A DNA stretch of 54,259 nt from Planctomycetota bacterium (GTDB taxonomy: Bacteria > Planctomycetota > Phycisphaerae > UBA1845 > UTPLA1): contig JAATGM010000053.1 in NCBI GenBank assembly GCA_015654675.1, positions 1-54,259 on the forward strand, in the 5' to 3' direction. Shown here one piece after another: positions 1-54,259 of this stretch. A program made the translations under genes and the position numbers. Under the pieces are notes generated by a model. That model did no database searches. It saw nothing but the letters and a program-made list of their open reading frames with translations, and was not told the origin of the DNA. Position 1 is the stretch's first letter; each line of letters begins with the position of its first letter.

Positions 1-2053
1 CGCCGCCACCGCCGCCACCGTTGTTTTGGACGGCGCGGCTGCCGGCGTCGGGGGCACCGGGGTCGCCGGCGCGGCAGACAGAGCGGGCGCGGACGAAGTA
101 GAAGGACTGGACGCCCTCGCCGGCTGAGGTGTCGTCGAAGAGGGTGGAGTTGGTGCTGCCGAGGAAGGTTGCTGCGCCGAAGTTGGTGTCGCTGCCGCGG
201 AAGACGTCGTATTCGGCGGCATTGGCGACGGGGTTCCAGGTGACGCGGACGACGGGGCCGGTGTCGTTGTCTGTCGCGGAGACGTTGGCGGGGGCGGCGG
301 GCGGCGGGCAGAGAGAATTGAAAGAGTTGAGGGCGTTGAGGCGGCCCCAGCCGAAGCTATTGTCAAAGCCGGCTGCGCCGAGGTCGATCGCGCCGGAGGC
401 GAGGGCGCCGCGGACGCCGTCGGGTCCGACGGAGAAATTACTGGCGGCGATGATGAGGGCGGCGACGCCGGCGGCGTGCGGGGCGGCGGCGGATGTGCCG
501 GTGAAGGGGACAAAGAAACCGCCGGCGCCGGTGACCTGGACGCCGTCGGTGGCGACGCAGAACGGCGTGGCGCGGGTCTGCTGGGTGGGGAAGAAAATGG
601 TGGACGGGCCCTGATTGCTGAAGCTGCGAAGACTGGCGGGCGCGGCGGCGTCGACAGCGCCGACCGAGATGACGCCTTCGGCGGCGGGCTGGCCGAAGAC
701 AGAGTCGATGCAGTTGGCGTCATCGTCGGCGAAATCGGCGCGGAGGGAGATCAACTCGATGACGGCGTTTCCGACAGCGGAGAATTTGCGGACTTCGAGG
801 CCGACATTTCGCGTCCCGGGACCTGGGTTGGTCCAGACGAGGTGTTCAAGGGGAGGGATGCTTCCGTCCTGTTCTTCTTCAGCGGCGACAATGAGCGTAT
901 TCGTGTCGGAATCGAAGAGGCGGAGGTCGTAGTCGTTGAAACTGGCGTTGAAAGGATCGTTCCACTGAAGGACGACGTTGACGGTCTGGCCGCTGGCGAC
1001 CGGCGGGAGGTTGAGGAGGTCGTCGACCCCGCCTCCGGCCTTGAAGTTGTGGACGGTAGCCCCGCCGGCGGTCACGGGGGAGAAGGTTCCTTGATAGTGC
1101 TTGAGGCATTCGTTGCCGGCGGCGGAGATGTAGGTGGAGCCGGCGGCGATGGCGTCGATTGCGGCCTGAGCGACGGGGCCGTCTTCGAAGTAGGGTTCGA
1201 GGAAGAGGCCGACATCGTCGGCGATGACGTGGCAGCCCTGAGCCGAGAGGAAGTTGATGCTCTGGACCATTTCGGCGGAGGTGGGTAGACCGCTCGAGCC
1301 ACCGGAGAAAAAGAGGGATGCGCCGGGGGCGAGGTCGTGGACGATTTCAAGCATGGCGGTGCCTTCGTCGCCGCTGCCGGCGAGGGCGGGGTTGACGGTG
1401 ATGCTGGGCGGGAGGTCGCCGCTGGCGACGGCGGTGGCGCGGTTGGTGACGCCGTCAGAGATGATGCCGACGCGGACACCCGTGCCGGTGATGCCGAAGG
1501 AATTGAGCTGATCGGCGGCGTGAACGGCGGCGCCGGCCGTGCACTGAACGCCGGCACAACGGGCGACGCCGTAGTCGGGCGTGGTGACGCGGCGGACATA
1601 GGGGAGGGCGGCGATGGTGGTGATCTTGTCGGCGGCGACCCAACCCTGGACGACGTTCATGCGGCGGACGGCGAGTTCGACGCGGACGCCTTGCGCTGTG
1701 AGGGCCTGGACGTTTTCGTCGGCGAAGGGGGCGAGGTGGATGTAGCAGTGGATTTCGCCGGCCGGGCTGACCTTGAGCGCGCCGTCGATGCTAAGGCGCG
1801 ACAGCGGGGCGTTGCTGCGCGGGGCGGCCTGCTCGGCTGCGACGCGCGCGATGGCGTAGCGGAGGGGCGAGTCGATCTTGCGTTCGACGGAGCCGGGCGC
1901 GGGCTTTGTGCTTGGGGCGTCGGCGGACGCGCGGCTGGAATTGGCGCGATCAGACTGATGAATTTCGGCGCGGGCGGCGCGCGAGAGAAGCGCAGTGCTG
2001 AGGGCTACGACAAAAAGGACGGCGTTAATCCGTTTGGACTGGGCGATGTTCAT
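1..2053 (-). CDS. Subtilisin-like (S8) secreted serine peptidase, C-terminus cut by window edge
   Basis: The protein is at least 684 residues long and runs off the window. The ATG at 2053 follows an AGGAG Shine-Dalgarno and opens an N-terminal signal peptide (positive stretch, hydrophobic core ending in an ARA site). A subtilase domain follows. The Asp motif is VGIISDG (D200), the oxyanion Asn lies in SAAGNE, and the Ser motif is GTSAAAPHAAG (S521). The usual HGTHVAG block is replaced by GDEGTAM (E230), so the standard catalytic His is missing; a IVHDLAPGA block follows, as in a known subset of bacterial S8 proteins. From about residue 585 there is a fibronectin-III-like module, then a glycine run at the window edge. 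It is likely exported and cell-wall or extracellular. Whether it is catalytically active is uncertain. It is the last gene of a same-strand series that includes dapB. Confidence 0.85.
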   Translation of the reverse strand, partial: MNIAQSKRINAVLFVVALSTALLSRAARAEIHQSDRANSSRASADAPSTKPAPGSVERKIDSPLRYAIARVAAEQAAPRSNAPLSRLSIDGALKVSPAGEIHCYIHLAPFADENVQALTAQGVRVELAVRRMNVVQGWVAADKITTIAALPYVRRVTTPDYGVARCAGVQCTAGAAVHAADQLNSFGITGTGVRVGIISDGVTNRATAVASGDLPPSITVNPALAGSGDEGTAMLEIVHDLAPGASLFFSGGSSGLPTSAEMVQSINFLSAQGCHVIADDVGLFLEPYFEDGPVAQAAIDAIAAGSTYISAAGNECLKHYQGTFSPVTAGGATVHNFKAGGGVDDLLNLPPVASGQTVNVVLQWNDPFNASFNDYDLRLFDSDTNTLIVAAEEEQDGSIPPLEHLVWTNPGPGTRNVGLEVRKFSAVGNAVIELISLRADFADDDANCIDSVFGQPAAEGVISVGAVDAAAPASLRSFSNQGPSTIFFPTQQTRATPFCVATDGVQVTGAGGFFVPFTGTSAAAPHAAGVAALIIAASNFSVGPDGVRGALASGAIDLGAAGFDNSFGWGRLNALNSFNSLCPPPAAPANVSATDNDTGPVVRVTWNPVANAAEYDVFRGSDTNFGAATFLGSTNSTLFDDTSAGEGVQSFYFVRARSVCRAGDPGAPDAGSRAVQNNGGGGGG

Positions 2054-2148
2054 CAGGGCTCCTACTGCTTTTCCCGCGAGGGACACTTGTCGGACTATCC
2101 ATAGTTACCAGCGCCAGCCGGTTTTCTGACACGGAATTCGGGGAGGAT

Positions 2149-2164
2149 TTCCCCGCATGGGGAA
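2149..2164. terminator. Short inverted repeat between dapB and the subtilase gene
   Basis: Six-base arms TTCCCC and GGGGAA flank a 4-nt loop. On the plus strand it is followed by TTTT. On the minus strand, the direction of the flanking genes, no T-tract follows. It could be a weak terminator or processing site for dapB transcripts; it may be incidental. Confidence 0.25.
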
Positions 2165-2180
2165 TTTTACTCGATTTGGG

Positions 2181-2975
2181 TCAGTCCTGCGGGGTGAGGA
2201 CGTCGGCCATGGCGTAGAGACCAGGGTGGCGGGCGGCGATCCACGCGGCGGCGGCGAGAGCGCCGTGGGCGAAGGTATCGCGCGAGTGGGCGACGTGACG
2301 GAGGGTGATGGATTCGCCGAGAGTGGAAAAGCGGATGTCGTGTTCGCCGACGACGTCGCCGGAGCGGACGGCGTGGATGCCGATTTCGGAGGGAGCGCGA
2401 TGTCCGGTGACGCCCGAGCGGCCGTGAGTGAGGCGGGTGAGATCGGGGCGTCCGCGGACGACGGCGTCCTTGAGGGCGAGGGCGGTGCCGCTGGGCGCGT
2501 CGGCTTTGAAGCGGTGGTGGGTCTCGATGATTTCGACGTCGTACGCGGGGCCGAGGGAGCGAGCGAGCTGCTCGGCGGCGCGGAGCAGGGCATTTACGCC
2601 GACGCTCATATTGGCGGAGGAGAGGACGGGGATTTGGTGGGCGGCGGTGTTAATGGCGGCGCGCTGGGCGGCGTCGTGGCCGGTTGTGCCGATGACGATG
2701 GCGCGCTTTCTGCGGAGGCAGGCGTCGAGCCAGAGCTGGGTGGCCGTGGCGGCTGAGAAGTCGATGAGGACGTCGAAGTCGGCGGTGAGAGAGTCAGTGA
2801 CGACGACGCCGAGGTTGCCGACGGCGGCGAGTTCGCCGGCGTCGTGGCCGACGTGAGTGCTGGTAGCGGCGTCGAGCGCTGCGGCGACGGTGAAGCGTTC
2901 ATCGGCGGCAGCGAGGGCGATGATGCGGCGGCCCATTCGACCGGCAGCGCCGGTGACGGCGAGTTTGATCGGCAT
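2181..2975 (-). CDS. dapB: 4-hydroxy-tetrahydrodipicolinate reductase
   Basis: A cytosolic enzyme of the diaminopimelate/lysine pathway. It reduces 4-hydroxy-tetrahydrodipicolinate to tetrahydrodipicolinate with NAD(P)H. The 264-residue length is normal for the family. The N-terminal Rossmann motif reads VTGAAGRMGR. A GTTG motif sits near residue 95, and the family signature ETHHRFKADAPSGTA (substrate-binding His pair, catalytic Lys, DAPSGT loop) lies around residues 151-165. The C-terminal strand GEHDIRFSTLGE is also typical. It lies 33 nt downstream of a small lipoprotein gene on the same strand. No other lysine-pathway gene is visible nearby, so the operon context says little about regulation. 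Confidence 0.95.
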   Translation of the reverse strand: MPIKLAVTGAAGRMGRRIIALAAADERFTVAAALDAATSTHVGHDAGELAAVGNLGVVVTDSLTADFDVLIDFSAATATQLWLDACLRRKRAIVIGTTGHDAAQRAAINTAAHQIPVLSSANMSVGVNALLRAAEQLARSLGPAYDVEIIETHHRFKADAPSGTALALKDAVVRGRPDLTRLTHGRSGVTGHRAPSEIGIHAVRSGDVVGEHDIRFSTLGESITLRHVAHSRDTFAHGALAAAAWIAARHPGLYAMADVLTPQD

Positions 2976-3008
2976 GGCGGCGATTATCGTGGGGGGCGGG
3001 GCAATGGG

Positions 3009-3365
3009 CTAGTCGGAGACGGTGGTGTCCACGCCGCCGCCGACGCTGGGGCCGGTGACGTGGTTGGCGGCCGCGGCGTCGCCTTGGAGGGGGTGGTCCG
3101 CGATGTTGCCGATTGCGAGACCGCCGCCGCCGCCTCTCTGAATGTCCGCGCCGGTGTCGTTGGAATTCGTGGCTTCCTCGGGTGCGGCTACGAGATCGAA
3201 TGAGGATGGGTTGTTGACGCGGCCGACGTCGATGGTGTTGCCTTTGGGGGTGGCCTTGGGCGGCTTGCGGTACCACATGAGGCCGGACTTGTCGTTGGAC
3301 TGGGCGCAGCCGGCGGCGAAGAGGAGCGCGGTTGCGAGGAGCGGTTTTCTGAGACGGCTGGGCAT
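3009..3365 (-). CDS. Small lipoprotein of unknown function
   Basis: A 118-residue protein with a basic N-terminus (PSRLRKP), a hydrophobic stretch and a lipobox LLFAAGC, so Cys20 is the predicted lipidated residue after signal peptidase II cleavage. The mature part is short, hydrophilic and low in complexity, with a run of glycines (QRGGGGGLAIG). No known domain is visible. It begins 2 nt downstream of the site-2 protease stop codon, so the two are almost certainly co-transcribed. The function is unknown. Confidence 0.7.
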   Translation of the reverse strand: MPSRLRKPLLATALLFAAGCAQSNDKSGLMWYRKPPKATPKGNTIDVGRVNNPSSFDLVAAPEEATNSNDTGADIQRGGGGGLAIGNIADHPLQGDAAAANHVTGPSVGGGVDTTVSD

Positions 3366-3367
3366 TT

Positions 3368-4402
3368 CTATCTCCGCATTCGTTCGGGGCCGCGGCGGCG
3401 GTTGGTGGCGTTTTCGAGGGTTTTCTTTTCGGCGCGTGTGAGAGATTGTATGCCGTGCTGGTGGACTTTCAGGAGAATTCGATCGACTTCCTCGGTCTCC
3501 TGGCGTTCCTGCTCGCGTTCGTCGGCAAGGCGGCGGGCCTTTTGTTTATCGCGCCAGCGGGCGAGCCAGCCGCGACGGCGCGGCTCGGTGTAGCCGCCGG
3601 TGAGGTCGTAGCCGAACGTTCGCTCGTCGGTGATGAGGCCAGCGGCGAGCATGCGGCGTTCGTTGAGACAAGTGATGTAGCCGAAGACGGCGATGCCGAT
3701 GATTGAGAGATTGCGAGTACCGATTCCGAGCATTCCGAGTGCGACGGCGCCGACCATGCCCGCGGTGGTGGCGATCTGCATGGCGCGTCCGAGACCGGTT
3801 CGCGGCCAAAGGATCGCCTGAAGCATTCGACCTCCGTCGAGCGGGTACATGGGGAGCAGGTTGAACAAGAGCATGACGTAGCTGAGGAAGAAGGTGTAGA
3901 GCACCCACCAATGCAACTGGCTTGTGACGTAGAGGGAGCTGGTGCCCAAGTGGAAGGGATTCCAGGGAACGGCGTGGAGCGAGTGGCCGGCGGCGACGAG
4001 GATTGGGGCAGTAATCAGGCAGATCAGGACGTTGACGAGGGGGCCGCATGCGGTGGTGATGAACTGGGCCGAGGGAGTTTGCGGAGCGCGGACCATGGCG
4101 AGTCCGCCGAGGGGCCAGAGGAGTATCTCGTTGGCATGGCCGCCGACGGCGCGGGCGGCGAAGCAATGTCCGAACTCGTGAAGCAGGACGATTCCGAAGA
4201 GGATTCCGAGGCGCTTTACGTCGTCGAGGAACGCGGGCGATCCGATCAGCTCGGACGCGATGTAGAGGATGAAGAGGATATGGAGGCGGATGTCGATGGC
4301 GGCGATGCGGCCGATGCGGAGCGACCATGCGAGGGGATTTTCGCTGAGGCGCGGATGGCGCGAGTCGGGGCCGTCGGCGTAGGGGCGTTCTTCCCAGCTC
4401 AT
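3368..4402 (-). CDS. Site-2 protease family (M50) membrane metalloprotease
   Basis: A 344-residue intramembrane zinc protease. The HEFGH motif (H75, E76, H79) in a transmembrane helix and the distal NLLPMYPLDGGR motif (D189) are the zinc ligands and catalytic Glu of M50 peptidases. The SpoIVFB-like minimal arrangement has several hydrophobic helices and no visible PDZ domain. The C-terminal 90 residues are a charged, soluble, probably helical extension (RWRDKQKARRLADEREQE). The ATG at 4402 overlaps the stop of the Nudix gene by 4 nt (ATGA), which argues for coupled translation and fixes the start. A longer open frame to 4624 is read-through over the Nudix gene. The substrate is unknown; such proteases often release membrane-tethered regulators. 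Confidence 0.88.
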   Translation of the reverse strand: MSWEERPYADGPDSRHPRLSENPLAWSLRIGRIAAIDIRLHILFILYIASELIGSPAFLDDVKRLGILFGIVLLHEFGHCFAARAVGGHANEILLWPLGGLAMVRAPQTPSAQFITTACGPLVNVLICLITAPILVAAGHSLHAVPWNPFHLGTSSLYVTSQLHWWVLYTFFLSYVMLLFNLLPMYPLDGGRMLQAILWPRTGLGRAMQIATTAGMVGAVALGMLGIGTRNLSIIGIAVFGYITCLNERRMLAAGLITDERTFGYDLTGGYTEPRRRGWLARWRDKQKARRLADEREQERQETEEVDRILLKVHQHGIQSLTRAEKKTLENATNRRRGPERMRR

Positions 4403-4917
4403 TGGGGCGCCTCCTGACGACGGTTGTGCGTGAGCAGCGTGATAATGGTTTTGGCGTCCATGATCTCGCCCCGGTCGATGGCGGCCAGTGCGTCGGCGGG
4501 TCGCATGAGTTCGACGCGAATTTGCTCGGTCTCCTCGAGGCGCTGGGCCGTCTTTGTTAGATCGGTCGCCACGTAGGCCCGAATAAGTTCCGTCATGACG
4601 CCGGGGGAGGGATAAAATTCGCACAGGGCGGCGATTTGGCCGGCCTGATAGCCGGTTTCCTCTTCCAATTCGCGTTGGGCGGCGTCCTGGGGCGATTCGC
4701 CGGGTTGGTCGAGGGTTCCGGCGGGCAATTCGAGCAGTTCGCGGTCGAGGGTGTGGCGGAAGACGCGGGCCATGACGAATCGGCCGTCGTCGAGGATCGG
4801 GAGGATGACGACGGCACCGGGGTGAACGATTATTTCGCGTCGAACGGTGCGGCCGTTGCGGGTGGCGATGTCGCGGGCAATGACTTTGAACTTGCGGCAG
4901 GTGAGGAGTGTTTCCAT
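4399..4917 (-). CDS. Nudix hydrolase, ADP-ribose pyrophosphatase-like
   Basis: A soluble pyrophosphohydrolase of about 172 residues. The Nudix box is readable as GTLDQPGE followed by AAQRELEEETGY, including the REUxEExGU core at about residues 82-90 that binds the divalent metals. The preceding LLELPAG and the RVFRHTLDRE segment are typical of the ADP-ribose pyrophosphatase (NudF-like) branch, so ADP-ribose or a related nucleoside diphosphate derivative is the likely substrate. The box has one extra residue between its first Gly and Glu. ATG at 4917 was chosen; an in-frame GTG at 4938 is possible and neither has a clear Shine-Dalgarno. It is the first gene of the run with the site-2 protease and lipoprotein. 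Confidence 0.88.
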   Translation of the reverse strand: METLLTCRKFKVIARDIATRNGRTVRREIIVHPGAVVILPILDDGRFVMARVFRHTLDRELLELPAGTLDQPGESPQDAAQRELEEETGYQAGQIAALCEFYPSPGVMTELIRAYVATDLTKTAQRLEETEQIRVELMRPADALAAIDRGEIMDAKTIITLLTHNRRQEAPQ

Positions 4918-5012
4918 ATTCGGGCGGCCCAGGGGCACGTTGATATCAACGGATTATATCCACGGCCGGCGCGGGCAAACAAACCCACACGAGCGCGGAG
5001 ATTTGCGCCGGA

Positions 5013-5042
5013 TTGGCCCGGGGCAATCGTTGTTGATAAGAT
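5013..5042 (+). promoter_or_regulatory. Candidate promoter for the small gene at 5161
   Basis: TTGGCC and TAAGAT are separated by 18 nt, about 120 nt upstream of the ATG at 5161. The match to sigma-70 hexamers is only moderate. The 243-nt gap between the divergent Nudix gene and this gene otherwise shows only a small inverted repeat around GCCGGCATTGGCCGG. Confidence 0.25.
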
Positions 5043-5160
5043 AGACGCATCAGCCGGCATTGGCCGGTCAATTCCCGTCTTTGAGCGAGTCGTAGGGATG
5101 CGTTTCAGTTCGCGGCGGTTCGCGAGCCGGGCGGGCGTTTTCATCGGAGGATGGTTTCTA

Positions 5161-5472
5161 ATGCCTGATGCACAGGGCGCTGCGAAATATCTGTCGGCCG
5201 GTACGAAGGTGAAGGTGATTACCCCGGGTGATCCACCGGCATGGTCTGAATGGGATGACGACAAGGGGCGGACCGGGCCGCCGGTGAAGAAGCGGCTGCG
5301 AGCGCAGTTTTTCCGTGGGGATCCGAAGATTCAGGCGGAAATTGTCTACATCGCGAATGAGTCGGATCGGGACGCGCTGAAAAAGAAGGGGCGGGCGAAA
5401 GTTCGCATCAAAGAATCGTCCGGCTCGCAACTTGTGATCACGGCCGATCTGAACAATCTTAAGAAGCGTTAG
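5161..5472 (+). CDS. Small basic conserved-looking hypothetical protein
   Basis: A soluble protein of 103 residues, rich in Lys and Arg (about one in four residues), with no signal peptide or membrane segment. The ATG at 5161 is preceded by GGAGG with 10-nt spacing, which is why the much longer upstream open frame is not accepted. A short beta-rich pattern (TKVKVITPGDPPAWSEW, then KAKVRIK-like strands and QLVITADLNNLKKR) could be a small barrel or nucleic-acid-binding fold, but no family is recognised. Its stop codon overlaps the stop of the convergent sulfotransferase gene by 4 nt. Confidence 0.65.
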   Translation: MPDAQGAAKYLSAGTKVKVITPGDPPAWSEWDDDKGRTGPPVKKRLRAQFFRGDPKIQAEIVYIANESDRDALKKKGRAKVRIKESSGSQLVITADLNNLKKR

Positions 5473-6668
5473 GCGGGGATTGCTAGCCGGTCGGCGGCGT
5501 CGCGTTGGATGGCTCCGTCGGCATAGCCGTAATCGGCCATGAGCGGTCCCCAACGGCGCAAGACGAGTTCGCGAGTCGCATCGCAGAGCTGGTAGCGGTT
5601 GGTGCGGTAGGTGCGGCCGCGCGCGGCGAAGGCCTCGACGCGGGGCTGGATGGCGTCAAAGTTGCCGAGGTCGAGGCGCTTGTAGACGTTTCGCATCTGG
5701 CCAACGGGGTCGGCGACGAGATCTTCATAACGTACATCGCAGATACGCGAGGGTTGCGGCGCGCGGCGCGTCTGGCGGAGGCGGCGGTACATGCGCTCGA
5801 AGCGGGCGAGGACTTGTTCTTCGAGGCCGCGGAAGTTGGGGCGCTGGAGGCCCAGCGATTCGTAGAGCGAGCGCCAGAGGTGGACGGTCGAGGCGAAGAC
5901 GGTTGTGGGCTCGCGAACGATGTGAACGAAACGGGCGTCGGGGAACATTTCGAGCAGCAGGGGGATGCGCATGGTGTGGAGGGGGGATTTCAAAATGAGG
6001 CGGCGATTGTCGTGGACGGTGAGCGCGGCGAGGAATTTGAGCAGGGTGCGACGCCACTCTTCGCGATCGGATTCGCTGAGATCTTCGAGGGTTTCGTATT
6101 CCTGATACGGGACGGGGTGATTGGGAAAGGCGATCGCGAAGTAGGGTGACGGGACGCCCAGGTTTGCGAGGGCGAATTCGTCTTCCTGCGGCGTGGAGGC
6201 ACCCATGGGCATGTTGTCCATCCAGCGTCGCGATGGGAAGAAGAGGCGCGAGACGAATGGGGCAGCCCAGCCACTGATCAGGAAGTGGCTCGGAGTCATG
6301 CACGTGTGATTAGAGGGGAAGGCGTGGCGCTCGTCGTAGGAGAGGAGTTCGTGGAGAAGCGTTGTGCCGCTGCGCCAGTGGCCAAGGACGAAGATGGGGT
6401 GTTTTTCGATTTTGGCTGCGGCGATCTTGCGGTTGAATAGCAGAGACTGAACAAGTCCAAGACCGGTGTTTGAGATGCAGCCGACGACGTTGACGAGGAG
6501 GCGGTGGAGGAGGAGGGGCGAGACCGCGAAGTGATTGCGGGCCAACAGGCGGGCCCAGGTGAGCGGGGACGCGCCGCCGAACGGGCCCGGGCTCCAGGGG
6601 AGGTGGCGGCGCGAGCGCGGATACTGGTCTGATCCGCAGCCGGACGGTGAGCCGTCACGCTGTATCAC
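5469..6668 (-). CDS. Sulfotransferase family protein (PAPS-dependent)
   Basis: About 399 residues. The 5'-phosphosulfate loop is FVLGHWRSGTTLLHELL, and the 3'-phosphate-binding region is RFVHIVREPTTVFASTVHLW. Together these define the Sulfotransfer_3-type P-loop fold that transfers sulfate from 3'-phosphoadenosine-5'-phosphosulfate to a carbohydrate, lipid or protein acceptor. The motif RYEDLVADP late in the protein also fits the family. A GTG at 6668 was chosen as start because GGAGG lies 8 nt upstream; the frame is open to a further GTG at 6737. A hydrophobic N-terminal stretch near LLLHRLLVNVVG may be membrane-associated. The acceptor is unknown. Planctomycetes commonly carry many such enzymes. 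Confidence 0.85.
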   Translation of the reverse strand: MIQRDGSPSGCGSDQYPRSRRHLPWSPGPFGGASPLTWARLLARNHFAVSPLLLHRLLVNVVGCISNTGLGLVQSLLFNRKIAAAKIEKHPIFVLGHWRSGTTLLHELLSYDERHAFPSNHTCMTPSHFLISGWAAPFVSRLFFPSRRWMDNMPMGASTPQEDEFALANLGVPSPYFAIAFPNHPVPYQEYETLEDLSESDREEWRRTLLKFLAALTVHDNRRLILKSPLHTMRIPLLLEMFPDARFVHIVREPTTVFASTVHLWRSLYESLGLQRPNFRGLEEQVLARFERMYRRLRQTRRAPQPSRICDVRYEDLVADPVGQMRNVYKRLDLGNFDAIQPRVEAFAARGRTYRTNRYQLCDATRELVLRRWGPLMADYGYADGAIQRDAADRLAIPA

Positions 6669-6885
6669 GTCGGAAGCCTCCGACACGGTGCTGTTTCGCA
6701 AAACTTCGACCCTCAACGAGCGGCAGATTTGCCGCACTTCCGCGGCCCGGCGTACGACGCGTGCCCAAAGCCCGGGTGGAGCGAATGCTCAGGTTCCATT
6801 CTACCCACCAAAATGCTTGCGGGGACGGGCGAATTGGCGATAATCTTCGGCCCAGCGATCAAGAAAACTTCGAGAGAAACTTGCC

Positions 6886-7239
6886 ATGGCCGACGCCCCC
6901 GCTACCCCGACCCCGATCAAATATGACGACTTTGCCAAGCTTGACCTGCGGATCGGGCGGGTGGCCGAGGCGGTGGCGCACCCGAATGCCGACCGGCTGC
7001 TGGTGTTGAAGGTCGATGTGGGCGGCGAGCAGCGGCAGGTGGTGGCGGGGATTCGGGGCTACTACGAGCCGGAGCAATTGGTCGGCAAGCTGGTTGTGAT
7101 TTTGAAGAACCTGGAGCCGCGGGCGATGCGGGGAGTTGAGAGCCAGGGGATGATTCTAGCGGCTTCGACGGATGATCGGTCGCAGGTGATTCTGCTATCG
7201 CCGAGCGCGGACATCGCGCCAGGGTCGAAGGTCTCTTAG
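6886..7239 (+). CDS. Free-standing tRNA-binding OB-fold protein (EMAP/MetRS C-terminal type)
   Basis: A 117-residue soluble protein made almost entirely of one tRNA-binding OB domain. KYDDFAKLDLRIGRV starts the fold. HPNADRLLVLKVDVGGEQRQVVAGI is the signature strand-loop-strand region shared by the MetRS C-terminal appendage, Arc1p/EMAPII and CsaA. ESQGMILAA closes it. It lacks a synthetase catalytic domain. In several bacteria this domain is either fused to or encoded apart from MetRS, and it increases tRNA affinity; a CsaA-like chaperone role is the alternative. The ATG follows a weak GAGAG element. It is divergent from the sulfotransferase gene. Confidence 0.88.
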   Translation: MADAPATPTPIKYDDFAKLDLRIGRVAEAVAHPNADRLLVLKVDVGGEQRQVVAGIRGYYEPEQLVGKLVVILKNLEPRAMRGVESQGMILAASTDDRSQVILLSPSADIAPGSKVS

Positions 7240-7273
7240 ACCGGCCGCGGCGACTTCGGGCCAGCCATTCGGC

Positions 7274-8437
7274 TCAACCAAACCATTCAGCTTCAGCCAT
7301 GAGCCGCAGCCATTCGCGGTGCTCGGCTTCGATGATTTGTTCGCTGTACCACATGCGGCGCATCAATTCCACGGGTTGATTCTGGGCTTCGAAACCGTCG
7401 GCGATGTGGCGCAGGCCCATGTACTTTGCCTTGAATCGGACGGTGTTGCGGGCGAACTCGAACGCGGAGCGCCACGTCCGCACGGCGGCGCTGACGGCCG
7501 GTAGCGCGAGGGCCAAGAGCAGAAGGGCTTGATTCACCTTTTCGAATGCACCGCCGTGTTCGCCGCCATGCGCGTCGCCAGCGTGGCCGCCGGGATGTGC
7601 GCCGCGAATTGCTCCGGCGAGTTCGTGGCCGATGTGCAGGGCCAGGTGGATGAGCGCGGCACCGACGCTGGCGTAGAACAAGATGACGGGCCAGGACTTT
7701 GTCGCCTCGTCGCGGCGACGGTCGGCCGCGACTCGCCGGGCGAAGTAGTCGAGCTGCTTGTTGAGGCGGCGTTGCTGGTAGTAGGAGGCGACCGCGCGGA
7801 CCGCGTCTACGCGGCCTTCGAGCGAGGCGTAGCTGGGGGGCGACTCGATTTGATCATTTTCCATCCATGATTCGGCGTCGTGCTTTTGAAGCGTGGCGAT
7901 TGCCTGGGCGGAGTCGCGCAGATCGCGCTCCCAGTCTTCGCGCTCGGTGGTGCTGCCGCTCCACGCGCGGGCGTCGAGCAGGAAGCGATATTTTGCGAGA
8001 CGGCACAGCTCGGCACGGTGGCGGGCTACGAGCCAGCCGGGGTGTACGGCCGCCCAGAGACCGCGGGCCACGGCCCAGACTGCGGCAACGACGAAGAGCA
8101 ACTCGGCGATGGCGACGGCGGGCTCGGCCCAGCGAGGAACTGAAAGCGTCTGGGCCAGTTCTTTGCTGAAAATGACCTGAATAATTGCGAGCACGATGGC
8201 GGCGGCGCCGAAGATTGCTGCGCGGCGCGCGACGCGACGGTATTGCTGTTGCTGGGTGATCGCGGCGGCGTCATTGCGGGCGTATACGTCGCGCAGGGCG
8301 GCGAGAATTGCGTTGGCGGGTTCACGGAGTGGGCTTCCGCTGGGGAAGTAGTCGGCGTCGTCGAGCATGTCGTCGGGCGGAGGGACGCCGGGAAGCTCGG
8401 TGGCGACGGGGCGATTCTCCTCGGCATGGTGGCTCAT
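7274..8437 (-). CDS. Four-transmembrane SLATT-like membrane protein partnered with RyR domain
   Basis: A 387-residue membrane protein with two hydrophobic pairs. The first pair is around RRAAIFGAAAIVLAIIQVIF and AVAIAELLFVVAAVWAVA. The second is around SWPVILFYASVGAALIHLAL and QALLLLALALPAVSAAV. Between them lies a soluble segment with RHRAELCRLAKYRFLLDARAW and SYYQQRRLNKQLDYFARRVA. The 'Y-x2-RxxxQxxYF' helix before a second 2TM unit resembles the SLATT/DUF4231 2TM domains described as membrane effectors in nucleotide-signalling conflict systems. A His/Gly-rich loop (HPGGHAGDAHGGEHGG) lies between TM3 and TM4 and could bind metal. The start at 8437 has AAGGA 8 nt upstream. The RyR-domain gene ends 12 nt before this start. 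The family assignment is by eye and moderate. Confidence 0.6.
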   Translation of the reverse strand: MSHHAEENRPVATELPGVPPPDDMLDDADYFPSGSPLREPANAILAALRDVYARNDAAAITQQQQYRRVARRAAIFGAAAIVLAIIQVIFSKELAQTLSVPRWAEPAVAIAELLFVVAAVWAVARGLWAAVHPGWLVARHRAELCRLAKYRFLLDARAWSGSTTEREDWERDLRDSAQAIATLQKHDAESWMENDQIESPPSYASLEGRVDAVRAVASYYQQRRLNKQLDYFARRVAADRRRDEATKSWPVILFYASVGAALIHLALHIGHELAGAIRGAHPGGHAGDAHGGEHGGAFEKVNQALLLLALALPAVSAAVRTWRSAFEFARNTVRFKAKYMGLRHIADGFEAQNQPVELMRRMWYSEQIIEAEHREWLRLMAEAEWFG

Positions 8438-8449
8438 GCGGGCCATCCT

Positions 8450-8731
8450 TCAGGGATGTTCGATGCGGTACCCGAGTGCGAGCAACGCCTTGATCGTGTG
8501 TGTGACGATTTCGCGATCGTATGCCTTCTCCGAGTCGGGGAGTCGATCGTACTCGATGAGGCAGGGATGTTCCTTATGGGCATCGTCGCGTTTTGGGCCA
8601 AAGCGCCAGCCATCGGCGATGCGTTTCGCGGCCCAGACTTCGTGGACGTTGCGAGCGAGCTGTTCGATGAGCGCTTCGGTGGGCGGATCGAGGGGAGTTG
8701 AAGTCGTGTCTATCGGACGTGGAACGTACAC
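8450..8731 (-). CDS. RyR-domain protein (ryanodine-receptor-type repeat)
   Basis: A 93-residue protein consisting of one RyR domain. The family pattern is readable from residue 28: NVHEVWAAKRIADGWRFGP, then KRDDAHKEHPCLIEYDRLPD, then SEKAYDREIVTHTIKALLALGY. In animals RyR repeats are cytosolic modules of ryanodine receptors. In bacteria they occur as short proteins or fusions, and comparative genomics has linked them to nucleotide-ligand and membrane-effector systems. The start is a GTG at 8731 and is the only plausible one before the domain. It is the first gene of a two-gene operon with the SLATT-like membrane protein. A perfect TATAAT on this strand lies about 60 nt upstream. Confidence 0.87.
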   Translation of the reverse strand: MYVPRPIDTTSTPLDPPTEALIEQLARNVHEVWAAKRIADGWRFGPKRDDAHKEHPCLIEYDRLPDSEKAYDREIVTHTIKALLALGYRIEHP

Positions 8732-8764
8732 GCGGTTTTGCCCGATGGTGTCAGCAGTGGTGCA

Positions 8765-8795
8765 TTGTACGGCACCTTTCGTGAGGCGTATTATA
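8765..8795. promoter_or_regulatory. Overlapping divergent promoters between lipoprotein and RyR genes
   Basis: On the plus strand TTGTAC (8765-8770) and TATTAT (8789-8794) are spaced by 18 nt and point to the lipoprotein gene at 8822. On the minus strand a consensus TATAAT (8790-8795) faces the RyR gene at 8731. The two -10 elements share nearly the same bases, so simultaneous initiation in both directions would compete. The minus-strand -35 box is not convincing. Confidence 0.5.
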
Positions 8796-8821
8796 CAGCC
8801 AGCAGTTTCGGAGAATATCAG

Positions 8822-9382
8822 ATGGGCTCTTGCCGCGCTCGGCTCTTCTCAGGTGCATCCGCCTCGGCTCTTATCGCCGGTTTAATCGGAGTTTGCGGTT
8901 GTGCGGACTTCGATATGAACCGGCTGAACCCAGTGCGTCTGGTGTCGGGCGGGCGGACTTATTCAGAGTTTACGAAATTGGTCGCCCAGGGGCAGACGCT
9001 CGCAAGCCAGATTCAGAAGCGAAAGTCGGACAAGGTCGAACGCGACCGGGCCCAGACCGAAGCCGCCGCTGCGCGCCAGCGGATGGGCGACGACCGCGCT
9101 CGCCAGCTTAAGCGATCCAACACCAAGGTGGCCGTGCGGGTGAACGACCAGGACGGATACATGCTCGTCGATCCGGATTCGGGGAAGCCGGTCAATAAGA
9201 CGGTGTACACGGTTCCGCCGGATTCGCGGAGCCGGGTGGCGTCGACGGACGATTATCACAGCGGATCGTCGGATTCGAACCGCCCGCCGGATTCGCTGCG
9301 GCGGCCGGATGAACCGGCGCCAGCTGACAACGGCAAGCCACTCGGGAACCTGGACGACTACAACGTCGTATTCGCCAACTGA
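8822..9382 (+). CDS. Coiled-coil lipoprotein of unknown function
   Basis: A 186-residue protein with an N-terminal hydrophobic stretch ending in GVCGC, a plausible lipobox with lipidated Cys. The next region has a heptad-like charged helix (SEFTKLVAQGQTLASQIQKR, then KSDKVERDRAQTEAAAARQR), suggesting a coiled coil. The C-terminal third is hydrophilic and disordered-looking, with repeated PPDS segments. The ATG at 8822 has GGAG 9 nt upstream. It is transcribed away from the RyR/SLATT operon and runs into the TIR gene: its stop codon directly abuts the TIR stop codon with no spacer. No known domain is recognised. Confidence 0.7.
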   Translation: MGSCRARLFSGASASALIAGLIGVCGCADFDMNRLNPVRLVSGGRTYSEFTKLVAQGQTLASQIQKRKSDKVERDRAQTEAAAARQRMGDDRARQLKRSNTKVAVRVNDQDGYMLVDPDSGKPVNKTVYTVPPDSRSRVASTDDYHSGSSDSNRPPDSLRRPDEPAPADNGKPLGNLDDYNVVFAN

Positions 9383-12100
9383 TCAGTAGGCGACGTTATT
9401 TGCCTTACAGAATTGTCGCGCGGAGGGGTCGCCGGCGCGGGCGGCGCGGATGACGTATTCGTTGCCATCGCGGAAGTTTTTCTGCTTGTAGCAATAGAGC
9501 GCGTAGATCCACATGCAGCGCGGGGTGCGGTCTCGGACTGATGCGGCGAGGTCGAAGCCGCGTTTTTTCTGGCGCTCGTCGGACAATTGGGGATCGGGGT
9601 TGAAGGTGTGGTCGTTGCGGTTGTATTGGTAGTCGTAGAAGCGCAGGGCCAGGAGGGCGGTTGCCTCGGCTGAGCCGAGACGGGCGCCGCGCTTGAGAAA
9701 CTCGACTGATTTTTGGGCGTATTCGGTTTTCTTTTCGGGCGGGGCGTCGGCGCCCATGCGACCGTAGAGCTGGCCAGCGTATAGACAGCCGCGGGCGAGG
9801 TTGCCGTTGGCGGCGGCCTCGGCGAAGTGGAGGGCCTGCGGGGTGTCCATTGCGTCGATGCGGCCATCTTCGTCATAGCTGATAAAGGACTCGGCGACGA
9901 GCAGGGCGGCGTAGGCCGAGCCGGCTTCGGCGACGGGCAAGAGCAACTCGCGGAGCTTGCCGATTGCGGCGCGGCTTTCGCGGGTGGCGGTGGGCGTGAA
10001 GGTGTCGGCGGGGAATAGCTCGTAGAAACGCTTGAGGGCTTCGTCGGCCGTTTCGGCGATGGCGGCTTTGTTTGACGCGTCGATGCGAGTGAGACGATTG
10101 AGGTCATCGAAGCAGCTTCGCCACTGATTCCAACGGGATGACTGGATGATGGATGCGCGGAGTGATTGAGGCGTTTCGGCGGTGAGCGGCGGAATTTGAC
10201 GGCCGGAGGTGAGAGAGGGGTCGGTCGGCCGGGTGCGGGTTTGGTCGGTGATGACGGTGCGCGGTGCGCCGGCAAGCGAACCGTCGAACTGGCCTTTTAC
10301 GTCGGGTGAGATCGGGCTGGGACCGTCTACTACGGCCATTGAGTAGTTGAAGAATCGCTGATTGCTGGGCAACTGGTTGTAGGGGAGGAAGACGCCGAAT
10401 TCGGGATAAACGAAGTTGTCGCGATCGGGGTGGATGTCGGCGGAGGTCATGAGCTCGTTATTGGTGTTTCGCCATTCAGGGTTGCGCGAGACGACGGGCT
10501 GATTGTTCGAGTATTTGATGAGGATGGCGAGGCGGCAGTTGCGGCCGCTGGCGTTGTTGATGGCGACATCGGCGAAGAAGACGATGCCGTTGAGGCCGCG
10601 GTGGACGGAGTCGTACTGGACGCGGACGTTGCGGATCGACGCGGTGGGCTTGCCGACCGGGGCCGGAGGAGTGCGCGAATCGCGATCGGATGGGCCCGCG
10701 GGCGGCAATGACTCGCCGCCGGAGAGGAGGGCGTACATGTCGTCGAAGAATTTTCGGTCGACGGGGCCGGTCTGGAATCTGTAGAGGAGTTCGTTCACCG
10801 CGTCCTGCGTCTTGGCGGTGACGTCGCGAAATCCGGCGTCGATGCTGGAACTCGCGAGAGCGCGCTTGAAGTCGTCCTGGACGTCTTCGAGGGTGGCCCG
10901 GACGGAGGCGACGGCAGACTGCTGCTTCGGGCCTGCAAGTGCGGCGCGGAATTGGTCGGAGTTGAGAAAATCCTTGAGTTGAAGGAGGCGGAGGAAACCG
11001 CGTTTGGCGAGCGCTCCCCCCCAGACCGGATCTCGATCGATCGCGCCGTCGAGATCCTGGCGGGCGACGTCGAGCCGGCCGGCGGTGATGCGGGCGATGG
11101 CGCGGTCGTAGAAAGTATCGGAAGTGCCCTCGCCGCGCTCGATGACGACGGTGTAGTCGCGCTCGGCGTCGGCGGGGCGGGATGTCGCCGCGAAGGTGTG
11201 GCCGCGGTTTTCGTAGGCCTCTGATTTTGTCCAGCCGTTTTTGATGGCGAGATCGAACTCGGGCTCGGACTCGGCGAGTTTGCCATCGTTCTGGAAAGAG
11301 CGTGCGCGGAGGTAGTGGGCCTCGCCGTTGTTGGGGTCGTCCTGCAGGAGGGCGTCGGCGTCGCTACGGGCATCGAGGGGTTGATCCATTTGCAGGTAGA
11401 GGCGGGCACGAAGCAGGCGGGCTTCGGTGTCGTGCGGTCGCCAAGAGAGGACCCAACCGAGATTTTCGACGGCCTTGATTGGGTTTTTGTCTTGGCGGGC
11501 GCGATCGGCCATTTGCTTGGCCTGACTGATGCGTTTTTCGAGGTAGAGCCAACCACCGGCGGCAGCGGCGGCGAGCAGGACGCCGGCGATGGCGAGCCAG
11601 CGCGTGATGCGCATGGCGCGTTTGATTTTGCGTCGGGTGGAGTAGGCCATTGTGGAGCGGCGCGCTTGGCGGTTGGCCTGGCCTTCGCCGGCGAGGCGTT
11701 TCATGCCGGTGAGCAGGCGCGGCATGATGACGCTGACGTCGCCGTTTTTCGGGACGACGACGGCGGTGGCGCTGCCGATGGCCTGCTGCCATTTGGGTTG
11801 GCGCTCGCCGAACTCGTCGTAGTCGATGCGGTAGAGAACCGGGACGAAGGGCTTGCGGCATTCGTGGGCGCGGACGACTTCCTTGTCGATCTGGTCGGAA
11901 TCGACGCCACTTGGGGAGATCAGGAGGAGGAAGGCCTTGCAGGCCTCGATGTTGTGGCGGGTGGAGAGGAGATAGTCGTCGCCGGCGCCGACGTCGGCTT
12001 CGTAGCGCCAGGTGCTGAAGCCCTCTTCTTCGAGGCCGGCGGCGAGGGCCTCGGCAATTTCGGTGTCTTCCTGGGCGTAGCTGATGAAAACGTCTGGCAC
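9383..12100 (-). CDS. TIR domain - transmembrane - TPR - Sel1 repeat protein
   Basis: A 905-residue protein. Residues 1-140 form a TIR domain: DVFISYAQED opens strand A, SPSGVDSDQIDKEV contains E74 at the position of the NAD-cleaving glutamate, and FVPVLYRIDYDEF follows. A basic linker leads to a single transmembrane helix at about 168-187 (WLAIAGVLLAAAAAGGWLYL). Tetratricopeptide repeats follow from about 200 to 420 (DARSDADALLQDDPNNGEAH and similar). A beta-rich middle segment near 490-600 precedes Sel1-like repeats at the C-terminus (AYAALLVAESF, GRMGADAPPEKK, SAEATALLALRFYD). The TIR domain would be cytosolic and the repeats on the other face, if the helix spans the membrane. The GTG start at 12100 lacks a strong Shine-Dalgarno but coincides with the domain start. 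Bacterial TIR proteins are often NADases in immunity; here this is a prediction. Confidence 0.85.
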   Translation of the reverse strand: MPDVFISYAQEDTEIAEALAAGLEEEGFSTWRYEADVGAGDDYLLSTRHNIEACKAFLLLISPSGVDSDQIDKEVVRAHECRKPFVPVLYRIDYDEFGERQPKWQQAIGSATAVVVPKNGDVSVIMPRLLTGMKRLAGEGQANRQARRSTMAYSTRRKIKRAMRITRWLAIAGVLLAAAAAGGWLYLEKRISQAKQMADRARQDKNPIKAVENLGWVLSWRPHDTEARLLRARLYLQMDQPLDARSDADALLQDDPNNGEAHYLRARSFQNDGKLAESEPEFDLAIKNGWTKSEAYENRGHTFAATSRPADAERDYTVVIERGEGTSDTFYDRAIARITAGRLDVARQDLDGAIDRDPVWGGALAKRGFLRLLQLKDFLNSDQFRAALAGPKQQSAVASVRATLEDVQDDFKRALASSSIDAGFRDVTAKTQDAVNELLYRFQTGPVDRKFFDDMYALLSGGESLPPAGPSDRDSRTPPAPVGKPTASIRNVRVQYDSVHRGLNGIVFFADVAINNASGRNCRLAILIKYSNNQPVVSRNPEWRNTNNELMTSADIHPDRDNFVYPEFGVFLPYNQLPSNQRFFNYSMAVVDGPSPISPDVKGQFDGSLAGAPRTVITDQTRTRPTDPSLTSGRQIPPLTAETPQSLRASIIQSSRWNQWRSCFDDLNRLTRIDASNKAAIAETADEALKRFYELFPADTFTPTATRESRAAIGKLRELLLPVAEAGSAYAALLVAESFISYDEDGRIDAMDTPQALHFAEAAANGNLARGCLYAGQLYGRMGADAPPEKKTEYAQKSVEFLKRGARLGSAEATALLALRFYDYQYNRNDHTFNPDPQLSDERQKKRGFDLAASVRDRTPRCMWIYALYCYKQKNFRDGNEYVIRAARAGDPSARQFCKANNVAY

Positions 12101-12167
12101 GAGTGGCGATCCGATGGGGCCCGATTCTTGTTCAGCCGCCAGGGCTGTCCGTCGCTCATCTTACAGT

Positions 12168-12539
12168 TTATCCGTAGCCGTGCTCTTCGAGGTCATGTTC
12201 GGTCATTCCGAAGTGATGCCCGATTTCGTGGAGAACGGTGACGCGGATTTGTCTAACGATGTCCGGACGCGTCCGGCACATCCGTTCGATGTTTCGCTGA
12301 TAGATGACGACACGGTCGCTGACCATGCGTGGGTCTTCGACGTGTCGCTGGGTCAGCGGTGTTCCGAAATACACCCCCAAGAGCTGGTTTTGGGGCACTT
12401 TCAGCTCGCGGGCGGTTTCGCGGCTTGGCTCGTCTTCGACGTCGACATTCACGGATTCGAGATGTTTGCGGAAGGCGGGCGGGACGGTTTCGATCGCCTC
12501 GGCGACGGCATTTTCAAACTCTTCGGGGGTCAGATGCAT
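12168..12539 (-). CDS. Zincin-like metallopeptidase family protein
   Basis: A 123-residue soluble protein with the motif LHEIGHHFGMTEHDL near the C-terminus (H104, E105, H108). This is the HExxH zinc site of the short 'possible zinc metallopeptidase' family (Zincin_1). The N-terminal EEFENAVAEAIETVPPAF and the central VVIYQRNIERMC segments also match the general pattern of that family. There is no signal peptide. The substrate and physiological role are unknown for the family. It is separated from the TIR gene by about 67 nt on the same strand and is divergent from sppA. Confidence 0.85.
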   Translation of the reverse strand: MHLTPEEFENAVAEAIETVPPAFRKHLESVNVDVEDEPSRETARELKVPQNQLLGVYFGTPLTQRHVEDPRMVSDRVVIYQRNIERMCRTRPDIVRQIRVTVLHEIGHHFGMTEHDLEEHGYG

Positions 12540-12625
12540 CTAGACAGTTTAACCGGGCATTTCGCGGTTCGCCGTGCGGGATAGAATCGCCGCGACGTGC
12601 GAAGCGTGGATTTTCGGAGGTCATG

Positions 12626-13624
12626 ATGACTCGATATCGATTGGTTGGAGCGGTGATGGCCGGCGTGGTGTGTTGGGGCGCGGGCTGCGCGCCGACCGGC
12701 GGATATCGGATTACGCCGGTGCCGGCGGATCAGACGCTGGAGGAGCGTGTTGTGGTTCGCGATTCGCCGTTCGTGGCGGAGAAGATTGCGATTATCGATC
12801 TGGATGGGACGCTGGCGAACCAGGCGGAGTCGTCGTTGCTCGGCGGCATTGGAGAAAATCCGGTTTCTTTGGCGGCGGAGAAACTGGATGTGGCGGCGAA
12901 CGATCCGGAGGTGAAAGCGGTTGTGCTACGGATTAACTCTCCGGGCGGGACGGTGACGGCGAGCGACATTCTCTATCAAGAGATTCGCCATTTCCGCGAG
13001 GCGACGCGGAAGCCAGTGGTGGCGATGTGCATGGATGTGACGGCGAGCGGTGGGTATTACGCGGCGTGCGCGGCCGACGAGATTGTGGCGGAGCGAACGA
13101 GCATTGTCGGGAGCATCGGGGTGATCATGCAGACGGTCTCGCTGGAGGGGACGATGGAGAAAGTGGGGATCAAGGCGGTGGCGATCAAGTCGGGGGCCAT
13201 GAAGGATGCCGGGTCGCCGTTACGGGATATGACGCCGGCCGAAGAGGCGTATTTTCAGAAGATCGTGGACGACCTCGAGAAACGGTTTGTGGAGGTGGTG
13301 CATGTGGGGCGGCCCGGAATTCCGATGGAAAAGCTTGCAACTCTGGCGGATGGAAGAGTTTATACGTCAGATCAGGCCTTGGAGGCGGGTTTGATCGACC
13401 GAATCGGGACGCTGCGGGATGCGATCGGGGTCGCGAAACAGCGGGCCGGGATCACGCGGGCTCATGCCATCCTGTATTCGCGGCCGTTAGGTTGGAAAGG
13501 AACGGTGTATGCTGAATCGTCAGGCCCGGGTAGCCGAGGAGTATCCCTGAGTTTATTGAACATTAACGGGACTGGGGCCTTTACAAATACCCCACGTTTC
13601 CTGTATCTTTGGAGTCTAGAATAA
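12626..13624 (+). CDS. sppA: Signal peptide peptidase SppA, short form
   Basis: A 332-residue membrane-anchored serine protease of the S49 family that degrades cleaved signal peptides. The catalytic Ser lies in DVTASGGYYAA (S141) and the general base Lys in KSGAMKDAGSPLR (K193). The 52-residue Ser-to-Lys spacing equals that known from Bacillus subtilis SppA. The strand RINSPGGTVTASD, typical of crotonase-like S49 domains, precedes them. The N-terminus is hydrophobic and ends in GAGCAPTGG, possibly a lipobox. The second of two adjacent ATGs was chosen because GGAGG is 5 nt upstream of it. The C-terminus is longer than the protease domain needs and has no recognisable motif. Confidence 0.9.
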   Translation: MTRYRLVGAVMAGVVCWGAGCAPTGGYRITPVPADQTLEERVVVRDSPFVAEKIAIIDLDGTLANQAESSLLGGIGENPVSLAAEKLDVAANDPEVKAVVLRINSPGGTVTASDILYQEIRHFREATRKPVVAMCMDVTASGGYYAACAADEIVAERTSIVGSIGVIMQTVSLEGTMEKVGIKAVAIKSGAMKDAGSPLRDMTPAEEAYFQKIVDDLEKRFVEVVHVGRPGIPMEKLATLADGRVYTSDQALEAGLIDRIGTLRDAIGVAKQRAGITRAHAILYSRPLGWKGTVYAESSGPGSRGVSLSLLNINGTGAFTNTPRFLYLWSLE

Positions 13625-13770
13625 GTAGCAGCGATGGCGAGGTACTCCCGACTCGTCGTTCGTCCTAAAATCGTGGCCGCAATTCCTATCTCAGCGGCGC
13701 GAAAACGAGCGGGTCGCGTTCCGTTCACCTTGCTGTCGCGGGCTTGAAGGCATCTGGCCGGAAGTCCGCT

Positions 13771-14826
13771 ATGCCCTTGAAGCTTTCATGCAGTCGATGT
13801 AGTGCGGCGCTCATGCTCCATGACGCGTTCGCCGGGGCATCTTGTCGCTGCCGTTTCTGCGGGCATGTTATCGATGTACCTGCTCCGGCACGGGCGGTTG
13901 CCCGAACCGTGCAGCGTCCTTCCCGACCCCGATTGAAATCAGAAGTCGCCGCATTGAAGCGACAGGTTCCGCGCGCGGCGGCGGCTGTTGGCGCTGCGGC
14001 GTCGATCGGCGGGACCGCGGCTGCGGTCGCGATCGTCAAGCCGAAGCTGTTCTCGCTTGCGGCGCTTGGGGCAAAGTGGTGGATATCGCTGGGTACGGCG
14101 GCGGCCGTCGCGGTTTCGACCGCGGGCGGTGTTGCGATCTATCGCAGCGCGAAACACGTTGCACCGGTCGTTGCGGTTGCGCAGCCGGATGATCCGGCGA
14201 GCTTCCGATTCACTGATGGCGTTGATACGGCGCGGATCATTCGATGGCCGATGCCGAGCACCGCGATTCGAACGTTTATCTCGCAGCCGATCAGTGCCGG
14301 TAGTCTGGCGTGGGTGATCGATGGCAGCCAGGCGATGGCGCCGCACTTCGATCACATCGCGCATCTGACGAGTGTCGCGGCGATGCAATTGCAGCCGGGC
14401 TCGCAACGGTTTGGCATTTATGTCGCGGCCGCGGACGGGGTGAAGGTTCGCAGTCTCGACCTGGCGTCGAAGGACAGTTATCGATCGGCCCGGTCGGTTC
14501 TCGATTCGGTTACGCCGGCCGGTGAGGTTGATTTGCTGGCGGCCTTCTCGACGGCCGTGCGGCAGCGACCGGAACAAATCAACGTTGTCGTCGCCCAGGC
14601 GCTGGAGCCGGGGACTGTGGCGGATATGCGACGCGCGGCGACGGACGTCGGGACGCAGGTCAATGTGATCGTTCTCGGCGAGGATCAGAAGGCGTTCCGC
14701 CGTCTGGCCAAGGCGACTTCGGGCGACTACAAGGTGCTCGACGCGAAGGCGCTCAGCACCTGGACGACGCTCATCGCGCAGAACGGGTCCATGTCGAAGC
14801 TCGAGAAGGAATACTTCGAGCGGTAA
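13771..14826 (+). CDS. Zinc-ribbon membrane protein with degenerate VWA-like domain
   Basis: A 351-residue protein. Residues 6-31 form a zinc ribbon with two Cys pairs (LKLSCSRCSAAL and CRCRFCGHVI). A basic Ala-rich linker leads to hydrophobic segments (AAAAVGAAASIGGTAAAVAI and WWISLGTAAAVAVSTAGGVA), of which at least one should span the membrane. The C-terminal half resembles a von Willebrand A fold: LAWVIDGSQAMAPHFDHI takes the place of strand 1 with the DxSxS metal site, here DGSQA. INVVVAQALEPGTVADMRRA and VNVIVLGEDQKAFRRLAKAT match later strands. The MIDAS motif is incomplete. The ATG at 13771 has only a weak GGAAG element. The function is unknown; similar zinc-ribbon/VWA membrane proteins are common in planctomycetes. 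Confidence 0.7.
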   Translation: MPLKLSCSRCSAALMLHDAFAGASCRCRFCGHVIDVPAPARAVARTVQRPSRPRLKSEVAALKRQVPRAAAAVGAAASIGGTAAAVAIVKPKLFSLAALGAKWWISLGTAAAVAVSTAGGVAIYRSAKHVAPVVAVAQPDDPASFRFTDGVDTARIIRWPMPSTAIRTFISQPISAGSLAWVIDGSQAMAPHFDHIAHLTSVAAMQLQPGSQRFGIYVAAADGVKVRSLDLASKDSYRSARSVLDSVTPAGEVDLLAAFSTAVRQRPEQINVVVAQALEPGTVADMRRAATDVGTQVNVIVLGEDQKAFRRLAKATSGDYKVLDAKALSTWTTLIAQNGSMSKLEKEYFER

Positions 14827-14962
14827 GAATCCCTCCTTTCCGGTTTGATTTGTCGATTATCTGAATCCGATTATTTGCGCATAGCAGCGGAGCCGCGCAT
14901 TCATTTAATTCGATGATAGAATCGAGGCGGACCGGCCGTTGTGCCGCCAGGAGTTTCATGAG

Positions 14963-15664
14963 ATGCCGGACAAACTATTTGGTAACAGCAGCGATCTCTC
15001 GCACTTGGTCGACGAGAGCGTCAAGCAGTGGCAGGCGTCGCGTCAGCAGGCGGCGAGCGAGCCGGGCCCCGGGGAAGTCCGCCCTTATATCGCGATGTCG
15101 CGGGTGGTGGGGGGCTTCGACGACAAGGTGGCTGAGGCGATCGGTCGCAAACTGGGCTGGCCGGTGTTCGACAAGCAGGTCCTGGACGTGATGTCCGGGA
15201 ACGACGAAGTCCGGCGGCAGATTTACGAGTCGATGGACGAGCGCGACATGAGCTGGGTGGAGGAAGCGACGCGGGCCTTTGTCGAAACGGGATTTGACCG
15301 GAACGACTATTTTCATCGGTTGGTGAACGCGTTGTTTGCGCTGGCACGGGGCGGATCGGCGGTGTTCGTAGGTCGCGGGGCGGGGTGGATCCTGCCCGTG
15401 GGAATGGGCTTGCGGGTGCGGCTGGTGGCGGCACCGGAAACCTGCGCGAAGAACTACGCGGCGATGCGACAGCTTGATCTGGCGGCGGCGCGCAAGGAAG
15501 TCGCGGTTCTGGACAAGGAGCGATCTGACTTCGTGCGGCATCACTTCAAGATCGACCTGAATGACCCGGCGCAATATGACCTCACGGTGAACCTGGATCG
15601 ATATTCGGTCGATCAGGCGGCAGACCTGGTGATTGCGGCACGACAAGTGCGAATGCAGAAATAA
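14963..15664 (+). CDS. Cytidylate kinase-like family protein with degenerate P-loop
   Basis: A 233-residue soluble protein of the Cytidylate_kin2-like group. The fold pattern is visible in IAMSRVVGGFDDKVAEAIGR followed by KLGWPVFDKQVLDVMS. The middle and end show SAVFVGRGAGWILPVGMGLR and the Arg-containing LRVRLVAAPE strand. In active kinases the first loop reads GSGG-like with a phosphate-binding Ser/Lys; here it is VVGGFDDK, so phosphate binding may be altered. The ATG at 14963 follows AGGAG with 9-nt spacing. A strong intrinsic terminator lies directly after the stop. It is not the housekeeping Cmk. A nucleotide- or regulator-binding role is possible. Confidence 0.75.
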   Translation: MPDKLFGNSSDLSHLVDESVKQWQASRQQAASEPGPGEVRPYIAMSRVVGGFDDKVAEAIGRKLGWPVFDKQVLDVMSGNDEVRRQIYESMDERDMSWVEEATRAFVETGFDRNDYFHRLVNALFALARGGSAVFVGRGAGWILPVGMGLRVRLVAAPETCAKNYAAMRQLDLAAARKEVAVLDKERSDFVRHHFKIDLNDPAQYDLTVNLDRYSVDQAADLVIAARQVRMQK

Positions 15665-15667
15665 GGC

Positions 15668-15712
15668 GAATCGCGGTCGGAGTCCGATGACACCCGACCG
15701 CGATTCTTTGTT
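15668..15712 (+). terminator. Rho-independent terminator after the cytidylate-kinase-like gene
   Basis: Perfect 13-bp arms (15668-15680 and 15694-15706, GAATCGCGGTCGG and its complement) enclose a 13-nt loop and are followed by TTTGTT. It starts 3 nt after the stop codon at 15664. It lies between convergent genes and could also slow transcription leaving glnN, although the minus-strand side has a poorer T-tract. Confidence 0.85.
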
Positions 15713-15736
15713 CGCTCTGATTTTCGCCTTGCGGCG

Positions 15737-17929
15737 TCAATACACGTAAAGCAGTTCGCGATATTTCGGCAGCGGCCACTTCACGTCATCGACAATCATT
15801 TCCAGCTCATCCGCGATTGTTCGCACGCTGTTCATGGCGGGGATGACTTCGTCGCGCCAGTACCTGGCGCGCTTGAGTTCATCGTGGGCTTCGCCTTCGA
15901 CCCGGGTTCGCCGAGCGTCGAGTTCGTCGATGGCCTGCTTGAGTCGACTGGTGCGATCGCAAACGTCGGCGAGCAGTTTTTCCTGGCCGGACTGGTTGAA
16001 CGAGCCGAGGCCCTTTGTGGCCGAGATGGTGCGGGCCAGATCGCCTTGGTAGGCAATCGCGGCCGGCAGGATGAGGGTTCGGGCGATGTCCGACGTTTGA
16101 AGGGCTTCGATGTTCAGCGTTTTGCAGTAGTTCTCCAGCATGACGTGGAAGTTGCTCTTGAGCTCTTCCTCGTTGAAGACGCCGTATTTGCGGAAGAGGT
16201 CGCGCGAATCGGGTTCGACGAGGGCGGGGATCGCGTCCACGCAGGTTTTGAGGTTGGGAAGGCCGCGCTTTTCGGCCTCCATGTGCCACTCTTTCGAGTA
16301 GTTGTCGCCGTTGAAGATGACCGGCTCGGCATCGCGGAGCGTCTCGGTCAGGACTTTCTGGACGGCGGCGTTGAAGTCCATCGTCAGCTTGGCCTTCTCG
16401 ATCTCAGTTGCGAGATAGTCGAGCGAGTCGGCGATGATGGTGTTCAGGATCGCGTTGGGGCTGGCGATCGACGCGCTTGAGCCGACGGCGCGGAACTCAA
16501 ACTTGCCGCCGGTATAGGCGAACGGCGAGGTGCGGTTGCGGTCCGACGCATCTTGTGGGAGATGGGGCAGGGCTTGTGCGCCGATCTCCAACGTTCCTGC
16601 GCCGCGGCCGGCCTGCTTCTTGCCGGCGATGAGGCCCTTGACCACTTCGCTCAGCGTATCACCCAGGTAGACGCTGATGATGGCCGGCGGGGCTTCGTTG
16701 GCACCGAGACGGTGGTCGTTGCCGGCGGTGGCGATGCCGGCCCGCAAGAGTTTGCCCCATTTCCAGACGGTGCGGATGACCGCGGTCAGGAAGACGAGGA
16801 ACTGCGCGTTGTCGTGCGGTGTCTCGCCGGGATCGAGGAGGTTGTTGCCGCGATCGTCCTGCATGGACCAGTTGTTGTGCTTACCGCTGCCGTTGATGCC
16901 GGCGAAGGGCTTTTCGTGCAGGATGCAGTGCAGCTCGTGCTTGGCGGCGACTTTCCGCAGCACTTCCATGACGAGCATGTTGTGATCGGCGGCAACGTTG
17001 GCTTGTTCGAAGACCGGGGCGATCTCGAACTGGGCGGGCGCGACCTCGTTGTGGCGCGTCTTGATGGGGATGCCGAGCTTATACATGTCGCGCTCGGCGT
17101 CCATCATGAAGGCCAGGACACGCTCCTTGATTGAGCCGAAGTAGTGGTCCTCCATCTCCTGGCCCTTGGGCGGCTTCGCGCCGAACAAAGTCCGGCCGGC
17201 GTTGATGAGGTCGGGGCGTAGGAGATAGAGCCGGCGATCGATGAGGAAGTATTCCTGCTCGGGGCCGACGGTGGTGGTCACGTGCTGGGTCGCGTTGTCG
17301 CCGAAGAGCCGAAGGATGCGGATGGCTTGCTTCGACAGCGCTTCGATGCTCCGCAGGAGCGGCACTTTCTTGTCGAGGGCATGGCCGGTGAACGAGCAAA
17401 AGGCGGTCGGGATGCAGAGCGTCGTTCCGTTCACGCTTTCGATCAGAAAGGCGGGGCTGGTTGGATCCCAGGCCGTGTAGCCGCGGGCCTCGAACGTCGA
17501 GCGAATGCCGCCGGATGGAAAGCTGGACGCGTCGGGTTCGCCCTGGATGAGGCGCTTGCCTGAGAACTCGTTGATGGCGAGACCGCCGTCCGTCGGCGAG
17601 AGAAACGAGTCGTGCTTTTCGGCGGTGAAGCCGGTCATCGGGTGAAACCAGTGTGTGTAGTGGGTGGCGCCGCGGGCGAGGGCCCAGTCCTTCATCGCGT
17701 TGGCGACGATATCGGCGACGCTCGGGTCGAGGCGCTCGTTTCGTTTCAGCGTTTTCATGAGCCGAGCGAAGACGTCTTTGGGCAGGTGGGCCTGCATGGT
17801 GTTGAGTCCGAAGACGTTTTGAGCGAACACCTCGGCGGCGGAGGGTTCGCCCGGGCGAACCGTTCCGAGCGGCTTGTTGTTCGATGCAATCGATTCGATC
17901 GCACGTGTTCGGGGGTTTTGCAGACTCAT
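15737..17929 (-). CDS. glnN: Glutamine synthetase type III
   Basis: A 730-residue cytosolic enzyme forming glutamine from glutamate, ammonia and ATP. The length and motifs are those of GSIII rather than the shorter [22 protein letters not shown] carries metal-binding glutamates. [17 protein letters not shown] and [15 protein letters not shown] form the active-site region with the NGSGxH ammonium/glutamate site. [21 protein letters not shown] contains the NRTSP and FEFR elements. The ATG at 17929 has AAGGAG 8 nt upstream, so the longer open frame to 18016 is not used. No PII, amt or ntr gene is present in the window. It is convergent with the cytidylate-kinase-like gene. Confidence 0.95.
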
Positions 17930-18293
17930 GACCACGACTCCTTGCTTTGGCCGACGCACCCGGCGGGGTGGCGAATCGGCCCACTTCCTCAATCCAAGCC
18001 CAGCATAATCCGGCAAACGGCCCCCGCCGCAAGGGGGAGCAAACAGCGTCTGCGAAGGGCTTTTCCTTGTTTTTCAACACGCATGCGCACGGAAACTCTT
18101 CCTTAGGGGCGATTCCACAAGCTGGTTTGTTTCAGATGGGAATCGGCGCGGAGATTAGGCCTGCTGCTGCTGGCCTTGCGCCGACTGTGCCGCGGTGGCG
18201 GCGAAGAACTGGGAGTAGTTGGTCCGCACGTTCATGTTGCTCAATGGTAGCACGGGTTCGGATGGCTGAAAAGGGGCTCGCTTCGAGAGAAGC
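17930..18293 (-). other. Leader region of glnN, mostly non-coding
   Basis: This stretch separates glnN from the phosphodiesterase gene upstream on the same strand. It contains the glnN Shine-Dalgarno, an inverted repeat with CCCCC (18021-18025) and GGGGG (18033-18037) arms, a loose TATGCT -10 candidate on the minus strand about 70 nt from the start, and a 26-codon open frame at 18155-18235. No sigma-54 GG-N10-GC element was found. Confidence 0.4.
18155..18235 (-). CDS. Possible micro-protein upstream of glnN
   Basis: An ATG-initiated open frame of 26 codons encodes a peptide beginning MNVRTNYSQFFAATAAQ and ending in a Gln-rich QGQQQQA tail. Twenty-four of 26 third codon positions are G or C, as in the expressed genes around it. 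No Shine-Dalgarno is obvious, and an in-frame TTG three codons upstream is an alternative start. It lies in the same direction as glnN. It may be a real small protein, a leader peptide or chance. Confidence 0.35.
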   Translation of the reverse strand: MNVRTNYSQFFAATAAQSAQGQQQQA

Positions 18294-19670
18294 TCAGTTT
18301 TTGGGCTGAGCGCGGGCGAAGTCAGCGGGGTGGCCGTCGGTGTTTTCGAGCTTGAGACCGAGCAGGGACGCGATGGTTGGGGCGATGTCGATCATGCGAA
18401 ACTCGGGGGTGACGAGGCCGGGCTTTACGCCGGGGCCGGCCAGGATGAGGGTCGCGGCGAGGCCGGGGCGATCGGGCCATTGGCCGTGCATTCCGCGCAT
18501 GCCAGTTTTGATATCGGCTTCGCCGGTGGCGCGTGATCCGAAGGTATAGCCGTCGCCGGCGTCTAGCATGAGCGCGGCGCGGGGGTTTGAGCCGGCTTTT
18601 TCGATCTCGTTTCGTTCGAGCATTTTCCGGATCGGCTTTCCTTCGCCGACAAAGGGCTTGAGGGCGTCCCGAGCGCGCTCGAGGGTGGGCTGGTCGTGCT
18701 CATCGCGGAGGATGATTGCGCATGATCCGCCGGCGACCCAACCGGCGGCGTCAAATTCGGCGGCGCGCTTGTCGTTTGGCTCGCGGAAGCGAATGAGGCC
18801 GGCGTTACGAAGGACGACGTTGGCGTTGAACTGCTTTTCGATGGGGAGGAAGCCGTGATCGGAGACGATGGCGACGACGGTGCGATCGAGGAGGCCGGCC
18901 GCCTGGTAGGAGGCGAGGATTTCGCCGATGCAGCGGTCGGAGTCTTCGATGGCCTTCATGGCCTCGGGTGAGCCGGGGCCTTTGGAGTGTTCGGCGTGGT
19001 CGACGTCGACCAGGTGGACGAGCATGAGGCGCGGCTTATATTGATCGACGATATAGCGGGCGACGCGGGTGAGGATGCCGTCGTCGCCGACGCTCGGGCC
19101 GAGGTCGTAGCGGGTGCGGACGTCGGCGAGCAGGTCGCGCGGTTTGCTAGCGGCGGACATGGCGGCGACGCGCTGCTCGAAATGTTCGGGCTTCCAGACC
19201 TCGGGGAAGAGGTAGTCGGCGGGCGCGCCGACCGTCACGGGCCAGCCGACGGCGGCGGTGGTCCAGCCGGCGACCTTTGCGGCGTCGAGCATCGTGGGGA
19301 CGCGGATGTCGGCGTAGTTCCAAAACCAGTTGCCGGTGGATTGCGTGGTGGGCGGGTCGAAGACGCCGTTGGCGAGGATGTTGTGGCGGGCGGGGTAGCA
19401 GCCGGTGATGAGGGTGGTGTGGGAGGGGTAGGTGACGGAGGGGAAGATGCCGCGGACGCCGGCGGCGCGCGTTCCGCGGGCGGAGAGAGCGCGGAGGTTG
19501 GGGATCTTGAGGCCGAGCTTGTCGGCGGCGGCGATGTCGTCGCCTTTGAGGCCGTCGATGGAGATGATTAAGCCGCGGAGTTGGGGAGTTGAGTCAGGGG
19601 CGGCGTTCGCGACTGGAATCTGCGAAGAGGCGAACGCGAGGAACAAGGCCGCGAAGGTCGAGTTGTTCAT
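18294..19670 (-). CDS. Alkaline-phosphatase-superfamily phosphodiesterase (type I PDE/nucleotide pyrophosphatase-like), exported
   Basis: A 458-residue protein with a signal peptide (MNNSTFAALFLAFASS up to VANAA). GLIISIDGLKGDDI is the first metal-binding segment. FPSVTYPSHTTLITG has the nucleophilic Thr of the type I phosphodiesterase family. HLVDVDHAEHSKGPGSPE and VVAIVSDHGFLP provide the metal-binding Asp/His sets, and GMRGMHGQWPDRPG the late His. This matches the PF01663-type phosphodiesterase/nucleotide pyrophosphatase group acting outside the cytoplasm on phosphate diesters. The substrate cannot be read from sequence. It lies 60 nt downstream of the thioredoxin-like gene on the same strand and may be co-transcribed. 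Confidence 0.9.
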   Translation of the reverse strand: MNNSTFAALFLAFASSQIPVANAAPDSTPQLRGLIISIDGLKGDDIAAADKLGLKIPNLRALSARGTRAAGVRGIFPSVTYPSHTTLITGCYPARHNILANGVFDPPTTQSTGNWFWNYADIRVPTMLDAAKVAGWTTAAVGWPVTVGAPADYLFPEVWKPEHFEQRVAAMSAASKPRDLLADVRTRYDLGPSVGDDGILTRVARYIVDQYKPRLMLVHLVDVDHAEHSKGPGSPEAMKAIEDSDRCIGEILASYQAAGLLDRTVVAIVSDHGFLPIEKQFNANVVLRNAGLIRFREPNDKRAAEFDAAGWVAGGSCAIILRDEHDQPTLERARDALKPFVGEGKPIRKMLERNEIEKAGSNPRAALMLDAGDGYTFGSRATGEADIKTGMRGMHGQWPDRPGLAATLILAGPGVKPGLVTPEFRMIDIAPTIASLLGLKLENTDGHPADFARAQPKN

Positions 19671-19730
19671 GCTGGCATTCTATCGAGCCCGTTCAGGAAC
19701 GGAACGCCGGAGCATGGTCGGGTCGGTTGA

Positions 19731-21029
19731 TCAGTTCGCGTTGTCGGGAATGCGCGTCGCGATCTTATCGAGTCGCGATCTATCCTCAGCGTCGAGAGTT
19801 TCCTGGCCGCGAAGAACGATGCCGCGCGCGGCCGAGTAGTCGCCAACGCGTACCGCGCGCTGGGCGAGATCGACAAATGTGTCCTCGGATGGATCGAAGG
19901 AGATCAATTGATCCGCGAGCTTGGCGGCCTTCTTCGGTTTCTGGGCACCCAAGGCGGCCTGATAGAATTTGCTGCAGTGGGCCACGATGAAATGCTTGTA
20001 AGACCTGTCGGGATCGGGCCCGCCGACTCGCGGCCGTGATTTCTGCATGGCGGCCGAGATTTGATACGACTGAATATTCCGATTCACTTCCTCAGCGGGG
20101 TCGCCGACGGCAGCAAGAATGTCGTCGTATCGTTTCGCTTCGAGCAATGCGTCGATGACTTCGCGCAGCATCATTTTCCGCAGCAGCGCGGCGTCTTTTC
20201 GATCGGCAAGCTTGTCAAACACGACCAGCGTGCGCGCATCGTCCCCCAACTCCCGATTGATGGCCGCAACCTCCATGGCGCGCTCGGAGGCACCGCCGCC
20301 GAAGAACATTGCGCCGATTCCATCGCCCCCTTGACGTTTCGGGGGCGCCAGCAGCGCCTTCTCAGCGTCATCGCGCCGTTTTCTCAATTCGTCGAGAGCC
20401 GGCGCGTAAACGGCTCCGAGCCGAGCGATGTCTCCAAGCAAGAAGGAGAGTCGAACGCCAGTGAATCCCATGCTGTGTTCCAGACCGTGATCGAAACACC
20501 AGAGGTATTCGGCCAGGGCTTCCTTGTTTTTTCCTTTCATCTGCAGGGCGCGTGCATACTGCATCCGCTGCATCGGGTCATTCTTGTTGGCGCCGTCGAG
20601 CTTTTCTTTCGCGCGCGCGACCGAGTCCTTTCCGGAGATGGCGCCCTTTGCTTCTTCCAGGAAAACATCGGGTGGGCGGAACCCGACGATGCGGTCGATC
20701 TCGGTTCCGTCGGGTTTCAACAGAAGGATGGTCGGATATCCCTGAATCTTGAACTTTCGCGCGAGGTCCGCTTCCTTTTCGGCGTCGACTTTGAGTGCGA
20801 CCGTGTTCTTGTCCAGCCACTTTTGAACGTCGGCGTCGGACCAGGTCTCTCGGTCGAGCATTTTGCAGGGGCCACACCAAGTGGTGAAGAAATCGATGAG
20901 GACGATTTTCTTGTCGTCAGCCGCGGTCTTGCAGGCGGCGTCGAAAGTCAGATGCTTGAATGGATCGTCGGCGGGTTTCGGGGCAACTGCAAAAACACAG
21001 AACACGACGAGATGAATGGCGTGTGCCAT
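19731..21029 (-). CDS. Exported thioredoxin-like protein with helical C-terminal repeats
   Basis: A 432-residue protein. A hydrophobic N-terminus (AIHLVVFCVFAVA) suggests export. The thioredoxin domain follows: VLIDFFTTWCGPCKMLDRET carries the redox pair C52/C55, with KFKIQGYPTILLLKPDGTEI containing the cis-Pro. From about residue 150 the sequence is helical and tetratricopeptide-like (NDPMQRMQYARALQMKGK, EALAEYLWCFDHGLEHS) up to the C-terminus. It probably acts as a thiol-disulfide oxidoreductase, or in protein-protein contact, in the periplasm. The ATG at 21029 has GGAGG 8 nt upstream. The gene is in line with the propeller/cytochrome gene upstream and the phosphodiesterase gene downstream. 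Confidence 0.85.
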   Translation of the reverse strand: MAHAIHLVVFCVFAVAPKPADDPFKHLTFDAACKTAADDKKIVLIDFFTTWCGPCKMLDRETWSDADVQKWLDKNTVALKVDAEKEADLARKFKIQGYPTILLLKPDGTEIDRIVGFRPPDVFLEEAKGAISGKDSVARAKEKLDGANKNDPMQRMQYARALQMKGKNKEALAEYLWCFDHGLEHSMGFTGVRLSFLLGDIARLGAVYAPALDELRKRRDDAEKALLAPPKRQGGDGIGAMFFGGGASERAMEVAAINRELGDDARTLVVFDKLADRKDAALLRKMMLREVIDALLEAKRYDDILAAVGDPAEEVNRNIQSYQISAAMQKSRPRVGGPDPDRSYKHFIVAHCSKFYQAALGAQKPKKAAKLADQLISFDPSEDTFVDLAQRAVRVGDYSAARGIVLRGQETLDAEDRSRLDKIATRIPDNAN

Positions 21030-21166
21030 GAGCGTGACCTCCGGACTTATCACGGGAGGCCGACCCGCGATCCGGCCAGGCCGTCCCGTTCGGAGAGATT
21101 ATACCGCGCAAGAGATCGGGCGCGGCATTGCTGCCGTGCCCGATTCTCGCCCCACACGACTCGCTC

Positions 21167-23863
21167 TTACGGGCACGAGCCCCCGATTACGCACAACGTG
21201 AACGTGGCAATGTCGCGCCCGTCGAGCGCTCCGTCATGATTCATATCCGCGGCACAGAGTTGCTGGGGTGTGGCGGAAGTCGGCGAGAGGAGCGCGGCCA
21301 CCATGGGGGGGATGTCGGCGGCGTTCCGGTTCCCGTCTGCGTTGAGATCACCGCGCATGACCGGGACGATCGAGGCATTGGCCGGATCGCCGCAGTTGTC
21401 GATTTCGTCGCGGTCGAAGTATCCGTCGCTGTCACGGTCGATGCCCTGGCGCAATTGAGTTCCGGTCGGGACGAGGGTGAACGTGATTTCGTTACCGGCA
21501 GACGCGCCGGTGCGCAGGGTGGTGGGCGAGGTGGTTTCGGTGGAGATGTCGGACTGCATGAGATTTGCGCCGGTGTAAACGTAGCCGCGATCGATGCCCG
21601 CAACGCGGCCCTTGGCGATCATGGCTACGACGCCGCTGTTCGCGAGCGTTACGAACGAGTTGAGGCGGTTGATGAGCGTGGCGTTGGCGTTATTGGTGCC
21701 GTCGAAGGTGACCTGCTGGCCGACGCCGGCATGGGTGTCAGTGTCGAAGCACATGAGGAAGGCCTCGACGTCGCGGCGATTCTGGGGTGCCTGAGGCGGC
21801 GGGCCGAAGTTGAAGCCGGCGTTGAGGAGGGCGTTGAGGGTGTCGAACTCGGAGTGGTGATTGAAGCCGAAGCCCTTGGAGTTGGTGGCCGAGCCGCGAC
21901 GCCAGCCGTCGCGCTCCCAGAGGGCGCGGAGTTGAACGATCTTGAGCGGTTGCGGTGAGAGCGGGAGATTGGGGTCGTCGATCTGCTGGCTGGTGCCTTC
22001 GGGCAGCGTGTGACAGGCGGCGCAGGAAGTATTACCGCCGAGGACCGGCAAGGTGAGATAGAGATTGCGGCCCGTGGTGGGGTTACCGTTACCGCCGCCG
22101 GTGGTGGGGAAGGTGGCGGGCAGAGTGTCGTCAAAGTTTCGGTTGGGACTTGGTGGGTAGTGGATGGTGGCGAGGAAATCTTCGAAGTCGGACATTTCGA
22201 GCGGAGTTGGAAGGGAGTCGGCGCCCTGAAGGCCGGTGAAGGCGACGTCGAACGAGGCGAGATTTTCGCGATCGCCACGCCAGTGGAAGGGCTCGACACC
22301 GATGATGTTTTGGAGTGACTGGGTGATCATGGGGCCTTTCATGGGATGCCAGTCGCGGCAGTTGGGGGTGCGGCAGCTTTCGTTGAAAGTCTTCATCGTG
22401 CCGGCGGGATTGCCGAGGTCCCAGGCGAGGAAGTCGGAGCGGCCATCGATGTGACACGAGGCGCAGGCGACCTGGCCGAGACCGCTGGTGCGGTGGGTGT
22501 CGTAGAGCATGGGGCGGCCGGCCTTCACGGCGGTGGGGGTGGGATCGAAAAATGTGACGCGGTTGAGCTCGCCGTTAGAGGCAGTGCTGACGGTGGAGAT
22601 GGAGGCATCGAACTTGTTGAGGACGTAGAGGTGTTCGCCGTCGAGCGACATGGCGAGACCGGTGGGGCCCTGACCGACGTCGATCTGGGTGACGCGAGCG
22701 CCGGCTCCGTCAATGACGACGACGTTGTTGGAGCCCATTCCGGCGATGTAGCCGCGGGTTCCGTCGATGTTCCAGAGGATGGCGCGGGGATCGCCGAGCG
22801 AGAGATTTCGCTGGACCTGGGGGATGGAATGAACCGTGTAAGTGAGGTGCGGGTTCAGGTCGTTGGTGCTGACGACATTGGGCGTGGCCGGGCTGAATGA
22901 GCCGAGCATGACGCGGATGAAGATGCCCTGGAGGTTGGGCTCGAAGCGCATTTCGTTGATGGCTTCGGTTCCGACGACGGTGACGGCACCGTCGGGCCGG
23001 ACGCCGATGCCCATGACGTTGGTCATGATGCTGCTGGCGTATGAGACGGCGAGGGTCGAGGCGTTGATCATGGCGACGTCGTGGTCGTGAAGATTCCAGG
23101 TGACGAACGTAGACCAATTGCGGCCGTTGCCGTCGAGCCACTGGCCGGCGGAATTGCGGCGAACGATCTGCGCGACTGGCGGCGCGGCGGGGAGGCCGGG
23201 CGTGCGGGGCGGGTTAAAGGCGGTGCCGTTGTTTGGAGGCGGGTTGGTTCCGCCGTAGGGGCCGGCTGGATTGCTGACGTCCTGCTGGCGGATTGCGCCG
23301 GTGGCATTACCGGATTCGAAGATGGCGGCGTAGACAGTTGAGCCGTCGGTGCTGACGGTTAGTGCGCGCGGCTCTTCGCCTTCGATGGCGAGCGTGGTGG
23401 GGGCGGCGCCGGGGTTGGCCGGGTCGAAGACCATGAACTGGTTGCGTTGAGAAATGCTGACGAAGGCGCGCTGCGGCGAGCCAGCGAAAACGACGTCGGT
23501 TGGTTCGTCGGCGGTGGCAATCGTTCGAACGACGCGGCTGGTGGCCAGGTCGATGACACTGATCGAGTCGGAGACGTGGTTCACGACCCAGACCTCGGAA
23601 TTGTTTCGGGCTCGGACGGAGACGGGGTCGAGTCCGACTGAGATGGATCGGATGAGGACGGGTGTGCCACTGGACACATCGAAGACTTCGAGACGGTTAT
23701 CGGCAGTGTTCACTGCGAGGAGGCGAGTGGCGTCAGGGGTGAGAGTGAGGGGGCTGACGTGTGGTGACTCCCAGTGAAAGAAGCCGGTTTGAGCAATGCT
23801 GACGCGGCAGAGAGAGAGAATTGCAGACAGACCCAGTGCCAGACCGATGGATTGACGGTGCAT
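21167..23863 (-). CDS. Secreted YVTN beta-propeller/dihaem cytochrome protein with dockerin-like tail
   Basis: An 898-residue protein with a signal peptide (GLALGLSAILSLCRVSIAQ). Residues 30-450 form a lactonase/YVTN-type beta-propeller, with repeated blades such as NRLEVFDVSSGTPVLIRSIS, SDSISVIDLATSRVVRTIAT and PTGLAMSLDGEHLYVLN. Two haem c attachment sites follow: CASCH at 467-471 and CAACH at 614-618. Between them lie segments like the di-haem cytochrome c peroxidase/MauG group. Near the end is a calcium-binding DRDSDGYFDRDEIDNC segment, then two dockerin-type repeats (MRGDLNADGNRNAADI and AADMNHDGALDGRDIA). The ATG at 23863 has AGGAGG 9 nt upstream. The likely role is extracellular or periplasmic electron transfer or substrate oxidation; the substrate is unknown. 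Confidence 0.88.
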   Translation of the reverse strand: MHRQSIGLALGLSAILSLCRVSIAQTGFFHWESPHVSPLTLTPDATRLLAVNTADNRLEVFDVSSGTPVLIRSISVGLDPVSVRARNNSEVWVVNHVSDSISVIDLATSRVVRTIATADEPTDVVFAGSPQRAFVSISQRNQFMVFDPANPGAAPTTLAIEGEEPRALTVSTDGSTVYAAIFESGNATGAIRQQDVSNPAGPYGGTNPPPNNGTAFNPPRTPGLPAAPPVAQIVRRNSAGQWLDGNGRNWSTFVTWNLHDHDVAMINASTLAVSYASSIMTNVMGIGVRPDGAVTVVGTEAINEMRFEPNLQGIFIRVMLGSFSPATPNVVSTNDLNPHLTYTVHSIPQVQRNLSLGDPRAILWNIDGTRGYIAGMGSNNVVVIDGAGARVTQIDVGQGPTGLAMSLDGEHLYVLNKFDASISTVSTASNGELNRVTFFDPTPTAVKAGRPMLYDTHRTSGLGQVACASCHIDGRSDFLAWDLGNPAGTMKTFNESCRTPNCRDWHPMKGPMITQSLQNIIGVEPFHWRGDRENLASFDVAFTGLQGADSLPTPLEMSDFEDFLATIHYPPSPNRNFDDTLPATFPTTGGGNGNPTTGRNLYLTLPVLGGNTSCAACHTLPEGTSQQIDDPNLPLSPQPLKIVQLRALWERDGWRRGSATNSKGFGFNHHSEFDTLNALLNAGFNFGPPPQAPQNRRDVEAFLMCFDTDTHAGVGQQVTFDGTNNANATLINRLNSFVTLANSGVVAMIAKGRVAGIDRGYVYTGANLMQSDISTETTSPTTLRTGASAGNEITFTLVPTGTQLRQGIDRDSDGYFDRDEIDNCGDPANASIVPVMRGDLNADGNRNAADIPPMVAALLSPTSATPQQLCAADMNHDGALDGRDIATFTLCVIGGSCP

Positions 23864-24042
23864 CGGATGCGGCCTCCTTCCACGAATTTTTGAGTTACCC
23901 GAACACTGCGGTCGCCCCGATTGGGGCGGCCCTGACTGAGCGATTAACGACACCGGGTGTGGCTTATTGCACGCATGCTGAATTTTTTGGAAGCGCGGGG
24001 CGTATAAGGTGATTCACTTCAGATTGAATCTCCGCCAAATGG

Positions 24043-24072
24043 TTGCAATTTTCGCGATGGGGCCGCTATTCT
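24043..24072 (+). promoter_or_regulatory. Candidate promoter of the canonical subtilase gene
   Basis: TTGCAA and TATTCT are spaced by 18 nt, 70 nt upstream of the TTG start at 24142. The divergent 278-nt gap also holds a hairpin with six-base arms (CGCCCC and GGGGCG, 23913-23928) on the side of the propeller/cytochrome gene. Confidence 0.4.
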
Positions 24073-24141
24073 GAAATATATATCGCTCGCCGCGGGCCGA
24101 CCGATTTCGGGCCGCATCTTTGAAGACGAAGGGGTATTACC

Positions 24142-27100
24142 TTGAAGCGCGTTTTGGCCTGGCGTATTGCATCCGTACTTTCAATTCTCGCGGCGATCCT
24201 GGTCGGGACGCTGACGAATTCGGCGATGGGGGAGATCAAATGGCGCGGGTCGAGCGCGCTGATAGCTCGCACGACACCGGCTGAAGCTGCCACGAAGTTG
24301 ACGCAGATTGTGGCGTCGGGTTCGGAGCGGCACGTGGTGTTGCAGTTTTCGAGCCCGGTTGACGACGCTGTTCGTGGGCAGTTGAGAGCGGCCGGCGTGG
24401 AGCTGCTTGCTCCGTTGGGGGACGGCGCATTTTTCGCGGTGGCTCGAAACGCGGGCAAGCTGTCGCGGGCCGGATCGGTGCCGACTTTGCGGGCGGCGGC
24501 GGCGATCGACCGCAGCATGAAGCTTCATTCGCGAGTCACGAGCAATGACTGGCCGGCATATGCGATTGTCGGTAAGGCGGCGAGTGAATCGGAAGATCGC
24601 GTCGCGATTTACGCGGTGTTTCACGGCGATGTTGCGATGAAGCGTGCCGTGGCCACGGCGGTGCGCGCGGGGGCGACAGTGAAGTCGGAGTTGGGGCCGA
24701 TCAACGCGCTGGTGCTGGAATTACCGAAGAGCAGCGTCGCGGCGCTGGCGGACGATGACGGAGTGCAGTGGATTGAGCCACCGATACCGGCGATGTCATC
24801 CACGAACGACAGTAATCGGGCACTGACGCAGGCGGCGACGGTGCAGACGGCCCCGTACAACCTGACGGGGGCCGGGGTGAATGTTCTGGTTTATGACGGC
24901 GGGACGGCGCGATCGACGCACCAGGATTTTGGCGGGCGCGTGACGGTCCGCGACGGATCGGGAATGATCGACCATGCGACGCATGTGTGCGGGACGATCG
25001 GCGGATCGGGTGCGGCGTCGGGCGGGACATTTCGAGGGATGGCGCCGGGCGTGACGATTCAGTCCTACGGATTGCAGACCAACGGCAGCGGCGTATTTCT
25101 TTACACCAACCCGGGCGACCTCATGAGCGACTATTCCGAGGCGATCAACAGCTTCGGCGCTCAGATTGCGAACAATTCGATCGGGACGAACACGGAGACC
25201 AACGGGTTCGACTGCGGGATTCAGGGCGACTACGGCGTGACAGATCAGTTGATCGACTCGATTGTGCGCGGATCGCTGGGCGCGCCGTTTCGGATTTTGT
25301 GGGCGAATGGGAATGAGCGGCAGGGGAACCGCTGCGACGTTGAGGGTTTTGGCGATTTCTACAGCACGGCACCGCCCGCGTGCGCCAAGAACCATATTAC
25401 GGTGGGGGCGGTGAACTCGAATGACGACTCGATGACTTCGTTCAGCAGTTGGGGGCCGGCGGACGATGGGCGGTTGAAGCCCGACATTTCAGGTCCGGGT
25501 TGCCAGTCGAACGGGGACTTCGGGGTGACGTCGTGCCTCGCCTCGAGCGATACGGCTTATGGGGCGGCGTGCGGGACTTCGATGGCGACGCCGACGGTGA
25601 CGGGGCTTTGCGCGCTGTTGTTGGAGGACTTCCGGACGCACTTTGTCGGCTCGGCCGATCCGCGTAATTCGACTTTGAAGATTTTGTTGGCGCAGAATGC
25701 GGTCGATCGCGGGAATGTCGGGCCGGATTTTCAGTTTGGATATGGCTCGGTTCGGATCAAGGACACGATCGATTTCATGCGGTCGGGGAATTTCTTTGAG
25801 AACAGTGTCAGCCAGAGTGGTATCGTCACCACGAGCGTGACTGTCGCGCCGGGTACGCCGCAACTCAAGATCACGCTGGCGTGGGATGATGCGCCCGGAA
25901 CTCCAAACGTGAATCCGGCACTGGTGAATGATCTCGATTTGATTGTCATCAGTCCGAGTTCGGTTCGAGCGTTTCCGTGGACGCTCGATCCGGCGAATCC
26001 GAGTGCTGCGGCGGTGCGGACGCAGGCGGACCATATCAACAATATTGAGCAGGTGGTGGTCGACTCGCCCGCGGCGGGAGTGTGGCAGGTTCAGGTGGTT
26101 GGAACGACGGTTCCGCAGGGGCCGCAGCCGTTTTCACTGTGCGGGTCGCCCAACATCGCACTGCCGGCCGGACTGAGCATCGTGTTGCCGAACGGGACGC
26201 CGGAGGTCATCGCGCCGAATACGCCGACCGTCATCAACGTGCAATTGGTTACGGTCAACGAGTCGATTGTTCCGGGGTCGGCGAATCTGCTTTATCGGTT
26301 CGGGCCGGGGGGTTTTTCATCGACTGCGCTGGTTCCGCAGGGCGGCAATCATTACACCGCGACCCTGCCGGGAACGAGTTGCTCGGGGAGTCCGGAATAC
26401 TATTTCAGCGTGCAGGGCGGGATTGTCGGCACGGTGACGAATCCAACGGCGGCTCCGGCGACGACTTTTTCGTCGCTTGTGGGCGCGATTACGGTGTTGT
26501 TCGACGACGACATGGAACAGGATCGGGGCTGGACCGTCGGGGATGTGGGCGACAATGCCACGACTGGAATCTGGACGCGGGTCGATCCGGTTGGGACGGA
26601 TGCGCAGCCGGAGGATGATCACACGGCTCCGCCGGGGACGATGTGCTGGGTGACCGGGCAGGGCGTGGTCGGCGGCGGCCTGGGCGACAACGATGTGGAC
26701 TCGGGAAAGACGACGCTGGTTTCGCCGACGCTGAATCTTTCCGGGGGCGACGCGGCGATCAGCTATTATCGCTGGTATTCGAACAACACCGGCGGGGCGC
26801 CGAATGAAGACACGTTCCGTGTGGATATTTCCAATGCGAACGGAGCGGCAGGTACGTGGGTGAACGTGGAGACGGTCGGGCCGGCAGGGGCGGGCACGAG
26901 CGGGGGATGGATTTTCCACGAGTTTTCGGTGGGGACGTTCGTGACTCCGACGGCACAAGTGAAGTTGCGGTTCGTTGCGGAGGACGCGTCTACCGGCTCG
27001 CTGATCGAGGCGGCGCTGGATGATTTTCATATTGAACGGTTTTCGTGCGTGGTGGTTCCGTCGTGCGCGCTGCCGGGCGACATGAACGGGGACGGATTAG

Positions 27101-27243
27101 TGAACGGGCGCGACGTACAGGGATTCGTCAGCGCCGAGCTGGTGAGTCCGTTCTACCAAGCGTGCGCGGATATGGTCGCGCCGATCGGCACGTTGAACGC
27201 AGCCGACGTGGCGGCCTTCGTTGATAAGCTGGTGGGACACTAA
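24142..27243 (+). CDS. Secreted subtilisin-family (S8) serine peptidase with dockerin-like tail
   Basis: A 1033-residue exported protease. The signal peptide is long (RVLAWRIASVLSILAAILVG, then TLTNSAMG). A propeptide-like region follows to about residue 220. The catalytic domain has Asp in VLVYDGGTAR (D252), His in DHATHVCGTIGG (H278), Asn in NNSIGTN, and Ser in ACGTSMATPTVTG (S480). After it is a beta-sandwich module (LKITLAWDDAPGTPNVNPA, DLDLIVISP), then a second beta-rich region with DDDMEQDRGWTVGD typical of exported bacterial proteins. The last 60 residues have a dockerin-like GDMNGDGLVNGRDVQGF repeat and a weaker second one. A TTG start is supported by AAGGGG 9 nt upstream and by the signal peptide beginning immediately. 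Confidence 0.9.
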   Translation: MKRVLAWRIASVLSILAAILVGTLTNSAMGEIKWRGSSALIARTTPAEAATKLTQIVASGSERHVVLQFSSPVDDAVRGQLRAAGVELLAPLGDGAFFAVARNAGKLSRAGSVPTLRAAAAIDRSMKLHSRVTSNDWPAYAIVGKAASESEDRVAIYAVFHGDVAMKRAVATAVRAGATVKSELGPINALVLELPKSSVAALADDDGVQWIEPPIPAMSSTNDSNRALTQAATVQTAPYNLTGAGVNVLVYDGGTARSTHQDFGGRVTVRDGSGMIDHATHVCGTIGGSGAASGGTFRGMAPGVTIQSYGLQTNGSGVFLYTNPGDLMSDYSEAINSFGAQIANNSIGTNTETNGFDCGIQGDYGVTDQLIDSIVRGSLGAPFRILWANGNERQGNRCDVEGFGDFYSTAPPACAKNHITVGAVNSNDDSMTSFSSWGPADDGRLKPDISGPGCQSNGDFGVTSCLASSDTAYGAACGTSMATPTVTGLCALLLEDFRTHFVGSADPRNSTLKILLAQNAVDRGNVGPDFQFGYGSVRIKDTIDFMRSGNFFENSVSQSGIVTTSVTVAPGTPQLKITLAWDDAPGTPNVNPALVNDLDLIVISPSSVRAFPWTLDPANPSAAAVRTQADHINNIEQVVVDSPAAGVWQVQVVGTTVPQGPQPFSLCGSPNIALPAGLSIVLPNGTPEVIAPNTPTVINVQLVTVNESIVPGSANLLYRFGPGGFSSTALVPQGGNHYTATLPGTSCSGSPEYYFSVQGGIVGTVTNPTAAPATTFSSLVGAITVLFDDDMEQDRGWTVGDVGDNATTGIWTRVDPVGTDAQPEDDHTAPPGTMCWVTGQGVVGGGLGDNDVDSGKTTLVSPTLNLSGGDAAISYYRWYSNNTGGAPNEDTFRVDISNANGAAGTWVNVETVGPAGAGTSGGWIFHEFSVGTFVTPTAQVKLRFVAEDASTGSLIEAALDDFHIERFSCVVVPSCALPGDMNGDGLVNGRDVQGFVSAELVSPFYQACADMVAPIGTLNAADVAAFVDKLVGH

Positions 27244-27382
27244 AGGCGCGAAAGACGGCGTCGAGTCTGACAGCTCGCATTTCCGACAAACCCTCCACTT
27301 TTCAGTGGGCTGGGGCATTCACGCCGTTACAATCGCCATAGAGGCCGAGATTTCGGCGAAATTATGAAGTTTGAGGTGCTCT

Positions 27383-27913
27383 ATGGCGATTTCCAAGTTG
27401 CTTGCGCTGACGTTGTTTTCGGCGGCCGTGCTGGTCGGGTGCAAGCGCGATCGATCGAACGACTGGGAATCGAACAACCAACCGCCGCCGCCGCCGTCGA
27501 ATCAGCCGGGTTGGGGCAACAACCAGCCGCCACCGCCGCCGGGCGGGCCCGGAGGCCCCGGTGGACCGGGATGGAATGATGACAATTGGCAGCCGCAGCG
27601 TTGGGTGCAAGTTGGTTATGCGCAGGTCGACAATCGCAGCGCGAGGCGGGTGACGATCGACAATCGAGCGGACGGCCGATTCCGGCAGGTGCGCTTGACG
27701 GTCAATCGCGGCTCGCTCGAGGTGTATGACGTTTCGATTCGCATGTCCAACGGGCGGGTTTACACGCCCGATATTCGCCAGACGTTTGATTCGGGTACTC
27801 GGACGCGTGTGATTGACCTGCCCAATACGACGCGATCGATTGATCAGGTGCGGTTCATGTGCCGAACGATGAATCGAAATGAGAGGCCGACGATTACGGT
27901 CTTCGCGAGATAG
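27383..27913 (+). CDS. Proline/glycine-rich lipoprotein with beta-rich C-terminal domain
   Basis: A 176-residue protein. The N-terminus has a short hydrophobic stretch (ISKLLALTLFSAAVLVGC) with lipobox VLVGC. A flexible linker follows, containing two PPPPP runs, Asn/Trp residues and a GGPGGPGGPG run. The C-terminal 100 residues are a compact beta-rich domain (VTIDNRADGRFRQVRLTVNR, SLEVYDVSIRMSNGRVYTP, TRTRVIDLPNTTRSIDQVR) resembling the DUF2541-type pattern, in which surface properties are set by paired strands. It is probably an outer-membrane or periplasmic lipoprotein that presents this domain on a flexible stalk. The stop codon faces that of the convergent glycosyltransferase gene 6 nt away. 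Confidence 0.75.
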   Translation: MAISKLLALTLFSAAVLVGCKRDRSNDWESNNQPPPPPSNQPGWGNNQPPPPPGGPGGPGGPGWNDDNWQPQRWVQVGYAQVDNRSARRVTIDNRADGRFRQVRLTVNRGSLEVYDVSIRMSNGRVYTPDIRQTFDSGTRTRVIDLPNTTRSIDQVRFMCRTMNRNERPTITVFAR

Positions 27914-27919
27914 GCGGCG

Positions 27920-29698
27920 CTAGTCTTCGCCGTTGGCGGGCGGACCCCACGACGACCCCGGCTGGTAGCCGCCGTGCCAGCCGATTCCACGCCAGATTGC
28001 AAAGTATTTGAGCCGCGGATCGAGATTCGTGGCGGCGGTGTCGATGCGCTCGATTCGGTCGAAGAGGCGGGCGATGTCGGCTTCGTAGGCGGGTTCGTCG
28101 CGACCGTGTCCGGTGCGGAAGAGCAGGGCATTCGTGCTTGGGGGTAGATCTGCGAGCGAAGACCATCGGCCGAGTTGTTGGCCGTAGCGGCTGCGGCCTT
28201 CGTCAATGCTGTAGACAAAGTCGGCGGCGCCGTATTGGGCGGCGAGCGAGGCCTGGGCGTAAGAGGGGGCGATGATGATTGCTTCCGGGCGATGTCGCTC
28301 GACGTTCAGGTAATTTCCAAGGGCGGTCCAGCCGAGCACCTCGGCAGTCATCTTTTCTGGTTCACGCGGCGCGAGTTGACGGTGGATGCGCGTTGCGAGG
28401 GGCAGCGGGGTGAGGGCGGGGACGAAGAATGCCGCGAAGGCGAGCATGGTGATGATGAGCGCTACGCGGACTGCGTGGCGGTACCAACGGCTGACTGCGG
28501 GCATGGATGCTGTTCGCGATATGAAGAGCGCGATGAGCGGAATGTATGCGGCGGCGACCTGATGGGCGTGGGCGCGCTGCATGGCGCTGATGACCAAGGT
28601 CGTGAGGATTGGCGTGAACGCGAGGCAAGCGAGGTAGAGGTCGGGGCGGTGCTGTGTCCGCCAGGTTTGCCAGGCGGTGCGGAGGCCGGGGCCGGCGGCC
28701 CAGATGGCAATGACCGGTGAAAGCAGGAGTGCGGTGACGGCGATGAAGCCCAGCAGCCACTCGGGGTGGAATGCGAGCGCGTGCTGACGGCGGACGAAAT
28801 GAAGGGCGAAGGTCGGCCATGCGTTTCGGGCGTTCCAGATGAGAGTAGGAGCAAATGTGATCGCGGCCGCGATGACCGCGGCGTAGGGGCCGGGGGTGGC
28901 GAGCTTGCGGCGGTCGGCGCGGGATGAGATGAGAAAGACCAGCACAGCAGCCGGCAGCGAGAGGGCGGTGAACTTGGCGTCCATCGCGAGTCCGAATGCG
29001 GCCCCGGCGAACAGCCAGTCGAGCAGGCGACCCGATTGGCATGCGCGCCAGGCGACAGCGGCGGTGACGACCCAGAACGCGGCGGCGATTAGATCGGGTA
29101 AGAGGAACAGATTTGCTCCGAAGCCGGGAATGAACAAGAGCAGGATGGCGGTGCGAACGGCGGCGGCGCGGTCATTCAGGGTTATTCGCGCGAGCCAATA
29201 GGCCGCGGCGGACAAGGCCGCGCCGCTTACGATTGACGCCAGGCGCACGGCCGCGGTTGCCTGAGTGGGGCTCAGGACGAGCAGGCGGGCGAACCAGGCG
29301 ATCATGCCGGGGTGGTCGTAGTAGCCCCAGTCGAGGCGGCGCGACCAGAGCCAATAGTACGCTTCGTCGCTGCCGAGGGGGACGCACGAAGCCGTCGCGA
29401 GCCGGGCGATGGTCCAGCTTGCAATCGACGCGGCGAGTACGCGGCCGGTGGGGGCGTCGGTTCGCAGGGCCAGAAGCCCGACACTACAGAACACGACCTG
29501 GACGAGGACGGCGATGATCCAGGTGACAGGTACGCCGTTGGGATAATCGACGGGGTAGCCGTTCCATCGGGCGGCTCCGCTAAAGACCCAGAGGGTGGCC
29601 AGCGCAGCGGCTGCAGCAGCCATGCACCAGAGCGGCGCGGGTTGCGCGGACTGTGAGGAGAGCTGTGCGGCGGAGGGTGGGGCGGGGGCTGAACTCAT
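27920..29698 (-). CDS. GT39/ArnT-like membrane glycosyltransferase
   Basis: A 592-residue polytopic membrane protein. The luminal-loop acidic motif SDEAYYWLWSRRLDWGYYDH is the dolichol/undecaprenyl-phosphate-sugar glycosyltransferase signature of the PMT/ArnT (GT39, GT-C fold) group, and GMIAWFARLLVLSPT follows. At least ten hydrophobic segments are visible. The C-terminal 150 residues form a soluble periplasmic domain (VLGWTALGNYLNVERHRPEA). Enzymes of this type use polyprenyl-linked sugars to modify lipids or proteins outside the membrane; donor and acceptor cannot be told here. It is divergent from the second GT39 locus at 29830-31916. Confidence 0.85.
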   Translation of the reverse strand: MSSAPAPPSAAQLSSQSAQPAPLWCMAAAAAALATLWVFSGAARWNGYPVDYPNGVPVTWIIAVLVQVVFCSVGLLALRTDAPTGRVLAASIASWTIARLATASCVPLGSDEAYYWLWSRRLDWGYYDHPGMIAWFARLLVLSPTQATAAVRLASIVSGAALSAAAYWLARITLNDRAAAVRTAILLLFIPGFGANLFLLPDLIAAAFWVVTAAVAWRACQSGRLLDWLFAGAAFGLAMDAKFTALSLPAAVLVFLISSRADRRKLATPGPYAAVIAAAITFAPTLIWNARNAWPTFALHFVRRQHALAFHPEWLLGFIAVTALLLSPVIAIWAAGPGLRTAWQTWRTQHRPDLYLACLAFTPILTTLVISAMQRAHAHQVAAAYIPLIALFISRTASMPAVSRWYRHAVRVALIITMLAFAAFFVPALTPLPLATRIHRQLAPREPEKMTAEVLGWTALGNYLNVERHRPEAIIIAPSYAQASLAAQYGAADFVYSIDEGRSRYGQQLGRWSSLADLPPSTNALLFRTGHGRDEPAYEADIARLFDRIERIDTAATNLDPRLKYFAIWRGIGWHGGYQPGSSWGPPANGED

Positions 29699-29829
29699 TC
29701 GCCATCCGAGCTTAGCATGCTGCGGCCGGACGTGCGCGTGACCCGTGACGGTTTTGTAACGAGCATGTCGCGGCGGGTTCGGTTAGCATTTCGGGCCGTT
29801 CGACAAGCGGTCGACATGGAGCACTTCGC

Positions 29830-30222
29830 ATCAACACGAAAAAACTATTCTCGCAGCGCAACGTCGCCATTCTGATTGTCGCGGTGGTGGGCATTGCCGT
29901 GCTCATTTACGTGCGGAACACGACGCCGGTGGTGGAGATGGGCAATGGCACCATCCGCTCGCTCGACCCGGTGAAGCGGCAGGCGTCGGTTGAAGTGATC
30001 CTGCCGGCGACGGGGACGACGCGCGAGTTGCAGGGCGACATTGCGCCCGACTGCGCGATTGAGATTGACGGGAAGCCGGCAGCACTGGCCGATCTGCGGG
30101 TCGGCGATTCGGTGCAGGTACGCGCTCGGATCGATCGTTCGCGGGGGTCGGACGGCAAGCGTCATGTCCGCTTCACTGCGGAGCATATCCGCTGCTCACG
30201 CGTCTCCGTGGCGGAGCGATAG
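29830..30222 (+). CDS. Small membrane-anchored beta-rich protein with apparent ATC start
   Basis: A 130-residue protein. Reading from an ATC codon at 29830 gives a classic signal-anchor: NTKKLFSQRN followed by the hydrophobic VAILIVAVVGIAVLIYV. A GGAG element lies exactly 8 nt upstream of ATC, and no ATG, GTG or TTG lies between it and the hydrophobic core. The first GTG (29884) would fall inside the membrane helix. The soluble part is a small barrel-like domain (GTIRSLDPVKRQASVEVILP, DIAPDCAIEIDGKPAALADL, RVGDSVQVRARIDRS) similar to DUF5666-type modules. It ends 5 nt before the GT39 gene and is likely co-transcribed with it. Confidence 0.65.
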   Translation: MNTKKLFSQRNVAILIVAVVGIAVLIYVRNTTPVVEMGNGTIRSLDPVKRQASVEVILPATGTTRELQGDIAPDCAIEIDGKPAALADLRVGDSVQVRARIDRSRGSDGKRHVRFTAEHIRCSRVSVAER

Positions 30223-30227
30223 TTGCC

Positions 30228-31916
30228 ATGTCGCACGTCTCGGCGCCTTCCGGGACACCATCCCGCGTCGCATCGCTGGCCCCCGATTTTGCAATTCTCG
30301 CACTAGCGTCTGTGGTCGTCCTGGCCGGGCTGGGTACGCGCGCGTTGTGGCGGCAGGAAGCGCGGTGGGCCGAAATTCCACGCGAGATGATGCTGTCGGG
30401 GGACTACTTTCATCCGTCCATCAGCGGGGAGAGTTACAACGACAAGCCCACGACGAGTTACTGGCCGGTGGTGCTGGCGGCGCGGCTTACCGGGAAAGTG
30501 AACGAGTTGGCGGTTCGCCTGCCGAGCGCGGCGGCGGCGATCGCGATGGTGGCGGGGACGCTGTGGCTGGGGCGGCGGTTGTGGTCGCGGTCGACGGGAC
30601 GGTTCGCGGCTTTGATGCTGCTCTCGTGCTATGGGTTTTTGCAATGGGGCCGGACGGGCATGCCGGAGATGGAAAATGCCGCGGCGGTGCTGATTGCGAT
30701 TTGCTGGTACTGGGGTTGGCGCGATCGGCCGGGATTTGCGGCGTTTCTGGGGTTCTATTTGATTGTGTTCGTGGGGGCGCTTTTGAAGGGGCTGCCGGCG
30801 GTTGTTTTGCCGCTGATTGCGATTGCGCCCGATCTGTGGCGCGAGGATCGGTGGAAGAAGTTTTTGAAGCCGTCGCATGGCGGGGCGGCACTGATCGGTC
30901 TCGCTGTGTATCTCGCTCCGTTTGTCTATGCGTCGCGTACGAGTGGAGGCGGGATAGGGAACAGCGGCATTGCGCTGGTGTTTCGCGAGAATGTGATTCG
31001 GTTCATTCGGCCGTTCGATCATGATTCGAGCGGCTTCTATTCGTATCTTTACTTCCTGCCGTTTTTCTTCCTGCCGTGGTCACCCCTGCTGCTGGGCGGC
31101 ATCGCGGCGATGGTTTGGGTGTGGCGAGAGCTGACGCCGGCGTCGCGCTGGCTCGCGATTGCGTCGCTTCTGATTCTCGTGTTTTTCTCGATCAGCGGGT
31201 CGGTGCGGAGTTATTACATCATTCCGTTGCTGCCGTTTTGCGCGTTGATCGCGTCGGTGTTTCTTACGCAGCTTGAGATTCCGAAACTTGCTGGATTGCG
31301 GCGGTTGGCGGTGGTTGTGCAGGTGGCGGTGATCGTGGGGGGCATTCTGGTGCAGCTTGCCGGGCCGCTGGTGGCCGGGCCGATTGCGGCGCGGTGGAAT
31401 GTGAGCATCCCGGCGGACATCGCGCGTTCGATGCGGCATATCGGCATTTCGGCCGGGCTGGCGGGTGTGGTCGTTTTTCTTGTTGCGCGGCTGGGGCGCG
31501 GGCGGACGGCAGTGCTGGAGGCGGCCACAATTTCAGCAGCGGTGTTGATGGGCGGATTTGCGGTTTGGCAGGTCAACCTGTTTGACGCGTTTCGGCATGA
31601 TCGGACGTTTCTACGTGACGTGAGTCAGCGGACGGAGAAGTTTCCGACTGAAGCGGTGGCGTTCTATCGCACGACGTCGGATGTGATGCTGTTTTACATT
31701 GATCGGCCAGTGCATCCGACGGTTTTGACGACCGAAGCCGCTTTGCAGGCATTTCTGGCTGGGCCGGGGCCGCGCGGGCTGGTGACGCGGCGGAAGTTCG
31801 CGGCGGACGTGGCGGCACATCGGGGGCCGCCTAACGTGGAGGAGTCGGCACCGCCGTGGGAGCGCGAGCCGAATCCGGACGGGTATGTCGGGTGGATCAT
31901 CCCGGCCGGTGGATGA
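30228..31916 (+). CDS. GT39/ArnT-like membrane glycosyltransferase
   Basis: A 562-residue polytopic protein. The conserved first periplasmic loop reads RALWRQEARWAEIPREMMLS and the next GDYFHPSISGESYNDKPTTS, which together match the ArnT-like arrangement of an acidic residue near the N-terminus followed by a substrate loop (GExYxDKPxxxYW). Further motifs are RLPSAAAAIAMVAGTLWLGR and FLPWSPLLLGG. The C-terminal segment is a smaller soluble domain. As a class such enzymes transfer a sugar from an undecaprenyl-phosphate carrier to a lipid or protein on the outer face of the membrane. It follows the small membrane protein by 5 nt and is convergent with the M20 hydrolase gene. Confidence 0.85.
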   Translation: MSHVSAPSGTPSRVASLAPDFAILALASVVVLAGLGTRALWRQEARWAEIPREMMLSGDYFHPSISGESYNDKPTTSYWPVVLAARLTGKVNELAVRLPSAAAAIAMVAGTLWLGRRLWSRSTGRFAALMLLSCYGFLQWGRTGMPEMENAAAVLIAICWYWGWRDRPGFAAFLGFYLIVFVGALLKGLPAVVLPLIAIAPDLWREDRWKKFLKPSHGGAALIGLAVYLAPFVYASRTSGGGIGNSGIALVFRENVIRFIRPFDHDSSGFYSYLYFLPFFFLPWSPLLLGGIAAMVWVWRELTPASRWLAIASLLILVFFSISGSVRSYYIIPLLPFCALIASVFLTQLEIPKLAGLRRLAVVVQVAVIVGGILVQLAGPLVAGPIAARWNVSIPADIARSMRHIGISAGLAGVVVFLVARLGRGRTAVLEAATISAAVLMGGFAVWQVNLFDAFRHDRTFLRDVSQRTEKFPTEAVAFYRTTSDVMLFYIDRPVHPTVLTTEAALQAFLAGPGPRGLVTRRKFAADVAAHRGPPNVEESAPPWEREPNPDGYVGWIIPAGG

Positions 31917-31926
31917 GCGGTTGGGG

Positions 31927-33138
31927 TCAGTCGCGGCCGTTTCCGCAGTAGGTGTTGGGGAACGCGGCGTAGAAGGCCGCGCACTTCACCAGATGATCGA
32001 TGGGGACGCTGTCGTTGACGGTGTGGGCCACGCTTTCGGGGGCGGGGCCGAAGCCGACTGAGGGAATGCCAAACATTCCCGCGATGGAGACGCCGTTGGT
32101 GCTGAACGTCCAGCGCGAGACGATCGGCTTCTTTTTGAAGAGCGAGCGATAGGTGTCGACGGCGGCGGCGACCTGCGGGGCGTCTTCCTCTTCGCACCAG
32201 GTGGGGAAGAAGTTTTCGGTTTCGTAGACGAGGCCGGTCCAGGTGGGCTTGGCGTAGCGCTTGACCTCGACGTCGGCGGAGACGCCGGCCTTCTTGATAG
32301 CGTCCTTCACTTCGGCGATGGCGGAGGCCTTGGTGTCGCCGAAGGTGAGGCGGCGGTCGAGGTGGATGTAGGCCTGATCGGGGACGGCGCACATGCTGGG
32401 GGTTTTGCAGTCGACGTAGCTGACGGTGATGGTGCCGTTGCCGAGGAACTTGTGGGGGCGGAGGCGTTTGTTGAGCTGCTCGATCTCGCGGATGACTTTT
32501 GCGATTTTGTAGACGGCGTTATCACCCTTGTGGGGCATGGAGCCGTGGCAGGAGCGGCCGTGGACGGTGACGCCGATTTCCATGCGGCCGCGCTGGCCGC
32601 GGAGGATGTTGCAATTGGATGAATCGGTGACGATGACGCACTCGGGGCGGATCTTGTCTTCGCGGACGATGTACTGCCAGCAGAGGCCGTCGCAATCTTC
32701 CTCGGAGACGGTGAAGGTGAGGAGGAGCTTCCAGTCGGGGCGGCGGAGCTTGAGTTCGTCGATGATTTTGGCGGCGTAGAGCATGGGGGCCACCGCGCCG
32801 CGCTGGTCACCCGCGCCGCGGCCGTAGACCCAGCCGCCGGCGACTTTGCCCTTGTAGGGGTCGTGCTTCCAGCTCTTGCGGTCGCCGACGCCGACGGTGT
32901 CGACGTGGGCGTCGATGGCGATGAGGCGCTTGCCAGTGCCCACCTGGCAGAAGAGGTTGCCGAATTTGTCGATCCAGGTACGGTCGAAGACGCCGAGGGA
33001 GTCGGCTTCCTTTTTGATGCGCTTGATCACGGGGCCTTCGGTTCCGCTTTCGCCGGGGATAGCGACCAGTTCGCGGAGGAGTTTGACCATCTGGCCTTCG
33101 TAGGCCTTCGCTTTTTTCGTGATAGCCGCGTGATTCAT
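31927..33138 (-). CDS. M20-family metallohydrolase, YgeY-like
   Basis: A 403-residue soluble binuclear-zinc amidohydrolase/peptidase. DAHVDTVGVG holds the first metal His and Asp. VYGRGAGDQRGAVAPM supplies the bridging Asp. TVSEEDCDG has the catalytic and metal Glu pair. The dimerisation domain follows (MEIGVTVHGRSCHGSMPHKG). SVGFGPAPESVAHTVNDSV carries the late metal His. The GRGAGDQ signature and overall layout match the YgeY group, annotated as selenium-metabolism-linked but of unproven substrate. In E. coli ygeY sits in a nucleobase-catabolism cluster; here the neighbours are moaA and beta-alanine catabolism genes. The ATG at 33138 has GGAG about 11 nt upstream. Confidence 0.85.
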   Translation of the reverse strand: MNHAAITKKAKAYEGQMVKLLRELVAIPGESGTEGPVIKRIKKEADSLGVFDRTWIDKFGNLFCQVGTGKRLIAIDAHVDTVGVGDRKSWKHDPYKGKVAGGWVYGRGAGDQRGAVAPMLYAAKIIDELKLRRPDWKLLLTFTVSEEDCDGLCWQYIVREDKIRPECVIVTDSSNCNILRGQRGRMEIGVTVHGRSCHGSMPHKGDNAVYKIAKVIREIEQLNKRLRPHKFLGNGTITVSYVDCKTPSMCAVPDQAYIHLDRRLTFGDTKASAIAEVKDAIKKAGVSADVEVKRYAKPTWTGLVYETENFFPTWCEEEDAPQVAAAVDTYRSLFKKKPIVSRWTFSTNGVSIAGMFGIPSVGFGPAPESVAHTVNDSVPIDHLVKCAAFYAAFPNTYCGNGRD

Positions 33139-33221
33139 GATGCCATCGTCTCCAGCGTGGATTCAGTCATTAGCGAGGGGAATAGAGTAGCGGCAGGCGG
33201 CGGTATGGTTCAAGCGGTTGA

Positions 33222-34256
33222 TCAGCCGCCGCGGGTGTGCATTTCGAGGTGGACGTCGCGGCGGAGGGCGGTGAGGGGGACGAATGGGCCGCGTTCGCGC
33301 TGGGCGAGGCGGTCTTCGGCGCCGCGGTCGGTGCGGGTGCGCCAGGCATTGAGGATGGCGGATTGAAGCTGCGACGGTGAGACGCCGCTGCGGAGAGAGG
33401 ACTTCAGATCGAGGCCGACTAGGGAGTAGAGGCACGTGTACCAGCGTCCGTCGGCGGTGAGGCGGCTGCGGTCGCAGTCGCCGCAGAATGGTTCGGTCGT
33501 GGAGGCGATGATGCCAAAGGTCGTTCCGTCGGGCAGGGCGAAGCGCTCGGCGGGGGCGCGGTCGCGGGTTGGGAGCGGTTCGATTTTGCCGAAGCGGCCT
33601 GAGAGGCGGGCAAGGATTTCGTCTTTGGGGACGACCGAGTCGGGCGACCAGCGAGTTGCGCCGCCGACGTCCATGTATTCGATGAAACGAATCTCGGCGT
33701 TGAGAGAACGGCTCCAGTCGAGGAGGTCGGCGAGTTCGTCGTCGTTTACGCCGCGCATGACTACGGTGTTGATTTTGACGGCAAGCGCGGCGGCGCGGGC
33801 GGCCTGGATGCCTGCGAGGACGCCCGGGAGGTCGGGGCGGCGCGACAGTTGTTCGAAACGATCGGGGCGGAGCGTGTCGAGCGAGACTGTGATTCTTTGC
33901 AGGCCGGCAACGGCGAGCGGTTGGGCGTGTTCGGCGAGCAGGACGCCATTGGTGGTGAGGGCGAGGTCACGAATGGCGGGTCTGGTTGCGAGGAGGCCGA
34001 CGAGCTGGGCGAGGTCGTGGCGAAGGAGCGGCTCGCCTCCGGTTAGGCGGAGTTTGTCGACGCCTAGTGCGAGGAAGATGTCTGTGAGGGCGGCGATCTC
34101 CTCGAAGGTGAGGATTTCAGCGCGCGGCAGCCAGGTGTATTCGTCTTCGGGCATGCAATAGGCGCAGCGCAGATTGCAACGGTCAGTGACGGAGATTCGC
34201 AGGGCGCGGAGGGGGCGGCCGAGGGCGTCGTTGATCGGGTCAATGCCGCTGCTCAT
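33222..34256 (-). CDS. moaA: GTP 3',8-cyclase (molybdenum cofactor biosynthesis)
   Basis: A 344-residue radical-SAM enzyme that converts GTP to 3',8-cyclo-7,8-dihydro-GTP, the first step of molybdopterin synthesis. The N-terminal 4Fe-4S cluster binding motif is DRCNLRCAYC (C27, C31, C34). LRLTGGEPLLR is the SAM-binding GGE motif. The C-terminal cluster ligands are in EPFCGDCDRSRLTADGRWYTC. The last two residues are the conserved Gly-Gly tail that works with MoaC. ATG at 34256 was chosen from the domain start. No other moa gene is in the window. It sits between the M20 hydrolase and the semialdehyde dehydrogenase on the same strand, and could supply cofactor for a molybdenum hydroxylase of nucleobase catabolism elsewhere. 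Confidence 0.95.
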   Translation of the reverse strand: MSSGIDPINDALGRPLRALRISVTDRCNLRCAYCMPEDEYTWLPRAEILTFEEIAALTDIFLALGVDKLRLTGGEPLLRHDLAQLVGLLATRPAIRDLALTTNGVLLAEHAQPLAVAGLQRITVSLDTLRPDRFEQLSRRPDLPGVLAGIQAARAAALAVKINTVVMRGVNDDELADLLDWSRSLNAEIRFIEYMDVGGATRWSPDSVVPKDEILARLSGRFGKIEPLPTRDRAPAERFALPDGTTFGIIASTTEPFCGDCDRSRLTADGRWYTCLYSLVGLDLKSSLRSGVSPSQLQSAILNAWRTRTDRGAEDRLAQRERGPFVPLTALRRDVHLEMHTRGG

Positions 34257-34272
34257 GTCAGGATGGTAGGAG

Positions 34273-35781
34273 TTAATGGGGCTTCCAACCCGGCTCGCGT
34301 TTGCCCGCACTCGGCGGGGCGGGCCAGCGAGTCATGACCATTTTCTGCTGGGTATAGAACATCATGCCTTCGCGGCCCTGGATGTGGAGGTCGCCGAAGA
34401 AGGAGGCGTTCCAGCCGGTGAAGGGGAACCAGGCCATCGGGGCGGGGACGCCGATGTTGACGCCGATCATGCCGGCGTTGAAGCGGTGTTTGAATTCGCG
34501 GGCGCTGCGGCCGGACTGGGTGAAGATGACGGCGCCGTTTCCGAACTCGCAGCGTTTGCCGAGGGCGAGGGCTTCGTCGAGCGAATTGACGCGAGCGACG
34601 GAGAGGACGGGGCCGAAGATTTCGTCTTTGACGAGCGGGCTTTCGGGGCGAACGTTATCGATGATGGTTGGGCCGACGAAGAATCCGTTGGGGGCGTCGG
34701 CGACGTGGACTTTGCGACCGTCGAGGGCGATGGAGGCCTTCTCGCGTTCGGCGACTTCGACGTAACCGCGGACGCGTTCCATGTGCTGTCGCGTGATCAC
34801 GGGGCCCATGTCGATATCGGTCGCGCCCGTGTCGGTCCGTCCGACGCGCATCTTCCCGGCCGCTACCGCGAGTTGCTTTACGACCTCGTCGGCGACGTTG
34901 CCGACGGGGACGGCGAGACTGCCGGCCATGCAGCGTTCGCCGGCGCAGCCGAAAGCGGCGTGTTTGAGGCCCTCGACGACCGATTCCATGTCGGCGTCGG
35001 GCATGATGATGACGTGGTTTTTCGCGCCGCCGTTGGCCTGGACGCGTTTGCCGTGGGCTGTGCCGGTGGTGTAGACGTGTTTGGCGACGTTGGTGGAGCC
35101 GACGAAGGAAATTGCGCGGATGTCCGGGTGCGTCAGCAATGCGTTTACGCAGTCTTTGCCGCCGTGGACGATTGAGAAGACGCCTTCGGGGAGGCCGGAT
35201 TCGAGAAGCAGCTCACCCATTCGCATGGCGGAGAGGGGGACGCGCTCGGATGGTTTGAGGATGAAGCAGTTGCCGCAGACGATGGCAGGGGGGTACATCC
35301 AGAGCGGGACCATGGCGGGGAAGTTGAAGGGGGTGATGCCGGCGACGACACCGAGCGGGTGGCGGACGGTTTCGCAGTCGACATTGGTGGCGAGATTTTC
35401 GATGGTTTCGCCGACGAGGAGCGACGGCAGACCGCATGCAAACTCGACCATTTCGATGCCGCGTTGCATCGATGCGCGGGCTTCGCCGAAGGTCTTGCCG
35501 TGTTCGCGCGAGATGATTTTGGCGATTTCGTCGGTGTGTTTCAGGAGCAGGTCGCGGTAGCGGAACATGACGCGGGCGCGCTCGACGGCGGGGGTTTCGC
35601 TCCATTTGTCGAATGCGGCCAGGCCGGCCTTGGCGGCGCGGTCGACGTCGGCTTCGCCGCAGAGGGGTACTTTCGCGATGACTTCGCCCGTGGATGGGTT
35701 GAATACGTCTTCGGCGCGCTCCGCGCGGGCGTCGGTCCATTGGCCGGCGATGAGGCATTTGCAGGTGGGAATGGCGGCCAT
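34273..35781 (-). CDS. mmsA: CoA-acylating (methyl)malonate-semialdehyde dehydrogenase
   Basis: A 502-residue NAD- and CoA-dependent dehydrogenase of the MmsA/IolA class. It converts malonate or methylmalonate semialdehyde to acetyl- or propionyl-CoA with loss of CO2. PFNFPAMVPLWMYPPAIVCG is the family's nucleotide-binding signature. KDCVNALLTHPDIRAISFVG precedes GGAKNHVIIMPDAD. The catalytic Cys is in GCAGERCMAGS (C284), the MMSDH version of the aldehyde dehydrogenase site. GWNASFFGDLHIQGREGMMF is the characteristic C-terminal block. ATG at 35781 has GGAG 9 nt upstream; the longer open frame reaching 36519 is antisense to the divergent gene. It is divergent from the amidohydrolase/aminotransferase pair. 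Confidence 0.93.
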   Translation of the reverse strand: MAAIPTCKCLIAGQWTDARAERAEDVFNPSTGEVIAKVPLCGEADVDRAAKAGLAAFDKWSETPAVERARVMFRYRDLLLKHTDEIAKIISREHGKTFGEARASMQRGIEMVEFACGLPSLLVGETIENLATNVDCETVRHPLGVVAGITPFNFPAMVPLWMYPPAIVCGNCFILKPSERVPLSAMRMGELLLESGLPEGVFSIVHGGKDCVNALLTHPDIRAISFVGSTNVAKHVYTTGTAHGKRVQANGGAKNHVIIMPDADMESVVEGLKHAAFGCAGERCMAGSLAVPVGNVADEVVKQLAVAAGKMRVGRTDTGATDIDMGPVITRQHMERVRGYVEVAEREKASIALDGRKVHVADAPNGFFVGPTIIDNVRPESPLVKDEIFGPVLSVARVNSLDEALALGKRCEFGNGAVIFTQSGRSAREFKHRFNAGMIGVNIGVPAPMAWFPFTGWNASFFGDLHIQGREGMMFYTQQKMVMTRWPAPPSAGKREPGWKPH

Positions 35782-35901
35782 CGTTGATTCTCCGTAGGGT
35801 CGGTGTCGCCGCGCATTGGCGGGCGGCAGTCCAATGGGTACATTGTATGAAGGCGTGCATTCAGCGAAAAGCACGCCGCATTGGCCCCCAGGAGCATCCC
35901 C

Positions 35902-36771
35902 ATGCCCCGTGTTGTCCGTGGCGGACTGATTCAGGCCAGTCTGAGCGAGCCATCCACCTCGCCGCTCGACAAGATCAAGCAGTCGATGATCGACAAGCAC
36001 GTGGCGATGATCGCCAAGGCGGCCGAGAAGGGGGCGCAGGTTGTCTGCATGCAGGAGCTCTTCTATGGGCCTTATTTCTGCGCGGAGCAGAATGCCAAGT
36101 GGTACAACCTGACCGAGCGCATTCCTGACGGACCGACCACGCGGCTGATGTGCGAGCTGGCCAAGAAGCACAAGATTGTGCTGGTCGTGCCGATGTACGA
36201 AGAGGATCTGTCGGGCGTTTATTACAATTCGGCTGCCGTCATTGACGCGGACGGGACTTACCTGGGCAAGTATCGCAAGACGCATATTCCGCATTGCGAG
36301 CCGGGGTTCTGGGAGAAGTTTTATTTCCGACCCGGGAACGTTGGGTATCCGGTCTTCGAGACGAAGGTCGGCAAGGTTGGCGTTTACATCTGCTATGACC
36401 GGCACTTTCCGGAGGGGGCGCGGTGTCTGGGGTTGAATGGGGCGGAGATTGTTTTCAATCCTTCGGCCACGGTTGCCGGGCTCTCGGAGTATTTGTGGAA
36501 GCTTGAGCAGCCGGCGCATGCGGTTGCCAATCAGTTTTTTGTTGGGGCGATTAATCGGCCCGGGTTTGAGGAGCCGTGGCGGATTGGCGAGTTTTACGGC
36601 CAGTCATATTTTTGCGATCCGCGCGGGAAGATTCTTGCGGAGGGCAGCCGGAGCCACGACGACATTGTCGTCGCCGATCTCAATCTTGATCTGATCCGCG
36701 AAGTTCGAAATGTCTGGCAGTTTTTCCGCGATCGACGGCCGGATGCTTATGCCGCATTGACGGCCGGTTGA
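35902..36771 (+). CDS. Nitrilase-superfamily amidohydrolase, beta-ureidopropionase-like
   Basis: A 289-residue soluble C-N hydrolase. The Glu-Lys-Cys triad is visible: Glu in [13 protein letters not shown], Lys in [20 protein letters not shown], Cys in [16 protein letters not shown]. The WEKFYFRPG and RPGFEEPW elements and the size match N-carbamoyl-beta-alanine or N-carbamoylputrescine amidohydrolases. The neighbours favour the first: an aminotransferase 28 nt downstream and a malonate-semialdehyde dehydrogenase directly divergent. It would release beta-alanine (or beta-aminoisobutyrate), CO2 and ammonia. The ATG at 35902 has AGGAG 7 nt upstream. The specificity is inferred from context. Confidence 0.85.
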
Positions 36772-36799
36772 GAGGCAGAGACACCTGCACTGGGAATAC

Positions 36800-38200
36800 A
36801 TGATGTCTACGACCACGACGACCAAGATGAGCCCCAGGACCCAATCGCGGGCAGCGTTGCCGCCATCGAATCACAAGCCGGCGCCGTACAGCGGGCCAAC
36901 GCGCGATGAGATCATGGCGGTTCGGAAAGAGTATTTGAATCCGGGAATCTTTGCTTTTTATAAGGATCCGGTGTGCATCGTCGAAGGGCACATGCAGTAT
37001 CTCTGGGATGAGACGGGGCGACAGTATCTCGATGCCTTTGCCGGGATCGTCACGGTGTCGGTGGGGCATTGCCATCCGAAGATCACGCAGCGCATCCAGG
37101 AGCAGGCCGCGAAGCTCGTCCATACGACGACCATTTATCTGCATCCGACGATCGGGCAGTTTGCCAAGGCCGTTGCGGACCACATGCCCAAGGGTTCGAA
37201 CCTGAAGGTTTCGTATTTCACCAACGCGGGCAGCGAAGCCAATGAGCTGGCCACCATGATGGCCCGTATGCATACCGGCCGGGGCGAGATGCTTTCGTTG
37301 CGGAATGCTTACCATGGCGGATCGCAATCGACGATCGGGCTGACCGCGGTCGGAACGTGGAAGTTTCCGCTGCCGGTTGTAAACAATGTGAAGCATGTTG
37401 CGCCCGGGTACTGCTATCGATGTCCGTTTGGGCTTACGTATCCGTCGTGCGACGTGAAGTGCGCCCGCAGCGCCGAAGACACGATTAAATATGAAACGAG
37501 TGGCGAGATCGCCTGCTTTATCGGGGAGCCGATTCAGGGCGTGGGCGGAGTGGTCACGCCGCCGCCGGAGTATTTCAAGATTGTCTATGACATTGTCCGC
37601 AAGTATGGCGGGCTGTGCATTGCCGACGAAGTGCAGACCGGGTGGGGACGGACGGGCGAACACTTCTGGGGATTCCAGAACTGGGGCGTGACGCCCGATC
37701 TGGTAACGATGGCGAAGGGCATCGGGAATGGCGCGCCGCTGGGGGCCTGCACGACGCGGCCCGAGATTGCGCAGACGATGACGCGCAAGATTCACTTCAA
37801 CACGTTTGGTGGCAATCCTGTTTCGATGGCGCAGGGGCTGGCGACGCTGGAGATTATTGACGAAGAGAAGATTCAGCAGCGCGCCAAAGAGGTTGGCGGC
37901 TATCTCAAGAACAAGCTGCTCGAATTGCAGCAGAAGCATTCGCTGATCGGCGAAGTCCGTGGCCTCGGCCTGATGTTGGGAGTTGAGCTGGTGAAGGACC
38001 GCCAGACGAAGGAGCCGGCCAGCACGGAGTGCGCTGAGGTGTTCGAGCAGGCGAAGAATCGTTCGCTGCTGCTGGGCAAAGGCGGGCTGTTTGGCAACGT
38101 CCTGCGGATCAAGCCGCCGATGTGCATCACAAAGGCGGATGTGGATTTCATGGTCGATTGCATTGATGAATGCATCGACGTTGCCGCACCGGGCAAGTGA
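36800..38200 (+). CDS. Class III aminotransferase, AGXT2/beta-alanine transaminase-like
   Basis: A 466-residue PLP enzyme of the class III (omega-aminotransferase) fold. [18 protein letters not shown] is the phosphate-binding region. [20 protein letters not shown] supplies the Asp that pairs with the PLP nitrogen. [16 protein letters not shown] holds the Schiff-base Lys (K306). [20 protein letters not shown] is typical of the AGXT2 branch (alanine-glyoxylate, beta-alanine or beta-aminoisobutyrate transaminases). With its neighbours it would turn beta-alanine into malonate semialdehyde. A Cys-containing insert ([18 protein letters not shown]) is a feature of this branch and might bind metal. 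The start has two adjacent ATGs with only a weak Shine-Dalgarno. Confidence 0.9.
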
Positions 38201-38224
38201 TCGGACTGCGCGGCTCCGCGGCGT

Positions 38225-39910
38225 CTAGGTAATTATCAATTCGCGGTACTTCACGCGGTGGGGTTGGTCGGCGGCGATGCCCAGGCGTTGCTTGCGGTGG
38301 GCTTCGTAGGCCGAGTAGTTGCCATCGAACCATGCGACGGTGCTATCACCCTCGAAGGCGAGGATGTGGGTGGCGATTCGATCCAAGAACCAGCGGTCGT
38401 GGCTGATGACGATGACGCAGCCGGCGTAGGACTCGAGGGCTTCCTCGAGGGCGCGCATGGTGTTGACGTCGAGGTCGTTGGTCGGCTCGTCGAGCAGCAG
38501 GACGTTTGCACCGGACCGCAGCATGCGGGCGAGGTGGACGCGATTTCGTTCTCCACCTGAGAGAGTCCCAACCGCCTGTTGCTGGTCGGCGCCGGCGAAG
38601 CCGAAGCGGGCGACGTAGGCACGGCTGTTCATGGTGATGTTGCCGAGCTTGATCAGGTCTTCACCGCCGGAGATCGCCTCCCAAACGGTGTGCTGGGGTT
38701 GCAGCGTTTCGCGGCTTTGCTCCACGTAGGCGAGTTTGACCGAGTCGCCCACCTTAATCGTGCCCGCGTCGGGCCTTTCACTGCCGGTGATCATCCGGAA
38801 GAGGGTGGTCTTGCCGGTTCCGTTGGCGCCGATGATTCCGACGATGGCGGCAGGCGGGATGGAGAAGGTCATGTCCGTGACGAGGAGCTTTTTGCCGAAC
38901 GCCTTTCGAACGGATTTGGATTCGACGACCAAATCGCCCAGGCGCGGACCGGGGGCGATGTAGATTTCGATGTCGCTGGTTTTCTCGGCAGCGTCCTGCT
39001 CGAGCATGGCCTCATATGAATTGATGCGGGCCTTGCTTTTGGCCATGCGGGCCTGGGGCGAACGGCGGATCCATTCCAGCTCGCGCTGCAGGGCCTTTTG
39101 GCGGGCGGACTCGGTTTTTTCCTCTACCTTGAGGCGAGCGTCCTTCTGTTCCAGCCAGGAGGAGTAGTTGCCCTTCCACGGAATGCCCTTTCCGCGATCG
39201 AGTTCGAGAATCCAGCCGGCGACGTTGTCGAGGAAGTAGCGGTCGTGGGTGACTGCGATGACGGTCCCTTTGTAGCGATCGAGGTGTTGTTCGAGCCAGC
39301 CGACGGACTCGGCGTCGAGGTGGTTGGTTGGTTCGTCGAGCAGGAGAATGTCGGGTTCCTGAAGTAGCAGACGGCAGAGGGCGACGCGGCGGCGCTCACC
39401 GCCGGAGAGCACTTTGACAGGGGCGTCGCCATCGGGACAGCGCAGGGCGTCCATCGCGATTTCGAGGTGTTTGTCGAGTTCCCATGCTCCGACGGCGTCG
39501 AGCTTTTCCTGGAGGGCGGACTGGCGATCGATGAGTTTGGTCATTTCGGCTTCGGAGAGGTCTTCGCCGAGGCGCTCGTTGACCTGTTCAAATTCCTTGA
39601 GCAGATCGACCGTGGCCTGCATGCCTTGCTCGACGGTTTGGCGAACGGTGAGGGCTTCGTCGAGATGGGGCTCTTGTTCGAGGAAGCCGATCGAATAGCC
39701 GGGCTGGAGGGAGATCTGGCCTTCGTAGTCGGTGTCGCGGCCGGCGAGGATGCGGAGGAGGGTGGACTTGCCCGCGCCGTTGAGTCCGAGGACGCCGATT
39801 TTGGCGCCGTAGAAGTAGGACAGGTAGATGTCCTTGAGGATGTGCTTCTTCTCGTGGCGTTTGTTGACGCCGATCATGGAGTAGATGATTTTGTTTGGTT
39901 CGTCGCTCAT
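38225..39910 (-). CDS. ettA: Energy-dependent translational throttle protein, ABC-F
   Basis: A 561-residue soluble ABC-F ATPase with two nucleotide-binding domains. Domain 1 has GLNGAGKSTLLRILAG and LSGGERRRVALCRLLLQEPD, then LLLDEPTNHLDAES. Domain 2 has GANGTGKTTLFRMI and LSGGERNRVHLARMLR, then LLLDEPTNDLD. The first domain contains the EttA-type arm insertion. The linker LQRELEWIRRSPQARMAKSK is the ribosome-tRNA contact segment characteristic of EttA. The C-terminus ends YRELIIT without extra domains. EttA binds the ribosomal E-site and modulates early elongation in response to the ATP/ADP ratio. It is convergent with the aminotransferase gene. Confidence 0.95.
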   Translation of the reverse strand: MSDEPNKIIYSMIGVNKRHEKKHILKDIYLSYFYGAKIGVLGLNGAGKSTLLRILAGRDTDYEGQISLQPGYSIGFLEQEPHLDEALTVRQTVEQGMQATVDLLKEFEQVNERLGEDLSEAEMTKLIDRQSALQEKLDAVGAWELDKHLEIAMDALRCPDGDAPVKVLSGGERRRVALCRLLLQEPDILLLDEPTNHLDAESVGWLEQHLDRYKGTVIAVTHDRYFLDNVAGWILELDRGKGIPWKGNYSSWLEQKDARLKVEEKTESARQKALQRELEWIRRSPQARMAKSKARINSYEAMLEQDAAEKTSDIEIYIAPGPRLGDLVVESKSVRKAFGKKLLVTDMTFSIPPAAIVGIIGANGTGKTTLFRMITGSERPDAGTIKVGDSVKLAYVEQSRETLQPQHTVWEAISGGEDLIKLGNITMNSRAYVARFGFAGADQQQAVGTLSGGERNRVHLARMLRSGANVLLLDEPTNDLDVNTMRALEEALESYAGCVIVISHDRWFLDRIATHILAFEGDSTVAWFDGNYSAYEAHRKQRLGIAADQPHRVKYRELIIT

Positions 39911-39937
39911 GAGTTAATTTTTATCTTTCAGTTTTTG

Positions 39938-39965
39938 TTAGTACCGGTCGGAAGCTCGATGGCAA
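39938..39965 (-). promoter_or_regulatory. Candidate ettA promoter
   Basis: Read on the minus strand, TTGCCA and TACTAA are separated by 16 nt, about 30 nt upstream of the ettA ATG. The fit to sigma-70 consensus is moderate. Confidence 0.35.
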
Positions 39966-40181
39966 CAGGCGCCATGATTTGGAAATGTGATCAGGGGATC
40001 ATAGCCGATTCGAGCAGTTGGATGAAATCGCTCGTGGCGTAACTCGGCCGGGCGAATTGCAGCGGGCAGCGGGGTCTCACTTCGGGCGAGCGAAACGCAA
40101 TCGGCATGCTTAATCGCGCGGGCGAGGCGCGCTTAGTTCATCAGCGACAGATAGTTGCGTGCTGGGGTGTGGGTGCGGCAG

Positions 40182-40210
40182 TTGCTTTTAGTTAGTATGC
40201 TAACTAAATA
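40182..40210 (+). promoter_or_regulatory. marR-mdtABC promoter with palindromic operator
   Basis: A -35 TTGCTT (40182-40187) and -10 TAAATA (40205-40210) have 17-nt spacing. A perfect inverted repeat with 9-bp arms (TTTAGTTAG at 40187-40195 and its complement at 40200-40208) fills the spacer and overlaps the -10 box. This is where a MarR dimer would block RNA polymerase, so negative autoregulation of the operon is likely. The repeat ends 17 nt before the marR ATG. Confidence 0.75.
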
Positions 40211-40225
40211 ATAGGTGGTCGAACT

Positions 40226-40738
40226 ATGAAAAGCAGCCCAAGTGAGGTCACCGAATTGGCGTTTCGCGGGTTTGTCCGCGCATCCGGGTTGTTCCGAAAT
40301 CGGATGATTCCGTACTTTGCGCGATTCGGCATCAGCGGGGCGCAATGGGGGATTCTGCGCCAGCTTTATCGGGAGGAGCGCGAGGGCATTAGCGGGCTGC
40401 GGCTGGGCGACCTTGGACGACGCCTGCTGGTCAGACCTCCCAGCGTCACGGGCCTCGTTGAAAGACTTGTACGGATGGGACTCGTCGCGCGCAAAACGGC
40501 GAGCGCCGATCAACGCGCAAAGCATGTCAGTCTGACGGCGAGTGGGCGCAAGCTGGTCGCTCGCGTATTGAAGCAGCATCCCAGCCAGATGCAGTCGATC
40601 ATGGCCTGTTTCAGCATCGATGAACAACGCGATTTCCATCACCTGATGGTCAAGTTCGCGACGCATCTAGAATCGCTCGAGAATGGTCAGGCCGGGAATC
40701 TCGATCATCCGCAGTTCGAAGCCCTGGAGGCCAGATGA
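40226..40738 (+). CDS. MarR-family transcriptional regulator
   Basis: A 170-residue winged helix-turn-helix repressor. The DNA-binding core runs from about residue 35 to 105: ISGAQWGILRQLY, LRLGDLGRRLLVRPPSVTGL (recognition helix) and VERLVRMGLVARKTASADQR with the Asp-Arg of the wing, then AKHVSLTASGRKLV. Flanking helices form the dimer interface. It is the first gene of the efflux operon and overlaps the adaptor gene start by 4 nt (ATGA). A 22-bp palindrome sits over its promoter, so it probably represses itself and the pump until a ligand, perhaps a phenolic or drug-like compound, is bound. The Shine-Dalgarno AGGTGG is about 7 nt upstream. Confidence 0.9.
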   Translation: MKSSPSEVTELAFRGFVRASGLFRNRMIPYFARFGISGAQWGILRQLYREEREGISGLRLGDLGRRLLVRPPSVTGLVERLVRMGLVARKTASADQRAKHVSLTASGRKLVARVLKQHPSQMQSIMACFSIDEQRDFHHLMVKFATHLESLENGQAGNLDHPQFEALEAR

Positions 40739-41985
40739 TGCCGATCGAACAATTGCGCGATCGAATGGCCATGTCCGAGGCGCCGAGTAGACCGGTGAAG
40801 GTGTTACCGCCGCGCAAACGTCGCAACTGGTTGTGGCTGGTGGCAGTTGTCGGGCTGGGTGTGGCGGGATTCGTCGCATACCGACGGCTGCCGGCGCTTC
40901 GCAACTCGATGGGGACCAGCAATAAGCCGCCGAGGGCGCCAGCGCCGCGCGGCGTTCCCGTGATCACTGCGTCGGCGCGGCGCGGCGACCTGCCGATATT
41001 TCTCGATGGTTTGGGGACGGTCACCGCATTTAATACGGTCACGGTTCGAGCGCGGGTGGATGGCCAAGTCGTCAAAGTTGGGTTCGTCGAGGGGCAATTG
41101 GTCAAGGCGGGCGACGTGCTCGCCGAGATTGATGCGCGGCCTTTTCAAGCCGACTTGGACAGCAAGCTTGCAGCGGAAGGGCAGGCGGCGGCGCAACTTG
41201 ATCTCGCGAACGTCACATACACGCGGCTCAAGGGACTGTTACCCGAACGGCTGGCTTCACCGATCGAATTCCAAACGGCCGAAGCAACCTACCGGCAGGC
41301 GCAGGCGGCGCTGGCCGCGGCAAAAGCCAATGTCGAATCTTCGCGGCTGAATGTGGAGTGGTGCCGGATCACGGCGCCGATCTCGGGACGAATCGGCCTG
41401 CGTCTGGTGGATTCAGGAAACCTGGTTCACGCGAGCGATCCCAACGGCATTGCCGTCATCATGCAGCTTCAGCCGATTGCGGTCATTTTCAATCTGCCGC
41501 AGGACGCTTTGCCGGAGGTTCTGAAGGCGAACAGCACCGAGCATCCGCTGGAGGCCCGGGCGTACAGCAGCGACCTCAGGACTTTACTTGCGACGGGGGC
41601 GCTGGTCGCCGTCGACAATCAAATCGACACGGGTACCGGCACGGCGCGGCTCAAGGCCGTGTTTGAGAATCGCGACGACCTGCTCTTTCCCAATCAATTT
41701 GTGAATGTCCGACTTCTGGTTGATACCAAGAAGGACGTTGTGCTTGTACCCACCGCGGCGGTTCAGCGCAGTCCGCAGACAGTTTTCGTCTATGTCGTGA
41801 AAGCGGATCTGACCGCGGAAATGCGACCGATCACGCCGGGCCCAACAGAGCACGGATCGACGATGGTCGAGAAAGGTCTTGAACCCGGCGAAATCGTCGT
41901 GACCGACGGCGTCGACAAGCTTCAACCGGGTTCGCTGGTAATTCCGAGTCCGGCGGATGCGCCCACCTCACGAGCGGCGTCATGA
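40735..41985 (+). CDS. mdtA: RND efflux periplasmic adaptor (membrane fusion protein), MdtA-like
   Basis: A 416-residue protein with one N-terminal membrane anchor ([20 protein letters not shown]) and no lipobox. The lipoyl halves are [20 protein letters not shown] with [20 protein letters not shown], then [20 protein letters not shown]. An alpha-hairpin ([40 protein letters not shown]) and the beta-barrel with [20 protein letters not shown] follow. The layout matches MdtA. It links the inner-membrane RND pump to an outer-membrane channel. The start overlaps marR by 4 nt and its stop overlaps the first permease by 4 nt. Confidence 0.92.
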
Positions 41986-44900
41986 GTCCGTCCCGTCCCT
42001 TCATACTCCGGCCGGTGGCCACCTCGCTTTTGATGGTGGCGCTCACGTTGGTCGGGGCGGTGGCATACCGGCAGCTTCCGGTGTCGGCACTACCGCAGGT
42101 TGATTACCCGACTATTCAGGTTTTGACGTTTTATCCGGGTGCGAGCCCGGACGTGATGGCGTCTTCGGTTACGTCGCCGCTCGAGCGGCAGTTTGGGCAA
42201 CTCCCCGGGCTGGGCCAGATGACGTCGACCAGCTCCGAAGGGAGCTCGGTCATCGTGCTGCAGTTTGCGCTCGATTTGAACATCGATGTCGCCGAACAAG
42301 AGGTTCAGGCCGCGATCAACGCCGCCGGCACTTACCTACCGCGCGATCTTCCCAACCCGCCCGTGTACAGCAAGACGAACCCGGCGGATGCGCCCATTCT
42401 GACGCTGGCGCTGACGTCCGACACGATTCCACTTCCGCAGGTGGAGGATCTGGCCGACACGCGACTGGCCCAGAAAATTTCGCAGGTTCCGGGAGTTGGG
42501 CTGGTCAGCATCAGCGGCGGGCAAAAACCCGCTGTTCGGATTCGAGTGAATCCAACCAAGCTGTCGTCGCTTGGACTGAACATGACCGACGTGCGGACGA
42601 TTGTGGCGCAGGCCAACGTGAATCAGGCCAAGGGGAGTTTCGACGGAACGCACCAGGCACACACCATTGGCGCGAACGATCAGCTGCTGTCGAGCGATCA
42701 GTACAAATCGCTCGTTATCGCCTATCGCCGCGGCGCAGCGGTGCACTTATCCGACATTGCCGACACCGTCGATGATGTTGAAAACGTGCGGCAAGCGGCG
42801 TGGATGAACAGCCAGCCGGCAGTCATCATGAATATCCAGCGGCAGCCCGGCGCGAACATCATCGATGTCGTGGATCGGGTGAAGAAACTGCTGCCGAAAC
42901 TGCAGGCATCGCTGCCGCCCGCCGTCAAAATATCCGTCTTGATCGATCGCACCGTCACTATTCGTGCATCCGTCGATGACGTGAAGTTCGAGCTGATGCT
43001 CACGATCGTGCTGGTCGTGATGGTGATATTCCTTTTCCTGCGAAATCTTGCCGCGACGGTCATTCCGAGTGTGGCCGTGCCGCTATCCATTGTCGGAACG
43101 TTCGGGGTGATGTACGCGCTCGGCTACAGTTTGAACAACCTGTCGCTCATGGCGCTGACCATTTCGACCGGATTCGTCGTCGACGATGCGATCGTCATGA
43201 TCGAAAACATCATCCGGTTCATCGAGGAGGGCGAATCGCCGCTTCAAGCCGCGCTGAAGGGGTCACAACAAATCGGATTTACGATTGTTTCGCTGAGCGT
43301 TTCACTCATCGCCGCCTTGATTCCACTGCTATTCATGGGAGATATCGTCGGCCGGCTCTTCCGCGAATTCGCCGTTACGTTGAGCGTCACGATCGTGGTT
43401 TCGGCAATCGTTTCATTGACTCTGACGCCGATGATGTGCGCACTCACGCTGCGCCACAAACCCGAGGCGCAGCAAGGATGGCTGTATCGATCGACTGAAC
43501 GGGTCTGGCAGGGCTTCATCGACTTCTATTCAAGGACGCTGCAAGTCGTCCTTAGGCACCAGCCGGCCACACTGCTGGTTGCGTTTGCGACGCTCGTCCT
43601 GACGGGAGTGCTCTACGTCGCCGTGCCTAAGGGATTTTTCCCGGTTCAAGACACGGGCGTGATACTGGGAATATCGGAGGCGCCGCAGGACATCTCATTC
43701 AAGGCGATGGCCGAGCGGCAGCAAGAACTCGCAAAGGTGATTCTTCGCGATCCGGCAGTCGAGAATCTGGCTTCGTTTATCGGAGTCGATGGGATCAACA
43801 CCACCATGAACAGCGGCCGAATTCAGATCAATCTGAAGCCGCTTGAAGATCGCAAAATTGACGCTGAAGGAGTCATCCGTCGACTACAGCCCGAGCTTGC
43901 AAGAATTAATGGTATCACGCTGTTTATGCAGCCGGTTCAGGACTTGACGGTCGAAGATCGCGTAAGCCGGACGCAGTTTCAGTACACGCTTGAGGGCGCC
44001 GATGCCAAGGAATTGAGCGTCTGGGTACCCAAGCTGGTGGAGAAGCTGAAGGCGCTGCCTGAACTGCGTGACGTTGCCACGGACCAACAAGACTCAGGAC
44101 TTCGGGCGAACCTCGTGATCGATCGCGATACGGCCTCGCGGCTCGGGATTACGCCGCAAATGGTCGACGACGCACTATACGACGCCTATGGCCAGCGGCA
44201 GATTTCGACGATCTTCACACAACTCAATCAGTATCACGTCGTGCTTGAGCTCAAGCCCGAATTCAGGAAGGCGCCCAAGGCCCTTCGCGACATGTATCTC
44301 CGCACGGCGTCCGGCGGGAAGGTTCCGCTGAGCGTCATTACGCGGCTGGAGGAGTCGACGTCGCCGCTGACCGTCAATCATCAAGGTCAGTTCCCCGTCG
44401 TGACGGTTTCATTCAATCTGGCGCAACATGCGTCGCTGGGCGAAGCGGTCCGTGTGGTTGACGCGGCCAGGCAGGAACTTGGAATGCCGGCGAGCATTCA
44501 AGCACAATTCCAGGGGACCGCGCGCGCGTTTGAGGCATCGCTTACCAATGAACCGCTGCTGATTCTCGCCGCGCTGATCACGGTTTACATCGTGCTGGGC
44601 GTTCTTTACGAGAGCTACATCCATCCGATCACAATTCTCTCGACGCTCCCTTCGGCCGGCGTCGGGGCTTTGCTGGCGTTGATACTCTGCAAGACTGAGT
44701 TCAGCGTCATAGCGCTGATCGGCATCATCCTTCTCATCGGAATCGTCAAGAAAAACGCGATCATGATGATCGACTTTGCGCTCGATGCGGAACGGAACGA
44801 GGGCATGCCGACATCTGAGGCAATTTTCCAGGCGTGCCTGCTGAGATTTCGACCGATTTTGATGACCACCATGGCGGCTCTGCTGGGAGGTCTGCCGTTG

Positions 44901-45089
44901 GCGCTTGGTAGCGGCGTGGGCTCGGAGTTGCGCAGGCCGCTGGGCATCGCGATTGTCGGCGGACTGATATTCAGCCAGGTGCTGACGCTTTATACGACGC
45001 CGGTCATTTATCTCGCGTTTGATCGCCTCGCCAAGCGGTTTCGACGGCCTGCCGCCATCCCTGCTCTTGATCCGCGGGTAGCGTCGTGA
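41982..45089 (+). CDS. mdtB: RND multidrug efflux permease, MdtB-like
   Basis: A 1035-residue inner-membrane proton antiporter of the HAE-1 RND family. The N-terminus ([20 protein letters not shown], then [17 protein letters not shown]) is the first transmembrane helix and start of the porter domain. Proton-relay aspartates lie in [15 protein letters not shown]. The second half repeats the topology, with [20 protein letters not shown], then [20 protein letters not shown] and [20 protein letters not shown]. MdtB and MdtC form a heterotrimer in E. coli, and a second permease gene follows directly. It overlaps the neighbours by 4 nt on both sides (ATGA before, GTGA after). Confidence 0.93.
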
Positions 45090-48000
45090 GTATCTCGGCG
45101 CCTTTTATTCACCGGCCGGTTGGGACGACGCTCTTGACTGTTGCCCTGGCGCTCGCCGGTGCGCTGGGATATTTCTGGCTCCCGGTATCACCGCTTCCGC
45201 AGGTGGAATTCCCGACGATCCAAGTCTCGGCGGGCTTGCCTGGGGCCAGCCCCGAAACAATGGCATCCTCAGTCGCGACACCGCTCGAACGGCAGTTCGG
45301 ACATATTGCCGGCGTTACCGAGATGACGTCGACCAGCTATCTCGGGACCACGAACATCACACTCCAGTTTGAATTGAATCGAAATATTGACGCCGCCTCG
45401 CGCGATGTGCAGGCCGCGATCAATGCCGCGGCGGGGCAGCTCCCGACCAACCTGCCCAACAAGCCGACTTATCGAAAAGTGAATCCCGCCGACGCTCCGG
45501 TACTGATTCTCGCGATTACCTCGGAGCTCTACGATCGTGCACGGATGTACGATGCGGCGGCATCGATCCTTCAGCAAAAACTTTCGCAGGTCGAGGGAGT
45601 CGGGCAGGTCAATGTCGGCGGTGGCGCGCTACCGGCCGTCCGCGTCGATGTGAATCCCACGGCGTTGCACACGCTCGGCCTCGGGCTTGACGACGTGCGG
45701 GCGGCCATTGCGACCGCGAACGCCAATCGGCCGAAGGGCCAGGTTGCGGACGATCGCAGGTCGTGGATATTGAGTACCACTGATCAGCTGCTCAAAGCCG
45801 ACGAATACAAATCTTTGATTATCATGTTTCGAGACGGCGCGCCGGTGCGGTTGTCCGAGGTCGCCACGGTCGTCGATTCGGTGGAAGACGTCCGTACCGG
45901 CGGAATTGCCGACGGCAAGACAGCCATATTGCTCGTCATCTTCCGCCAGCCGGGCGCGAACATCATCGAGACGGTGGATCGTATCCGCGGACTCATGCCG
46001 CAACTGCAGGCCTCGATTCCGGCCGCGATGCGACTTTCCGTTGTGCTTGATCGTTCCACGACGATCCGCGCTTCGGTTCAGGATGTGGAGTTGACGCTTT
46101 GCATCTCGATCGCACTGGTAGTGCTCGTGGTTTTCCTATTTCTGCGAGACGCGCGGGCCACGCTCATTCCGAGCGTCGCGGTTCCGATTTCGCTGATTGG
46201 GACCTTCGGGGTGATGTATCTGGCGGGGTATACGATCGACAATCTCTCGCTTATGGCGCTCACCATCGCCACCGGATTCGTGGTGGATGATGCAATCGTC
46301 GTCATTGAAAATATCACACGGTATCTCGAAGAGGGATTGTCGCCGCTTGAGGCAGCCCTGCGTGGGGCGCGGGAAATTGGCTTTACGGTTGTTTCGATCA
46401 GCGTCTCGCTGGTAGCGGTTTTCATTCCGATTCTGCTCATGCAGGGAATTGTCGGGCGGCTTTTCCGCGAGTTCGCCGTGACCCTGTCGGTCGCGATAGC
46501 GGTTTCGCTGGTGGTCTCTCTGACGACGACGCCGATGATGTGTGCGCAGCTATTGCGGAGCCGGGATAATCGAAAACGCGGCTGGCTTTATCGCCTGAGT
46601 GAGCGCGGATTCGATGGAATTCTGCATTTCTATGAAAAGACACTGTCGGTCGTTCTTCGCCATCCACTCGCGACCATGCTAATCATGCTGGCCACCGTTG
46701 GACTCAATGTCTATCTGTATATTGTCATTCCCAAGGGATTCTTCCCGCAGCAGGACACCGGTCGCCTGACCGGCACGATCATCGCCGACCAGAACGCCTC
46801 GTCGCAATCGGTTCAGCGCATGTTGCTGCAGTTTGCGACCGTGACCGGCAATGACCCGGCGGTCGACAATGTCATTGGGTTTACGGGAGGGAGCGGCGGC
46901 GGCGGCGGAACCCAAAATACAGGGAGGATGTTCGCGACACTCAAGCCGTTGGGAGAACGAAAGCTTAGTGCCGATCAGGTTATTGCGCGGTTGCGCGGAA
47001 AACTGGCGAAGATTCCGGGCGCAACGCTTTACCTGCAGGCCGTTCAGGATCTGCGCGTGGGCGGCCGACCGTCGAGCACGCAATACCAATACACGCTGCA
47101 GGGAAATGACCTGAAGGATCTCACGCAGTGGGCGCCGCGCGTCATGCGTACGATGCAGATGCTTCCCGGGCTGGTCGATGTGGTGAGCGATCAGCAGAAC
47201 AATGGGCTGGAGACCGATCTTACGATCGATCGCGCCACGGCGGCGCGGATGGGACTCAGCGCGCAGTCGATCGACGACGCGCTGTATGACGCGTTCGGAC
47301 AGCGGCAAGTCTCAACGATGTATACTCAATTGAATCAGTATCACGTCGTCATGGAGGTGGATCCGCGGTTTTCCCGAAATCCTGAGAGTCTGCGGCATGT
47401 TTACGTGCGTCCCGCGAGCGGAAAACCGGTGCCTTTGAGCGAGATCGCGAGCGCCAAGCCATCGGCCACGCCGCTGGCCGTCAATCACCAGGGGCAGTTT
47501 CCGGCCGTGACCATTTCGTTCAATCTCTCGCCGGGCACGTCGCTCGGAACTGCGGTCGATGAAATCGAAAAGGCCGGTAGGGAGATGGGTCTGCCCGCGT
47601 CGATCCATGGCAGCTTTGCGGGCACGGCCCAGGCCTTTCAGGATTCGCTCTCCAATGAACCCGTTCTAATTGCCGCTGCACTGGCAGCGGTCTACATCGT
47701 CCTGGGAATTCTTTACGAGAGTCTTATCCATCCAATCACGATTCTTTCGACGTTACCCTCGGCCGGCGTGGGGGCGATTCTCGCGCTACTGCTGTGCCAC
47801 ATGGAACTGAGCGTCATTGCACTGATTGGAATCATTCTTCTAATCGGGATCGTCAAGAAGAACGCAATTCTGATGATCGATTTTGCGTTGGACGCCGAGC
47901 GACGGGAAAGTTTGAGCCCGCGGGATGCGATCTACCAGGCGTGCCTGCTGCGTTTCCGCCCCATTCTCATGACGACGATGGCTGCACTGTTGGGCGGTCT

Positions 48001-48211
48001 GCCGCTGGCGCTTGGCGCCGGTGTGGGTTCTGAGTTCCGGCGGCCGCTGGGGGTTGCGATTGTGGGTGGGTTGATCTTCAGCCAGATCCTTACGCTGTAC
48101 ACGACGCCCGTCGTCTATTTGTACATGGATCGGTTCCGGATCTGGAGCGCGGGGTGGATTCGGTTTGATCGCAGGGGCGGTTTTCCGGAGCTGGCACGGG
48201 AACTGGAGTGA
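45086..48211 (+). CDS. mdtC: RND multidrug efflux permease, MdtC-like
   Basis: A 1041-residue RND permease homologous to its upstream neighbour. The GTG start overlaps the preceding stop by 4 nt. The same landmarks recur: [19 protein letters not shown], the relay aspartates in [15 protein letters not shown], and [20 protein letters not shown] with [21 protein letters not shown] glycine-rich loop ([20 protein letters not shown]) lies in the porter region where the first permease has [16 protein letters not shown], a visible difference between the two subunits. With mdtA and mdtB it would form a heteromeric pump. No TolC-type channel gene follows, so an unlinked channel is needed. Confidence 0.92.
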
Positions 48212-48260
48212 GCATCGTTCCGAGGGAGCGCGCTCGGCATTTCCTGATTCAGTGCCGGTG

Positions 48261-48908
48261 TCACTTCCTCGATTCAGAATTGGACGGACCGCGTTTAGTA
48301 CCGACAGTCTTCGATTCGGGTTGGGCGGCGTTTTCCTTCAATTCGGCCAAGACCTCACCGGCCTCGGTTGCGGTTGTCAACTCGCCGATTTCCTGGTCGT
48401 CGTCGGCGACGCCCAGGCGCTCGCATAGTTTTTGGACCTGGCCCAGGAGCTTGGTGACTTCGTGTTCGGCGAGCAGATTGATCTGCAGGTCGAGATTGAA
48501 ACGCTCGTCCTGACGACGGGCCAATTGGTTCTGGCTGATCAGGACGAATGCCGAGAGGAAGATCGCTTCGAGCGAGACGATGAGCATCAGCAGGCCGAAC
48601 GGATAGGGATCGAACGGACGGACCATCAGGAGACCTTCATTCCAGATGATCCATGCGGAAAACCAGACGAGGTGCAGCAGGACAAACCAGGTGCTGCCGG
48701 TGAAGCGTGCGATTCCGTGCGCCAGGCGGTCGGCAAGCGGCTGGCGGGCGTCTTCCTTTTGCTCATTTTCCAGGAGCGTTGCGATGTTTTTTGTCACGAC
48801 GCCCGGGATGGACTTACGAGGCCCGGCGACGGCAGGGTGCCCGGGGTGACCGGGCTTCCGATCATCGGGATGGCGCGCCGCCGAGACTTTATCCGAAGAG
48901 TTCATCAT
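48261..48908 (-). CDS. DUF1003 membrane protein
   Basis: A 215-residue protein. The DUF1003 core is clear: ADRLAHGIARFTGSTWFVLL with HLVWFSAWIIWNEG, then FDPYPFGLLMLIVSLEAIFL and SAFVLISQNQLARRQDERFN, then LDLQINLLAEHEVTKLL. Two transmembrane helices lie in these segments, and the C-terminal part is a charged cytosolic helix. The N-terminal 50 residues are hydrophilic and variable. Members of this family have no established biochemical function. It is convergent with the efflux operon and lies 10 nt downstream of the AsmA-like gene. Confidence 0.9.
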   Translation of the reverse strand: MMNSSDKVSAARHPDDRKPGHPGHPAVAGPRKSIPGVVTKNIATLLENEQKEDARQPLADRLAHGIARFTGSTWFVLLHLVWFSAWIIWNEGLLMVRPFDPYPFGLLMLIVSLEAIFLSAFVLISQNQLARRQDERFNLDLQINLLAEHEVTKLLGQVQKLCERLGVADDDQEIGELTTATEAGEVLAELKENAAQPESKTVGTKRGPSNSESRK

Positions 48909-48918
48909 TCTGTGTACC

Positions 48919-51633
48919 TCAACGCGGCCGGCCGGGATCGGCGGCGAAGCGGGCGCGGCGCTGCGGTCCAGAGTCGATCGGGGCTATGCGGCTGCGCGGC
49001 GATGCGAGCGTTCCGTCGACCTCGATCTCCACGAGCCGATCGCCGAGTGAGCCGAGCAACGAGCCGACTGGCCCGAGGGTTGATTCGAGCGCCGGCTGCG
49101 CGCTGGTTCGAACGAGAAGATCGAGCCGCCCGTCGTAATAGACGCGGCCTTCGCCACGGATAGCGAGTGATGGGCCGGTGACGTCGAAGCTGTCGATTGC
49201 GACGTGGTTCGGGAATACGCGAAATCGCAGGCGGCCGTGATCCTGATCGGAGGATGCCAGCAGCGCGGTGGGATTTACCAGCGAAGCGAGACTGAGGAGG
49301 ATCGATGATTGAATGAGCTTTCCGTGATCGACTTCGACGGACCCTTCTCCGATGAGCGACTCGGGCAAACGGTCGAGACGCGCAGCCAGTGTTCCGGAGC
49401 TTGAGAGCCGGCCGCGGTTCGGCGTGCTGCCCGCGGTTCGGCCGAGGGCGTAGGCCTTCTCGATACGAAGTCCGTTGATGTCCCAGTCAATCCGCATGGG
49501 GCGATCCTGCAGAAGGTCGAGCGAGGCACGTACACGGACTTTGCCGTCGAGCGCGTCCATACTGGCGTTGATATCCATCCGTCGATCGGAGGCGGCCAAG
49601 TGAAGAACGGTGTTGTCGAGCGGCACGCGCATTCCATTGAAGACCCAATAGGCGTCTTCGAGTTTGCCGTCGAGTTCGAGTGTGAATGCCTCGCCGCGGG
49701 ACGCGATTGATGCTCGAAAGTCGCCGTTCAGCCGGGCGTCGAATGTTCGAGCAGTAGCGAGGCGGCGTGTGGCGCCGTCGGCAAAGTGCGCAATGACAGG
49801 GCTAAGCGAGAGGGTCTCAATTTTTCCTGAAATCTGTACGGGCTGATTGGCTGCGAGTGTGCGCCGCAGTGATGCATCTATGGCCGCCTGTTCGACGGCG
49901 ACGCGTGCGTGGAGAGTGATTTGCTCGTCGCGGAGAGTTCCGTCGAATAGCGCGGAATTCACCGTGACGGCATCGCCGGCGCGCCGCAGGCGACCCTGAG
50001 CGAGCGTGGCATCGAAGGTCAGATCGGAGGATTTCCAATCGGCGATGTTCCACTCGCCACGAAGGCCACCATCGACGACTCCGGCCGCGCCGATGGTCGG
50101 ATCCAACAGGTGCATGGCCTGGGCAAGCTCGCTGATCGCTTCGGCGCGAAGTCCGGTGGCTCGGGCGGTCACGCGCATTTGCTGGTTGTTGGTGGGGAGC
50201 GAGTCGGCGGACGCCTGCAGTTGCCCACCGAGGGTTTTGGCATTGACTCGCACTTTTGTGCCATCCGGCGAGGATTCGGCCCTTATGTTCAAGTCCTGCC
50301 CTTCGATCGGGCTTGATCGAAAGTTCCAGACAGCACGCGGCGTTGATAACTCGAATACTTGAGACGCCGCTCGAATGTCGCAGGTCAGCTTTAGATGCTC
50401 GCATGCGCCGGCCTGGTCTAGCACTGCAAAAGTGAAGGGTTCGATTCCGACCGAGGCCGAAAGACTGGCGAGGGCGGCCTGTTCGCCCGCGATTCGCCCG
50501 GTTCCGGTTCCCGTGATGCGGCCTTCAATTTGGTAATCGAGGAGCCGGCGACTTATCGAGAGCGGCGCGAATATGGCGAGCTGCGCCAACTGAAGTCCGC
50601 GGAGCGTCGTACTGAATTCCGTTGTTTGGGACTCGCCGGGGATCTGCGCGATGTGCGCGTCGATGGATCCACCGAGAATCTCACCTGCTAAGCTGGCCTC
50701 GGCGCGCTCGCGCGTCAGATCGCCTTGCGCTCGGACCTGGCGGACATCGATCTGGCGGCCTGCGTTGGCAAAGGTCAGCTGCGACAGATCCGAAACGAAA
50801 TGCACCTCGCGCTCGCCGACGTCGCCCAGGGGAATCGTGCCTTTTACTTCGAGCGTCATATGACCGGCGACCTGATGTTCGCGTAATAGCTTTTGGAAGC
50901 TTGGTGGAAACAGGTGATATCGCGCTTGATCGATCGACGCCTCGACGCGGAGTGGCTCGACGGCGAGTTCGCCGGTATTGACGTTGATTCGGCCGTTGAG
51001 CGCGATGTCGGCGAGCTCTTCACGATTCAATCGGGCCGAAAAAGCGAGCCAGCCGGTTGAATGCCGTTCTCCCGTGGCGTCGAGTCGCGAGGCAATGTTC
51101 CCAAGTGTCATCTCTTCGCCGCCGTCGTTAGGAACGTACCCCAGCGAGCCGCCGTGGATGGTGACTTGCCGAATGCTCAGAACGTCGGTGAGGCGCATCT
51201 CGGCGCGAGGTTCGCTGCTGACGGCATTTTTCGCCGCGCGTACGAGGTTGGACCAGCCGACCAACTCGCCGGTGGAGTTGCAAACAAGGCGCACCGCGGG
51301 CGAACTGAGCTCGATGCGTTCGATGACGAGCGGTTCATGCGGTCGAGGGACTTTTCCGAGTTCCAATTGAATCCGCTTTATTGAGATTAATGGGACGGCG
51401 TCGCTCGTGAGCGTTACGTCGGAGAGGGTGACGGTGCGGGGAAACCGGTAGTCCAGCTTTCCGAATGAGACGCGCGGATTCAGGCGAGCCTGCAGCGAGG
51501 ACTGAAGATAGTATCGAATCCAGTCCTCGAGTTCGGTCGAACCGCTTCGGCCGACGAACCACCAGCCCCCGCCCGCCCCGAGTAGGGTAATTCCGACCAT
51601 CGCCGCCACGATTCGCCCAGTTCGCTGCTTCAT
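48919..51633 (-). CDS. AsmA-like membrane-anchored periplasmic protein
   Basis: A 904-residue protein with one N-terminal membrane helix (RIVAAMVGITLLGAGGGWWF), then a long beta-rich body of repeated amphipathic strands (VSFGKLDYRFPRTVTLSDVT, IERIELSSPAVRLVCNSTGE). The C-terminal region GRLSSSGTLAARLDRLPESL, GEGSVEVDHGKLIQSSILLS and the strand set ending in YYDGRLDLLVRTSAQP matches the AsmA_2 type of C-terminal domain. Related proteins (AsmA, TamB, YhdP) bridge inner and outer membranes and move lipids. ATG at 51633 was chosen; a TTG at 51699 is the frame's extreme. It is the upstream partner of the DUF1003 gene. Confidence 0.85.
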   Translation of the reverse strand: MKQRTGRIVAAMVGITLLGAGGGWWFVGRSGSTELEDWIRYYLQSSLQARLNPRVSFGKLDYRFPRTVTLSDVTLTSDAVPLISIKRIQLELGKVPRPHEPLVIERIELSSPAVRLVCNSTGELVGWSNLVRAAKNAVSSEPRAEMRLTDVLSIRQVTIHGGSLGYVPNDGGEEMTLGNIASRLDATGERHSTGWLAFSARLNREELADIALNGRINVNTGELAVEPLRVEASIDQARYHLFPPSFQKLLREHQVAGHMTLEVKGTIPLGDVGEREVHFVSDLSQLTFANAGRQIDVRQVRAQGDLTRERAEASLAGEILGGSIDAHIAQIPGESQTTEFSTTLRGLQLAQLAIFAPLSISRRLLDYQIEGRITGTGTGRIAGEQAALASLSASVGIEPFTFAVLDQAGACEHLKLTCDIRAASQVFELSTPRAVWNFRSSPIEGQDLNIRAESSPDGTKVRVNAKTLGGQLQASADSLPTNNQQMRVTARATGLRAEAISELAQAMHLLDPTIGAAGVVDGGLRGEWNIADWKSSDLTFDATLAQGRLRRAGDAVTVNSALFDGTLRDEQITLHARVAVEQAAIDASLRRTLAANQPVQISGKIETLSLSPVIAHFADGATRRLATARTFDARLNGDFRASIASRGEAFTLELDGKLEDAYWVFNGMRVPLDNTVLHLAASDRRMDINASMDALDGKVRVRASLDLLQDRPMRIDWDINGLRIEKAYALGRTAGSTPNRGRLSSSGTLAARLDRLPESLIGEGSVEVDHGKLIQSSILLSLASLVNPTALLASSDQDHGRLRFRVFPNHVAIDSFDVTGPSLAIRGEGRVYYDGRLDLLVRTSAQPALESTLGPVGSLLGSLGDRLVEIEVDGTLASPRSRIAPIDSGPQRRARFAADPGRPR

Positions 51634-51938
51634 TTGAATGGAACTCTTCTCGTTGCCGGATGATACGTGGCGGTCGTGATGGTCCGGCGATCTTTCCAAT
51701 CAATCTGGACTTGGAGGGCCGGACGAATTCGGTCGGGCGGACGGTTGCCATTTCAACCAGATTTCATAAGGGCTTCATTCAAAATCGGAATCCTTCTGAA
51801 CAGAAAGGCAATCTGGCTCCGCCTGGCGAGCGAGGTTAGATGGGCCGCAAGTCTGGTGGGCAAAGGTTTGCAGTGGTCCGCTGAACAGCGGCGAGGGATC
51901 TTGAAGTTGGCATTTCGGGCGCGGATGGAGTGTCGATC
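51634..51938. other. Gap with no recognised gene between AsmA-like and orphan gene
   Basis: About 305 nt between divergent genes. It contains several short open frames without good starts or recognisable domains. The right end holds the GGAG Shine-Dalgarno (51927-51930) of the gene at 51939. No clear promoter hexamer pair was found. Confidence 0.35.
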
Positions 51939-52352
51939 ATGGACGCCTTCAGTAACGGGCCGGCTATTGTGAGCCACGAACAGCGGGCGATTTCTGATTT
52001 TTCCAGTTGGTTTTCATGGATTTGTGAGACACCTTCGACACCGCAGGAGACGCCGGAAGCTGTCGTCGGTAGTTATCGCGTTCCGGTATCGACGGTCGCT
52101 TCCGTTGCAGCGTTTCTGCTGCGTTTTTCACAATACAGGACGCAAAGCGGGTCGCTGATTGAATTTGCAGGTCAATTGGCGCCGAGCGGATTTATCAGTG
52201 TGAACGTCCAACGCTGGCGCGAGAACCAGCGCCGCCTGGGGCCCATCATCGCGGAGGCCGCGAACGCGACTGCGATTGCAATCTCGGCTCCTCACGCTTG
52301 TGCGAGCGAGGTGCGCGTCGAGCGAGCTTGCGGTCTGGGTTGCGGTGGTTGA
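51939..52352 (+). CDS. Orphan hypothetical protein with Cys-rich C-terminus
   Basis: A 137-residue open frame whose ATG has GGAG 8 nt upstream (51927-51930). It has no signal peptide or clear membrane helix. SSWFSWICETPSTPQETPEA and RVPVSTVASVAAFLLRFSQY are visible segments; the end is ERACGLGCGG. No family is recognised. Codon use is less biased to G/C at third positions than in neighbouring genes, which weakens the call or hints at foreign origin. A strong inverted repeat begins immediately after the stop codon, which supports it being a transcribed unit. Confidence 0.45.
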   Translation: MDAFSNGPAIVSHEQRAISDFSSWFSWICETPSTPQETPEAVVGSYRVPVSTVASVAAFLLRFSQYRTQSGSLIEFAGQLAPSGFISVNVQRWRENQRRLGPIIAEAANATAIAISAPHACASEVRVERACGLGCGG

Positions 52353-52420
52353 AGTCTCCTGGGGACGCGTCCATTTTGAGTCGTTCAAGTCGTCCAGGAG
52401 ACTCGACGGCCCGCTGGGCC
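52353..52420 (+). terminator. Tandem inverted repeats immediately after the orphan gene
   Basis: Perfect 10-bp arms (AGTCTCCTGG at 52353-52362 and its complement at 52394-52403) enclose a region holding a 10-bp palindrome GGACGCGTCC (52363-52372). A second hairpin with GGCCC/GGGCC arms and a 3-nt loop lies at 52408-52420. There is no T-tract, so these may act as a factor-dependent end, an RNA-stabilising 3' structure or a protein-binding site. Confidence 0.5.
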
Positions 52421-52903
52421 ACGAACAACATGCATATCCGCCATAGGAGTTGGACAAGGATTAACGTGGGGCGCTATAGCGATGGGGCGTAGAGGAGTTG
52501 TCAGTTCAGATTGACGACGTCCTAAAAGAATAATTCTTCACACCTGTATCATGCCGCACCCTACGATCCGGGCGGTCGATGGACTTGCGCGCAATCGGTT
52601 CCGCATGGTACGGCGACGCTTCATGGATTCTTGTCAAGGGTTTGTCGGGCGCAAATCATTATTCGATAAGTATTTGCGGGTTTCGGTTCGCCCGCAGCCG
52701 CGTATCGTCCACACGTCGAAGCAGATGAGATCTCGATCGGAAGTCCGGGTCGACGAGCGTCTCGCGCGACGGGCACGAGTGCGGTAACATGAGGTTGGTT
52801 TCGTAGATTTGCGCGTGGTACTAAGGCGCGCGGATGAGCCGGCGGTTCTGCCCAAGGCGCCTGCCGATGTACCCGTCCGGGCCAACGAATTGGAGGGCAA
52901 TTC
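52421..52903. other. Gap upstream of the HAMP signalling gene
   Basis: No reliable gene was found. An AT-rich palindrome (AAGAAT-A-ATTCTT) lies at 52526-52538, just after a TTGACG at 52511-52516 that has no good -10 partner. The frames on both strands here lack Shine-Dalgarno signals and domains. The right end carries the GGAGG for the GTG at 52904. Confidence 0.4.
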
Positions 52904-54259
52904 GTGATCAGTGATCATCCGTCCGGCTCGGGACTGCAGGGCGTTGACGGCCCGGCGGGCGGCGCATTCGATGTTCGCGAGCTGCTGTCGGCGTTACAGG
53001 CCGTTGGGGAAGGGAACTTCGCGGTCCGGCTTCCGGGCGATCGGGCGGGAATCGCCGGGCGTGTTGCCGACGCCTTCAATCAGATTGTCTCAGCCAATGA
53101 ACGCATGGCGCGCGAGCTTGAGCGCGTCGGGCAGGTGGTCGGCAAGGAGGGGCGGACTCGCCAACGGGCCCGGTTCGGACAGACCGGCGGGCAATGGGGA
53201 CAGATGGAGGTCTCGATCAACTCGTTGATCGACGATCTTTTGTGGCCTACTTCGGAAGTTACGCGAGCGATCTCGGCGGTTGCGCAAGGCGACCTGTTAC
53301 AGACTGTGCGGCTTGACGTCGATGGCCGGCCACTTGAGGGTGAGTTCCTTCGGTCGGCCATGATCGTGAACACGATGATCCAGCAATTGGACGTGTTCAC
53401 GTCGGAAGTGACGCGCGTCGCGCGCGAGGTCGGCAGTGACGGGAAGCTGGGCGGGCAGGCCCAGGTGCGCGAGGTCAGCGGCGTCTGGAAGGACCTGACC
53501 GAAAGCGTCAATTCGATGGCGGGCAACCTGACCGCCCAGGTTCGAAACATCGCGGATGTCACCATTGCTGTCGCGAGCGGCGACTTGTCGCGCAAGATTA
53601 CGGTCGATGTGCGGGGTGAAATTCTGCAGCTGAAAGAGGCCATCAACACGATGGTCGATCAGCTTCGCTCGTTTGCGTCTGAAGTTACGCGCGTTGCCCG
53701 CGAAGTGGGAACGGACGGCAAGCTGGGCGGGCAGGCGGTCGTGCCGGGTGTGGCCGGTACGTGGAAGGATTTGACGGACAGCGTCAACGCCATGGCGGGC
53801 AACCTGACCGCGCAGGTTCGTAACATCGCGGAGGTGACGACGGCGGTCGCGCGCGGCGATCTGTCACGCAAGATCACCGTTGACGTGAAGGGCGAGATTC
53901 TGGAATTGAAGAACACCATCAACACGATGGTGGATCAGCTCAACGCGTTCGCCGGTGAAGTGACGCGCGTGGCGCGAGAAGTCGGAACGGAAGGAAAGCT
54001 GGGCGGGCAGGCCCTAGTTCCGGGTGTCGCGGGGACCTGGAAGGATTTGACCGAGAACGTGAATTTCATGGCCAGCAACCTGAGCGTGCAATTGCGCGAC
54101 ATGTCGAAGGTGGCGACGGCCATTGCGAGCGGTGACTTGACGCAAAAGATTACGGTCGATGTGCGCGGTGAAATTTTCCAAATCAAAAACGCCATCAACA
54201 CGATGGTGGACCAGCTTTCTTCGTTCGCCGCGGAAGTGACGCGCGTGGCGCGCGAGGTC
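52904..54259 (+). CDS. Multi-HAMP signal-transduction protein, probable sensor histidine kinase, C-terminus beyond window
   Basis: At least 452 residues, open at the window end. A GTG start at 52904 has GGAGG 7 nt upstream. There is no transmembrane segment, so the protein is cytosolic in the visible part. The first 120 residues are a divergent HAMP-like region ([20 protein letters not shown]). Then tandem 92-residue units appear, each with [39 protein letters not shown] and [20 protein letters not shown], then [20 protein letters not shown]. This is the poly-HAMP layout of group III (Nik1/Os-1-like) hybrid histidine kinases, which sense osmotic stress in fungi and also occur in bacteria. The kinase and receiver domains would lie past the window, so the catalytic role is not seen directly. 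Confidence 0.82.
53396..54259 (+). repeat. Tandem 276-bp coding repeats (HAMP units)
   Basis: Equivalent codons of the unit (the Phe before xxEVTRV) occur at 53396, 53672, 53948 and about 54224, a constant spacing of 276 bp or 92 codons. Units are highly similar in DNA as well as protein, consistent with internal duplication. The array continues beyond the window. Confidence 0.9.

Follow-up and report, generated by a model that had tools for sequence, protein, structure and literature searches.

Dockerin-like C-terminal tails on more than 100 predicted secreted proteins of a planctomycete and a candidate cohesin-based system for their docking

The window, a stretch of 54,259 nucleotides from a Planctomycetota bacterium (contig JAATGM010000053.1), carries a divergent pair of open reading frames at 21167–23953 (− strand, 928 aa) and 24142–27243 (+ strand, 1,033 aa). 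The first is predicted to encode an exported propeller/dihaem cytochrome protein: Pfam finds YVTN/lactonase-type propeller matches (Lactonase) and a CCP_MauG-like stretch of 22.3 bits, below the cut-off of 25.6, and there are two CxxCH haem motifs, CASCH at residues 497–501 (22451–22465, − strand) and CAACH at residues 644–648 (22010–22024, − strand). A signal-peptide-like start sits at M31 of this frame, so the protein likely begins at 23863. The second frame encodes a putative exported S8 subtilase with a Peptidase_S8 match of 118 bits at residues 277–535 (24970–25746, + strand), the motif GTSMATP at residue 478 and a TTG start that passes a simple in-house signal test. The sequence-only reading of this locus had described two divergent exported giants with dockerin-like C-terminal tails; the divergent pair, the export-type starts and the terminal tails are all as claimed, and for proteins of 0.9–1.0 kaa the word giants is too strong.

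The tail of the cytochrome protein (21170–21352, − strand) matches Pfam Dockerin_1 (PF00404) at residues 868–916 with 28.3 bits against a cut-off of 22.9. Its first calcium loop, DLNADGNRNAAD (21314–21349, − strand), has Ala at loop position 10, and its second, DMNHDGALDGRD (21212–21247, − strand), has Gly-Arg at positions 10–11; denoting the half with Gly at position 10 as G and the other as n, the order of this tail is n–G. An AF2 model of the tail has a mean pLDDT of 94.4, and 37 of its 38 fold matches in the PDB at E ≤10 are dockerin or cohesin–dockerin entries, the best at E 3e-3, none below 1e-3 and one of the 37 spanning just 18 columns. As modelled, the tail adopts a dockerin fold with two calcium loops in a loop–helix repeat. 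The subtilase tail (27076–27240, + strand), of order G–n, fails the Dockerin_1 cut-off on its own, being unreported at E 1 in one scan and reaching E 0.37 with PF00404 in another, and is called dockerin-like from its alignment to other tails and from the tails of orthologues. Its loop 1, DMNGDGLVNGRD (27079–27114, + strand), is a canonical G half with Gly-Arg, and its loop 2, DMVAPIGTLNAAD (27169–27207, + strand), is a degenerate n half of 13 residues that resembles loops in the orthologues of G003, G011 and G012. The GDxNxDGxxNxxD-type repeat given earlier for both proteins thus fits three of the four loops, read loosely, and misses the degenerate one. Four Asp are invariant across an alignment of 49 tails from the same genome.

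Genome-wide, we found 142 Dockerin_1 matches in 136 frames, and the tail was terminal in 123 of these; the remaining 13 comprise 6 frames cut at the edge of the fetched stretch and 7 with a non-terminal match. As PF00404 scoring covered 150 of 233 candidates, these counts are lower bounds. Among 14 control genomes, 2 exceeded the Pfam dockerin cut-off and 9 had some match at E 1. Using our own signal-peptide heuristic, applied identically at starts and within frames, we observed a signal-peptide-like start in 111 of the 121 terminal-tail frames with both ends, compared with 15 of 105 in frame interiors. The tail count suggested by the sequence-only reading returned a C-terminal tag shared by many exported proteins; judged from sequence, one dockerin-like plug is a tag on more than 100 predicted secreted proteins of this genome. 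The terminal tails inspected by eye stop at or shortly past the second repeat and show no obvious membrane segment, unlike the hydrophobic C-terminal segment of PEP-CTERM/exosortase or LPXTG/sortase signals.

The tagged proteins are mostly other than those of a cellulosome, as the earlier reading had supposed. In Pfam scans of 98 of the 121 frames (frames above 1,000 aa and one with an internal stop were omitted), peptidases, propellers and Ig-type domains outnumbered glycosidases, the few glycoside hydrolases being GH8, GH44 and alpha-amylase. The cargo includes dihaem cytochrome, propellers and subtilases, and reprolysin-like (M12B) and M14 peptidases were found in 2 of 74 and 1 of 24 scanned cargo proteins, respectively. 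Some tailed cargo is paralogous (C35 cluster).

The window contains no scaffoldin or cohesin, as noted earlier, but elsewhere the genome holds six cohesin modules by a family-tuned profile (A4), one of them above the Pfam cut-off of PF00963. The rows of A4 include all six modules as well as many matches from relatives, so its counts are not independent; five of the six were recovered with a profile free of own-genome rows and four by a profile built solely from rows found with the Pfam cohesin model. Of the preceding profiles, A1, built from five own stretches, recovered in this genome just its five rows, and A2 included dockerin columns, was swamped by tails and was replaced by the cohesin-only A4. 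When the tuned profile was run against PDB sequences, all 31 matches were chains of cohesin entries, including two labelled endoglucanase though the entry titles say cohesin. A genome lacking cohesins was thus rejected, as the Pfam, tuned and own-row-free profiles all find modules. Cohesin genes with matched specificity had been put forward as evidence against an anchoring tag of another kind, and half of that evidence, the presence of cohesin genes as such, is found here.

The cohesins are carried by two small dockerin-tailed proteins, here called adaptors, that bear G–n tails of their own, and by four larger proteins, or scaffolds, some with LTD, HYR or PKD domains, that share a C-terminal module. 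On sequence grounds five of the modules are firm and the sixth, that of the 252 aa adaptor, is weak: it reached E 0.02 with PF00963, was missed by the own-row-free profile, and the tail of its carrier went unreported by Pfam. The second domain of the other adaptor, a 391 aa protein (cohesin at C58: 38204–38602), is predicted to have a cohesin fold (pLDDT 94–98 over residues 201–320; 81 PDB matches below 1e-3, the best 50 of the 81 all cohesin entries), and its own tail scores 16.2 bits, under the 22.9 cut-off. By eye the first domain of that protein resembled a cohesin; with a pLDDT below 50 over residues 1–173, it was left uncounted. The 391 aa protein and the 252 aa adaptor are flanked by giants in one cluster (C58: 25232–49721). 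Of the larger carriers, a 2,097 aa protein (C30) combines LTD (E 1.6e-45) with a cohesin of 17.9 bits, below the Pfam cut-off, and E 1e-34 by the own-row-free profile, and a 2,246 aa protein (C19) combines HYR_4C and Dockerin_1, both above cut-off, with a cohesin at Pfam E 0.05 or unreported and at E 3e-17 by the own-row-free profile. The scaffold C-terminal module was found in 10 of 10 cohesin-positive and 0 of 11 cohesin-negative genomes tested, with partial matches in two more negatives (P value 3e-6 without these two genomes and 7e-5 counting them against the association), and 22 of its 34 non-partial matches lie in the same open frame as a cohesin.

Dockerins, cohesins, adaptor-like proteins and a few glycoside hydrolases are also what a classical cellulosome for plant polysaccharides would contain. 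We rejected this reading as highly improbable: the tuned profile assigns no protein of the genome a second cohesin, CBM3 was unreported both in the eight scaffold-type or adaptor frames scanned with Pfam and among the listed cargo families, and glycosidases are outnumbered in the cargo lists, as described above. With the genome 96% complete and the cargo scans at the coverage given above, the negative is not absolute.

The two halves of the tail follow a simple rule. Exactly one half-site with Gly at loop position 10 was present in 102 of the 114 parsed tails, the two possible orders being mixed within the genome (60 and 42 of 114) in tails otherwise alike; 9 of the 123 terminal tails were left out because one half did not parse. 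The count was the same after omitting positions 10–11 from the parsing, the rule held in 32 of 39 tails below 50% identity (P value 9e-5) and the asymmetry was confined to position 10 (z = −6.7). Of 80 tails from relatives, 12 that lay more than 80 aa from the stop, open-ended ones included, were dropped, and for tails of named genomes the limit was 75 aa. Among relatives in the family, the rule gave P values of 0.013 in cohesin-positive genomes (33 tails) and 0.59 in cohesin-negative ones (18 tails). Two permuted ancestral tail families could mimic part of it.

Taken with the structural models, these sequence patterns lead us to favour, with moderate confidence, the reading that the tails are true dockerins by which proteins across the genome are tagged for docking, in a cohesin–dockerin display system that is non-cellulosomal and of the planctosome kind. 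The plug would probably fit sockets of large scaffold-like proteins whose genes lie outside the window. The cargo would first be exported through Sec; its tail would then fold on calcium and dock, with or without an adaptor in between, to a cohesin on a scaffold held at the surface, and about 100 different enzymes and adhesins would thereby be kept at the cell surface. Each tail would possess one dedicated recognition half, with Gly and often Gly-Arg at positions 10–11, and one non-equivalent half, and for that reason a single binding mode; because a 180-degree rotation relates one half to the other, their order would set how the cargo points on the scaffold. Counted against this model were the numbers of six cohesins for 123 terminal tails, the weak 252 aa adaptor and sub-cut-off tail of the 391 aa protein, the nonsignificance of the one-Gly rule in cohesin-negative relatives, and a dockerin number untied to cohesin presence, with dockerin-rich genomes in which no cohesin was detected.

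From sequence comparison, the system appears close to the planctosome, itself a hypothesis, proposed for the planctomycete Nemodlikiaceae (Andrei et al. 2019, PMC6461901). The sections of that report considered here describe cohesin and dockerin modules in an anchor protein with LTD, cohesin and P-domains, an adaptor combining HYR repeats with a dockerin and a cohesin, and dockerin-bearing M12B and M14 peptidases, with assembly at the outer surface as the hypothesis. Our genome shares with this account an LTD–cohesin protein (C30), an HYR–dockerin–cohesin protein (C19), TSP3 repeats, and M12B reprolysin-like and M14 peptidases among the dockerin cargo. Unlike in that account, P-domains were unreported in the five giants scanned (three at E ≤0.1, two at E ≤0.01), the terminal tails number 123 and extend to dihaem cytochrome, propellers and subtilases, small adaptors lie in one cluster with giants, the scaffolds have a C-terminal module in common and the tails follow the one-Gly rule.

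The expectation that dockerin number follows cohesins was not borne out across 41 genomes (our own and 40 relatives): median dockerin numbers were 38 with and 27 without cohesins (P value 0.38), and the correlation was weak (Spearman 0.20, P value 0.20). By the tuned profile, 21 of the 41 carry dockerins (2–76 matches) without a detected cohesin, among them the one-contig genome G014 with 54 matches, so another reader of the tail is possible in those genomes. Outside the 41, no cohesin was found by profile in G045, with 89 dockerin matches and a near-uniform motif (TPTDFTAWI type) in all 7 of the tails sampled, or in the dockerin-rich complete-genome record G041. Such genomes point to a cohesin-independent address tag, read by some other surface receptor or sorting factor, to which cohesins would be a later addition or would matter for a subset only; a related tail also carries the NCBIfam name “GC-type dockerin domain-anchored protein.” We regard this as unlikely, since our genome holds both cohesins and adaptors and the missing cohesins are partly a matter of sensitivity: the number of cohesin-positive genomes among the 41 was 14 with the narrow profile A1 and 20 with the wider A4 (PF00963 alone found 13 at E 0.01 and 9 above its cut-off), and matches of the broader A2 in G014 and G007, which begin in the later half of the cohesin columns and extend into the dockerin, are perhaps diverged cohesins. 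The NCBIfam family NF041540 (dockerin_GC) resembles our tails in treating a terminal dockerin as an anchor; 3 of the 9 tails tested passed its cut-off of 29 bits (one of two from G043 and the single ones from G045 and L262, Lysobacteraceae), and the two from our genome fell short of it, scoring 12.5 and 15.4 bits.

In several other lineages the sampled tails were mostly symmetric and carried a lineage-specific motif common to different proteins. These motifs, picked after inspecting the tails, occur in 6 of 7 sampled tails of G043 and in 7 of 7 of both G044 and G045, some of the last being near copies of each other; the pattern is not uniform everywhere, with 3 of 7 sampled tails matching the motif of the cytochrome homologue in G041 and 0 of 2 in G042. 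Comparing 37 tails from the six non-f1 genomes in which five or more tails lay ≤80 aa from the stop, we found the excess of within- over between-genome identity to be highest at loop positions 10, 14, 17 and 13 (0.62, 0.53, 0.53 and 0.38) and small at positions 2, 4 and 7 (0.13, 0.12 and 0.08). A partnerless, calcium-stabilised C-terminal cap or linker, alike within genomes through tail duplication, would account for the calcium-type loops, the near copies in G045, the paralogous cargo and the nonuniform tails of G041 and G042. This focus of the excess identity makes duplication alone insufficient, and the one-Gly rule persists after redundancy reduction; we consider the cap or linker improbable. 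Neither the one-Gly rule nor the lineage-specific motifs were found described in the literature searched, from which both features appear to be absent.

If the docking reading is true, cohesin–dockerin display would be one of the principal routes by which a planctomycete family assembles its surface, resembling the enzyme-docking system of cellulose degraders with redox enzymes and peptidases, not cellulases, as its cargo. The lineage motifs would then give a testable handle on joint changes of specificity in unrelated proteins and their receptor, and natural docking pairs, perhaps orthogonal, would become available; genomes with the tag and no visible cohesin raise the question of its reader there. 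More tentatively, and as a possibility that we would not expect to hold, the tails may serve these planctomycetes as a general code for addressing proteins, with recognition residues that are each lineage's own, alike across exported proteins and switched in concert; in the family studied here, permutable unlike halves would hard-wire the orientation of the cargo, and roughly half the genomes would read the code through something other than a recognisable cohesin.

Asymmetry between dockerin halves has precedents. In the parts of the Ruminococcus flavefaciens reports used here (PMC5429695, PMC5301203), the asymmetry of the halves speaks for a single binding mode, groups 3 and 6 share the ScaC cohesin as partner despite recognition residues that are largely reversed, and the symmetric group 4 has a Gly-Arg recognition pair. 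Our tails share the asymmetry and, with group 4, the Gly-Arg pair; half order follows the group in R. flavefaciens, whereas our genome mixes both orders, and cargo and scaffolds are different. The clostridial type I dockerins, described in the portions consulted of PMC12484212 and PMC8063739 as symmetric with a dual binding mode, have the same fold and calcium loops as our tails, which differ from them in being asymmetric at position 10. Other planctomycete families do have tails that are mostly symmetric.

The genome that contains the window comprises 4.93 Mb in 62 contigs and is 96% complete, the window being its entire contig C52. The sequence-only reading had described a divergent cytochrome and subtilase, both exported and with a dockerin-like tail, and this was correct. 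The cytochrome (21167–23953, − strand) combines a propeller with two CxxCH motifs and with a di-haem peroxidase match that falls below the cut-off; the S8 subtilase (24142–27243, + strand) is divergent from it, and our signal test found signal-like starts on both. The C terminus of the cytochrome is a Dockerin_1 domain above the Pfam cut-off, modeled by AlphaFold2 as loop–helix–helix–loop–helix (mean pLDDT 94.4), and 37 of the 38 PDB neighbours of the model came from dockerin or cohesin–dockerin entries. The subtilase ends with one canonical and one degenerate loop, seen weakly by Pfam (E 0.37) yet alignable with other tails of the genome. A profile built on 49 of these tails retrieved 38 PDB sequences, most of them dockerins and some of them EF-hand proteins.

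We found 142 Dockerin_1 matches at E 1 within 136 frames of the genome and 92 at E 0.001, counts that are lower bounds with 150 of 233 candidates scored. Taking as terminal those tails whose last match begins at most 70 residues before the stop, 123 frames were terminal, 7 nonterminal, and 6 cut by the ends of the stretch analysed. The earlier proposal of a tag shared by exported proteins held: by our own heuristic, 111 of the 121 terminal frames with both ends carried a signal-peptide-like segment within the first 80 residues, in comparison with 15 of 105 for the same test inside frames; among ORFs of the window that lack a tail, 7 of 21 passed. Pfam scans of 98 of the 121 tailed proteins, in sets of 74 and 24, identified four and two subtilases, respectively, other peptidases (reprolysin-like, M14, M1, M10, and M64), Ig-type domains, propellers, an esterase, a sulfatase, di-haem cytochrome matches, and a few glycosidases (GH8, GH44, and alpha-amylase). 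Cys-Pro forms the C-terminal end of 29 of the 123 terminal tails and, by eye, many of these have an additional Cys between the loops; the cysteines suggest a disulphide. Near-identical tailed frames of 323 aa at contig ends (L070 and L086, near C25 122175 and C36 972) probably represent an assembly-breaking repeat.

To the extent that sequence can show, the part of that proposal that set the tag against cohesin partners was mistaken in this genome. PF00963 gave one module above the cut-off and three weaker matches, and A4, a cohesin-only profile tuned on rows of this genome and its relatives, gave six, in proteins of 391, 1810, and 252 aa on C58, 2097 aa on C30, and 493 and 2246 aa on C19. As all six are rows of A4, which alone is no independent test, we rechecked them with a profile of the relatives' 23 rows: it recovered five of the six among 137 frames of the genome at E 3e-17 or better, with no other match, the 252 aa protein not being recovered. 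A profile from only the eight rows found by PF00963 recovered four of the six. Searched against PDB sequences, A4 gave 31 matches at E 0.01, every one a chain of a cohesin entry. In the 391 aa protein AlphaFold2 was confident in the second domain only (pLDDT 94–98 across residues 201–320), and all 50 PDB matches listed for that domain came from cohesin entries. The C58 cluster (25232–49721) encodes, in order, a 2307 aa giant, a 1810 aa giant, the 391 and 252 aa proteins, and a 3337 aa giant. The two small proteins have C-terminal tails with the Gly-bearing half first, with Pfam scores below the cut-off or absent; the giants contain LTD, PKD/Ig, laminin-G, TSP3, HYR, CotH, and metallophosphatase domains. 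A C-terminal module of ~260 aa, common to six proteins, was present in 10 of 10 cohesin-positive and 0 of 11 cohesin-negative genomes among 23 that we selected (P = 3e-6; 7e-5 if G018 and G019, cohesin-negative genomes with partial matches and an internal stop, are counted against). By our count, 22 of 34 nonpartial module matches had a cohesin in the same open frame.

Both halves could be parsed in 114 of the 123 terminal tails, and position 10 of the 12-residue calcium loop was Gly in exactly one half in 102 (60 second, 42 first). Gly occurred in both halves in 8 tails (29.8 expected) and in neither in 4 (Fisher P = 2e-18), and the result was unaffected by dropping positions 10–11 from the parsing. 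Among 39 tails below 50% identity, Gly was first in 17, second in 15, in both in 3, and in none in 4 (P = 9e-5). Out of 18 positions, only position 10 was anticorrelated between the halves (z −6.7; rest within 1.5), and Arg followed at position 11 in 33 of 118 Gly-bearing halves vs. 0 of 110 others. In a Ruminococcus flavefaciens study (PMC5301203), Gly-Arg is a recognition pair supported by mutation, and one cohesin is bound by asymmetric dockerins with reversed halves; by motif, not structure alignment, we take positions 10–11 as the putative counterpart of that site. The second loop is degenerate in some tails, such as those ending at C2:40808, C30:72934, and C56:133216 and that at 27169–27207 of the window; in these four it falls, by eye, in the half lacking the Gly.

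The one-Gly rule was weaker in relatives within the family: Gly was second in 18, first in 5, in none in 10, and in both in 0 tails of cohesin-positive relatives (P = 0.013), and 7, 3, 7, and 1, respectively, in cohesin-negative ones (P = 0.59). The subtilase orthologues of four other genomes (G003, G011, G012, and G015) all place the half carrying a position-14 Gln first. That half also holds the position-10 Gly in G003 and G011; in G015 the Gly sits in the second half instead, and G012 lacks it.

Dockerins were found in 41 of 41 genomes and cohesins, by A4, in 20, with similar dockerin numbers with and without cohesin (medians 38 and 27, P = 0.38). G014, a single contig with 54 dockerin matches, gave no cohesin by A4; A2, an earlier, broader profile including dockerin columns, gave a match spanning late cohesin columns into dockerin. 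Among genomes outside this set of 41, A4 found cohesins in G042 and G044, an E 0.04 match only in G043, and none in G045 and G041. Either the cohesins of the negative genomes are too diverged for the profile or another reader is present.

Tails sampled outside the family have two mostly similar halves, with a distinct motif in each of several genomes: PTDFTAW in G045 (7/7 tails), F-DL(L/V) in G044 (7/7), G-DL in G043 (6/7), DLL in G018 (6/6), DL(F/L/N)--RQ/RR in G034 (5/7), and NFDI in G041 (3/7). The tail of the cytochrome homologue bears its genome's motif in G041, G043, G044, and G045; in G042 its motif was absent from both tails sampled. Across 37 tails of six genomes, within- minus between-genome identity was 0.62, 0.53, 0.53, and 0.38 at positions 10, 14, 17, and 13, 0.20–0.29 at 9, 11, 15, and 16, and at most 0.15 at 2–8. 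As the motifs were picked after inspection and tails within one genome are partly related, this pattern points to selection acting on a binding face without proving it.

The one-Gly rule and the lineage motifs make the cohesin–dockerin variant testable. The profile lacking rows of this genome strengthened the case for cohesins and the motif counts weakened that for a lineage code, leaving the odds overall unchanged. The closest printed idea, in the text available to us, is the planctosome, put forward as a hypothesis (PMC6461901); titles and abstract openings of the literature on dockerins in planctomycetes, cohesins, Phycisphaer/PEP-CTERM, GC-type dockerins, and the planctosome, a coverage with few subscription papers, mention neither regularity.

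Most of the 80 cytochrome homologues retained out of 144 sit on contigs with planctomycete titles. Six in Lysobacteraceae, Tahibacter, Rhodanobacteraceae, or Lysobacterales records (L262, L263, L265, L268, L269, and L285) end with a dockerin-like pair plus a brief C-terminal extension (FAGTFE, FVSTFE, or GNGFE, for example), the tail of L262 scoring above the NF041540 cut-off. The printed end of another, L315, has no dockerin pair and instead IPTVSTWG, a hydrophobic stretch, and WRR, resembling an IPTL-CTERM sorting signal; a tail swap is possible. Four homologues (L275, L289, L325, and L298) have GADL-like tails, like planctomycete-titled MAGs, and the Bacteroidia, Limnohabitans, or Kuenenia titles of their contigs look doubtful.

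Elsewhere in the window, a 905 aa ORF (9383–12100, − strand) has a TIR domain and TPR repeats. Three ORFs of 416, 1035, and 1041 aa lie in a row at 40735–48211 (+ strand); a scan of the second identified an AcrB-type pump, and the three are therefore probably an RND efflux operon.
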